Shown here one piece after another: positions 1-40,681 of a stretch of DNA of 40,681 nt (position 1 is the stretch's first letter; every line of letters starts with the position of its first letter). The stretch is from positions 1 to 40,681 of IMG/VR virus record IMGVR_UViG_3300020201_000048; one strand, given 5' to 3'. The stretch is from a virus. Below the pieces are notes generated by a model. The model saw only the letters and a list, made by a program, of their open reading frames with translations, had not been told where the DNA came from and searched no databases. Both the position numbers and the translations under genes were made by a program.

Positions 1-326
1 TTGTAAAACTCCGCCACCGCTACCGCCACCGCCACCGTCTCCGAATCCGCCTCCGAATCCGTATCCGTATCCGTATCCGTATCCGTCTCCGTATCCGCCA
101 CCGTCTCCGCGCCCGCCTCCGCTACCGTCTCCGCGACCGGTACCGTCTCCGCGCCCGCCACCGCCTCCGCTACCACCGCCGCCGCCTCCGTATCCGTCTC
201 CGTATCCGTCTCCGTATCCGTATCCTCGCCCGCCACCGTATCCGCCGCCACCGCCACCGCCACCGTATCCGTATCCGTCTCCGTCTCCGCCTCCGTATCC
301 GCCACCGCCACCGTCTATTACGCCCG
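1..326. repeat. CCGNNN hexamer repeat tract, left end
   Basis: The plus strand is almost entirely CCG followed by a variable triplet (TAT, TCT, CCA, CTA, AAT, CCT, CGC), including runs such as CCGTAT four times in a row. The period is six bases, which is two codons, so gain or loss of a unit by slippage keeps the frame and changes only protein length. The tract encodes the Gly-X protein on the minus strand and is the likely reason the contig ends here. Confidence 0.85.
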
Positions 327-330
327 TCAT
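1..330 (-). CDS. Glycine-repeat (Gly-X) protein, 3' end cut by window edge
   Basis: Seen: a reading frame starts at ATG 330 (MTGVIDGGG...) and stays open to base 1, where it reads Gly-Val-Leu-Gln with the stop just outside. Nearly every second residue is Gly; the others are Tyr, Asp, Gly, Ser, Arg or Phe. The start overlaps the stop of the preceding gene as ATGA, with GGAG six bases upstream as ribosome site. The same MTGV...GVLQ layout recurs at 40369-40608 and 40605-40681, so this is one member of a tandem family that runs across the contig ends. No catalytic motif is visible. Known low-complexity Gly-X chains serve as flexible, adhesive or condensate-forming segments, but the function here is unknown. 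The position in the early operon argues against a tail adhesin. The Ala/Val/Asp/Thr frame is also open, but it lacks a good start. Confidence 0.6.
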   Translation of the reverse strand, partial: MTGVIDGGGGGYGGGDGDGYGYGGGGGGGGYGGGRGYGYGDGYGDGYGGGGGGSGGGGGRGDGTGRGDGSGGGRGDGGGYGDGYGYGYGYGFGGGFGDGGGGGSGGGVLQ

Positions 331-776
331 TGTAAACTCCGTTCCAGTGCGTCAGCCCACTTGCCGCCTCCGGCGTCTTTAAGTTGCCGGATCGTCATAG
401 TGACGTCAGCGTCCAATCCGCGCTCGTCTAACCATGTTTTTATGCCGCTACGACACGCTTTCGTGAGACGTTTAAACAAGCTGACTGAAAATCGAAAATT
501 TTCAGCCCGGTACTCTAGCTTTTCTGCGTTTGATAGTGGCTCTGATATCCCGAGTTTTTCGCGCGCTTCTAATATAGCTTCAACTACGCTATCTCCGTGT
601 GCACACGCCACCGCGCCGGGGAGTTCCACGAAATACGATTTTCTACCGCGGCTATCGTAGAGAATCTCGACTATTTCGCCGCCCGGTGCTGTGAAAATCT
701 CACCTTCTGTGCGCAACTCTATGCCGTCCCTGTATGCGGGCCGACGCGTGTTTATTGTTGTCACGTTATGCGCCAT
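327..776 (-). CDS. Hypothetical early phage protein, 149 aa
   Basis: I do not recognise this family. The protein has a beta-rich N-terminal half (about residues 20-65, with GGEIVEILYD and KSYFVELPGA) followed by a charged alpha-helical half (about 66-149). It starts 11 bases inside the end of the DUF6948-type gene, and its last codons overlap the start of the glycine-repeat gene as ATGA. It is therefore part of a tightly coupled minus-strand early operon read from the promoter at 1787-1815. Base composition is ordinary, in sharp contrast to the repeat tract that follows it. There is no signal peptide or membrane segment. Confidence 0.75.
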   Translation of the reverse strand: MAHNVTTINTRRPAYRDGIELRTEGEIFTAPGGEIVEILYDSRGRKSYFVELPGAVACAHGDSVVEAILEAREKLGISEPLSNAEKLEYRAENFRFSVSLFKRLTKACRSGIKTWLDERGLDADVTMTIRQLKDAGGGKWADALERSLQ

Positions 777-1095
777 ATTTCAGCACCGACTGCCAGGCCT
801 CCGCCGTCATCTCTGCAATTTCTAACCCCGCTGGGTTTATAATCGTAACAGTCGGCAACACAGCCCCGATACTGTGCTCTGAGCCGGTTTTCAGCCCATT
901 TGCAGCAACGTCGGAAATTGAACCCGAGCTGTCACGAGTGTATACACGCCACAGTCTGCGCACTGACGATAACTGAATCGTGCTCGATGCGAAATCAATC
1001 GCTACGACAATTCCGGCGTGTACCCCCGCGACGTTTGCGCGAACAATTACTGATTTACCAACAATATTTTCCTGCAGAGTGTTTTTAGTTTCCAT
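766..1095 (-). CDS. DUF6948-like phage protein, 109 aa
   Basis: Seen: VGKSVIVRANVAGVHAG near the N-terminus, then a strand ending in RRLWRVY, then a C-terminal IINPAGLEIAEMTAEA segment. This pattern (VIVRt.sAGVHfG, aRRiWyw, A.EI) matches my recollection of the DUF6948 family of small phage proteins of unknown function. A longer reading frame extends to 1212, but ATG 1095 is chosen because AAAGGAGG lies nine bases before it and because the family begins close to this point. It lies between the ribbon-helix-helix gene and the 149-aa gene in the early operon. Confidence 0.75.
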   Translation of the reverse strand: METKNTLQENIVGKSVIVRANVAGVHAGIVVAIDFASSTIQLSSVRRLWRVYTRDSSGSISDVAANGLKTGSEHSIGAVLPTVTIINPAGLEIAEMTAEAWQSVLKYGA

Positions 1096-1132
1096 TAATG
1101 ACCGCCTCCTTTGACGGTTTTTTGTTTGTTTG

Positions 1133-1303
1133 TTATCTGAACAGAATTTTGAGCGCTCGATTGCGCACGAGTAGCGAGATATTGCCGCCCGTAAATTTTT
1201 GCGCCTCAGCAATGAGTCGACGCATCTCGTCGGAGTTGACTTTGAAAGCTACTATGATTTTTCTAGCGTAAGGATTCGGGATTGATTTTGTCTTAGTGCT
1301 CAT
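1133..1303 (-). CDS. Small ribbon-helix-helix-like protein, 56 aa
   Basis: Seen: a 56-codon frame starting MSTKTKSIPNPYARK and ending at TAA 1133-1135. The core is a short strand (KIIVAFKV), a helix (SDEMRRLIAEAQKF), a GGN turn and a second helix (ISLLVRNRALKIL). This is the layout of MetJ/Arc/CopG-type ribbon-helix-helix DNA-binding proteins. It starts two bases after the stop of the upstream gene, so it is probably translationally coupled. A dimeric repressor acting on the palindromes of the nearby control region is a reasonable inference, but no operator can be assigned to it. It is shorter than common gene-calling cutoffs. Confidence 0.7.
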   Translation of the reverse strand: MSTKTKSIPNPYARKIIVAFKVNSDEMRRLIAEAQKFTGGNISLLVRNRALKILFR

Positions 1304-1305
1304 TA

Positions 1306-1743
1306 TTAGTAATTTCCGATTGCGTCAGCTTCGACTTCTGCGTTAGACCAGCGAGCATACTGCAACAAGTCCGCGAGCGAATCTGCAGCATCTTGCGCGT
1401 CGGCTGTCATCGATACTTCGCTATTTGAGCTGTAACAATCGATCGTGTGTCCAGCTGCAATGCGTTCGATAAAACCCGCAATTTTCGAGCAAGCGGCAAT
1501 TTTTCGCATTGCAGTGACTGAAATTTGAGGCGAGACGCTGAAACGCAAAATCTCACTGCTGTAGACGCTAGCGGGTTGTCCTGCATCACTACTTATCCCA
1601 AAACGCATTTGTACTGCGTCATCGTCATCAAATGCGACTTCTAAATATGCAGGTTGCGCAGTGATTTGTCCATCATAGTGTTCATGCAGCGGTGCGAGAT
1701 TGTTTTTGTCGAAAGCCGACCATACTATTTTTTTCTTCGTCAT
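1306..1743 (-). CDS. Hypothetical protein, first large gene of the minus-strand early operon, 145 aa
   Basis: No recognised family. It is an acidic soluble protein with a beta-rich first half (AYLEVAFDDDDAVQMRFGIS, about residues 31-50) and a helical C-terminal half rich in Ala and Asp (AQDAADSLADLLQYARW, about 115-131). ATG 1743 has TGAGGAC seven bases upstream and lies about 45 bases downstream of the promoter at 1787-1815, so it is probably expressed immediately after infection. Products in this position often modify host functions, but nothing in the sequence shows a target. Confidence 0.75.
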   Translation of the reverse strand: MTKKKIVWSAFDKNNLAPLHEHYDGQITAQPAYLEVAFDDDDAVQMRFGISSDAGQPASVYSSEILRFSVSPQISVTAMRKIAACSKIAGFIERIAAGHTIDCYSSNSEVSMTADAQDAADSLADLLQYARWSNAEVEADAIGNY

Positions 1744-1786
1744 TTTTAAGTCCTCATTTCTAATCGTTGCTTAGTTGTTATGGGGC

Positions 1787-1815
1787 ATTGTGTCATAAGT
1801 GTAACTGTCCGTCAA
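1787..1815 (-). promoter_or_regulatory. Early sigma70-type promoter for the minus-strand operon
   Basis: Read on the minus strand: TTGACG (1815-1810), a 17-base spacer, then CACAAT (1792-1787), followed by about 40 bases to ATG 1743. The -35 element and spacing are near consensus; the -10 element is moderate. No other good candidate lies between the control region and this operon. Confidence 0.6.
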
Positions 1816-1856
1816 GATAATAGTTGAGGCTTTTATTATGTGCGGTGCGTCAAAGC

Positions 1857-2025
1857 AACTACATTACACTACATTATGTGATGTAGTGGGATAAGCCTCC
1901 GATATCGGGGGAAAATTCGGTAAAACTACAATATGTACAATTCTTTTCTTGAGTTCTAAAAGTCATATTTTATATATATATATAGGGTAGGGATAGAGTT
2001 GAAACAAATGTAGTGCAATGTAGTT
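1857..2025. repeat. Paired inverted CTACATT boxes (iteron- or operator-like)
   Basis: AACTACATTACACTACATT at 1857-1875 recurs with one mismatch, inverted, at 2007-2025. Each copy holds two CTACATT heptamers whose starts are 10 bases apart, i.e. on the same face of the helix. A further inverted ATGTAG half-site makes the dyad CACTACAT/ATGTAGTG at 1867-1888. The AT-rich block and the plus-strand promoter lie between the two arms. This arrangement fits a cooperative protein-binding site, either an origin or a divergent operator. Confidence 0.6.
1949..1976 (+). promoter_or_regulatory. Candidate rightward promoter in AT-rich block
   Basis: TTGAGT (1949-1954), a 16-base spacer and TATATA (1971-1976) point toward the terminase genes. 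The surrounding alternating TA tract would also melt easily. The CTACATT boxes flank it on both sides. It could equally be part of an origin AT-rich region. Confidence 0.4.
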
Positions 2026-2175
2026 CCCCGCCGAGCCTACATCAGCGCGCGTTTCGGGCGACACATTTCAAAAAAAAGAACTGTGTCGTGAACTGTGGTT
2101 AGCACCGCGTCAATTCATCTTTTAGCGCTTATTACTGGCCCACTTTTGTCAAGCGTCACTCAAAGTTACACCCTG

Positions 2176-2268
2176 TCACCACCATTGCCTCAGGCACGCT
2201 ATGGGAAGGGTTAAGGGTAGAGCGATGAAGATGCTTGAGACCCATACCGCGGCTATGATGGTGAGCAT
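2176..2268 (-). CDS. Possible 30-aa single-span membrane micropeptide
   Basis: Seen: ATG 2268 follows AGGAG with eight bases between, a very good ribosome site. The 30 codons read MLTIIAAVWVSSIFIALPLT... and end ...CLRQWW before TGA. Almost the whole peptide is one hydrophobic segment of about 22 residues with a short basic/aromatic tail, so insertion in the inner membrane is likely. It is the most upstream minus-strand ORF before the early operon, and a strong hairpin lies just before its ribosome site. An overlapping plus-strand ORF (MKMLETHTAA..., from 2225) also has a purine-rich leader, so the coding call is tentative. Confidence 0.4.
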   Translation of the reverse strand: MLTIIAAVWVSSIFIALPLTLPIACLRQWW

Positions 2269-2287
2269 GTCGTTATCTCCTGTACAT

Positions 2288-2325
2288 GCAGCAATCATGC
2301 AGCGTGATTGCTGCTTGATTGCTGC
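2288..2325. promoter_or_regulatory. Hairpin with duplicated arm (TGATTGCTGC boxes)
   Basis: GCAGCAATCA (2288-2297) pairs perfectly with TGATTGCTGC (2305-2314) across a seven-base loop. An exact second copy of TGATTGCTGC follows directly (2316-2325), so two arms compete for one partner. On the minus strand the structure ends just before the AGGAG of the micropeptide ORF. It could be an RNA switch in a leader or a DNA operator with three half-sites; there is no T-tract for an intrinsic terminator. Confidence 0.5.
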
Positions 2326-2481
2326 TTGTCAAGTATATAAGCACTTAGTGTGCCAACCGTAACTATCGGGAATGATTACTAAGCGACCGGTCTAATAGTG
2401 TGTAAACATTTGACACTATGTAAAAATTCCATATGGATGTCAGCATGTTATGGGAAGTCAAGGACTAAATAAAGAGGGGCG

Positions 2482-2510
2482 TGGGGGTCTCTTGACGGGG
2501 GGTACCCCCA
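2482..2510 (+). promoter_or_regulatory. G/C palindrome with alternative pairing in the late leader
   Basis: GGGGGTACCCCC (2498-2509) is a perfect 12-base palindrome. TGGGGGT at 2482-2488 can pair instead with the same ACCCCCA (2504-2510), giving two mutually exclusive structures about 180 bases before the small terminase gene. There is no U-tract. It may be a protein-binding site or a leader-RNA element. Confidence 0.35.
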
Positions 2511-2685
2511 AGATTCGGGATGCGGGATGGTGTGTGGGTTGACTCCGGCGACCGGCACCAATTTCACGGTGAATCTTGACGCACCGTGTAACTAAATCAA
2601 ACTTGTCACATATAGCCGCTCATGCCACCATTAGTTATGCGAATGTTGTCGTCGATATTTTCAAATAGGGCGTTGTAACCAACCA

Positions 2686-3279
2686 ATGCCCGACGACAAC
2701 ACACCACCTGAAACATCCAAAGACCTGCCACCACAGCCACTCTCCACCCAACCACAATCTGAATTAAAACCAGCGATGATCATTACATCTCGCGGCACAA
2801 TCACATCGCCGATGTCACCGAGGTCAACCTACCAGTACAGAACGCTTGAGATGCAGGCAGCGATTGAGGATTATTACGCATCGGGATTATCGTTACATGC
2901 GATAGCGGCGATGGATGGGATGCCATCGTACGGCATGATTTTGCGGTGGGTGAAAGAGGATGCGGGGTTACGTCAAGCCCTTGAGGGGGCGCGTGTTGTG
3001 CGGGCGCTGCATTTTGAGGAAGAGGCGCTGAGGGCGGCTGAAGCAGCGATTGACAAAGACGACGTGCCAGCAGCGAGGCTTAAGTTTGACGGATATGTGT
3101 GGGGAGCAAAAGTTAATAATCCTGACAGGTACGGCAACAAGACGCAACTAAGCGGTGATCCGGATAGGCCACTCACATTCAACATCAGTACTGGTGTGCC
3201 GATTTCAGAAAACGATAAGGCGATAGAGTTAAATTCAGATGGCACGATAAAGAGTGATGTGAGCACAGACAATGCGTAA
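2686..3279 (+). CDS. Terminase small subunit
   Basis: Recognises phage DNA and recruits the large terminase for packaging. Seen: a proline-rich, disordered N-terminus (about 1-45), then a helix-turn-helix-type segment around residues 60-90 (ASGLSLHAIAAMDGMPSYGMILRWVKED). This has the typical 'LR/HxIaxmdGMPsxxtilrW' pattern of one small-terminase family. It is followed by a helical oligomerisation part with RLKFDGYVWGAKVNNPDRYGNK, which matches the 'DARKWLagKlkPkkYGdK' signature. The last eight bases overlap the large subunit gene. No Shine-Dalgarno sequence is visible before ATG 2686, so a later start is possible. Confidence 0.85.
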   Translation: MPDDNTPPETSKDLPPQPLSTQPQSELKPAMIITSRGTITSPMSPRSTYQYRTLEMQAAIEDYYASGLSLHAIAAMDGMPSYGMILRWVKEDAGLRQALEGARVVRALHFEEEALRAAEAAIDKDDVPAARLKFDGYVWGAKVNNPDRYGNKTQLSGDPDRPLTFNISTGVPISENDKAIELNSDGTIKSDVSTDNA

Positions 3280-4621
3280 GCCTATTGTGATTGATAGTGA
3301 CACACCCACTGACATCTCAACGGGATACACACCTCGTGAGCTTCAAGCGCGCATGCATTTATCTGTAAAAAGATTTAACGTAATCGTGTGCCATCGTAGG
3401 TTTGGCAAGACTGTGTGGGCGATAAATCATTTGATTGATAAGGCTTTGCGTTCAAAGCTGCCTATGCCTAGGTTTGCTTATCTTGCGCCAACCTACGGGG
3501 CGGCAAAGCGTATTGCGTGGGATTATCTGAAGTCATTTTGCATTAACATCCCCGGTGTTGAGTTTAACGAAGCGGAATTGAGAGTTGAGATACCGAGCAA
3601 CAAAGCGCGCATCATGCTTTTGTCAGCTGAGAATCCAGGCAGTCTTCGCGGGATTTATCTTGATGGATGTATCTTAGATGAGTTTGCTGAGATGAATCCA
3701 GAGGCGTGGACGACAGTCATTCGGCCGACGCTAAGTGATCGTCGTGGGTGGGCTATATTTATTGGGACGCCGAAGGGGACGAATACGTTTTATGAATTAT
3801 ATGAGTATGCGCAAAGTGGGCAAGATCATGAGTGGTATAGTGCGAAGTTTAAGGCCTCTGAGACGGGGCTTATTAGGCAAGAGGAGTTGGAGTCAGCTCG
3901 TCGCACGATGGCAGAAGAAGAGTTTGAGCAAGAGTTTGAGTGTTCGTTTTCAGCGGGCTTGGTTGGGGCGTATTTTACTAAAGAGTTATCAGCGGCTGAA
4001 AAGCAAGGTCGCATCACCAAAGTCTTACACGACCCATCCCTCCCAGTTGACACTTACTGGGATCTTGGAATCAACGACATGTGCGCGATCTGGTTCGTAC
4101 AAACATTACGAGGGCAGCACAGGGTCATCGATTATTTCGAAATCTCAGGGGCGAGCATCCCGGACGTCTTAAGAGATGTGCGCAGTAAGCCTTACAACTT
4201 TGGGAGATTTGTATTGCCGCATGATGCGCAGGCCAGAGATTTCTCGACGGGCAAAGCGCAGGTGCAGATATTTCGTGACCACGGTGTGAGAAACATTACG
4301 ATAGTGCCGAGGGTGGGCACGAAGCGTGAGGGGATCAATGCTGCGAGGATGATCATACCGATGTGTGAGTTTGATCAAGACAAGTGCAAGCAGGGACTCA
4401 AGGCACTTGCGAACTATCAGCGTAAGTGGGATTCTAAGAATAACGTATTTCAGGATAACCCACTTCACAACTGGGCAAGCAACGGCAGCGACGCGTTTCA
4501 ACAGTTTGGGTTAGGCGCAAGAGATGATTCGAGGAGTAGTGCGTTTTTAAATCAGATGTCTAGCCAACGACAGGCTCACGATGAGCCAACGGCTGATGTT
4601 GAGTATAACATTTACGAGTGA
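3272..4621 (+). CDS. Terminase large subunit (packaging ATPase/nuclease)
   Basis: Motor that drives DNA into the prohead and cuts the concatemer. Seen: Walker A CHRRFGKT (residues 40-47), Walker B with catalytic Glu in YLDGCILDEFAE (about 129-140), coupling motif IGTPKG (164-169). A C-terminal RNase H-like nuclease domain has acidic residues at D264 (YWDLGIND), E290 and D318 (LPHDA). The 449-aa length is normal for this group. It overlaps the small subunit gene by eight bases and is followed seven bases later by the next gene. Confidence 0.95.
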   Translation: MRKPIVIDSDTPTDISTGYTPRELQARMHLSVKRFNVIVCHRRFGKTVWAINHLIDKALRSKLPMPRFAYLAPTYGAAKRIAWDYLKSFCINIPGVEFNEAELRVEIPSNKARIMLLSAENPGSLRGIYLDGCILDEFAEMNPEAWTTVIRPTLSDRRGWAIFIGTPKGTNTFYELYEYAQSGQDHEWYSAKFKASETGLIRQEELESARRTMAEEEFEQEFECSFSAGLVGAYFTKELSAAEKQGRITKVLHDPSLPVDTYWDLGINDMCAIWFVQTLRGQHRVIDYFEISGASIPDVLRDVRSKPYNFGRFVLPHDAQARDFSTGKAQVQIFRDHGVRNITIVPRVGTKREGINAARMIIPMCEFDQDKCKQGLKALANYQRKWDSKNNVFQDNPLHNWASNGSDAFQQFGLGARDDSRSSAFLNQMSSQRQAHDEPTADVEYNIYE

Positions 4622-4627
4622 GGGATT

Positions 4628-5116
4628 ATGGCGATAAAAACTCCTTATGACCAATATATACCAGGGTCGATACAACGACCCATTGATGGGCCAGTTGGTC
4701 GCATTCGTGCGCGCATGGCGCTTAAGGAAAACCCAACTGGTGGGATTGAAGGACAGGTTTTAGACCCAAACTCATCAGCACAGCCCGCTAGTGTGCGCGA
4801 CCCGTTGGGAGCAAGGCTCAATATAAACCCGACACTGCTTGAGCAATATATTTCATCACCAGCTGGGCAATCTGGCGGGGGGGCGAAGCTCAGAGGCGCG
4901 CGTGTATTTTCAGCCCAAGATCGTCCAGGGTATTCGCCTGATCCAGGTGTGACGGAAGCCTACGCAGGGTTTTATGACTGGATGAAGACGGATAAGGAGA
5001 GGCTACGTGCGCATGAAGAGTATGTGGCGCTATCTAAAGAAGCGCCGGGGCGCCGTGAGTCAATCTTGGGAAGTAGTCAGGGAAGCAATCAAACAGTTTT
5101 AGGCGCGACAGTTTAA
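4628..5116 (+). CDS. Hypothetical head-region protein, 162 aa
   Basis: Not recognised. It is a soluble, Pro/Gly-rich protein without signal peptide or membrane segment. A motif-like stretch, PGVTEAYAGFYDWMKTDKERLRAHEEY, around residues 101-130 looks helical, and the termini look disordered. GAGG lies four bases before ATG 4628. It lies between the large terminase and portal genes, so a packaging accessory or minor head role is likely by position only. Confidence 0.75.
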   Translation: MAIKTPYDQYIPGSIQRPIDGPVGRIRARMALKENPTGGIEGQVLDPNSSAQPASVRDPLGARLNINPTLLEQYISSPAGQSGGGAKLRGARVFSAQDRPGYSPDPGVTEAYAGFYDWMKTDKERLRAHEEYVALSKEAPGRRESILGSSQGSNQTVLGATV

Positions 5117-5128
5117 AGGGGTTTATAC

Positions 5129-6775
5129 ATGGCTGACTACGGGGACGCTAGTGACGGGCAAGAGGCGAAGAAAAAACGCGCCCAAGAGTATTGTAAGAAA
5201 TTTGATAAGTTAAAGTCAGAGCGCTCTGTGTGGGAAACGCACTGGCAAGAGTGCATGGATTTTATCGTACCTCGTAAAAACGATATTACGCGCACATCCA
5301 CACCTGGTGACAAAAAGAACACGGATTTGTTTGATACCACAGCCATCATGAGTAACCAGATGCTCGCTGGCATGCTTCATGGGATGTTAACCAATCCTGC
5401 GACGAAGTTCTTTGAGCTTATCATGGGTGATCCGGTTTTAGATGAAGATGAAGAAGTGAAGGCTTGGTTACAAGACTCTGGCGACCGCATGTTCACTGTC
5501 TTAAACAATTCTAATTTTCAGACTGAAGTACACGAAGTTTACATCGACATTGGGTCAATTGGTACGTCGACGCTTTACATTGGGGAGCACGACGATAAGA
5601 TTGTGCATTTCGGTGCGCGCTCAATGAAAGAAGTTTACATTGAGGAGAACAATCTTGGGCTCATCGATACGGTCTACCGGGAGTTTAACTGGAAGCCTAG
5701 GCAAGTGGTGCAAGAATTTGGGTTAGATAATTTACCTGAGTGGGTAAAGGATCAACATCAAAAGGGCTGCGAGGATGATTGGACGATTTTACATTGTGTG
5801 CATCCAAGCTCTGATGACGGTGAGCGCGGCAAGACATTCCCATATGAATCAAAGTATCTTTTAAAAGATAAGCATCTATTTTTACACGAAGGTGGGTTTA
5901 AAGAATTCCCGTTTGCTGTGCCTCGTTGGACTAAGACTACAGGCGAGAATTACGGGCGTGGTCCTGGGATGGATATGTTGCCAGACATTAAGATGGTCAA
6001 CAAGATGATGGAGACAACACTCCAAGGGGCGCAGAAAACAATTAACCCTCCGATGATGGTGACAGATGACGGAGTTATCGGGCGTGTTCGCTTGGTGCCT
6101 GGCGGTCTCACTGTTGTTAGAGCTGGTGAGCCCCCTATTCGTCCACTCATTACTGATGCACGAATTGATTTTGGGTATCAAGCGGTCGAAGATGTCAGAA
6201 AAAGAATCAGAGCAGGATTCTATGTAGATCAGCTACAGCTCTCTCAAGGTCCGCAGATGACGGCAACGGAAGTGATGCAGCGTACAGAGGAGAATCTTAG
6301 GCTCATGGGGCCAGTGCTTGGTCGCCAGCATTTTGAGTTTTTGCGTCCCGTGATTGAGCGCGTGTTTGGGATTATGGTGCGTCGCGGGCTTATCCCACCA
6401 GCGCCACAGGCAGTGCAGGGTAAGAAGTTTGACGTAAGATATTCATCGCTCATTGCTCGTGCACAGAGGATGAGTGAGGGGCAGAATCTCGCTCGTGCGA
6501 TTTCAGTCGCAGCTCCTTTGTTCCAGCTTGACCCTGGCGCAGCAGACATTCTTAACGCTGATGAGGGTGTGCGCAATGTTTTTGGTGTGTACGGTGTGAC
6601 GGCTAAAATATTTAGACCTCGCCGTGAGGTGGAAGAGAAGAGAAAAGCTAGAGCTGAAGCGCAGGCCGCCGCTGTTAAGCAACAACAAGAAGCGCATCAA
6701 GCAGCGGTCGTTGGGCAGACAGCTCCGGGAATGGCTCAGATGGCTCAAGTGCAGCGTGAGGGAGAAGGGGTATGA
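5129..6775 (+). CDS. Portal protein (T7 gp8-type head-tail connector)
   Basis: Forms the dodecameric ring through which DNA enters and leaves the head. Seen: the typical N-terminal LKSERSVWETHWQECMDFIVPR (about residues 28-49), then TTAIMSNQMLAGMLHGMLTNPATKFFEL, the signature of the Head-tail_con family. Later come GRGPGMDMLPDIKMVNKM and MTATEVMQRTEE. The C-terminus (about 500-548) is Ala/Gln-rich. The 548-aa length fits T7-like portals. AAAGGGG lies seven bases before ATG 5129. The stop overlaps the next start as ATGA. Confidence 0.95.
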   Translation: MADYGDASDGQEAKKKRAQEYCKKFDKLKSERSVWETHWQECMDFIVPRKNDITRTSTPGDKKNTDLFDTTAIMSNQMLAGMLHGMLTNPATKFFELIMGDPVLDEDEEVKAWLQDSGDRMFTVLNNSNFQTEVHEVYIDIGSIGTSTLYIGEHDDKIVHFGARSMKEVYIEENNLGLIDTVYREFNWKPRQVVQEFGLDNLPEWVKDQHQKGCEDDWTILHCVHPSSDDGERGKTFPYESKYLLKDKHLFLHEGGFKEFPFAVPRWTKTTGENYGRGPGMDMLPDIKMVNKMMETTLQGAQKTINPPMMVTDDGVIGRVRLVPGGLTVVRAGEPPIRPLITDARIDFGYQAVEDVRKRIRAGFYVDQLQLSQGPQMTATEVMQRTEENLRLMGPVLGRQHFEFLRPVIERVFGIMVRRGLIPPAPQAVQGKKFDVRYSSLIARAQRMSEGQNLARAISVAAPLFQLDPGAADILNADEGVRNVFGVYGVTAKIFRPRREVEEKRKARAEAQAAAVKQQQEAHQAAVVGQTAPGMAQMAQVQREGEGV

Positions 6776-7005
6776 GAGCAGTAGCAGGAGATGCTCGGTC
6801 GCGTATTATCGCGTATAAGAATATTTTTGCAAGTGAGATGGGAAGGAAAGTTTTGTTTGATTTGATGAATAAGTTTCACATCTTAAACGCGCATGATGGA
6901 AACGCGTTGTCTGAAGGGCAACGTTCGGTAGTGTTACACATTTTACATCAGTCAAAAATTAATTTGGCTGATTTTGATAAACTTTTAGCGGGGGATATTG
7001 AATGA
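6772..7005 (+). CDS. Bbp19-like small phage protein, 77 aa
   Basis: Seen: YKNIFASEMGRKVLFDLMNKF around residues 15-35 and EGQRSVVLHIL around 48-58. This is the conserved pattern of the Bbp19 family (F...GrrVL.dL ... eGqR.vvl.I), small phage proteins often encoded between portal and scaffold genes. Function is not established. Both ends overlap their neighbours as ATGA (portal before, scaffold after), so it is translationally coupled to head genes. Confidence 0.75.
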   Translation: MRAVAGDARSRIIAYKNIFASEMGRKVLFDLMNKFHILNAHDGNALSEGQRSVVLHILHQSKINLADFDKLLAGDIE

Positions 7006-7886
7006 GTACTGAATTAACTGGGTCTGCCGGAGCGGGTAACGGCGAAGGTGCCGCCGCGGGTGCAGGTAGCGCAGGGGCAAGTGGTAACGTAGGAGTACAA
7101 GGAACACCGGGTGCGGGAAGTAATGCAGCGCCAGTGGATGCAGGCGCAAAGAAATGGCAAGACTCGCTACCTGAAGATTTACGAGGCAACGGGATGCTAG
7201 CGCAGTTTTCTGACGTTGGGACGCTGGCAAAATCGTATGTGCACGCGCAGTCACTCATTGGAAAAAAGGGCGTAATCGTACCTGGTGAGAAAGCAACGGA
7301 TGAAGAATGGGCTGGGTTTTATAAAGCCATTGGTCAGCCAGATGCAGACAATTTTGAGATAAAGCTTCCTGATGGCAACAAAGTAAATGCCGAGTTCGCT
7401 AAAGAGTTTAAGGAAATGACGCACAAAGTGGGGCTTTTACCCAAGCAAGCTCAAGGCATGATGGATTGGTATCTCGGTAATGAGAAGAAATTTACTGATG
7501 AAGCCATGAAGGGGCTGCAGGCTGAGCAGGCAAAAGGGATTGAAGGGCTCAAGACAGAGTGGGGCCAAGGGTACACAAAGCAGATATCTCTTGCGCAAGC
7601 AGCTGTGCGAGAGCTTGGTGGGCCTGATTTGATTAAGCACCTAAACGACACAGGATTTGGCAACGACCCACAGCTTATTCGTCTTATGGCAAAAGCAGGC
7701 GCACTTCTTGGCGAGGATAAGATCCGAGGCGCAGGCGAAGGTCAGTTTGGGAAGACCCCTGATGAGGTTCGTCGTGAGATCAACGAGATCATGGGCAACC
7801 AGCAACATCCATACTTTGATAAAGCGCACCCTGCGCATAAGCAGGCAGTGGATGATATGGCTTTGCGATATCGGGCGCTTGGATAA
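7002..7886 (+). CDS. Capsid assembly scaffolding protein (T7 gp9-like)
   Basis: Internal scaffold directing prohead assembly. Seen: an Ala/Gly-rich disordered N-terminus (1-45), then LPEDLRGNGMLAQFSDVGTLAKSYVHAQ and DEEWAGFYKAIGQPDADNFEIKLPDG. This is the usual pattern of podoviral scaffold proteins (low-complexity start, 'lAKsyv.ae.liG' helix, 'e.w..fy..lG.P...~Y'). The C-terminal helices are charged, as expected for a coat-binding end. It lies immediately before the capsid gene, with ATGA overlap to the Bbp19-like gene. Confidence 0.85.
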   Translation: MSTELTGSAGAGNGEGAAAGAGSAGASGNVGVQGTPGAGSNAAPVDAGAKKWQDSLPEDLRGNGMLAQFSDVGTLAKSYVHAQSLIGKKGVIVPGEKATDEEWAGFYKAIGQPDADNFEIKLPDGNKVNAEFAKEFKEMTHKVGLLPKQAQGMMDWYLGNEKKFTDEAMKGLQAEQAKGIEGLKTEWGQGYTKQISLAQAAVRELGGPDLIKHLNDTGFGNDPQLIRLMAKAGALLGEDKIRGAGEGQFGKTPDEVRREINEIMGNQQHPYFDKAHPAHKQAVDDMALRYRALG

Positions 7887-8062
7887 GCGCATTTATATTG
7901 GCATGCGTCCCAATCGGTGTCATTATTAATGATATTCGGCCCAGTGTTTTTCGATCTTACATGGCGGTAAGATCAGGGTAGCCCGCAAGGGATAACTATC
8001 TTTCGTTTGGGGTAACCGAGGATGCCAGCATCTTCAACCAATTTTAACGAAAGGTAATTAAC
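7887..8062 (+). promoter_or_regulatory. Leader before the major capsid gene, with dyad 7953-7974
   Basis: No ORF is seen in this 176-base gap. GATCTTAC (7953-7960) and GTAAGATC (7967-7974) form a perfect eight-base stem around ATGGCG. There is no T-run, so it is not a classical terminator. A structured 5' leader or processing site that stabilises abundant capsid mRNA is plausible. AAAGG lies nine bases before the capsid ATG. Confidence 0.45.
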
Positions 8063-9001
8063 ATGAATTTCCAGATAGAACAGTGGCGTGTTCAGCAATA
8101 CGCGGCGAATGTATACCAGTTGGCTCAGCAGAAGGGGTCGCGTTTAGCACCTCTTGTGCGCAAAGAGACTTTCAAAGGTAAGGCTGAGTTTTTTGACCGC
8201 TTGGGTCTTGCGACAGCACAGAAAAAGCCAAGCCGTAACAGCGATACTCCAAACTTGGACATCGAACATTCAAGACGTATGATCACGACTGAAATGTACG
8301 AGTGGGCAACTTTAGTTGATCGCAAAGACAAGCTTCAGCAGATTCATAGCCCTGAGAATGAGTACGCCATTTCTGCTCGCAATGCTCTTGGCCGCTCGAT
8401 GGATGACGTTTTGATCGACGCAGCTTTGGGTACTGCACGTGCAGGCGAAAGCGGAACGACTAACGTTGCTCTTGGTAACTCAAACAAGATCGCAGCTGTG
8501 AGTTCACTCAATGCGCTTGATTATTTGAACTTGAATGCACTTCTTGATGCCAAGTTTAAATTTGACGCAGCTGAAGTTGAAGGTCAGCGCTACTTGGTTT
8601 ATCGCGCAGTGGATCTTCAGTCACTTCTTGGTCAAACACAACTCACGAGTGCTGATTACAACTCAGTTAAGGCATTAGTTGCTGGCGAAATTGATACCTT
8701 CTTAGGTTTCAAATTCATCCACTCTGAGCGTTTGCCGCTTGCATCGACGTATGATGGCAGCACGTTTTTGTGGGGCACTGATGGACTTTACTCCGGCGCA
8801 GGAACGGCTGTGCAGGTGACTGACCGCGCTTGCTTCGCATTCGTTTCTGATGGTCTCATCCTTGGTATGAACGAAGAGATGAAGGGCCGTATCGACGAGC
8901 GTGAAGACAAGTCTTATTCGGTTCAAGTGTACGCAAGCATGGATCTTGGTGGCGTTCGCTTGGAAGAAGAAAAAGTTGTCAGCATTTTAGTCAAAGCTTA
9001 A
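8063..9001 (+). CDS. Major capsid protein (HK97-like fold, Phage_capsid_2-type)
   Basis: Main shell protein. Seen: QQKGSRLAPLVRKETFKGKAEFFDRLG near the N-terminus, DTPNLDIEHSRRMITTEMYEWATLVDRKDKLQ around residues 62-94, and MDDVLIDAALGTARAGESGT around 112-131. These match the recurring pattern of the Phage_capsid_2 family ('DTP..dvph.RR.~...dyewa.lVD~~DklR', 'mDd.ii~a~~GtA~tGe'). At 312 aa it lacks a cleaved delta domain, consistent with the separate scaffold gene upstream. A strong ribosome site and the upstream leader suit high expression. Confidence 0.9.
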   Translation: MNFQIEQWRVQQYAANVYQLAQQKGSRLAPLVRKETFKGKAEFFDRLGLATAQKKPSRNSDTPNLDIEHSRRMITTEMYEWATLVDRKDKLQQIHSPENEYAISARNALGRSMDDVLIDAALGTARAGESGTTNVALGNSNKIAAVSSLNALDYLNLNALLDAKFKFDAAEVEGQRYLVYRAVDLQSLLGQTQLTSADYNSVKALVAGEIDTFLGFKFIHSERLPLASTYDGSTFLWGTDGLYSGAGTAVQVTDRACFAFVSDGLILGMNEEMKGRIDEREDKSYSVQVYASMDLGGVRLEEEKVVSILVKA

Positions 9002-9023
9002 TTAATTTTAAAGGAGAGAATCA

Positions 9024-9473
9024 ATGGCCACAGTTTATAGCGTTGCCGCGACTAAGTACGCGACCACGCCAAAGACTTTGTTTGAAGCGTCTGAGTTTAA
9101 AGGCAACGCGTATGTTGCGTACGATTATTACACAGCCCCCGGTGTGATCGGCGCAGCTGACGTGATCAAATTCATGAGATTGCCCGCTGGTGCGCGCGTG
9201 GTTGAAGTGACTTTGAGTCACGACGACCTCGGTGCAACTGGTTCGTGTAAGTTTGGTTATGAAGCCAACGGTGTGGATGTTGCTGATGACGACGCGTTTT
9301 TGACCGCCGTCAATCTCAACGCTGCCGCCAACACGGTACAGATGTCTGATGAAGTCAACGTGCCTGGTTTTGGTAAACAGTTTACCGTGGAAACACAGTT
9401 GTCTGTCACCATGACAGCGATCACCACAGTGGCTGGGACGATCAAAATTGCCGTAACGTACGTCACCGAGTAA
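9024..9473 (+). CDS. Putative head decoration or minor capsid protein, 149 aa
   Basis: Seen: a beta-rich Ala/Thr/Val protein with FMRLPAGARVVEVTLSHDDLGATGSCKFGYEANG around residues 50-83. That pattern ('lPaGa.vv.v~l..~DlG~~gt...Gye') occurs in small proteins encoded directly after podoviral capsid genes, usually taken as head decoration or fibre proteins. AAAGGAGAG lies five bases before the start, one of the best ribosome sites in the window, suggesting abundant synthesis with the capsid. The hairpin at 9481-9514 follows eight bases after the stop. Confidence 0.65.
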   Translation: MATVYSVAATKYATTPKTLFEASEFKGNAYVAYDYYTAPGVIGAADVIKFMRLPAGARVVEVTLSHDDLGATGSCKFGYEANGVDVADDDAFLTAVNLNAAANTVQMSDEVNVPGFGKQFTVETQLSVTMTAITTVAGTIKIAVTYVTE

Positions 9474-9480
9474 GGAATAA

Positions 9481-9514
9481 GGCCCTGAGTAATTACCCCA
9501 TTTTACTCAGGGCC
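9481..9514 (+). terminator. 12-bp perfect hairpin between capsid and tail genes
   Basis: GGCCCTGAGTAA (9481-9492) pairs exactly with TTACTCAGGGCC (9503-9514) around a 10-base loop. Only a weak AATCTTT follows, so termination would be partial. In T7 a partial late terminator sits at the same place, after the capsid gene. The only Shine-Dalgarno-like sequence for the tail gene at 9522 (AGGG, 9509-9512) lies inside the stem, so the hairpin could also limit its translation. Confidence 0.65.
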
Positions 9515-9521
9515 AATCTTT

Positions 9522-10133
9522 ATGGTCACACAAACCGCAATATGTAATTCTGCGCTAGCGAAAGTCGGACAAGCTCCGATTCAATCTATTGATCAAGAAA
9601 CGCGTGCTGCGCAGATTATAAAGTCTGTGTTTGATTTACTTCAAGATGAGGTGATGACTTCACATCCTTGGAATTTTGCGATTAAAAGGGCGACGATTAC
9701 CCCTACAATCGTTGTCCCCGAATATGAGTATGAGCATGAGTTTGATGTACCAAACGATTGTCTTCGCGTGCTTGAAGTTGAGTCTGACCTTTTAGGTTCT
9801 TGGAGTGGGTGGCGAACGGGGGCATCCAATAATCCAATGGGCGGCGAGGGGTGGATGGTTGAGGGGAAGAAAATTCTCGCCAATGATTCTGAGATCAAGA
9901 TTAGGTATATTTTTAGAAACGTGGATTACAATTCTTGGAGTCCGCCGTTTGCCGAAGTCATGTCATGGCGAATTGCGATGAACATCGCTTACGCATTAAC
10001 GCAGTCAACAGAGCGCGAGACTTCTTGTGGTAACATGTACCGTGCAGCATTAGCCGCAGCCAGATCTACTGATGGTGCTGAAGGCACTTTACGTGGGTTG
10101 ATCGCCGATGAGTGGACAAATAGCCGAAGATAA
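9522..10133 (+). CDS. Tail tubular protein A (T7 gp11-like, gatekeeper)
   Basis: Ring protein joining portal to tail nozzle. Seen: ICNSALAKVGQAPIQSIDQETRAAQIIKSVFDLLQDEVMTSHPWNFAIKRA in the first 60 residues. This is the hallmark N-terminal pattern of the family ('aiN~aL~~iGe.pI.sid......A......~~~~re~L..~pWnFA~~ra'). The length of 203 aa is normal. It is followed directly by the nozzle gene, as in T7. The start lies just after a strong hairpin that contains its probable ribosome site. Confidence 0.9.
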   Translation: MVTQTAICNSALAKVGQAPIQSIDQETRAAQIIKSVFDLLQDEVMTSHPWNFAIKRATITPTIVVPEYEYEHEFDVPNDCLRVLEVESDLLGSWSGWRTGASNNPMGGEGWMVEGKKILANDSEIKIRYIFRNVDYNSWSPPFAEVMSWRIAMNIAYALTQSTERETSCGNMYRAALAAARSTDGAEGTLRGLIADEWTNSRR

Positions 10134-10139
10134 GGGGGA

Positions 10140-12482
10140 GTGTTGGCAAAGTTTCGCGCGATTAAGAACTCTCTTCTAGGTGGTGAGATTTCACCTACGG
10201 CTCTTGGTCGTACTGATCTGCCGTCGTATACGCATTCGTGTACGACGATGAAGAACATGATCCCGTATTTTGCAGGTGGCGCGCATAGACGCCCTGGAAC
10301 CATACATCAAGACTTTGAATATTTCGATTCTGGAGTCTCGACGAATTACGCAGCACCTGTTTTATTTCCATTTGTCGCAGCTAACGGTGCTGAGTACATC
10401 ATTGAATGTGTACCCATGCGTGCCGGTGGCACTACGGGTCTTATCTGGGCTTTTTCCTCACAACAAGAAACGCAAGCTGAAGTGTTCGCGCCTTCATCAA
10501 AATACCCAATTGTCGTATTGAAAAATGGGGTTGCGACTAATTTTGTTTGGACGCGCGCGGATTTGTTAAACGCCAGATACTTACAAATTGGGGACATCTT
10601 ACACATCGTGACGCCAAATCGGCAGCCGATGGAAATACGCTTTATCCTTCCGTATCCAACAACGCAATTCTTAGCCTACCCCTATTCTTTTGAAGAATTC
10701 ACAGGGGTAGCCGCACGAGATGCAGTGCCTTATTTAGCCCAAAATTTAACGGCTGAAACGTTCACAGCATCAGCAGTCGCAGGGTCGATCACGGTCACTA
10801 TGAGTGACAAAGTGTTCTTAGCTGGCGACGTGGGGACTTTGATTAAAGTCGACATCGCTGGTGCGCGCGGCGTCGTCCGAATTACAAGCGTACCGATACC
10901 TGCGGGGCCACCTGATTTTACGCCAGCCGTTCAAAAGTTCACAGCTGACGTTGTCGTGAATCTTGGCGGGGTCGGACCCGTTGCTACGTGGTGGGCGCCT
11001 GCTTGGTCAAATGGAAGAGGCTGGCCTGGTACGATTGAAGCGTTTCAAAGTCGGATAGGCTACGGCGGGAGTGCGCTTTTACCTGATTCCATTTGGTGGA
11101 CGAAGGCTTCAAATTTTGCAGTTTTATCTGAAGAAACGGTACTGAATCCAGAGGTGAATCCTGCGGGGGCCGAAGCCTTCACAGCCACTTTACAGGCAGG
11201 CACACGCGCTAGAATTGTCTGGATGAAATCAGCGCGCACGCTTTTAGTGGGCACGCACCAAAGTGAATGGACCCTATCAGTCCCCGATGAAACGAGCCCA
11301 TTTTCTCTAACAAATGTCAGTGCGGCTCGCCAAAGTGAGTATGGATCGAATGGATTAATCGCGTACACCGGCAATGAAATTTTCTTTGTCTCTCGCGATG
11401 GTAGTACCGTTAAATCGCTTGCGTTTAGTTTTTATGATCAAAGTTTTGTAGCCGAAGAGGTGCAGAATCTCTACGACGAGTTCCCAGGCCCGCCGCCTAA
11501 TAATTATTATGTAGCAACACAAGCAACAAGAGAGATCACGCAGCTAGTCTGGGATCAGACGAGACAAACCCTTTGGTGTATTGATAATGCGGGAAATTGG
11601 AAGGGTCTCACACGGAATAAAAAGACTAATATTAGCCTTTGGCACTCTCACGAATTAGGCGGGTATAATAGTTCGTCTGTCCCTGCTCTCGGTACGATTG
11701 ACGCCGACCAACCCGTATCACAGCTTGTGTGCGATGGGGCCGTGGTTAGTGTTGCCGTAATTTTAGACAAGATGACCAACCGAGATAATTTGTGGATGGT
11801 CGTGCGTCGAGTGAATGGGATTAACTTCGTGTGGTCAGTTGAGACCATGCGTGGGAATAATGTTTATTCACCTACCGCGTACTCGCAGATTATCGCATCG
11901 CAATCTATTTTTACCGACGCAAGTGTCGTGTACCAAGCCTCTGTTACACCCACGTACGCTATGGCGCATTTAGGTGGAAGGTTTGTTCAAGCCACGGCAA
12001 ATAGTGAAGCAAACGGAATGTTCACGCTTTCGCAGGGGCAGGTGTTGTTCGGCGTTGTGCAAGACACTGACATGGATTGGAGTGATTTACCTGATTACCC
12101 TGGGCTACCTAGTAATGAGTATTGGCTAGCCTTTGGGTTTGCTTACGCATCAATTATCGAGACAGTACCAGTGGAGGCTGGGTCTCAGATTGGGTCGGCG
12201 CAGTCGGCGATGAAACGTATCACCAAATCTTTTGTTCATTTTTATAAAACGCTTTCTGCTTTTGTGGGGCCTAGTGCGCCAGGACTGCAATCACAATTAG
12301 AAGAAGTGCAATTTAGGACAGGCGGCGTACCCATGAATAAAAGCGCTGAATTGTTCTCAGGCAGCAAAGAAGTGCTTCTTCAGTCTGATTATGTTCGCGA
12401 TGGGACGGTTTATATCGAACAGCGGCAGCCTCTTCCATTCTCTATTGTTAGTATAGTCATGGAAGGATTATCGAATGACTGA
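10140..12482 (+). CDS. Tail tubular protein B (T7 gp12-like nozzle)
   Basis: Forms the hexameric tail nozzle. Seen: the diagnostic start FRAIKNSLLGGEISPTALGRTDLPSYTHSCTTMKNMIPYFAGGAHRRPGT, with 'GGe~sP.~~gR.Dl..Y..g....~N~i....Gg~~RRpGT' as the family pattern. Later come FPFVAANGAEYIIE, WPGTIEAFQSRIGYGGS and LLVGTHQSEWTLS, all typical of the beta-propeller part. Length 780 aa. The first codon is probably GTG 10140 or TTG 10143 after AAGGGGG. The stop overlaps the cupin-like gene by eight bases. Confidence 0.9.
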   Translation: MLAKFRAIKNSLLGGEISPTALGRTDLPSYTHSCTTMKNMIPYFAGGAHRRPGTIHQDFEYFDSGVSTNYAAPVLFPFVAANGAEYIIECVPMRAGGTTGLIWAFSSQQETQAEVFAPSSKYPIVVLKNGVATNFVWTRADLLNARYLQIGDILHIVTPNRQPMEIRFILPYPTTQFLAYPYSFEEFTGVAARDAVPYLAQNLTAETFTASAVAGSITVTMSDKVFLAGDVGTLIKVDIAGARGVVRITSVPIPAGPPDFTPAVQKFTADVVVNLGGVGPVATWWAPAWSNGRGWPGTIEAFQSRIGYGGSALLPDSIWWTKASNFAVLSEETVLNPEVNPAGAEAFTATLQAGTRARIVWMKSARTLLVGTHQSEWTLSVPDETSPFSLTNVSAARQSEYGSNGLIAYTGNEIFFVSRDGSTVKSLAFSFYDQSFVAEEVQNLYDEFPGPPPNNYYVATQATREITQLVWDQTRQTLWCIDNAGNWKGLTRNKKTNISLWHSHELGGYNSSSVPALGTIDADQPVSQLVCDGAVVSVAVILDKMTNRDNLWMVVRRVNGINFVWSVETMRGNNVYSPTAYSQIIASQSIFTDASVVYQASVTPTYAMAHLGGRFVQATANSEANGMFTLSQGQVLFGVVQDTDMDWSDLPDYPGLPSNEYWLAFGFAYASIIETVPVEAGSQIGSAQSAMKRITKSFVHFYKTLSAFVGPSAPGLQSQLEEVQFRTGGVPMNKSAELFSGSKEVLLQSDYVRDGTVYIEQRQPLPFSIVSIVMEGLSND

Positions 12483-12924
12483 AGAAGTAGTCAAACGCGA
12501 TGAACAAAGTGAGCTTTTAGTGGCTGAGTCGCGTGCAGCAATCATGGCGCTAGAGGATATCCTCAAAAGCGCCCCCGTGCAGATTCAGATCACCCCACGC
12601 CACTATTTCGCTACGGGTGTGTATCTTCGCGAGATCACAATTCCAAAGGGCGTGACACTCACCGGGCGCATACACGTTACGAATCATTACTGCATTTTAA
12701 GTCAAGGCGAAGTGCTCGTGTACGATGCAGGGAAAACAACAAGGATTAAAGCGCCTGCGACTGTGCTGTCCACGTTTGGGGCTAAGCGCGCGATACATGC
12801 AATTGAAGAAGCAGTTTGGACAAACGTGCATACAAATCCTAACAACATTGTAGATCTTGACGAACTAGAGCGAATCTTGACGGTGGGCAGTTACGCCGAG
12901 CTAGACGCAAAAGGAGTCGAGTAA
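12475..12924 (+). CDS. Cupin-like virion-region protein, 149 aa
   Basis: Seen: HYFATGVYLREITIPKGVTLTGRIHVTNHYCILSQGEVLVYD (about residues 43-84) followed by IKAPATVLSTFGAKRAIHAIEEAVWTNVH (about 91-119). This is a jelly-roll cupin pattern ('yapGvYaReI.iP.Gt.ltGkiHkt.h.~iLs.G.~.v....~~~i.AP.ti.s.pG.KR~~ya~edtvw~tih'). It is common in podoviruses between the tail nozzle and internal core genes. Conserved His residues could bind metal, but no enzymatic role is established. It overlaps both neighbours. Confidence 0.75.
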   Translation: MTEEVVKRDEQSELLVAESRAAIMALEDILKSAPVQIQITPRHYFATGVYLREITIPKGVTLTGRIHVTNHYCILSQGEVLVYDAGKTTRIKAPATVLSTFGAKRAIHAIEEAVWTNVHTNPNNIVDLDELERILTVGSYAELDAKGVE

Positions 12925-13415
12925 TGTCTTACATCGTCGTATCCGCAATGGTAATCGGCGCGGGAGTTCAGATCTATGGGCAGATGTCAGCCGCAAGATC
13001 GCAAGCCGAGGCGCAGGAAAGAGAAGCTGCACTAAAAGGAATGCAAGCCCAAGAGCTACTGCAGCGTCAATTCATCAATGAGCAGTTGATGAAAGATAAG
13101 TCACAATTCGCCGAAAAGTTTGCTGGGCATTATACGGGGTTAGAAGGCTACGGCGGGCGAGTCAGTGGCATTATGAGATTGCGAAAAGACTTAGAACAAA
13201 ACCTTATGACATCAAGACGCGAAGCTGAATGGAAAGCAAAGATGCTTAGACTTGGTGGCGAAGCTGATCTAAAACTTTCAAGCGATATCCAAGCAGCCGG
13301 TGATATCTCGGCTATTTCCACGGGGATTCAACTAGGCGGTAGAGCAGCTTCTTCTTATTCAAATGCGAAAGCGCCATCCCCCGATGTCAAAGATCTCCCC
13401 GGAGTAACAAAATAA
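12924..13415 (+). CDS. Internal virion protein, gp14-like, 163 aa
   Basis: Probable component of the core ejected into the host to build the DNA channel. Seen: a short hydrophobic N-terminal segment (VVSAMVIGAGVQIYG), then a long Ala/Gln/Glu-rich helical stretch (about residues 20-70) and a helical C-terminal half with DLKLSSDIQAAGDISAISTGIQLGGRAAS. This 'small, N-terminal hydrophobic, coiled-coil' form and its place before two long core genes are those of T7 gp14. It starts at TAATG overlapping the previous stop. Confidence 0.65.
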   Translation: MSYIVVSAMVIGAGVQIYGQMSAARSQAEAQEREAALKGMQAQELLQRQFINEQLMKDKSQFAEKFAGHYTGLEGYGGRVSGIMRLRKDLEQNLMTSRREAEWKAKMLRLGGEADLKLSSDIQAAGDISAISTGIQLGGRAASSYSNAKAPSPDVKDLPGVTK

Positions 13416-15928
13416 TGCCCACCATACCAATCCAACAAACTGGAATCTCACTTGATGTCGGCGGGGCGGACCTGAACACAGGACAGCAAGGCATTGTTGG
13501 GACAGCGCTCGCGCAAGCCGGACAACAAGCGGTGCAAGTCGGATTTGACGCGTTTGATGAAATGGTAAAAATGGAGGCCACTGAAGCGAACAACGCAAAG
13601 ATGGCTGAGTTAAGTGTGAGGTCCCTTCAGAAGAAAAAGGAGTTAGAGATCCAAAGTGTCGGTGGGTACATGGTGGATCAAACAGGCGCGTTTATTAAAA
13701 ACCCTGGGACTGAAGCCAATCGCACGATTACAGAAGAGTTCCGTGATTGGTCAAACGAAGAGTACCGCCGTGGACAAGCTGAAATGCCCAATCGCCTTGG
13801 CCAGAGGATGTTTCAGCAGCAAGGTCTGAGTGCGCTGACGGATGAGATTAAGTCTGTGTATTCAACTGAGCTTGTGAAACGCGCTGATTATCGAACTGAG
13901 CAACGCAAGCAATGGCAGACATTAACCGGGAATTCAATTGAGACTGATCCCCAAATTGAGCACGCGCATGAGCAGATGGGCGCGCTCGCGCTACGTTTAA
14001 GTGATGACGTAGCGGCTAATGGTCTTAACCGCAACAGAGTCGCCGAAGAACTGCGCGTTGTCTCTAACGATTATGCGATGAAGTTTTTCACAGGTCACAT
14101 TAATAAAATAAAGTTAGGCGAAACAGTCGCGTCTGTTAAAGGAATTGTTGATGGAAAGGAAACGGATATCGCCAAAGGCCCTATTGGAGCCATTGACGAC
14201 CTTCTAGCGATTCTTACTCGAAAAAAACGCACACCTGGAATCCCTAGCGTAATAGATCCTCAAGACGAAATTGGCAGAGCTGCAAAAGACTACTCCCTAC
14301 CATCTGTAGATAAAGCGCTTCACCCAGAACCTCGCGATGTATTTATTGATCAGTTGCTTGCCATGAGAAAGTCGTACACACAAAAAAGCAGCTCAGATTT
14401 TTCATTCAAAGTTGACGACATCGCCAAGGCAGCTGAGCGAGGACGCTTTGCTCCACAAGAAAGTTTAGTGCTCTTAAGAGCCCAAGCAGCGCAAGAGATC
14501 GCCAATGGTGAGCCAGCACAGAAAATAGTTGGTATGCTTTCCAAAGTAAGAGTCGGTGAGGCGTTGGGACGACTCTTACCAATTTACACAGGCGACGCTA
14601 ACCCATTTGGTCAACCCAGTACTAAAGAGCAGGTACGCAGACTAAAGAAGGAAGAAGAGCTTATTCGCGCAGGTGCGAAGAGAGACGCGCTTGAGTTTAA
14701 CGATGGTAGCGTTGACCCAGAAACAGTGGGCGGCTCCGAAGTAGCAGAGTTGAATGATAAACTCAACGCAGCTATTGCTAAGAATCAATCTGAATTTCAT
14801 GCCGCGCCTATTACATTTTTGACTAAGAGTGATCCAGAGGCCAAACGTACATTTGAACAAGTCGATTTTTCCGACAGACGGAATTTTACCCCTGAGAACG
14901 CCACCAAAGTCCAAAAAATACTCACACGTTTTGATAGTGCCATCCAAGCGAGAGCTAGAAGCGGTGAGCGCACAGTCAATGAAGTGATGCCTGAAGGCTT
15001 CACCAGCACCATGTCTTCGATAAAAACTAAAATGACTGACTCTATGCAAGGAGTCGACGAAGGCATCGCGTACATGGACGGTTTGCGCTCGCTTCTTGGG
15101 GACAAACACTACGCTAAAACTATAGATCGGCTTTCTTCCCAAGATAAGGCGATGGAAGATTTCACTCTTGTCCAGTACATGAATACCCCCACCGAGAAAC
15201 GTGCTGCACTAAAGCTTGCGTGGAACGGGGATAAGCTGCGAGCTGGCTTGGTCAAAGAACAAGGCGAGACAGCCTGGACGGATGTTGTGCAAGCAGTGGC
15301 TGCGAAAACTCAGAAGATCACAGCGAGTCTATTTAAGCATGACGCTGACAACACCGTAGACCAAAACAAACAAGATGCGTTTAACCGTGTACTTTCCTAC
15401 CAAGCGGCTGAATTAGTTCGCAGTGGTAAAGCGTCTACGAATCAGGCCGCACAGACAGTTTACGATCAGTTTATTGGCCGTCACTTTGAAGTCATGGCAA
15501 TCGGTGGGGCTTTTTTTGGTCGCGCTAACGGGAGTAAATCCGAGATTGTTATTCCTAAGTATCTCCCTGATGGTAGCCCACTGACTGAAGGGGACATGGC
15601 GAAGTTGCAGGACTATGGTGATAGACCTCTTGCTGACGAGATGGCGGGTTTAAAAATTAAGATGCCTGGTGAGAATGAAATGCAGCAAATTACGCCTGAG
15701 CATTTCAAAGAAACTTTGACCAAGTCTAATTACGTCGCCAGAACGTTTGGAAGAGACCCGAATGGGTCAGGCGAGCTAGGGTGGTCGCTTCGATATATTC
15801 TACGAGGTAAAAGTGGTAATGAGGTTTCTCGCATTCCACTTCGTCTTGATACGGGTAAGCCAAGTGTCACGCAGGAAAAGGTGTACTTCGTACCTGTGCG
15901 CCGGTCGATATCAGGGATTAACAAATAA
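13415..15928 (+). CDS. Internal virion protein, gp15-like, 837 aa
   Basis: By size, composition and position this is the middle ejection protein of the internal core. It is a long soluble, mostly helical protein, rich in Lys, Glu, Gln and Ala. ADLNTGQQGIVGTALAQAGQQAVQVGFDAFDEMVKMEA lies at the N-terminus, and no enzymatic motif was seen. The next two genes are also long structural-type genes, giving the T7-like order 14-15-16. Both ends overlap neighbours as TAATG. Confidence 0.7.
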   Translation: MPTIPIQQTGISLDVGGADLNTGQQGIVGTALAQAGQQAVQVGFDAFDEMVKMEATEANNAKMAELSVRSLQKKKELEIQSVGGYMVDQTGAFIKNPGTEANRTITEEFRDWSNEEYRRGQAEMPNRLGQRMFQQQGLSALTDEIKSVYSTELVKRADYRTEQRKQWQTLTGNSIETDPQIEHAHEQMGALALRLSDDVAANGLNRNRVAEELRVVSNDYAMKFFTGHINKIKLGETVASVKGIVDGKETDIAKGPIGAIDDLLAILTRKKRTPGIPSVIDPQDEIGRAAKDYSLPSVDKALHPEPRDVFIDQLLAMRKSYTQKSSSDFSFKVDDIAKAAERGRFAPQESLVLLRAQAAQEIANGEPAQKIVGMLSKVRVGEALGRLLPIYTGDANPFGQPSTKEQVRRLKKEEELIRAGAKRDALEFNDGSVDPETVGGSEVAELNDKLNAAIAKNQSEFHAAPITFLTKSDPEAKRTFEQVDFSDRRNFTPENATKVQKILTRFDSAIQARARSGERTVNEVMPEGFTSTMSSIKTKMTDSMQGVDEGIAYMDGLRSLLGDKHYAKTIDRLSSQDKAMEDFTLVQYMNTPTEKRAALKLAWNGDKLRAGLVKEQGETAWTDVVQAVAAKTQKITASLFKHDADNTVDQNKQDAFNRVLSYQAAELVRSGKASTNQAAQTVYDQFIGRHFEVMAIGGAFFGRANGSKSEIVIPKYLPDGSPLTEGDMAKLQDYGDRPLADEMAGLKIKMPGENEMQQITPEHFKETLTKSNYVARTFGRDPNGSGELGWSLRYILRGKSGNEVSRIPLRLDTGKPSVTQEKVYFVPVRRSISGINK

Positions 15929-17766
15929 TGGCTGATGTAGACATCGAACCATCACTGCCGCAGCCCACACGACCAGCACATAATGAGCAGTTAAGGCCTA
16001 GTGCACCTGTGCAGACAGCCCCCGAAGTCTACGCAAATGAAGCGCAGTCTTTAATCGCTCCCACTGCTTGGGACATGGTGAAAGAGAACCTTCGACTTAT
16101 CCGCCATAATTCACCGATCAATACGTGGCAGGACGCTTCGACAGAAGACTTAAATGGTGGTGTGTTTCTCAGACAAGCAGCTTACTATGGTCTACCTGGC
16201 ATGCGTGAGCTTGGGCTTGATTATCAGCTTACTCAACAAGGGCGCAAAAAACTAACGATTGAAGAAACACGCCAGATTTATCCTGATGCGACTGAGCCCA
16301 TGCATGCTGATATTGCGAGGGGGTTCGCGGAAGATAAGCGAATTGTGGATAGCAGAAAAGAATTAATTGCTCGCTACGGTATGAGTGGCTGGAAGCAATT
16401 TGCGCTCAGTATTCCTTTAGGGATTGTTGCCGGACTCACAGAGCCGTCTAATTACGCGTTGGCTCCACTCATGGCGGCAGGGACAACTGCAGTAGGACTT
16501 GGCGGCGCGGGGCTCACGTCTGTTTTCTTAGCCAACACTGTGCAGAATCTCGCCTTCGAAGCAGCTGCCGCCCCGCAATTAAAACGCGAAGGTGAAGAAG
16601 TCACAGTGGCCAGCGCCCTGACAAGCTCTGTTATTGGCGGCGTTGTCGGCACAGGGATTCATGTTGGCGTGAAAGCGCTTGCAGGTAAAGGGAAGGGGAA
16701 AACCCCACCAGTTGGGGAGGACACTCCGCCACCCCCTCCCGCTCCCGGCACTGATGTGGACACTCCGCCACCCCCGAAAACTAAAGTCGCAAAGCCTGCC
16801 GTTGTCGACACCGTCCCAAATGATATCTCGCAGACGAGGTTTGCCGTCGCATTACAACAGCATGAATCAGGACAGGCCATTAACCCAGCCGTTGGCGAAG
16901 CAGCGCTACAGGCGAGACTCGCTGGGCTGCCACCACCGAACACGAGCAAGACTCGTTATGAATTCACACTCCTTGACGACACAGGCGATCGTGCGTTTTT
17001 TGGTGCAGGCGCAGGTGGCGAGAAGCTTTCGTTGACAGGCTTAGGTGGTGATGGAGTGATTGAGCTATCTGACAATAAGTTTCGGCAAAATATGTTTGGC
17101 GATGTGGCCGAAGTTAATCTACCCCCGAAGTTGGATTTGCTCGACATCGACACGCCCCTCAAAGCGCTGCCAGATATCGTACAAGCATTAGAGACAGCTA
17201 CAGGTAAGAAGCTCCCACCTATGGAAGCAGATGCCACGATTCGTACAGTGCTAGACAACGCGAAGAAATACGCTCCCGAAGATTTAGAGGCGATCAAGAC
17301 AGCTGTGAAGCAAGCCGGATTTGATGGGTACAAGTACTCCGATGTCGATGCGTCAGGTGCTCCATCGCACAATGGTGTAATACTTTTTGATGAGGGTAAA
17401 GCCACAGTTGTTAAGCACTCTCCACAAGACACGTCGCTTGTTCCAAAAGTATCGCCTGATGAAGTCAGAGCGATGTTAGACAGCACTGACCCAGCGCAGA
17501 CATCACCCTTTTATGAACCAGGCATCGTTGAAGCGTTAGCTGAGTTAGATAAGACACCAGACTTAGGTCTTGATGATCCGGTAAAATTACACAGAGAACA
17601 GGCAGCGGCAGCTGAGAAATCACTCAGAAGTAGAATTGAAGCAGAGCCTGACAAGCACCAAGGTGTCGCGGAAGAGATGGCTGAGATTCAAGAGCAGTAC
17701 AAGCAAGATTTGAAGAGAGTTAAAATGGTAAAAGTTCTAGCCGACTGTCTTGGGCGAGGGTTGTAA
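15928..17766 (+). CDS. Internal virion protein, gp16-like N-terminal part, with ART-like segment
   Basis: Probable large ejection protein. Seen: MVKENLRLIRHNSPIN and other N-terminal helices, hydrophobic Ala/Gly segments around residues 150-255 that could enter a membrane, then a Pro-rich linker (about 260-295). A C-terminal segment (about 335-500) ends in AVKQAGFDGYKYSDVD and HNGVILFDEGKATVV. That 'l...GyDGi.y.......~yvvFdp..i' pattern is typical of ADP-ribosyltransferase-like domains in phage polyvalent proteins, but catalytic residues cannot be confirmed. The gene ends three bases before the next, and the pair may correspond to one long protein in relatives. Confidence 0.65.
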   Translation: MADVDIEPSLPQPTRPAHNEQLRPSAPVQTAPEVYANEAQSLIAPTAWDMVKENLRLIRHNSPINTWQDASTEDLNGGVFLRQAAYYGLPGMRELGLDYQLTQQGRKKLTIEETRQIYPDATEPMHADIARGFAEDKRIVDSRKELIARYGMSGWKQFALSIPLGIVAGLTEPSNYALAPLMAAGTTAVGLGGAGLTSVFLANTVQNLAFEAAAAPQLKREGEEVTVASALTSSVIGGVVGTGIHVGVKALAGKGKGKTPPVGEDTPPPPPAPGTDVDTPPPPKTKVAKPAVVDTVPNDISQTRFAVALQQHESGQAINPAVGEAALQARLAGLPPPNTSKTRYEFTLLDDTGDRAFFGAGAGGEKLSLTGLGGDGVIELSDNKFRQNMFGDVAEVNLPPKLDLLDIDTPLKALPDIVQALETATGKKLPPMEADATIRTVLDNAKKYAPEDLEAIKTAVKQAGFDGYKYSDVDASGAPSHNGVILFDEGKATVVKHSPQDTSLVPKVSPDEVRAMLDSTDPAQTSPFYEPGIVEALAELDKTPDLGLDDPVKLHREQAAAAEKSLRSRIEAEPDKHQGVAEEMAEIQEQYKQDLKRVKMVKVLADCLGRGL

Positions 17767-17768
17767 AC

Positions 17769-20318
17769 GTGTCTAATTGTTTAACAAGTCTTCTTGAATT
17801 AGCAAAAGAGTCGATACCAGAGGCAACCAAGCGAACTCTCCGCGACATGGACGAGCGTTTTGAGCGCATAAAGCAACAAAACCCAGACCTGAGTGCAGCT
17901 GAGTTAAATGGCGTGATGCACATGCTTGTGGAAAACGAGCTTATGCGGATAGCTGAGCGCACTAAAGCCGCGCGGCTCATTGACTTAGAAGTCATAACAA
18001 AAGGCAGCGAGATGCTGCTTGATACAAGCACGGGGCAATCTCTTGGCGACAACGCAATTGCGTTTGTGTCGGGCACAAGCGCGCGTTTAATCAAAGGTGG
18101 TAACCGTGGTGTGCGTGCAGTGGCCAAAGGGATTGAGGGTAGGTTTCTTGGGCAGCTCTTCCACGCTGTCAGAAACGATCTTAAGGTTCTCTCTCGTGGT
18201 GCAATTGATCGTGAGTTAACGCTTGAGATGTCTGGTGTGGATTCAGGCAGTCCGACAGCCGCGCGGATTGCTAAGATGTACAACAAGATCATGACTAAGC
18301 TTTTTGACATGAAAAAGGGTGTGAATCCATTTCTTGAGAAAATCGAAGACTACACACACAGGCAAAATCATAACCGCGATAAGATTGTAAAAGCAGGATT
18401 TGAAGAGTGGTCGAATTTTATACTTGCGAACTACGGTAAGAAATCTTTCCCAGATTTATCACCTGCTCAAGTACAAGAACGTTTGCTTGCGATATTTGAT
18501 TCGATCAAAGCTGACGAGTACAGTTCCACTTACCTAAAAGATCCTGGCAACAAACTTCGCCAGATGGCAAGAGAGCGTGTGCTCCTCCCTAACGATGCTG
18601 AAGCATTTTATAAATATCATACTCTTTTTGGCGAAGGAACAATCTTCGATGTGATGGTGGGCACGATTCAAAAAGCAGCCAACGACATCTCTCAGATTGA
18701 GCGATTTGGTACAAACCCAGTCGAGAATATCAAAAAAGTATTTAGGCTTGCGCTAAAAAACGCTGATGAAAAACAGCGGGCTTCTTACATAAAATTAAAA
18801 AGCCGAATCGATGCCAACGTACAGCACACGCTTGGGTTTTCAAGCGTACCAGCAAAAACTGTACGCGCAAAAGCCGTGCAGTTTATTCTTCAAGCGCAGG
18901 TCATAGCAAAGCTTCCTTTGGTAGCCTTATCTTTAGTCGACGACATCACGCGAGCCATGGCGATTACCCGAAATACACTTGGGACAAACCCCATCTCAAA
19001 TCTTGGCAACCTCACGTATCACTACATGCGAAGTTTCATTTCAGAAAAGTCTGCCGTAGAAACAGCCCCGTATGTTTGGATTTTTGTTGATAGCTACTTA
19101 GGTAAGCTCTCACAAGATCTTGGGACAATCGAGAATGCGCCTGGGGTAATGGGGCGCATGATGAAGTTTATGTCTAAGGCTAATTTTGCTGACGCCCACC
19201 ATAGAGCTGCGCGCACGTCAGTTGGGATCACTGTCGCGAAAGCGCTAGCTGCAAATGCGCAGAAGAACTTTGCAGATTTAGACCCAGTGTTACGCCAGCA
19301 TGGGCTGCAGCGCTACGGCGCAGGTGCGGCTGAGTGGAAGCTTATCAATTATGCAAGAGAGACGATAGAGGCAGAAGGTCTTGAGATGCCTTTTGACATG
19401 GACATTATAACTCCAGAGGCATTTGATCGTGTGCCTGACAGCGCGGTGACTGAGTACCTTGTGGATACGGGGAAGATTAAAAAAGGTGAGACTGCTACAA
19501 AAGCTGAGATTGATGCGGCTAAGAATAACGTGTCCAACACAGTGGGCGGGATAATTAATGATCTTGCTGATGCTGGATCTTCTTCATCGGGATCGGCTGA
19601 GTATGCGTTTTTACTCCGCGGGACAGACATCAATAGTGGCCTGGGGCAAACCCTTCGTCTTTTCTCACAGTTCGCTAGTGTGCAGGTAAAAAACTTCAAC
19701 ACGACAAAACGTGTGCTCAGCTCAGGGGCTGATGCGAATAAGCGAAATTACGCAGGCGCTGCACTGCTCGTCGGTGGTGGCGCTACGGCGTACGCTATGA
19801 AGCAATTTGCCCGCGCTATGCTCAGCAACCAAACACCACCTGATCCGACTGACCCTGAGTTTATCTTAGGCGCGCTTGCATCGGGTGTGGGGGGCAGCCC
19901 CATTTCTGACGCACTAGTGCATACGGCACAAAGTGACTTTAATCCTTACTTATCTAAGCTTCAATACACAGCCTCTCTCGCAGGCCCAGCGGTGGGAGAC
20001 GCGTTAGATGTAGGCACCTTGGCGTTTTCCACCATGGATGCGCTTTTCTCAGACAAGCCATCCGTTGATGCGCAGGGGCTTATGGGACAAGTCGCGCGCA
20101 TTGCTGAGAAGACACCGTTTGCCGCGCCATTTAAGCTTCCGTACACAAAAAATGTGATGGAGTATTACCTTTTCAACGAGCTTCGGCAGTGGGGCAATCC
20201 TAAGTACTTACGAAACCAAGAAAAGCGCATGAAGAAATCAGATGAGAGCGGATTTTTAACTGAGCAGGGGCTGTGGCCTGAGAGAGAGTACTTCATTCTT
20301 GATCCGAGGAACAAGTAA
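17769..20318 (+). CDS. Large internal virion protein, gp16-like C-terminal part, 849 aa
   Basis: Starts at GTG 17769 with GAGGG eight bases upstream. A long helical protein without recognisable enzyme motif. It has amphipathic and Ala/Gly-rich stretches, with ARAMLSNQTPPDPTDPEFILGALASGVGGSPISDALVHTA (about 685-725) typical of membrane-active C-terminal regions of podoviral core proteins. The N-terminus, CLTSLLELAKESIPEATKRTLRDMDERFERIKQQNPDLS, resembles the middle of fused homologues. It closes the virion core cluster, before the fibre genes. Assignment rests on position and composition. Confidence 0.65.
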   Translation: MSNCLTSLLELAKESIPEATKRTLRDMDERFERIKQQNPDLSAAELNGVMHMLVENELMRIAERTKAARLIDLEVITKGSEMLLDTSTGQSLGDNAIAFVSGTSARLIKGGNRGVRAVAKGIEGRFLGQLFHAVRNDLKVLSRGAIDRELTLEMSGVDSGSPTAARIAKMYNKIMTKLFDMKKGVNPFLEKIEDYTHRQNHNRDKIVKAGFEEWSNFILANYGKKSFPDLSPAQVQERLLAIFDSIKADEYSSTYLKDPGNKLRQMARERVLLPNDAEAFYKYHTLFGEGTIFDVMVGTIQKAANDISQIERFGTNPVENIKKVFRLALKNADEKQRASYIKLKSRIDANVQHTLGFSSVPAKTVRAKAVQFILQAQVIAKLPLVALSLVDDITRAMAITRNTLGTNPISNLGNLTYHYMRSFISEKSAVETAPYVWIFVDSYLGKLSQDLGTIENAPGVMGRMMKFMSKANFADAHHRAARTSVGITVAKALAANAQKNFADLDPVLRQHGLQRYGAGAAEWKLINYARETIEAEGLEMPFDMDIITPEAFDRVPDSAVTEYLVDTGKIKKGETATKAEIDAAKNNVSNTVGGIINDLADAGSSSSGSAEYAFLLRGTDINSGLGQTLRLFSQFASVQVKNFNTTKRVLSSGADANKRNYAGAALLVGGGATAYAMKQFARAMLSNQTPPDPTDPEFILGALASGVGGSPISDALVHTAQSDFNPYLSKLQYTASLAGPAVGDALDVGTLAFSTMDALFSDKPSVDAQGLMGQVARIAEKTPFAAPFKLPYTKNVMEYYLFNELRQWGNPKYLRNQEKRMKKSDESGFLTEQGLWPEREYFILDPRNK

Positions 20319-20365
20319 GTGTGTACAAGCGAGCACTGCGTGCATAGAATAAACATGGAGCCAAG

Positions 20366-21181
20366 ATGACAATATCGTCCACAACGGTAAAAACGATTAC
20401 TGGGCTTGGGAATGGAATCAGCACAAATCATGTGATTGGTTTCCCCTTTCAATTAAACGCTCAAATTGAAGTCTACCTCATCGACGAGTCAGCTGTGCCT
20501 GCGACATCGACACTCCTTGTGTTTGGCGCTGGGGCTGGCAAGTACACCTTCACAGGTGGAGCTGGTGATCCGAACACGACAATCGTTATGGGAACTGCGT
20601 TGAGTACAACTCAGCGTGCGATTATCCAGCGAGCCGTGCCGCGTCAGCAAAACGTCGATTACGTTACGACACAGTTTTTTCCTGCCGAAGACCATGAAGA
20701 ACAGATGGATCGACAGACGATGATGGACCAAGAAGACGCGGACAAATTATCGCGTGCACTCACTTTATGGCCGACAGTTGTTGGGTTTAACCCTGTGTTG
20801 CCATCAGACATTGCAACTCCTGATCAAGTCATCTTAACGAATGCCACAGGCACGGGGTTCCGTGTAGCCACACTCGCAGGCGGCGTTGGCGCTGCAGGAC
20901 CAGCTGGCGCGAATGGAACGAATGGGCTGAACGGTGCGGATGGATTAAACGCACCTACGATGCTTTTACAAATCCCATCATCTGGGGTTCGCGACGGAGT
21001 TAACCAAAATTTTGTTCTAGCAAATGTGCCGTTTGTAGGCGCCAATGTCATAGCCGTTGTTGATGGAGTATTATCAGAGTCACTTGTGCCAGTTGGTAGT
21101 ACAGTGACAGTGTCTGCGCCACTTGCAGCGTTGCTTGCGAATGTCGCTATAGATCTAAAGTTTCTTTACATCCGTACTTGA
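20366..21181 (+). CDS. Tail fibre N-terminal anchor protein (T7 gp17 N-domain-like) with collagen-like stretch
   Basis: Seen: VKTITGLGNGISTNHVIGFPFQLNAQIEVYLI (about 8-39) and IIQRAVPRQQNVDY...AEDHEEQMDRQTMMDQEDADKLSRAL (about 86-131). This is the pattern of T7-type tail fibre N-terminal domains that bind the tail. A short Gly-X-Y collagen-like run (about 174-195, GAAGPAGANGTNG) follows, and the C-terminus (DGVNQNFVLANVP...VVDGVL) is a beta module found in fibres. At 271 aa it is too short to hold a receptor-binding tip, so later genes must supply it. GGAG lies five bases upstream. It has no signal peptide, unlike the next fibre-like genes. Confidence 0.8.
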   Translation: MTISSTTVKTITGLGNGISTNHVIGFPFQLNAQIEVYLIDESAVPATSTLLVFGAGAGKYTFTGGAGDPNTTIVMGTALSTTQRAIIQRAVPRQQNVDYVTTQFFPAEDHEEQMDRQTMMDQEDADKLSRALTLWPTVVGFNPVLPSDIATPDQVILTNATGTGFRVATLAGGVGAAGPAGANGTNGLNGADGLNAPTMLLQIPSSGVRDGVNQNFVLANVPFVGANVIAVVDGVLSESLVPVGSTVTVSAPLAALLANVAIDLKFLYIRT

Positions 21182-21220
21182 AGTACAATTTGTGTCGTAC
21201 CCACGGAGAGGGATAAAAGT

Positions 21221-21550
21221 ATGCGCCCAATTTATCGTCCTGACTATATAGAAGCTCAATCGATGGGTGCTAGCTTTAACGGCCCAACTGTTACGACGAG
21301 TTCCTCTGACGGCATTTGCTTTCAAGCCGTGTGGGTGGGAGCGACGGCCGCAGGTACACTGCGCGTGCAGGCTTCTAACGACGCCGTGGTGTGGACTGAT
21401 CTTCCTGCGACTGATTATGTCGTTGCGGGCGCGGATTCATATCTTGCGAACTTATCTGCGATATACTTTCAGTACGCAAGGTTAGTGTTTGTGCGAACAG
21501 GTGGTACGGGCACGCTTGAGGCTGATGTGTTCAGCAAGGAAATAGGATAA
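21221..21550 (+). CDS. Small beta-sandwich tail accessory protein, 109 aa
   Basis: Seen: ICFQAVWVGATAAGTLRVQASNDAVVWTDLP around residues 32-62 and IYFQYARLVFVRTGGTGTLEADVFSKEIG at the C-terminus. The 'GtL.vQ.SnD...WtdL...y...~~v.~~r~gG~Gtl.~~~~~K' pattern is a recurring small beta-sandwich protein beside fibre genes in phages and in bacterial surface proteins. The function is unknown; it is likely an adapter. No signal peptide. It overlaps the following gene as TAATG. Confidence 0.65.
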   Translation: MRPIYRPDYIEAQSMGASFNGPTVTTSSSDGICFQAVWVGATAAGTLRVQASNDAVVWTDLPATDYVVAGADSYLANLSAIYFQYARLVFVRTGGTGTLEADVFSKEIG

Positions 21551-23007
21551 TGCGTAAACTAAAGCTTAGCCTGCTAGCGTTTTTTTGCACCACGCCACTG
21601 TGGGCGGGCTACGTTTCGTATCCTCCTGCGTCAAGTACCCCGAGTGGGGGTGGTAGCTCCACTGTGTGGAATGGCGCGAGTACGCTTGCGACAACGCTAA
21701 CAGGGTTTGTCTCCACAGCCGGTGTTGTGAATTCCGCTGACACGGTTTTGTCAGCGCTTGAGAATCTTGATGGCAACATAGCGCTCAAAGAAAATACGGC
21801 GAATAAAACCGACGACCCAGGACTTATCGCGGATTCATCTGTTTTGTTTCCAACCCAACATGCAGTAAAATCCTACGCTGACGGTGTGTCGGCATTTGCC
21901 GCCGCAGGGCTTGCTCTTAAAGAAAATGTCGCTAACAAAGACACTGACGTCACTTTGGTGACAAACTCAGATGTGCGTTACGCATCACAAAGAGCGATTA
22001 AGACATACGTTGATAATAATATTACGGGAGTTTCAACTTTTGCTTCGGCTGGTCTTTTACTTAAAGAAAATACGATCACAGCGGGACTTGCGTCCCAGTA
22101 CTGGCGCGGCGACAAAACTTTTCAGACACTCGACACACTAGCTGTGCCTGAGAACACGAATCTCTACTTCACCAATGCACGCGCGCGCTTAGCACTGTCT
22201 GTTGATGGCGCGCCAGATCCGTTAGCTTACAATAATATCACGGGTGGATTTTCCATGCCCGCCGCGACATCCGTACAATCAGGATATTTAACAGCTGGCG
22301 ATCACGCTGCTTTCTCCGCAGCTGCCGCAGGGATAGTTGGAGTGATTGAATTTAAAATATGGGGTGGGTTAAACGCCCCTGCAACAAACTTTGGTGAGCC
22401 TCACTATTGGGCGCAAGCGCTCACGCTTTCAAGCGTGAAGATGTCAGCATTTAATTGTGGCGCCGTAGGATCAATAGACATCGCAGTACAACAATGGCGT
22501 GCTGGTGTCCTTATCGATACCGCAACAGGTAGCCTCGCAGCTACCGGCGGGATGTGCGGCGCTTCGGTCGCCCTTAATCATTCACAGACCATGCTCGTTG
22601 GCGACATCACGACAATCGATCTCACTGCAATACCAACGGGTACGCCTGAGTCATTAACAGTTGCGGTTGACGGTGGCAGTGTTGCAGGCGTGATCGGGCC
22701 TGCTGGCACGTTTGAAGTGTCTGTACTCACTAAGGTCGCAAACTACGGCATGGGTGTCATTGACAACGTGATCAACGCAGACGCAGCGGCTGGCAATATT
22801 AGTATCACTCTCCCATCTGCGGCGGCTTCTTTTGTCGCCGGGAAAAGTAAACTCTACACGATTAAGAAAATCGATGGGAGCGCTAACACCGTAACCGTCC
22901 TACCTTTTGGGGCTGAGTCGATTGAGTTTGGGGCTTCATTATCTCTTCCCGCGCAAGGCTTATCGGCCACATTATACACGGACGGGACGAACTTCTATGT
23001 TCAATAA
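21550..23007 (+). CDS. Fibre-like protein 1 with Sec signal peptide, 485 aa
   Basis: Seen: a basic N-terminus (MRKLK), a hydrophobic core (LSLLAFF) and a PLWA/GY cleavage site after residue 19: a complete Sec signal peptide. The mature part has repeated TQHAVKSYADG / SQRAIKTYVDN helical-strand units, a SQYWRGDKTFQTLDT motif shared with the next gene, and NTNLYFTNARARLALS. The C-terminal beta domain ends in LSATLYTDGTNFYVQ. These are tail-fibre-type modules. A phage fibre assembled in the cytoplasm should not be exported, so the protein may act in the host envelope. The alternative is that the hydrophobic start anchors it in the tail. Confidence 0.75.
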   Translation: MRKLKLSLLAFFCTTPLWAGYVSYPPASSTPSGGGSSTVWNGASTLATTLTGFVSTAGVVNSADTVLSALENLDGNIALKENTANKTDDPGLIADSSVLFPTQHAVKSYADGVSAFAAAGLALKENVANKDTDVTLVTNSDVRYASQRAIKTYVDNNITGVSTFASAGLLLKENTITAGLASQYWRGDKTFQTLDTLAVPENTNLYFTNARARLALSVDGAPDPLAYNNITGGFSMPAATSVQSGYLTAGDHAAFSAAAAGIVGVIEFKIWGGLNAPATNFGEPHYWAQALTLSSVKMSAFNCGAVGSIDIAVQQWRAGVLIDTATGSLAATGGMCGASVALNHSQTMLVGDITTIDLTAIPTGTPESLTVAVDGGSVAGVIGPAGTFEVSVLTKVANYGMGVIDNVINADAAAGNISITLPSAAASFVAGKSKLYTIKKIDGSANTVTVLPFGAESIEFGASLSLPAQGLSATLYTDGTNFYVQ

Positions 23008-24853
23008 AATTGTACTGCTTTTATTGCTCACGATACCAAGCGCGTTTGCCACATTCGGGATTGTCCCCGGGGGCCAGGGCGTACCAGCCACACGCACGAT
23101 AAATACTCATCCGCTAAGTGCAAACGTGACTGTGACAAAAGGCGACGTAGGTCTTGGTAACGTAGACAATACAAGCGACGTGAATAAGCCAGTATCAACT
23201 GCGCAGCAAACGGAGTTGGATACAAAAGAACCTAGCATCTCGGTTGGAACAACCTTGCAATATTGGCGCGGTGATAAATCATTCCAGTCCCTTGTTTCAG
23301 CGGATATCCCTGCATCAATCGACTTGACTGGTTTGCCGACGGCACCGACTGCGTCGCCTGGGACGAGCACTATGCAACTCGCGACAACCGCGTTCGTTCT
23401 GAGTCAGGGATTCTTGAATACAATTGGCGCTATGCCCGTAGGATCAAGCTCAACGCTCGTTACTACCACCTCAGCGTCCACCACTTTTGTTAACGCCCTC
23501 ACAACAACGGTGACGGTGACGGCGTCAAGCGCGCCCGTTATGGCACTATGCATATTAGATTTAACGAGTGCGACCGCAGCTTCCGTTGCTACAGTAAGGG
23601 TAACTATCAATGCCGTTGCTGGGGGTTCGGTCACTGAATCTTTGACGGTCGCCACAACTCAGCATTTAACTGTCCCCAATCAATATGTTTCCGCAGCCCT
23701 CGGACCTGGTACCTATACGGTTAACTGCGAGTTCAACCGCGCGTCGGGCACTGGCACAGTGACGGTGGCGCAGGGTTCTTTGCGCTCAGTCGTTCTTCAG
23801 GGAGCAAGCTCCAACGGCATAACTCAGATTACGGGAGCTTTGCAGGCGGGCCCTGGCTCAGGGTCGCAAGTTCTCTCAGGCGTACTCCCCGTAGCTAATG
23901 GTGGCACGGCGCTTAGTTCTACAACCATTAATCGACTTCTTTATTCGAGCGCCAACAATGTCATCGCGGGTCTTGCCACGGCAAACACAGGCGCTCTTGT
24001 CACTTCGAGTACGGGTGTGCCCTCAATCACTTCGGGCGCAACGGCAAATCGCCTTTTACGCACCAACGGCACAACCGTTTCGTTCGCTCAGGTCGCGGCG
24101 GATACAGATATTTCTGGTACCTTGCCCGTTGCAAACGGTGGCACTGGATTGACCGCTGCGTTCGCCGCGAGTCGAGCGATGTTTTCAAACGGAACCACGC
24201 TTGCCGCTGACGGTCTTTACCAATATCAGACCGCTAACACGCGCCTTTTTGTCGGCCAAGGTGGCGGCACCGGGCGCATTAACGGAACGGTGGGCTTAAC
24301 TGACCCGACACCGAACGATCTTGCCGGAAACTTCTATTCAAGAACAACCGCAAATAATGCCGTTAACATTCAGAATGAAAACACCCTTGTCACCCTGAAC
24401 ATGACAAACTCGGGCGGGTCCACGATAGGCGCGAACATTCGGGCGCAAGCGTCCCAAGGAACCCTGGTGGCTCGGACGCAAACTCAACCGAGTGATGCTC
24501 TTTTCAGCATCACGGCACAGGGTCGGACGGCCAGCGCGTGGAGCACTGGCTACGCCGCGGCTATGTCCATCGTTTCTACCGAAGCTGTCACCGGCACCAC
24601 AAACGGCGGCGAGATTGTTTTCTCGACCACACCAAACGGTAGCGCAACTCCGATCGAAAGGTTGCGGATCACCAATGACGGCCTTGTAAAGTCGCAAAAA
24701 GGGTTCATGAACGACACATCTGGAAGTCAGCCATCCTGCAGCTCTTCTAGCCGAGGACTCACATGGGTCATCCAAGGTGGTGCGGGCGTGGCAGATATTT
24801 TTCAGGTTTGCCTGAAGGATGCAAGTGACGTGTATAACTGGGTGACTAAATAA
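22997..24853 (+). CDS. Fibre-like protein 2 with Sec signal peptide, 618 aa
   Basis: Start ATG 22997 is chosen over an upstream in-frame ATG (22907) because it begins a complete signal peptide: MFNK, a run of seven hydrophobic residues and AFA/T cleavage after residue 18. The mature part has LQYWRGDKSFQSLVSADIP (shared with fibre-like protein 1), MQLATTAFVLSQGFLN, several LPVANGGTG/ALSS units, and a chaperone-like or fibre C-terminus IERLRITNDGLVKSQKGFMND. All are typical of phage and predatory-bacterial surface fibres. It overlaps fibre-like protein 1 by 11 bases, so the two are probably produced together. Confidence 0.75.
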   Translation: MFNKIVLLLLLTIPSAFATFGIVPGGQGVPATRTINTHPLSANVTVTKGDVGLGNVDNTSDVNKPVSTAQQTELDTKEPSISVGTTLQYWRGDKSFQSLVSADIPASIDLTGLPTAPTASPGTSTMQLATTAFVLSQGFLNTIGAMPVGSSSTLVTTTSASTTFVNALTTTVTVTASSAPVMALCILDLTSATAASVATVRVTINAVAGGSVTESLTVATTQHLTVPNQYVSAALGPGTYTVNCEFNRASGTGTVTVAQGSLRSVVLQGASSNGITQITGALQAGPGSGSQVLSGVLPVANGGTALSSTTINRLLYSSANNVIAGLATANTGALVTSSTGVPSITSGATANRLLRTNGTTVSFAQVAADTDISGTLPVANGGTGLTAAFAASRAMFSNGTTLAADGLYQYQTANTRLFVGQGGGTGRINGTVGLTDPTPNDLAGNFYSRTTANNAVNIQNENTLVTLNMTNSGGSTIGANIRAQASQGTLVARTQTQPSDALFSITAQGRTASAWSTGYAAAMSIVSTEAVTGTTNGGEIVFSTTPNGSATPIERLRITNDGLVKSQKGFMNDTSGSQPSCSSSSRGLTWVIQGGAGVADIFQVCLKDASDVYNWVTK

Positions 24854-24859
24854 GGCGCA

Positions 24860-25759
24860 ATGATGAAAAATAAACTGAATTACAAATTACTGCTAGGTCT
24901 AGTGTTCCTGCTCATTCCAGGAAATCCGACGCACGCTTCTTACTTCGGTGAGCTTTTTCAACCTGCAAATAGATTCCTCGTCGGTCCCGCCGCTGGCGTC
25001 CCTGCTAAGTCTACTTTCCGATTAATGGTTCCTGCAGACGTTCCGACGCTCAACCAAAACACGACTGGTACTGCGGCAAATCTATCGGGGACACCCGCTT
25101 TACCTAACGGAACAACGGCGACAACGCAGGCCCCTGCTGACAATTCTACAAGGCTTTCAACAACGGCTTATGTTGATGCAGGCTTAAGTACAGTACAAGC
25201 AACGATACCGACAAGTGCTGCCGTAGCTGATCAATTTGTAACAGGCTTCACATCCCCTGGAACATTCACACGGGCACAACCGGCGTTCACGAATATTTCA
25301 GGCGTTGCCGTAATCGCACAGGGTGGGACTAACTCTAGCGCGGCGTTAAATAATGATCGAGTGATCGTCTCAAGCGGTGGTGCGATTGTGGAACATACAG
25401 CCCTTACAGCTGATCGGGTTTTGTATACTAACGGTGTCGGTCTACCCGCGGCGTCTACCATCACGGCAACGGAACTGGGATACTTAGGCGGCGTCACGAG
25501 CAGCATTCAAACACAGATAACTTCGAAGAAAGCGACCTTCACCGTATACAGCGAAGCTCCCGTTGGAGTTGTGGATGGCGTAAACACAGTGTTTACCCCA
25601 CAACGTCCCCCTACTGAAACAGCAAGCTATGTGTTGTCGGTTGATGGCGGCGTTACGTCGCAGACGGCAGGCGCAAACGGATACACAGTAGGTGGATCAA
25701 CAATAACGTTCGGTACCGCACCAGCTGTTGGACAAGATCTCTGGCTGATCTATCATTAA
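24860..25759 (+). CDS. Fibre-like protein 3 with signal peptide, 299 aa
   Basis: Two adjacent ATGs (24860, 24863) precede a lysine-rich start, a hydrophobic core (LLLGLVFLLIPG) and a THA/S cleavage site near residue 27. AAGG spacing favours the second ATG. The mature protein carries STTAYVDAGLSTVQATI, an AQGGTNSSAALNNDRVIVSSGG unit and TATELGYLGGVTSSIQTQI, all common fibre-shaft modules. The C-terminal VDGVNTVFTPQRPP...YVLSVDGGV domain resembles that of the anchor protein at 20366. It is encoded six bases after fibre-like protein 2. Confidence 0.7.
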   Translation: MMKNKLNYKLLLGLVFLLIPGNPTHASYFGELFQPANRFLVGPAAGVPAKSTFRLMVPADVPTLNQNTTGTAANLSGTPALPNGTTATTQAPADNSTRLSTTAYVDAGLSTVQATIPTSAAVADQFVTGFTSPGTFTRAQPAFTNISGVAVIAQGGTNSSAALNNDRVIVSSGGAIVEHTALTADRVLYTNGVGLPAASTITATELGYLGGVTSSIQTQITSKKATFTVYSEAPVGVVDGVNTVFTPQRPPTETASYVLSVDGGVTSQTAGANGYTVGGSTITFGTAPAVGQDLWLIYH

Positions 25760-25772
25760 GATGAGGACACAC

Positions 25773-27410
25773 ATGAAAATTAAAAAATACATAGTTATCG
25801 GACTGCTGCTAACCACGACGGCTTGGGCAGGAGCTAAGATTCAGCGCCAGGGGATTAAAACCCCAGCTGAGTGTGTGGCTGCAGGCTCAACAGCCGCTGC
25901 GTGCTCTCCTCTTGCATCACAGATCTACGACGCGCAACACGCGCAGGGGCTCGATACTACGATCCAGTATCTCGATGCGACAAGCTCGATTCAAACTCAA
26001 CTTAATGGCAAGCTCACGAGCACTCTGCCAAATACGAATATCTTCGTGGGTAACGCAGGCGCATCGGCCGTCGCTGTCGCGATGAGTAATGATGCCACTC
26101 TAGCAAACACTGGTGCGCTAACTTTAGCCAACACAGCCGTCACGCCAGGGTCGTACACGAATACGAATCTTACTGTTGATAGCAAAGGTCGAATCACTCT
26201 CGCGGCAAACGGTACTGCAGGCAGCAGCGCACTATCTAACAACAATATCTATGTTGGCGGAGTGGGCAACACTGCCGTTGACGTTGCAATGTCGGGGGAC
26301 GCAACGATCATCAACACGGGAGCCGTGACGTTAGCCAGCACAACTGTCACGCCAGGTGCGTATACGAATGGTAATTTTACCGTCGACGCTAAAGGTCGCT
26401 TAACCTCAGCGGCTAACGGCACCGCGGGCAGCAGCGCACTTTCAAACAACAACATCTATGTGGGTGGTGCGGGCAACACAGCAGTTGACGTCGCAATGTC
26501 AGGTGACGCAACGATCATTAATACAGGTGCTGTTACGATTTCACCGTCAGTTGTTACTAACTCTAAGCTTGCTAACATGGGCGCGAGTACGATCAAGGGT
26601 AACGCGACTCTAGGGTCTGCCGCACCTACTGATCTCAACGGCTCACAAGTCACTATCATGCTCAACACGATGGTGGGTGACTCAGGTAGCGGCGGTGCGA
26701 AAGGCTTAGTACCTGCTCCAGCGGCTGGTGATGCAGCGGCATCGAAGTTCTTAAAATCTGACGGAACGTGGGCGGTAGCAGGCGGTAGCAGCTCAGGCGG
26801 GTCAACCGTCTTAATTCACTATCTAGTCCCTGGTGCGGGGACATACACTACGCCAACAGGCCCAGCCCCTACATATCTCAAAGTGACATTAGTTGGCGGT
26901 GGCGGAGCATCATCAGAGCGAGCCGCCAGCGCTGGCGGGAATGGTGGCTCAACATTTTTTGGGGCATCCCTTTTGACGGCAACAGGCGGCAACGGTGGTC
27001 CCACAACAGTCGGACTAGGCGGCAACGGTGGGGGCGGGACGATCAACGCACCGGCAAATGGGATTACATTTGCTGGCGGTACTGGCGGATCTGCGGGCGA
27101 CACGGCCTACGCAGTAGGCGGCGATGGTGGCTTCAGTATTATGGGACCAGGTAGCCCAGGTGCAGGTGGAAGCAGCTCTAATTATACAGCGCTCAACGCC
27201 GTTGCTTTTGGCAGCGGCGCGGGAGGATGTAACGGTGGGACAGCAGGTCAAGGTTGCAATGGTGGTGGTGGTGGTGGTGGCTTAATCGCGATCATCCCAA
27301 ACCCATCCGGAACGTACGGTTACAACGTGGGGGCGCTTGGCGGCCTATTGGGCGGTAGTTATAATTCAACAGGAAAACAAGGGCTGATTATAATAGAAGA
27401 ACACTACTAA
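25773..27410 (+). CDS. Fibre-like protein 4 with signal peptide, tandem repeats and Gly-rich tip, 545 aa
   Basis: ATG 25773 is chosen over ATG 25761 because TGAGGA lies five bases before it and it begins the signal peptide (MKIKKY, IVIGLLLTTT, AWA/G). The mature part holds a LNGKLTSTLP entry unit, then 69-residue repeats of the type NIYVGGxGNTAVDVAMSGDATI...TVDAKGRLTSAANGTAGSS (encoded at 26031-26540). A STIKGNA...SAAPTDLNGSQV joint and a FLKSDGTWA unit follow. The last 180 residues are very Gly-rich (GGNGG-type), resembling the polyglycine-rich tips of phage adhesins such as T4-type gp38. It may be the surface-binding member of the set. Confidence 0.75.
   Translation: MKIKKYIVIGLLLTTTAWAGAKIQRQGIKTPAECVAAGSTAAACSPLASQIYDAQHAQGLDTTIQYLDATSSIQTQLNGKLTSTLPNTNIFVGNAGASAVAVAMSNDATLANTGALTLANTAVTPGSYTNTNLTVDSKGRITLAANGTAGSSALSNNNIYVGGVGNTAVDVAMSGDATIINTGAVTLASTTVTPGAYTNGNFTVDAKGRLTSAANGTAGSSALSNNNIYVGGAGNTAVDVAMSGDATIINTGAVTISPSVVTNSKLANMGASTIKGNATLGSAAPTDLNGSQVTIMLNTMVGDSGSGGAKGLVPAPAAGDAAASKFLKSDGTWAVAGGSSSGGSTVLIHYLVPGAGTYTTPTGPAPTYLKVTLVGGGGASSERAASAGGNGGSTFFGASLLTATGGNGGPTTVGLGGNGGGGTINAPANGITFAGGTGGSAGDTAYAVGGDGGFSIMGPGSPGAGGSSSNYTALNAVAFGSGAGGCNGGTAGQGCNGGGGGGGLIAIIPNPSGTYGYNVGALGGLLGGSYNSTGKQGLIIIEEHY
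26031..26540 (+). repeat. 207-base tandem repeat within fibre-like gene 4
   Basis: Three units start at 26031, 26238 and 26445, exactly 207 bases (69 codons) apart. The second and third are close copies, the first is more diverged, and the third is cut short at about 26540. They encode the NIYVGG...NGTAGSS shaft module. Unit number could change by recombination, altering fibre length. Confidence 0.8.
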
Positions 27411-27832
27411 TGAGATTTCTCCTCATCACACTGCTAATCTTGAGTGGGTGCGGATCTGCGCAGCAAGAGCCGGCGTTTCGGCCACACTATGATGAGTTTA
27501 AGCGTCGATACAACACAGATCCATACGGCGTGAGTATAGAATTTGGTGTGCCTGATGATAACCAAGCAGGGCAGTGTCACATCTGGGCCAGACGGATCAC
27601 GGTGAAGCAGTCTGAGTGGGAGAGCATGGAGCACTACGGAAAAGAGCTGCTGGTATTCCATGAGCTAGGCCACTGCGTGTGGGGGCTAAGGCACATTGAA
27701 GATGAAATGGAATACAGAGGTGAGCGTATGCCACGATCGATCATGTATCCTGCGGCCTTTGGAGACTTGCACTATTATAAGGAACTAAGAGAACTATATC
27801 TAAAAGAGTTGCCGAACAATCGCGGGATTTGA
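27410..27832 (+). CDS. Lipoprotein with metzincin-like zinc metalloprotease motif, 140 aa
   Basis: Seen: a lipoprotein signal (MRFLLITLLILSGC, lipobox LSGC, lipidated Cys14) and HELGHCVWGLRH (residues 84-95) followed by a RSIMYP Met-turn (109-114). HExxH plus a third His and a SIMxP turn is the active-site layout of metzincin-type zinc proteases; here the third His is one residue later than in the classical HExxHxxGxxH. The product would be anchored to the envelope after Sec export and could cleave surface or periplasmic proteins. It sits between the exported fibre-like genes and the lysis genes, overlapping the former as TAATG. Substrate unknown. Confidence 0.75.
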   Translation: MRFLLITLLILSGCGSAQQEPAFRPHYDEFKRRYNTDPYGVSIEFGVPDDNQAGQCHIWARRITVKQSEWESMEHYGKELLVFHELGHCVWGLRHIEDEMEYRGERMPRSIMYPAAFGDLHYYKELRELYLKELPNNRGI

Positions 27833-27841
27833 AAGGTAAGC

Positions 27842-28036
27842 ATGGATGCAAATACCAGGTTTCTCATTGAAAGAATCGACTCAGCTCGCGATGAGGTTAA
27901 AGCAGAGATTGCAAAAATATCGCGTAAGATTGAACATCTAGAAGGGTTCCGTCAGCGCGTGCTCGCCCTCGCAGTCATCGTAAGTATTGTAGGTAGTGGT
28001 GCCACAGGGATTATACTTAAACTATTAAAACACTAA
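27842..28036 (+). CDS. Small coiled-coil membrane protein, XhlA-like, 64 aa
   Basis: Seen: a charged helical N-terminal part (ERIDSARDEVKAEIAKISRKIEHLEGF, about 10-36) followed by one hydrophobic segment (VLALAVIVSIVGSGATGIIL, about 40-59) and a short basic tail. This is the shape of XhlA-type proteins encoded next to holins in lysis cassettes. It precedes the holin-like gene by ten bases, with AAAGGT before the ATG. It may help holin function; sequence identity to XhlA is not claimed. Confidence 0.6.
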   Translation: MDANTRFLIERIDSARDEVKAEIAKISRKIEHLEGFRQRVLALAVIVSIVGSGATGIILKLLKH

Positions 28037-28046
28037 GGAGCTATCA

Positions 28047-28262
28047 ATGGAAGATACAAAAAAGCCGTGGTTTTCTAAATCGATTATTCTAAACGCCGTT
28101 GGACTTATCCTATCAGCAGTCGTCATGTTCGTCCCACAAGTATCAAGTATCCAAGCATGGCTTGCTGCTCCAAGTCACCTTGCGATCATCGGCTCGGTGT
28201 GGGGCGTGCTCGGGATTATCTTTCGCCTAGTTAGCAAAGATAAGATCTCTCTTCGCGACTAA
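28047..28262 (+). CDS. Putative holin, 71 aa
   Basis: Seen: two hydrophobic segments (ILNAVGLILSAVVMFV, about 14-29; HLAIIGSVWGVLGIIFRLV, about 44-62) separated by a short loop, with a charged tail ending KDKISLRD. 'KpWf.sK.i..N.....' at the start and 'iiFRLvsK.~I.L' at the end are typical of small class II-type holins. It would form the membrane lesions that time lysis and release the amidase encoded downstream. AAGGAG lies six bases before ATG 28047. Confidence 0.7.
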   Translation: MEDTKKPWFSKSIILNAVGLILSAVVMFVPQVSSIQAWLAAPSHLAIIGSVWGVLGIIFRLVSKDKISLRD

Positions 28263-28462
28263 TGGACTACATCAAAGCGTTCATCGCGCTGATCCCTATA
28301 TTTGCAAAGCTTGTAGGGCTGTTCATTAAGACACCAGAAGAAAAACAAGCTGAGTTTCTAAAGCAACTACCAGAGCAGCTAAGAGAGATATCCGATGCGT
28401 TTAATAAAGCAGCTGGCCCAGCCAAAGATCCTTCTGACATCTCTCGTATTATTAACAGCTAG
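28262..28462 (+). CDS. Small membrane-anchored protein, possible inner-membrane spanin partner, 66 aa
   Basis: Seen: one N-terminal hydrophobic segment (IKAFIALIPIFAKLVGLFI) followed by a charged helical tail. Its 3' third overlaps, in another frame, the lipoprotein gene at 28395. Overlapping inner-membrane/lipoprotein gene pairs after a holin are typical of spanins, which fuse inner and outer membranes at lysis. At 66 aa it is shorter than usual inner-membrane spanins, so this is a suggestion. It starts at TAATG overlapping the holin stop, without a clear ribosome site. Confidence 0.5.
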   Translation: MDYIKAFIALIPIFAKLVGLFIKTPEEKQAEFLKQLPEQLREISDAFNKAAGPAKDPSDISRIINS

Positions 28463-28676
28463 TGTGTTCGCGGCATGCACTGCCGCAAGCAAGTACACGA
28501 TCTGTGTGATGGACCCCGTGCATAATTATGCAGTATGCAACAAGACGGGTAAGCCTGCTGATAACTTTAACGTCCCTTTTGACTCGATGGAAAATTACAT
28601 CGCGATACCACCGAAAGATGCAGAAAGCATCTTGCAGCGACTAAAAGTATGTGAGCAAAAGAGAACTGGTGATTAG
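28395..28676 (+). CDS. Small lipoprotein, possible outer-membrane spanin, 93 aa
   Basis: Seen: a basic start (MRLIKQ), a hydrophobic run (ILLTSLVLLTASV) and a lipobox-like FAAC with Cys at residue 27; the mature part of about 66 aa ends in a charged helix (DAESILQRLKVCEQKRTGD). It begins inside the preceding gene, overlapping it by 68 bases in a different frame. Position between holin and amidase plus the overlap suggest an Rz1-like role. It is less Pro-rich than classical Rz1, so a different envelope lipoprotein is possible. Confidence 0.6.
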   Translation: MRLIKQLAQPKILLTSLVLLTASVFAACTAASKYTICVMDPVHNYAVCNKTGKPADNFNVPFDSMENYIAIPPKDAESILQRLKVCEQKRTGD

Positions 28677-28694
28677 ACGACTTGGAGGTAATGG

Positions 28695-29153
28695 ATGACC
28701 CCAAAGATGATAACGGTACATTGCAGCGCCAACAGCAATGGCTCTCGAACCACAGGTGAGGACATTAAAAGATTCCACATGGCAAAGCCGCCAAACGGTA
28801 GAGGATGGGGAGATTGTGGCTATCACATTATTATTGAGTCTGATGGCGGCGTGTATCGCGGTCGCGCTGACACTACGATAGGTGCGCATGTCGCAGGCCA
28901 CAATACAGGGAACCTCGGCGTGTGTTTGATCGGGCTTGATAAGTTTTCACGCGATCAGTTCGCATCTCTTTATTGGGTGATCACCGGATGGCAGAAGTCA
29001 TACGGGATCACCGCCGATAAGATCTTCCTCCACAGCGAGTGGGATACGGCGAAAGCTCAAGGTAAGACGTGTCCCAATCTCAATAAGCTTGCGCTGATCG
29101 GGTGGCTTAAATCTCAAGACGAAAGCTTCATTACTTCGTACTTACTCGGCTAA
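28695..29153 (+). CDS. N-acetylmuramoyl-L-alanine amidase, T7 lysozyme-like endolysin
   Basis: Cleaves the amide bond between muramic acid and the peptide of peptidoglycan. Seen: zinc ligands His9 (ITVHCSA), His113 (FLHSEW) and Cys126 (GKTCPN), with catalytic-site Tyr43 (CGYHIII) and Lys124, matching T7 gp3.5 order and spacing. AGHNTGNLGVCLIG matches the family core. Length 152 aa is almost that of T7 lysozyme. GGAGGT lies five bases before ATG 28695. In T7 this enzyme also inhibits phage RNA polymerase; no such polymerase is seen here. Its 3' end overlaps the convergent gene by 23 bases. Confidence 0.92.
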   Translation: MTPKMITVHCSANSNGSRTTGEDIKRFHMAKPPNGRGWGDCGYHIIIESDGGVYRGRADTTIGAHVAGHNTGNLGVCLIGLDKFSRDQFASLYWVITGWQKSYGITADKIFLHSEWDTAKAQGKTCPNLNKLALIGWLKSQDESFITSYLLG

Positions 29154-29361
29154 TGGTGGGTAGATGATCGTAGTACCGCTCATCATCGCCGCAATTTCTC
29201 CACTCCACTGACTTCTTACACACGTTACAGACTCGTACGAATCGGTCACGTTCAGGAAAAGACGCACCACACTTTAGACATCCATCCTTAGATGGTGTGG
29301 TGGTCTTCGTGTCGGTCACTTCGAGTGCTTCACCAAACTTCTTGCGCGTACCTGCGGGCAT
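29131..29361 (-). CDS. Small zinc-ribbon protein, 76 aa
   Basis: Seen: CLKCGASF (C28, C31) and VCNVCKKS (C45, C48), a four-cysteine zinc ribbon, in a small hydrophilic protein. Similar tiny Zn-ribbon proteins occur in many phage early regions, with unknown role, possibly nucleic acid binding. It is the last gene of the minus-strand block, and its end overlaps the end of the amidase gene, so the two transcription blocks meet here. No good ribosome site is seen before 29361, so the exact start is uncertain. Confidence 0.65.
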   Translation of the reverse strand: MPAGTRKKFGEALEVTDTKTTTPSKDGCLKCGASFPERDRFVRVCNVCKKSVEWRNCGDDERYYDHLPTISRVSTK

Positions 29362-29372
29362 ACTTAAATTGT

Positions 29373-30461
29373 CTAGGATGTGTGTAGTTTATGCAACTTT
29401 GGTCGCACGATTTGCACGACACAGATGGCACAAAACAGGGCTGGAAAAGCCATTCTACATGGGTAGTTAAACACTCCCCATGTGATGATGCCGCAGATGA
29501 CTGAAAAGTATGGGCCGGTTTGATGCCAAGCCTTCCGCACGACATCGACAGTTGCCCATAAGAGCAAAGAAAATCCGACAACGCCAAGCTCGATGAACGC
29601 TTGCAGCCAGTCGTTGTGGTACCACAGCCACATATCAATCGCGGGACCACGCCACTTAGGTAGCATCGATTGCGTTGTGCCCAGGCCAAATCCAAATAGC
29701 TGCTGCGACAGCTCCCCTTTCGTCCAATGCTCAAGCCCCAGCTGCCACACACCGAATCGATTAGAGTTATTAAAGAACTCTATGCCGCGTAAGAATGGGT
29801 ACATAATCGTACAGATGGTCACGGTAAGAAACCCGATAACGATGATGTAAGGCCGCGTTCGTTTTTCACGCTGTGCTACGTAGGCTAACGCCACAACGCT
29901 TAAGATGATCCAAGGCACAGAAGCATCAAGTAAGAATATCGCAACACATGACGTGAGAACAATCCCACATGCGCTGAGGGCGTCAAACGCATCATACGAT
30001 TTCGTGAGCAAAAGTGGAACAGCGCATGCGATCAGGCATCCTGTCATACTAGGATTACCAATAAAAATACCGCGATCAAATACAGCGTATCCTAAGCACG
30101 CTTTGACTATCACACCGATGGCGACAAAAAGTGCTGACACACCAAGCGCCGTTCTGGCTGTGTATCTTCCGGTTGCTAGTGCGATAACGGTCACACTCAA
30201 GATACTGATTAAAGCGTAGGCTGAATTTCCGACGGCGTTTAAATTATACAGGCCATTTGTGTATGCAAACGCTACCACGCCACTTGCCAGCGCGTAGCCT
30301 AGAGCCAGCGCAATTGAGATTGGTCTTATTCTTGAGACCCCGATGACGACGGATAAAACAAGAAGCGCGCACCACGGGAAGAGCCATGTTTTATTCCAAT
30401 AATTTATACCTGGCGCATACATTAAGACAGCAAACACGGACGCGAAGACCAAGCCATTCAT
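29373..30461 (-). CDS. O-antigen ligase/polymerase-like (Wzy_C) membrane protein, 362 aa
   Basis: Seen: about ten hydrophobic segments and a large periplasmic-type loop (about 225-310) with FGFGLGTTQSMLPKW and YHNDWLQAFIELGVVGFSLLL. This is the hallmark of Wzy_C/WaaL proteins ('G.GlG.......~~HNd~Lq~~~E~GivG'). Known members join or polymerise O-antigen in the inner membrane. Here it would alter host surface polysaccharide during infection. It overlaps the VRR-NUC gene as ATGA with AAAGG upstream, so it is an integral part of the phage operon, not a stray host fragment. Ligase versus polymerase cannot be decided. Confidence 0.75.
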   Translation of the reverse strand: MNGLVFASVFAVLMYAPGINYWNKTWLFPWCALLVLSVVIGVSRIRPISIALALGYALASGVVAFAYTNGLYNLNAVGNSAYALISILSVTVIALATGRYTARTALGVSALFVAIGVIVKACLGYAVFDRGIFIGNPSMTGCLIACAVPLLLTKSYDAFDALSACGIVLTSCVAIFLLDASVPWIILSVVALAYVAQREKRTRPYIIVIGFLTVTICTIMYPFLRGIEFFNNSNRFGVWQLGLEHWTKGELSQQLFGFGLGTTQSMLPKWRGPAIDMWLWYHNDWLQAFIELGVVGFSLLLWATVDVVRKAWHQTGPYFSVICGIITWGVFNYPCRMAFPALFCAICVVQIVRPKLHKLHTS

Positions 30462-30751
30462 TTAAAGTAGCCTTTCATAATCTGAAAGTGTTCCCCCCAA
30501 GTCGAAGGCTGTGTAACTAACGCGAACCCTTGACTCACACGGATCTTCCCCAGAATGTGTACCTGCAATGAATCGAGCTTACCCGTGTTGGTCTTCAGTT
30601 CAAGCGCGAAAAACTTCCCGTTGATACAACCGATGATATCTGGTACTCCGCGTCGAGAGCGCTCTTGCGTCTTTAAATAATAGGCCGTTTTAAAGTACTT
30701 AAGGTCTTTGAGAACCTTTTCTTTAAACGCTGTCTCGTCTTTCTTAGCCAT
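30458..30751 (-). CDS. VRR-NUC-type nuclease, 97 aa
   Basis: PD-(D/E)xK fold nuclease, probably acting on branched DNA or recombination intermediates. Seen: RRGVPDIIGCINGKFFALELKTNTGKLDSLQ, with catalytic D38, E51 and K53, and GFALVTQPSTW at the C-terminus, all fitting stand-alone VRR-NUC proteins of phages. T7-like phages use an unrelated or distant endonuclease (gp3) for Holliday junctions, so this may replace it. It overlaps neighbours on both sides. Confidence 0.85.
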   Translation of the reverse strand: MAKKDETAFKEKVLKDLKYFKTAYYLKTQERSRRGVPDIIGCINGKFFALELKTNTGKLDSLQVHILGKIRVSQGFALVTQPSTWGEHFQIMKGYFK

Positions 30752-30893
30752 CGTAAGTTTCCCCCAGCAAATCCTCTAGATTTTCTAGCCTTGTGAGCAT
30801 CATGAATAACACACGCTCAAGCTCGATGCTCCACTGAAGCCCTTCACCACGTCTTAAATCTACTATCAATTCTCTAAGTTCTACTGTCGTCAT
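30744..30893 (-). CDS. Small hypothetical protein, 49 aa
   Basis: The open frame extends to 30995, but ATG 30893 is preferred because GAGG lies about five bases before it and the longer form would run into the ribosome site of the opposing gene at 30989. The product (MTTVELRELIVDLRRGEG...) is a short charged helical protein ending LENLEDLLGETYDG. No family is recognised. It overlaps the VRR-NUC gene by eight bases. Confidence 0.6.
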   Translation of the reverse strand: MTTVELRELIVDLRRGEGLQWSIELERVLFMMLTRLENLEDLLGETYDG

Positions 30894-30988
30894 GTAACCC
30901 TCGTATGTGCATGAGCACTGTGCCTTGCCACTCCCTGAATGATTGCTCAGTTTGGGGCTTGATATCAACACCATAAAGGAGTCTCCAA

Positions 30989-31231
30989 ATGGCAAATCGT
31001 TATACTAGCGCTGATCAAGCTTTAAATGGAATTGACTGCGGGGAACTTGGTCCAAAAGGTAACCAGATACAGGGGGAGTTTCGTGCCGCTTTCAAGCCTG
31101 TATTGACGAATCTTTTCCAGGACCAAGTCCCCGCCGGCGTGCGCGAAGTGATCGTAGCCCAGCTCATTGACACGTCAATCCCTGCTGTCCTTCGTTTGAT
31201 GAAAGAGCATCTAAACGTGAGAGCGGCTTAA
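30989..31231 (+). CDS. Lone plus-strand small protein inside the minus-strand block, 80 aa
   Basis: Seen: AAAGGAG seven bases before ATG 30989, then 80 codons of ordinary composition (MANRYTSADQALNGIDCGE...). The C-terminal half is helical (AGVREVIVAQLIDTSIPAVLRLMKEHLN). It lies in a 344-base gap between two minus-strand genes and is read against them. No family is recognised and no strong promoter was found. Opposite orientation suggests a separately controlled or recently inserted gene. Confidence 0.65.
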   Translation: MANRYTSADQALNGIDCGELGPKGNQIQGEFRAAFKPVLTNLFQDQVPAGVREVIVAQLIDTSIPAVLRLMKEHLNVRAA

Positions 31232-31237
31232 CGACGA

Positions 31238-31513
31238 CTAGGGCGCAGGCTTTTTGGCATGGTCAGTCTGCGCTCTATCCATCGGCTGACCACGCCCTGA
31301 ATGCAGGGCTTCAAAGGCCTGAGTCAGGGGGTTTTCTGATATATCCTTCAAGGCACGCTGTGCGGCCTCTTTCGCCTTGCGACTCGCCATCACTTCTTCT
31401 ACCAAAGCCTTCGCAGTCTGCTTGATATAGTCAGAGCAAAACCACGAGTCGATGCTTCCGACCATGGAGTCCATGAGGTCTGAAAGCTCAGAGTCTGAGA
31501 GTTTATTTGTCAT
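31238..31513 (-). CDS. Hypothetical protein, 91 aa
   Basis: A mostly helical acidic-then-basic protein (LSDSELSDLMDSMVGSIDSWF at the start, a central AKALVEEVMASRKAKEAAQRALKDI helix, a disordered basic tail). No family recognised. It starts at an ATGA overlap with the sigma-like gene with GAGGAAGAG before it, so the two are coupled and may work together. Its 3' end faces the end of the lone plus-strand gene six bases away. Confidence 0.65.
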   Translation of the reverse strand: MTNKLSDSELSDLMDSMVGSIDSWFCSDYIKQTAKALVEEVMASRKAKEAAQRALKDISENPLTQAFEALHSGRGQPMDRAQTDHAKKPAP

Positions 31514-32055
31514 CTCTTCCTCTTAATTTTCCGCATCCTCTTCAATGTTTTCCCAACCCACGCCTCAGAAACTCCCACAACCATGCCAACCTCGCGCCCT
31601 GTAAACCCCATGACGGTCAGACACAACATCACTCGCTGATCTAGTTTCAGCTCATCTATCCATGGGTTTTCAGTTATAAACTTTTCAACCGAATCATCTT
31701 CGGGAGCTGCAGTTTCAAACTCAAGATGCGTTGTCTGAATTTGCGCCCCTACCGCGCCAAATGTTTGCCGTATATAATCAATCCACGCAAAATCTATTTT
31801 CTGTTTTAAACTTTTTCCTTCTAAAACTTTTATCGCAAGCCACTGAGCGAAATCTTCATTGTTGAATACGCGCATTGCTTGCTTGTGTCGCTTGATCGAA
31901 AGTTCTTTAAGATGCTTCCTTGTTACTTCGTGCCCACGGTTTAACCGTCTAACTTCTAATCTGCATACCTTACACCGACTTGCTAGATAGTGCTTACGAC
32001 TACGATCGAAGTCAGTAAGCGGCTTTGATACTTTACAACGTGTGCATAGTTTCAT
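31510..32055 (-). CDS. Zinc-ribbon plus sigma-region-4-like HTH protein, 181 aa
   Basis: Seen: an N-terminal four-cysteine ribbon (C4, C7, C28, C31; KLCTRCKVSKPLTDF and SRCKVCRLE), a middle helical part, and a C-terminal segment LDQRVMLCLTVMGFTGREVGMVVGVSEAWVGKTLKRMRKI (about 136-176). The latter has the 'L..R..l.L...G.t..EIa..lGvSe..V...l.R.r' pattern of sigma region 4 or a related HTH. It probably binds DNA and perhaps the host RNA polymerase. With no phage RNA polymerase in the window it is the best candidate for a middle/late transcription switch. Regions 2 and 3 of sigma factors are absent, so it is not a complete sigma factor. Confidence 0.65.
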   Translation of the reverse strand: MKLCTRCKVSKPLTDFDRSRKHYLASRCKVCRLEVRRLNRGHEVTRKHLKELSIKRHKQAMRVFNNEDFAQWLAIKVLEGKSLKQKIDFAWIDYIRQTFGAVGAQIQTTHLEFETAAPEDDSVEKFITENPWIDELKLDQRVMLCLTVMGFTGREVGMVVGVSEAWVGKTLKRMRKIKRKR

Positions 32056-32058
32056 TCC

Positions 32059-32190
32059 CTACTTTAAACAATCGCCGTTTAAAGCTCTATGCGCGCATAA
32101 GTCTGGGGGGAACTTGCGCTTCACTAACTGCGGCTTAGTCACGCACCCGCAAAGTATTGTGATGAGACAAATTGTCAAAACTAGTTTCAT
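32059..32190 (-). CDS. Very small lipoprotein, 43 aa
   Basis: ATG 32190 with AAAAGGA just upstream starts MKLVLTICLITILCGC, a compact lipoprotein signal with lipobox LCGC (Cys16), followed by 27 hydrophilic residues containing two more Cys. A longer open frame (to 32448) exists but is Arg-rich and lacks a ribosome site. Function unknown; an envelope location is likely. It lies four bases upstream of the sigma-like gene start. Confidence 0.65.
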   Translation of the reverse strand: MKLVLTICLITILCGCVTKPQLVKRKFPPDLCAHRALNGDCLK

Positions 32191-32296
32191 AAATCCTTTT
32201 GTTAAAAAGCGGCGGGCGCAGTATGGGTCTGCTTTAAAGATTCTCCGAGGCTGATACCAATCTGGCCGCCCCGCCCTTGGTCTCTTACCCGCCGCC

Positions 32297-32401
32297 TTAC
32301 CACCTCGCTGGAAAATGCAACTTAACCTGCGAGGCAATCTTGAAATTTTTAAAGACGGCAAGCTGACTCCTCCCCCGAGAAAATCGCTTGCCGCCATACA
32401 T
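32297..32401 (-). CDS. Possible 34-aa basic peptide between polymerase and lipoprotein genes
   Basis: ATG 32401 follows GGGG at nine bases and reads MYGGKRFSRGRSQLAVF... to TAA 32297, a strongly basic short peptide (an ATG at 32410 would add three residues). A second short ORF (GTG 32303 to TAA 32202, containing QIGISLGESLKQTH) overlaps its end. Compact overlapping small ORFs are common in this operon, but the evidence is only spacing and open frame. Nothing else is seen in the 267-base gap 32191-32457. Confidence 0.3.
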   Translation of the reverse strand: MYGGKRFSRGRSQLAVFKNFKIASQVKLHFPARW

Positions 32402-32457
32402 GTAAGACATCCCCACATGAATACTTTTGTTACATCGACAAGGATCAAACCAACACA

Positions 32458-34194
32458 CTACGCACATCTGAACACTTCCAAATCATGCATGTTTGGCCCC
32501 TTAAAAACAGACACGTCCATCTTCAAATGTTTCATACACCCAGCGGCGTCAATCATAAGCTGTCTCACCGGCGCAATCAAATGCTGATCACGGTGGTCCA
32601 TTTGTAAAACAAGCTCATCGTGGATGGGGATGAGGCATCTTGTCGTCGGGCGTGCATTTTTGTGCAAAAATTTCAGGACATCCTCCATTGCGATGCGTAA
32701 GATATCAGCACACCCCCCTTGGATTCGGTAGTTGGGGTACTTGTACTCAAACCCTTTATCAAAAAAGAATCTTCGACCGATCCAATTGTACCCAAATGGC
32801 GCGGTTTTCGCGTAACGAATCAAGTCATACGAGTACCGCGATATCTTAGGAGAACTCTCATCAATCTCATCGCACACTCGCCTCGCGGTATCTTCAGGTA
32901 AACTCAGCATTTGCGCGATTTTGCGTACGCCCGCCCCATAAAGCTTAGCAAAACGCGCATTTTTTGCTATCCCACGCGGTACTTTTGCTGAATCTGCCAC
33001 CTTTTGATGAAAATCCACGCCATTCATAATGTCATGTACCATTCCCATCTCACCTGCCTCGTCCACTATAAGACGCAGCTCCATCTGCGAGTAATCCATT
33101 GACACAATGTCACACCCTTCGGGGGCGATGAATGCGCGGCGAATTGGATATGCGCAGTCAGGGTCGTTAGAGTCATCAGGCCAATTTTGCACGTTTGGTT
33201 CAGCCGCGCTAAACCTCCCTGAGCCTGCACCTGCTTGCCTGATATTGGGGTAAATTACCCCACCGACATGGAGAGCTAGGAAGTTCTCCCAATACGTTGA
33301 TGCGCGCTTGAGTGCTTCCCGATGATCTAGGATTGCGCCCACAATCGGGTGCGCACGGTGTGCTTTGAGCGAGTCATAGGAGAATGAATCCTTACCCTTT
33401 TCAGTGCGCTCGTACGGTATCTTAAGCGGCGCTAAGATTGGCGTCAAAGTTTTGGCGCTATCCACAAAGGGCACACCTGCCATAGATTCAAAAGCCGTCT
33501 TAGCGCGAAGGGCGCGGGTCTTCTCATACTCTAATGATGCCTCACAATAAGGGACATCAAGACGTAACCCGGCTGACTCCATCACAAATAAATTCTTTGT
33601 CGTTTTCATCTCAAGTGACACAAGGCCACTAATGCGCACGGGCGAGTTATTCTCCCACTCGCGAAACGTGTCGCACTGCTCTTTATAAAGGATGTAAGAT
33701 AACCTAGCGTCTTGCTCAACGTATGGCACGATGAGGTCGTCAGGCGCTGCGTGATACTTGTGGTTATTTGCTTTCACCCACTCAGTCATCAGTACGTGCT
33801 TACTTAAACCTAGCCGCTCAGCGCACGCTTGAAGTGAGTAGCTTCGGTGGTTATTATGGAGCACCCTTGCCATCACTTCTGTGTCCCAGACGTGGCCTTT
33901 TATCTCAACGCCGAATTGTTCTTTAAAAAAAGCCATCTCAAACTTTGCGTTGTGCGCGAGGTAGCGAATCTTTGGATTTGATAGCAGCATCCCCAGCGCG
34001 TAGGCATCAGTGACGGCTTCCGTTAGTTTATAAGAAAAAAAATTCCCATCGATGCACACACCGAGTAGGAATGCTCGGTCACCTCGGCGTGCGTTGAGCC
34101 CGTTCGTTTCAACGTCGATGGCTATCGCGTCTGTTATCTGCGATGCGGCTTCGAGGCGGGCTGTGCGTATGAATTCTTCAGATGTAATTAGCAT
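32458..34194 (-). CDS. DNA polymerase, family A, with 3'-5' exonuclease, 578 aa
   Basis: Replicative polymerase. Seen: exonuclease motif I AIDVETNGL (D27, E29), polymerase motif A VSMDYSQMELRL (D367), motif B RGIAKNARFAKLYGAG (about 407-422) and motif C IPIHDELVLQ (HDE 525-527). The length is short compared with T7 gp5 or host Pol I, with no 5' nuclease domain. It is separated from the upstream gene by a terminator, so it may depend on read-through or on a promoter not identified here. Confidence 0.95.
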   Translation of the reverse strand: MLITSEEFIRTARLEAASQITDAIAIDVETNGLNARRGDRAFLLGVCIDGNFFSYKLTEAVTDAYALGMLLSNPKIRYLAHNAKFEMAFFKEQFGVEIKGHVWDTEVMARVLHNNHRSYSLQACAERLGLSKHVLMTEWVKANNHKYHAAPDDLIVPYVEQDARLSYILYKEQCDTFREWENNSPVRISGLVSLEMKTTKNLFVMESAGLRLDVPYCEASLEYEKTRALRAKTAFESMAGVPFVDSAKTLTPILAPLKIPYERTEKGKDSFSYDSLKAHRAHPIVGAILDHREALKRASTYWENFLALHVGGVIYPNIRQAGAGSGRFSAAEPNVQNWPDDSNDPDCAYPIRRAFIAPEGCDIVSMDYSQMELRLIVDEAGEMGMVHDIMNGVDFHQKVADSAKVPRGIAKNARFAKLYGAGVRKIAQMLSLPEDTARRVCDEIDESSPKISRYSYDLIRYAKTAPFGYNWIGRRFFFDKGFEYKYPNYRIQGGCADILRIAMEDVLKFLHKNARPTTRCLIPIHDELVLQMDHRDQHLIAPVRQLMIDAAGCMKHLKMDVSVFKGPNMHDLEVFRCA

Positions 34195-34202
34195 GATGCC
34201 TT

Positions 34203-34243
34203 AAAAAGAATGGGGAGCAGCCTTGGTTAACCACTCCCCCATT
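34203..34243 (-). terminator. Intrinsic terminator upstream of the DNA polymerase gene
   Basis: On the minus strand AATGGGGGAG (34243-34234) pairs with CTCCCCATT (34217-34209), one bulged G, and the stem is followed by CTTTTT (34208-34203). This lies after the putative ssDNA-binding protein gene and before the polymerase start, so it would lower polymerase expression relative to that gene. Confidence 0.6.
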
Positions 34244-34260
34244 GATATAAAGTTTGGAAA

Positions 34261-35034
34261 CTAAAACTTCATATCAGACGAACCACCAACGACGATAGGA
34301 GCTGCGACCTTTGCAGGTGCCTCTTTGTCCGCGTCGTCATCGACTTTATAGGTCATTGACTGCAACATATCGACCCACTTCGCTGCGACTTCCTGATGCT
34401 CAGACGTGAGTGGAGTACCTTTGCCTAGCTCAAAAATGCCGTACGTATTGGTCTCTTGTTTTTTCTTAGAAACTTTAAGCTCTAAAGATTGTGAGTATGG
34501 GAGTCTTCCAAGCGCTGCCATCTTAAATAGGTGTGTGGCGAGTTGCTTACCTGCTTGCATGGACGTGCGCTTAAAGCTCACCACGCATGGGAAAGCCTCA
34601 CCTTTTTTCACGTCATTCAACAAAAGCACATGAAAATTCATACAAAGATCGCGGCGAATCGTAATCCCCTCTTCAACGCCATCCCAGGGTAGGTTAACGT
34701 TGGCAGGCGTCACAGCTTCTTGGCGCATAAATTCAGGCTGTCCACCTGACATGTCATAGATGCGCCAGGTTTTCACAAGCTTAAGTGGGATGATTTCGAC
34801 TGGCGTATTTAAGCCACCGATGACTTCGAGAGTCTGCGAATTAATCACGTCGCACAACTTCGCTGCCCCGTCGCCTACAGACTCACTCGTATTTTGCATG
34901 AGTAGGAGCTTTGGAATGATCAGGTCAGAGCTTGTGATTCCTGAATCAGTCATTGCGTGTGACACTGAGACTGCGTTTGTTGGTTCTTTCATTGCTACTT
35001 GTGTTTCCATTTTTTCTTCTTTCTTTTGTTTCAT
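34261..35034 (-). CDS. Putative ssDNA-binding-type replication protein, 257 aa
   Basis: Seen: a long disordered N-terminus (1-35), then DLIIPKLLLMQNTSESVGDGAAKLCDVINSQTLEV, a beta-rich centre, and CVVSFKRTSMQAGKQLATHLF around 160-180; the C-terminus is acidic and ends SDMKF. This 'iPkl.lmQ~~S..v..g.a~~Gdi.ns....' layout belongs to a phage family found in replication clusters and often suspected to be a single-strand DNA-binding protein, without proof known to me. Gene order (helicase, this pair, polymerase) supports a replication role. Confidence 0.55.
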   Translation of the reverse strand: MKQKKEEKMETQVAMKEPTNAVSVSHAMTDSGITSSDLIIPKLLLMQNTSESVGDGAAKLCDVINSQTLEVIGGLNTPVEIIPLKLVKTWRIYDMSGGQPEFMRQEAVTPANVNLPWDGVEEGITIRRDLCMNFHVLLLNDVKKGEAFPCVVSFKRTSMQAGKQLATHLFKMAALGRLPYSQSLELKVSKKKQETNTYGIFELGKGTPLTSEHQEVAAKWVDMLQSMTYKVDDDADKEAPAKVAAPIVVGGSSDMKF

Positions 35035-35067
35035 TTTTTCTTGTTCCTTTTTCTGTAGTTTCTAGCA

Positions 35068-35225
35068 TTAATGACAAACTACATCCCCTTTTTTCAAACT
35101 ACCTCTAAAGAGTCTGTATGCCAATCTGTGTGCGTGCACAAGCGCGCGTTCACACGGAGCTGTCCGTAGCCAGTGGTGTCCACCGACCTCTTCCACAGCA
35201 CGCAAGGCGTCTTTACATCAGGCAC
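35068..35225 (-). pseudogene. Decayed HNH homing endonuclease remnant
   Basis: On the minus strand GTG 35225 opens a frame reading ...CVLWKRSVDTTGYGQLRVNARL, the N-terminal signature of HNH_3-type phage endonucleases (CW.W.g....GYG...v.gr). One base then appears missing after the codon for Arg in NAR: the next frame continues VHAHRLAYRLFRGSLKKGDVVCH and hits TAA at 35070-35068. The family pattern is 'AHR.aYe...G.ip.g.vv.H.Cdn', so the match continues across the frame break. The protein ends at the first His of the active site. A truncated, frameshifted, inactive copy is the simplest reading. Confidence 0.7.
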
Positions 35226-35643
35226 GACTAAACCGTAACTGAGGCGTCAAGCTAACCTCTGTCAGTCCTGGGATACTAAAATCCGCGTCCCCTCGCTCTT
35301 TTGCGGCTTCAAGCTCAGATTTGTACAAGCTATTCAACGTCTGACTGTTCACACTGATCATACTGTCAAATAACCCACGCTCACGTAGATATGCATAAAA
35401 CATCTCCTTATGCTCAGGTAGCTTTGGAGTACGCACAGATGTACGATACGCCAAAACTACCTTGCCGCTTGGTGATGTAAAATTAGGTAACCCAGCCTCT
35501 ACAAGCATTTCCATGACGATATTTTCCACTTTCTCCAATTCTTCACTTATTTCCTTTTTGATACGGGATGCGTTGGCCTCATCTTCTCTTAGTTTCGCTA
35601 GTTTATTTATTTCCTGATTCAATGATTCAATCGTAATACTCAT
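35218..35643 (-). CDS. Hypothetical replication-cluster protein with N-terminal coiled coil, 141 aa
   Basis: Seen: a heptad-like helical N-terminus (about 5-48, LNQEINKLAKLREDEANASRIKKEISEELEKVENIV), then a compact domain with FTSPSGKVVLAYRTSVRTPK and a C-terminal MISVNSQTLNSLYKSELEAA...FSIPGLTEV. This arrangement recurs in phage replication modules beside the putative ssDNA-binding gene, function unknown. It is the first gene after the promoter at 35680-35709 and probably heads a unit with the gene at 34261. The HNH remnant overlaps its last codons. Confidence 0.7.
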   Translation of the reverse strand: MSITIESLNQEINKLAKLREDEANASRIKKEISEELEKVENIVMEMLVEAGLPNFTSPSGKVVLAYRTSVRTPKLPEHKEMFYAYLRERGLFDSMISVNSQTLNSLYKSELEAAKERGDADFSIPGLTEVSLTPQLRFSRA

Positions 35644-35675
35644 GTCTTGACTCCTTAGTTTCTTATTTCTAACGT

Positions 35676-35709
35676 AACTATCATACTACGGATAGTTATA
35701 CGGAGTCAA
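35676..35709 (-). promoter_or_regulatory. Promoter with overlapping palindromic operator
   Basis: On the minus strand TTGACT (35709-35704), an 18-base spacer and TATGAT (35685-35680) make a good sigma70-type promoter for the gene at 35643. AACTATC (35676-35682) and GATAGTT (35691-35697) form a perfect seven-base dyad that covers the -10 element, so a bound protein would block initiation. Confidence 0.6.
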
Positions 35710-37121
35710 GCCCTTTTCGCCCACCCCAAGACAGCGTCCGCCACGTTCTGCTTATTGAGCAGCGCTTGGGCTATGACTTCATCGAGGGTGTCTTCAGCAA
35801 CGAGATGGAAATGTGAGATTTTTTCGTGCATCTCTGACCCGCCTCTAAAGTTTCTTCCTTCGGATTGCAGGTGATCCTCAAGACTATATCCCCGTGTGTA
35901 GTAAATTGAGTAACGGCTTTCCGTAAGACTAACTCCGACGCCCCCACATCGAGGATTCGCGATAATAACCTGTGCAGCTCCGCGACAGAACGACTCGATG
36001 GACTCTTGCTTTTGTCCGGCACTTTGCTCTCCTGTTAAAAACACATACTTAAGCTTAAGCCTCTCACACACCTTAGCTATCGCGGCATACGTTGGCTGAA
36101 AAACAGACCAAATAATAGTCTTCTCACCATTTATTGTCTCAAGCAACTCCTCTAGCGCATCAAGGCGAGGATTCTCCTTACACCACACAGGCAAAGATGG
36201 CAGCTCTTCTGGGACTAAAAATCCTGCTATAATCTGTTGAAGCCTTAGCGTTTTTACCATCGCGAACTCAGCGGCCACAACAGTGCCTTCTAGCTCTGCG
36301 ACAAACTGCTCAGCCATGCTGTCATACGTCTTACGCTGCTGGGCTGAGAGCTGCACGGGCACCGTTACGCGCACAAGAGGTGGTAGGTCTAGACACTCTG
36401 ACTTCTTTGCCTGCACTGACGCGCGCCCTATAATGTCGCCGAGGTTTTTTGCTGCATTCGGTAATGGATGCCAGTCAGGGAAATGAATGTGGCGTGGCAT
36501 GTATGCATTTTTGTCATAGAAATACCTACGCTTAAACTCAAAGAAGTTACTCCCAAATATACTGTGATCAAGCGCCTTAAACTGCCCAAATATGTCGAGC
36601 ATGCTGTTTAATATCGGTGTACCTGTGAGTAAAAACCGACGCCGTGCCGCATACGCTAACGGGTAAATTGCCTTCGCACGCACTGATGTAGAATCTTTTA
36701 GACGCTGAGACTCATCACACACAAGGATGTCAGGTGACCATTTAAGTAACAGCGCATAGAGCGCTTTATTTTGGATCGCTTCATAGTTCGTAACAACAAT
36801 CGCTGGCTTTTTAGAATCAATAATAGCCTGCAGCGCGACTGTGCGCTTAACCCCCGTGCCTGTGAGCACATGGATATGCTTTTCATCAATCTTAGAAAAC
36901 TTCGCAAACTCTTTTTTCCACTGCGGGCACACAGATAGCGGCGCAAATATCAGCGTGTTTTGAATACTTTGATGCTTTGTGTATTCTTCACGCAAAATAT
37001 AAATAGTCGTCGCGGTTTTCCCAACTCCCACATCGTAAAAAAGAGCTAAGTTTGTCTTACTTCGAGCTGCAATCACACCGGCTTGCTGATGCTTCCACAG
37101 CTGATCAAACGTGACAGACAT
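35706..37121 (-). CDS. SNF2-family DNA helicase/translocase, 471 aa
   Basis: Superfamily 2 ATPase acting on duplex DNA in replication or recombination. Seen: Walker A DVGVGKTA (30-37), IFAPLSVCPQWKKEF (motif Ia region), DEAH-box equivalent DESQ (136-139), motif III LLTGTP (164-169). The C-terminal helicase half has IWSVFQPTY, FLTGEQS, VIIANPRCGGVGVSL (motif V) and SEGRNFRGGS (motif VI). It starts at TAATG overlapping the upstream wHTH-like gene and fully encodes both RecA-like domains. Confidence 0.93.
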   Translation of the reverse strand: MSVTFDQLWKHQQAGVIAARSKTNLALFYDVGVGKTATTIYILREEYTKHQSIQNTLIFAPLSVCPQWKKEFAKFSKIDEKHIHVLTGTGVKRTVALQAIIDSKKPAIVVTNYEAIQNKALYALLLKWSPDILVCDESQRLKDSTSVRAKAIYPLAYAARRRFLLTGTPILNSMLDIFGQFKALDHSIFGSNFFEFKRRYFYDKNAYMPRHIHFPDWHPLPNAAKNLGDIIGRASVQAKKSECLDLPPLVRVTVPVQLSAQQRKTYDSMAEQFVAELEGTVVAAEFAMVKTLRLQQIIAGFLVPEELPSLPVWCKENPRLDALEELLETINGEKTIIWSVFQPTYAAIAKVCERLKLKYVFLTGEQSAGQKQESIESFCRGAAQVIIANPRCGGVGVSLTESRYSIYYTRGYSLEDHLQSEGRNFRGGSEMHEKISHFHLVAEDTLDEVIAQALLNKQNVADAVLGWAKRA

Positions 37122-37414
37122 TACTCGAGCACAATCCCAAGCACAGCTCGTGCAGGCCCAACACCATAGCGACCACGGTGGAGTAATTTTCTTTTGTACT
37201 TCGATGGCAGCCCACGCGCAAAACTGTTGATTGAAATCTGACTAGGGCCAAGATGATTCACGCGCCGCCATCCACGGTAAGCCGCGAGGATATCGCAGAT
37301 GTACGCATGCCCATCTTTTTTCTCTCTCGTTCGTTCCATTATAAACATTGTTATACTGTCCCTTTCGTTCCAAAACTTTTTACGTGTTGCGTGGTCTTTG
37401 CTAAATTCGGTCAT
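37121..37414 (-). CDS. Stand-alone winged-helix-like protein (primase C-terminal type), 97 aa
   Basis: Seen: ITMFIMERTREKKDGHAYICDILAAYRGWRRVNHLGPSQISINSFARGLPSKYK, then a C-terminal GPARAVLGIVLE. The pattern 'f..e........~i~..Y..W......~s...F.r.L......k.....~..a..GI.L' is that of the winged-helix domain at the end of D5/P4-type primase-helicases. Such a domain is also present in the neighbouring primase, so this may be a detached second copy that binds origin DNA. It overlaps the primase gene by 14 bases, with AAGGAG nine bases before ATG. Confidence 0.5.
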   Translation of the reverse strand: MTEFSKDHATRKKFWNERDSITMFIMERTREKKDGHAYICDILAAYRGWRRVNHLGPSQISINSFARGLPSKYKRKLLHRGRYGVGPARAVLGIVLE

Positions 37415-39818
37415 GACTTGCTACTCCTTCTTGATTGGAAAACTTTGCAAACTTATACGCGCGAGTGCGGTGCCCGTGATGCGTTGTTGAAAAACTCCCA
37501 TCGGCTCTTGTAAAAATAAAATTCGTGAGCACCCTACCAAAACTATAAATGTTCACTGTATGCTTAATCCCACTGACTTCAGACCATTGCTTAAACTTGA
37601 CGTAACAATCCGAAATATGCACAATATCATTTGGCGATGTTGTAACTTCTATTTCTTCCTTCGCCCAATCCATAATGGGGTTACCAGCTGTCAAAAACGC
37701 AGTCTGCGCTTTTAAATGTTCTTGTGAGTCACGCGCGACAAAAAACTTCCCGTCATTATCGTTAATCTTCGTTTGTATCCTGCGCACAAGCATGGATAAT
37801 ATCGCGGGCACTTCGGACTTGAGCCTATCTTCCACACTCGGATCTTTTTTCGTGATCATATGATCAAACGGTATGACAACAAGTCTGCGTTTAATCGACT
37901 CACCACCTTCATGAAACTTCGGCACACGATTGGCCGAAAATATCAGCTTTGCCTGATTATGAAACTTGTATCCTTGCTGATTTTTTCTCTCAGCACTCAT
38001 CTTGCCACCGGCTGACATGTTTTTAAGCGTATTTAACTGCTCTGAATCAAGGTCACTGCCAGATGCCTCTTCACAGAGATTGACAAGCTTGCCTTCTAAG
38101 TTTGCGGGCTGAAATCTATTCCTAGTTAACTGGTCTATGTTAATTGCCGAGTAATTTAGCTCTCCAACCATCGCGCCAATCACGTTAAGAAGCGTCGATT
38201 TACCGTTAGCCCCTTCGCCAACAAAATATGTAAACAGATGGTCATCAAAGCTTGGCCATAAGCAGTACGCCATGATGTCAAGTAAGCTTTCGATGAACTC
38301 AACTCGACTCATCGTCACTTGGTCTAGCCAATCAAGGAAAAACTCACTCGTAAGATTTGCCGTGTAGTCATACGGCAACACATATTGAAACCCAACAGTC
38401 GGCGTATGCGGCAAAAATTGCCCAGTCACAATATCAAGCATCCCGTTTCTACAGTTAAGCTTGCCCTTTATAGATTCATTGAAAAGATGCTCTTCTGCTT
38501 TTTGCCCAATGGACCCTGTCACCTTGATGCGAGCTAAAAACTCATTCCTGTGCATCTCTCGCACGTCATCGTTAGGCACAACTGTCTGATCAACCCACGC
38601 TTTCACGCGAAGAGGCTCCACTGGCACATAGTGCGTGCGATCAAACACAAGCATGCGCTCACCCATGCCGGTGATGTATGAGTTCTTTCGTATATAGAGC
38701 TTCTCTATGTCAGAATAATTAGGGTGCGTGCGCTTACCTTTTTTGTCATACACCCAGTACCCGTTAGCGTCAGAGCCAATATGCTCAGGTCCCTTGAGTG
38801 CAAGCGGTGTTGGTATCTTTGCAAAGTGCGGGCAATCACTGCACCCACCCCAGCGTGTGTTGATCGTCTCGCAGGTGCGCGAGCCATAACGCTTACTTTG
38901 TGCCCACTTATCTTCAAACACAGCCCCGGCAAGGCTTGCCGAGGCACTTGCCCCATCAAACACGCGCCTGCCTAACGACTGTGGATCGTACTCCACTTCG
39001 CCAACTTTAACCTTCGATGCTGGCTGCACCGTTGAGAGCAGCGAGAATAGATCAAACGCATGCGGCTCATGCACCTCGTTTGGGTGATTCACTGCCCACT
39101 GCATGAACTGGCAGCCAGTAAACATCGCCTCAAAGTCAGGATGCGGGTAGTGACGTCGTATATCCTCGGGACTTACATTCTCCTCGCCTGCCTCTTTAAG
39201 CCCTGAGATCTTAAATAAGTCGATCTCCAAGACAGCCGTCGCTAACTGTATAAGCTCACAAGGTGAGTCAGGTTTATTACTCTTCTTATTTATGGTGCTT
39301 GGTAGCCTAAGCACACGGGCTGGCTCAAATATCGATGTGTCCACTTTATCGACAGTCAGCCCTGACTCACGAATGAGCGTGTTTAATTTGAAACAAACTT
39401 CGCCGTATGCTAATTTATTTTTCTTAAAATACCCCACATCTCGTATAGGTGTCTTAAGATTTACAAGCAGGTGTACGCCGTTGCCACTATTGACCACAGT
39501 GATTGACTGGCTTGCAATATCAAGGATAGATGCCAGATGCGCTGCGTACTCAAGCGCGCGCGTTTGGTCTGTTGTGTCCAAATCCCACGCAAGCACTGTT
39601 TGATGCGAAAACGTAGCGTAAGTACGTTGCGGCGTGGGGGATGTATCAGCGCCACTATGATGAGCTAACGTGTAGAATAAATTGTAATGCTCATCTACGG
39701 GTAGCTTTGCTAACGTGTCCGCCAGATGCGTAAATACGCTAGTAATATTATGTAGATGAATTGGTTGATTGGGTAGCGGTAGGACAAACCCACCACGCTG
39801 AGCGATGATCTGAATCAT
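37401..39818 (-). CDS. Primase-helicase: AEP primase + zinc motif + SF3 helicase, 805 aa
   Basis: Makes primers and unwinds DNA at the fork. Seen: an archaeo-eukaryotic primase-like N-terminus with LAWDLDTTD (about 77-85), VNSGNGVHLLV and VDTSIFEPARVLRLPSTIN. A cysteine cluster (CETINTRWGGCSDCPHF) follows, then an SF3 helicase with Walker A GEGANGKST (about 534), acidic Walker B NLCEE (about 581) and sensor IFSANRVP (about 626). The C-terminal winged-helix domain (ISDCYVKFKQW...) follows. ATG 39818 is chosen because it overlaps the upstream stop as ATGA; the frame also opens at TTG 39824. This P4/D5-type architecture differs from T7 gp4. Confidence 0.92.
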   Translation of the reverse strand: MIQIIAQRGGFVLPLPNQPIHLHNITSVFTHLADTLAKLPVDEHYNLFYTLAHHSGADTSPTPQRTYATFSHQTVLAWDLDTTDQTRALEYAAHLASILDIASQSITVVNSGNGVHLLVNLKTPIRDVGYFKKNKLAYGEVCFKLNTLIRESGLTVDKVDTSIFEPARVLRLPSTINKKSNKPDSPCELIQLATAVLEIDLFKISGLKEAGEENVSPEDIRRHYPHPDFEAMFTGCQFMQWAVNHPNEVHEPHAFDLFSLLSTVQPASKVKVGEVEYDPQSLGRRVFDGASASASLAGAVFEDKWAQSKRYGSRTCETINTRWGGCSDCPHFAKIPTPLALKGPEHIGSDANGYWVYDKKGKRTHPNYSDIEKLYIRKNSYITGMGERMLVFDRTHYVPVEPLRVKAWVDQTVVPNDDVREMHRNEFLARIKVTGSIGQKAEEHLFNESIKGKLNCRNGMLDIVTGQFLPHTPTVGFQYVLPYDYTANLTSEFFLDWLDQVTMSRVEFIESLLDIMAYCLWPSFDDHLFTYFVGEGANGKSTLLNVIGAMVGELNYSAINIDQLTRNRFQPANLEGKLVNLCEEASGSDLDSEQLNTLKNMSAGGKMSAERKNQQGYKFHNQAKLIFSANRVPKFHEGGESIKRRLVVIPFDHMITKKDPSVEDRLKSEVPAILSMLVRRIQTKINDNDGKFFVARDSQEHLKAQTAFLTAGNPIMDWAKEEIEVTTSPNDIVHISDCYVKFKQWSEVSGIKHTVNIYSFGRVLTNFIFTRADGSFSTTHHGHRTRAYKFAKFSNQEGVASHDRI

Positions 39819-40009
39819 AGGCAAGCGTCCATCTTCGAATCAAACAACGTCAGGGGGGGTACGTCAGGTGTGTACTTCCCACGACGTAGGCAACCAGCAA
39901 GCGCCCACGCAAAATCCGCCCCGTTAAATATAAACTCCATCGCCCCGAAATAATCCTTTGCAAATACCCGCGCCTCTTCTAACTCTTTAGTTAGATCGTA
40001 TGTACTCAT
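39815..40009 (-). CDS. Small hypothetical protein before the primase, 64 aa
   Basis: ATG 40009 (MSTYDLTKELEEAR...) has AGGGG nine bases upstream; an earlier in-frame ATG at 40030 is less well placed. It is an amphipathic helical protein with an aromatic stretch (YFGAMEFIFNGADFAWALAGCLRRG) and a disordered tail. No family recognised. Its stop overlaps the primase ATG, so it is translationally coupled to primase. Confidence 0.65.
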   Translation of the reverse strand: MSTYDLTKELEEARVFAKDYFGAMEFIFNGADFAWALAGCLRRGKYTPDVPPLTLFDSKMDACL

Positions 40010-40051
40010 TGATGCCATCCCCTGCCCCATTGCGAAATTGTTGGATGACCA

Positions 40052-40080
40052 ACGTAACGGTACGGTGTGGAAGTGGTCAA
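40052..40080 (-). promoter_or_regulatory. Weak promoter candidate before the primase operon
   Basis: On the minus strand TTGACC (40080-40075), a 17-base spacer and TTACGT (40057-40052). The -35 context GGCTTGAC is the same as in the promoter at 35704-35709. The -10 element is poor, so this is tentative. Confidence 0.3.
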
Positions 40081-40137
40081 GCCAAACCTCACGACAATAC
40101 GCGCTGTAAACATCATTAGACTATGAGTAACATACAC

Positions 40138-40326
40138 CTAATGGACAGCTGTAGACCTCGCAAGAATGGCCTCCATAGCCTGATTACAACAATCCTCGCA
40201 TATCTCCTTACCCTCGGCGAAAATAATCATCGTGTGTGTATCCATGCAATCATCAGGATATGCGCAGTCACAATAGCCTGCCTCGCAAGCGTTACACCAA
40301 AATATTGATGGTGTTGGTGGGATCAT
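40138..40326 (-). CDS. Small cysteine-rich protein, probable zinc binder, 62 aa
   Basis: Seen: eight Cys in 62 residues (C11, C14, C19, C21, C27, C43, C46, C47), including WCNACEAGYCDC and ICEDCC, which suit one or two zinc sites. AAGGTG lies four bases before ATG 40326. No family recognised. It is the first ordinary gene after the glycine-repeat array in the minus-strand direction. Confidence 0.65.
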   Translation of the reverse strand: MIPPTPSIFWCNACEAGYCDCAYPDDCMDTHTMIIFAEGKEICEDCCNQAMEAILARSTAVH

Positions 40327-40368
40327 CTGTCACCTTCCCATGCATATTCAGCTGCCATCATGTGCCGC

Positions 40369-40608
40369 TCATTGTAAAACTCCGCCACCGCCACAGCCGC
40401 CACCGCCACAGCCGCCGCCGCCTCCGAATCCGCTACCGTCTCCGCTACCGTCTCCGCTACCGTGTCCGTCTCCGTATCCGTATCCGTATCCGTATCCGTA
40501 TCCTCGCCCGCCTCCGAATCCGCTACCGCCACCGCCACCGCTACCGCCACCGCCACCGCCACCGTCTATTACGCCACCGTCTCCGCCACCGTCCATTACG
40601 CCAGTCAT
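40369..40608 (-). CDS. Glycine-repeat (Gly-X) protein, complete copy, 79 aa
   Basis: Starts MTGVMDGGGDGG and ends GGGGVLQ. The middle is Gly alternating with Ser, Tyr, Asp, Arg, Phe, His or Cys, with GYGYGYGYGYGDG as the longest regular run. ATG 40608 overlaps the stop of the preceding copy as ATGA, with GGAG seven bases upstream inside that copy's last codons. The same GGAGTTTTACAATGA sequence at its own end could restart translation, but the following frame (Met-Ser-Gly-Thr) stops at once, so the array ends here. The two Cys in the last 15 residues are not found in the copy at 1-330. Confidence 0.6.
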   Translation of the reverse strand: MTGVMDGGGDGGVIDGGGGGGGSGGGGGSGFGGGRGYGYGYGYGYGDGHGSGDGSGDGSGFGGGGGCGGGGCGGGGVLQ

Positions 40609-40681
40609 TGTAAAACTCCGCCACCGCCACCGCCACCGTCTATTACGCCACCGTCTCCGCTACCGCCGCCGCCTCCGCTAC
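40374..40681. repeat. CCGNNN hexamer repeat tract, right end
   Basis: Same hexamer design as bases 1-326, dominated by CCGCCA and CCGTAT units. It is interrupted by ATTACGCC and by the gene junction CATTGTAAAACTCCG (40606-40620). The ends of the contig do not overlap exactly, so some repeat sequence is probably missing between base 40681 and base 1. Confidence 0.85.
40605..40681 (-). CDS. Glycine-repeat protein, 3' end only (start beyond window)
   Basis: The frame enters from the window edge as Ser-Gly-Gly..., contains a second GVIDGGGGGGG block and ends GVLQ with TGA 40607-40605. It shares GGDGGVIDGGGGGGG with the start of the complete copy at 40369-40608, showing recent duplication. It is most likely the copy after the one truncated at base 1, if the two contig ends are neighbours in the phage. 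Confidence 0.55.
   Translation of the reverse strand, partial: SGGGGGSGDGGVIDGGGGGGGVLQ

Follow-up and report, generated by a model that had tools for sequence, protein, structure and literature searches.

Tandem Gly-X repeat genes accompany DUF6948, a predicted Sm-like protein, in a phage early-gene module

The locus examined here raises the question of whether long tracts of alternating glycine codons at the ends of a viral contig are genes, and what such genes might do for a phage. The window, a 40,681-base IMG/VR virus record whose large terminase is approximately 45% identical to those of the Pelagibacter podoviruses HTVC034P and HTVC010P, breaks inside a Gly-X (GX) repeat at both contig ends. 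At least three (Gly-X)n open reading frames (ORFs) are present on the minus strand and the window ends inside the array; the tandem array of Gly-X genes described by a first-pass annotation is real, and its coordinates and junctions were correct (table). The MTGV...GVLQ frame which that annotation assigned to three ORFs was found at the starts of the copies at 330-1 and 40608-40369, but not for 40681-40605, whose MTGV start lies outside the window because only the C-terminal part is present. The end of 40681-40605 differs from that of the copy at 330-1, giving at least three copies, a lower bound since both contig ends fall within the repeat.

The minus-strand order is the 149-aa gene, GX copy 1, a gap, the end of a further GX copy, the last GX copy, two small genes and a D5-type primase, and the early-operon position of the array was confirmed. 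As proposed, GX copy 1 is joined to an ordinary gene in the same way as the copies are joined to each other, with the ATGA at 330-327 overlapping the TGA of the 149-aa gene; the signs of translational coupling are an ATGA overlap and a Shine-Dalgarno (SD) sequence in the last codons of the preceding gene. The claim that each end sequence supplies the SD and start of a next copy held between copies but not for the last copy (40369), which is followed by an ordinary 62-aa gene (40326-40138) and no further copy. The replication module downstream of the array is wholly different in the window (37401-40326, D5-type primase) and in locus L004 (3329-4955, a 231-aa protein and a 316-aa P-loop, DnaB-like protein), placing the array at a mosaic boundary. 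Elsewhere in the window, a 362-aa membrane protein (29373-30461, minus strand) matched Wzy_C (O-antigen ligase, PF04932, 34 bits), an unusual podovirus cargo possibly involved in host surface modification, and a direct duplication of approximately 207 bp (26124-26518, 81% matches) was located within a tail-fibre-like gene (25761-27410).

Table. Features of the early operon and of the GX array in the window
Feature	Coordinates	Strand	Remarks
145-aa gene	1743-1306	minus	Early operon, ahead of 56-aa gene
56-aa gene	1303-1133	minus	Early operon, between 145-aa gene and DUF6948 gene
DUF6948 protein, 109 aa, predicted Sm-like barrel	766..1095	minus	PF22253 profile, E 9e-11; structure model
149-aa partner, 'CAHG...LTxAC' domain, without Pfam family	327..776	minus	Homologues elsewhere fused to GX repeats
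GX copy 1, MTGVIDGGGGGYGGG...GVLQ (MTGVIDGG start), 110 codons, stop off contig	330-1	minus	
Further GX copy, C-terminal end only, ...SGGGGGSGDGGVIDGGGGGGGVLQ* / ...GVIDGGGGGGGVLQ*	40605..40681	minus	
Last GX copy of array, MTGVMDGGGDGGVIDGG...GVLQ* (MTGVMDGG start), 79 aa	40369..40608	minus	
Coupling junction, 149-aa gene end to GX copy 1	327..341	minus	SD GGAG 340-337; TGA overlaps ATG
Coupling junction GGAGTTTTACAATGA between GX copies	40605..40619	minus	
Junction-type end GGAGTTTTACAATGA of last GX copy	40369..40383	minus	

The GX family is defined here as strict (Gly-X)n with X mainly S/Y/D/N, a start of the form M..(I)DG, and a position adjoining DUF6948. The window array belongs to this family, its copies being richer in Gly at X than most. 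A search of IMG/VR by DUF6948 alone returned 17 loci, rising to 31 with a 14-sequence alignment, and (GX)n ORFs adjoined DUF6948 in 30 of the 31 (27 under a strict automatic criterion). The single exception was a contig end, the other end of the same contig carrying (GX)n. A GX gene was also present beside DUF6948 in 18 of 18 annotated-collection records examined. The converse search, which used only the DNA pattern ID-G-x-(G-X)n, yielded 99 loci, 57 of them with a strict (GX)n ORF; DUF6948 was present for 46 of the 57 (41 in the locus and at least five elsewhere in the record), while 11 were without it in the record at hand, many of these records being fragments. Furthermore, (GX)n arrays were absent from 79 loci of related terminases (TerL) without DUF6948. 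The sole automatic flag among those loci (L051) was a Ser/Ala-rich ORF unrelated to GX.

When the window's own DUF6948 protein was compared with phages by tblastn no match was obtained, whereas divergent members used as queries matched 16 phage records (PhiPLPE twice, as GenBank and RefSeq; one query was a composite with an altered N-terminus, serving as a probe only). Every phage genome so matched contained a GX ORF beside DUF6948. Phages with this arrangement include seven Pectobacterium phages of the Ymer genus, Dickeya phage Setonix, Vibrio phage IKEMa6-1, Iodobacter phage PhiPLPE (where the GX gene is unannotated), Chlorobiaceae phage CV-1-33, two Manatee Spring podoviruses, and two human gut scaffolds, one with a short tract. 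Two bacterial replicons have the pairing as well: one contains a prophage-like locus of Neisseria gonorrhoeae, the other a Monoglobus element in which GX is part of a fusion. The Neisseria GX ORF (L249, 2737-3054) is unannotated and lies in a 2.17-Mb record filed as a plasmid in PLSDB. DUF6948 and MIDG(GX)n patterns gave no match in GTDB genome contigs, the patterns being strict enough that prophage copies such as that of Neisseria would escape; the exact junction pattern had no match in viral contigs in one search and only two near relatives in another. GX tracts of Chlorobiaceae phage CV-1-33 (L236, 3313-3558) and ctRVW222 (L239, 1505-2077) were annotated in the wrong frame (MAMALAMA...), and L132 has, upstream of DUF6948, another repeat ORF (4460-4732) that alternates Gly-Gln/Gly-His and so varies the GX theme in its composition.

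By computational evidence, the (GX)n ORFs are genes that encode proteins and are almost always present in a conserved module of phage early genes, made up of the DUF6948 protein, the (GX)n protein and, for one large group, a 'CAHG...LTGAC' protein. The array is one instance of a widespread module found in many unrelated phages and not a single-phage oddity, the DUF6948 and 'CAHG...LTGAC' partners having been missed by the first-pass annotation. An artefact of assembly or slippage, which would mean that the tracts are not genes, might be suspected from the window and L003 contigs, both of which break in the tract. Chance is excluded, and an artefact is refuted as a general explanation and of negligible probability, as the array recurs in independent assemblies and the same anatomy is found in cultured phages (Iodobacter PhiPLPE, the seven Ymer-genus Pectobacterium phages, Vibrio IKEMa6-1 and Chlorobiaceae CV-1-33).

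The Gly codon was nearly constant within one genome and varied between genomes (GGC, GGT, GGA or GGG), and X codons mostly ended in C or T, partly in G in a few phages. The 2986 non-Gly X residues included 843 Ser, 780 Tyr (~26%), 635 Asp and 169 Asn, these four accounting for 2427 (81%), with only 14 Leu and 5 Pro. In many phages the hexamers are limited to three (Gly-Tyr, Gly-Ser and Gly-Asp). Transitions from X to X were near random, leaving little order in successive X residues, and Arg/Lys were almost absent from most GX proteins. Composition and length of GX, not sequence, appear to be kept. Gly codons differ between phages yet X stays Ser/Tyr/Asp/Asn, which places the selection on the protein. 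Matches of GX tracts to Pfam TrAA12 and Serglycin were dismissed as low-complexity matches, and a collagen-like (G-X-Y) phage protein was rejected as the GX period is two residues, not a triplet, and there was no such Pfam match.

Three gene architectures were observed. The genes are either separate and coupled, as in the window, or DUF6948 and GX form one polypeptide in frame (L176), or GX stands in front of a homologue of the 149-aa gene in one polypeptide (L122, L151, L153, L200, L237, L238 and L248), the fused homologues being recognisable by CAHG and LTGAC/LTGSC motifs. In-frame GX-CAHG fusions also occur in gut phages and Monoglobus. With these fusions, the frame in which the repeat is read no longer depends on any argument from start codons, and the three proteins are linked to one another. 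The fusions also bear on a function at the nucleic-acid level, in which GG every six bases would form a structured RNA/DNA tract (e.g. a two-tier G-quadruplex) or a recombination hot spot and the protein would be incidental. At the DNA level, GG every 6 nt is all that stays constant across GX tracts, the array lies at a mosaic boundary, and recombination genes are often near; such a function is nevertheless very improbable given that X is confined to S/Y/D/N whatever the codon ending, that starts, SD coupling and stop overlaps are conserved in the Gly frame, and that the repeat is fused in frame to folded domains. The structure model of the 149-aa partner was fair (pLDDT 87), and Foldseek against the PDB gave no credible match; the nearest viral models (BFVD) are uncharacterised, the best match being named 'Lamprin' (A0A8S5SZK3). 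A similarity of this partner to CarD (E 0.002) was discounted, the match spanning a SUMO-CarD fusion junction and consisting mostly of one short motif.

An SD-like motif was present ahead of 64 of 86 GX starts, compared to a background of 16%, and an ATGA overlap was found at 54 of the 86. The conserved GX tails GVLQ/E/K and GW(E/D)EVxS encode the ribosome-binding site of the next gene. As read from the sequence, GX starts and stops are placed such that coupling would let the genes be translated in succession, with tandem copies sharing the end of the upstream gene. In L094 the partner-gene end (GGCTGGGAAGAGGTGAAATCATGA) is identical to the GX-gene end, as expected if GX copies have spread by recombination through shared junctions, which we infer. 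The fragments examined contain between one and about eight copies. Among seven cultured sister phages the DUF6948 gene was 399 nt in all, while the GX gene was 162, 204, 222, 222, 222, 258 or 270 nt, and all gaps in the GX alignment were multiples of six, bearing out the expectation of length changes by units of 6 nt that preserve the frame. Ymer and Amona share an identical DUF6948 yet differ in GX; L092 and L093 differ by 60 nt, and L004 and L005 have gaps of 30 and 6 in one GX copy while another copy is identical.

A role in coating RNA or DNA, suggested by the first-pass annotation, was not upheld: GX proteins are acidic (window copies net -6 and -5, with X mainly S/Y/D), making direct nucleic-acid coating unlikely. 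Acidity, early position and hypervariability between sister phages would suit a counter-defence decoy, in which a variable acidic chain imitates nucleic acid or titrates out a protein of the host's defences and an arms race drives the repeat variation. This account is improbable, however, as the composition is kept whichever of several phyla the host belongs to while order is apparently unconstrained, which a generic low-complexity role fits better, and as the pairing with DUF6948 is near constant.

The window's DUF6948 protein is a clear member of PF22253 (42.1 bits against a cut-off of 27), and 33 of 33 relatives matched it too. An AlphaFold (AF2) model built on 33 sequences had a mean pLDDT of 91.4 and a pTM of 0.84; in it a helix and three strands are followed by an insertion, two more strands and a second helix. 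The top 50 Foldseek matches of this model in the PDB were all of Sm/LSm type (probability ~1.0, TM (target) up to 0.78, best E 5e-3), and the model contains the alpha helix followed by five strands of the Sm barrel. DUF6948 is thus predicted to have an Sm/LSm (Hfq-type) barrel fold. Sequence profiles of Sm, LSM and Hfq did not recognise the window protein: LSM14 gave E 0.0087 and 16.5 bits against a cut-off of 30, and Hfq did not match. In the family LSM14 was the second most frequent Pfam match (7 of 33, below cut-off) and the only recurrent weak Sm-type match. The Sm2 motif IRG(N/D) between strands 4 and 5 is absent, the region reading VTIINPAGLEI with no conserved RG in alignments A1/A2, which makes DUF6948 Sm-like by fold and not a Hfq/LSm member. 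Arg19 and Arg47 are invariant and Trp49 is near-invariant; these residues could form a binding face.

The best explanation, given a rough probability of 0.4, is that GX is a disordered acidic partner of the Sm-like DUF6948 protein that tunes nucleic-acid binding. The GX polypeptide would be a disordered, acidic, tyrosine-bearing low-complexity chain acting with DUF6948 mostly in trans, and in cis when fused, through competition for the basic face and/or multivalent self-association, like Hfq C-terminal tails. In E. coli, the acidic disordered C-terminal domain of Hfq and nucleic acid compete for the Sm core (PMC5606850); in A. baumannii, Hfq is tuned by a glycine-rich stretch of GGFGGQ repeats together with an acidic tip (PMC11617691). 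Sequence order would be irrelevant, composition and length being what counts, such that hexamer slippage and copy number would serve as a dosage or valency dial. A DNA-recombination role would also fit, the position beside RecE/Erf/SSB genes being compatible with it. Points against the explanation are the modest Foldseek E-value (5e-3), the commonness of SH3-like barrels, the absent Sm2 IRG, and the 11 of 57 GX loci without DUF6948. Somewhat more tentatively, the module may constitute a phylum-spanning phage system, so far undescribed, whose Sm-like RNA/DNA-binding protein is under the control of a separately encoded, hypermutable Gly-X chain, with length and copy number tuned by hexamer slippage and tandem duplication.

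The main rival to this reading as a tail in trans is that GX itself is a condensate-forming or cohesive scaffold, with Tyr stickers and Gly/Ser/Asp spacers, concentrating replication or recombination proteins with DUF6948 as client or anchor. Consistent with this are the share of Tyr among non-Gly X, the variation of length and copy number as valency would vary, and the genes nearby (Erf, RecE, RecT and SSB among the neighbours; in the window also primase, Pol A and SNF2 helicase); moreover, phase separation is seen in disordered Gly-rich proteins in which Arg and aromatic residues recur periodically (PMC11794139). A scaffold of this kind, also raised by the first-pass annotation, is nonetheless less likely than the tail reading: net negative charge disfavours simple coacervation and the near absence of Arg/Lys from most GX proteins removes the cation-pi driver.

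Lytic phages and prophages linked to Pseudomonadota, Bacillota and Chlorobiota carry this module of two or three genes, and cultured phages are among them. Many records are fragments, and the Sm assignment of DUF6948 rests on a predicted model. The GX-DUF6948 pairing appears to be undescribed. In the non-subscription literature searched there was no mention of 'DUF6948' or of GX repeat strings, no published text on DUF6948 function, nothing relevant on glycine-repeat phage proteins and, as the first-pass annotation had supposed, no described phage system of such form; the Ymer-genus paper does not mention glycine, and the phage record annotates both genes as hypothetical. The module has probably escaped notice because low-complexity filters remove the repeat genes, or because annotation skips them or reads them in another frame. 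Should DUF6948 prove to be a phage Sm protein, riboregulation or control of recombination by a phage gene could be tested directly. The Ymer-genus phages offer a natural length series for the GX repeat gene.

Among known systems, Pfam DUF6948 (PF22253) covers the window's neighbour, its GX pairing being unrecorded in the resources examined. Eukaryotic LSM14/EDC3/LSm proteins were the top structural matches of DUF6948, a likeness confined to the barrel and without sequence-level membership. Glycine-rich low-complexity proteins (tick GRP, silk-like, and the phage 'Lamprin') share Gly-rich low complexity with GX, which differs from them in being an acidic phage early gene product with strict dipeptide alternation. 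In Acinetobacter and other Moraxellaceae, Hfq has an Sm core, a long glycine-rich GGFGGQ tail and an acidic tip (PMC11617691, PMC5663733). Similarly, DUF6948-GX couples a predicted Sm-like barrel to a glycine-rich, acidic, disordered chain, and repeat number matters in Acinetobacter. Unlike in that Hfq, the GX chain mostly has a gene of its own, frequently repeated in tandem, keeps strictly to Gly-X alternation and is carried by phages, and DUF6948 is unrecognisable as Hfq by sequence and without the Sm2 signature.
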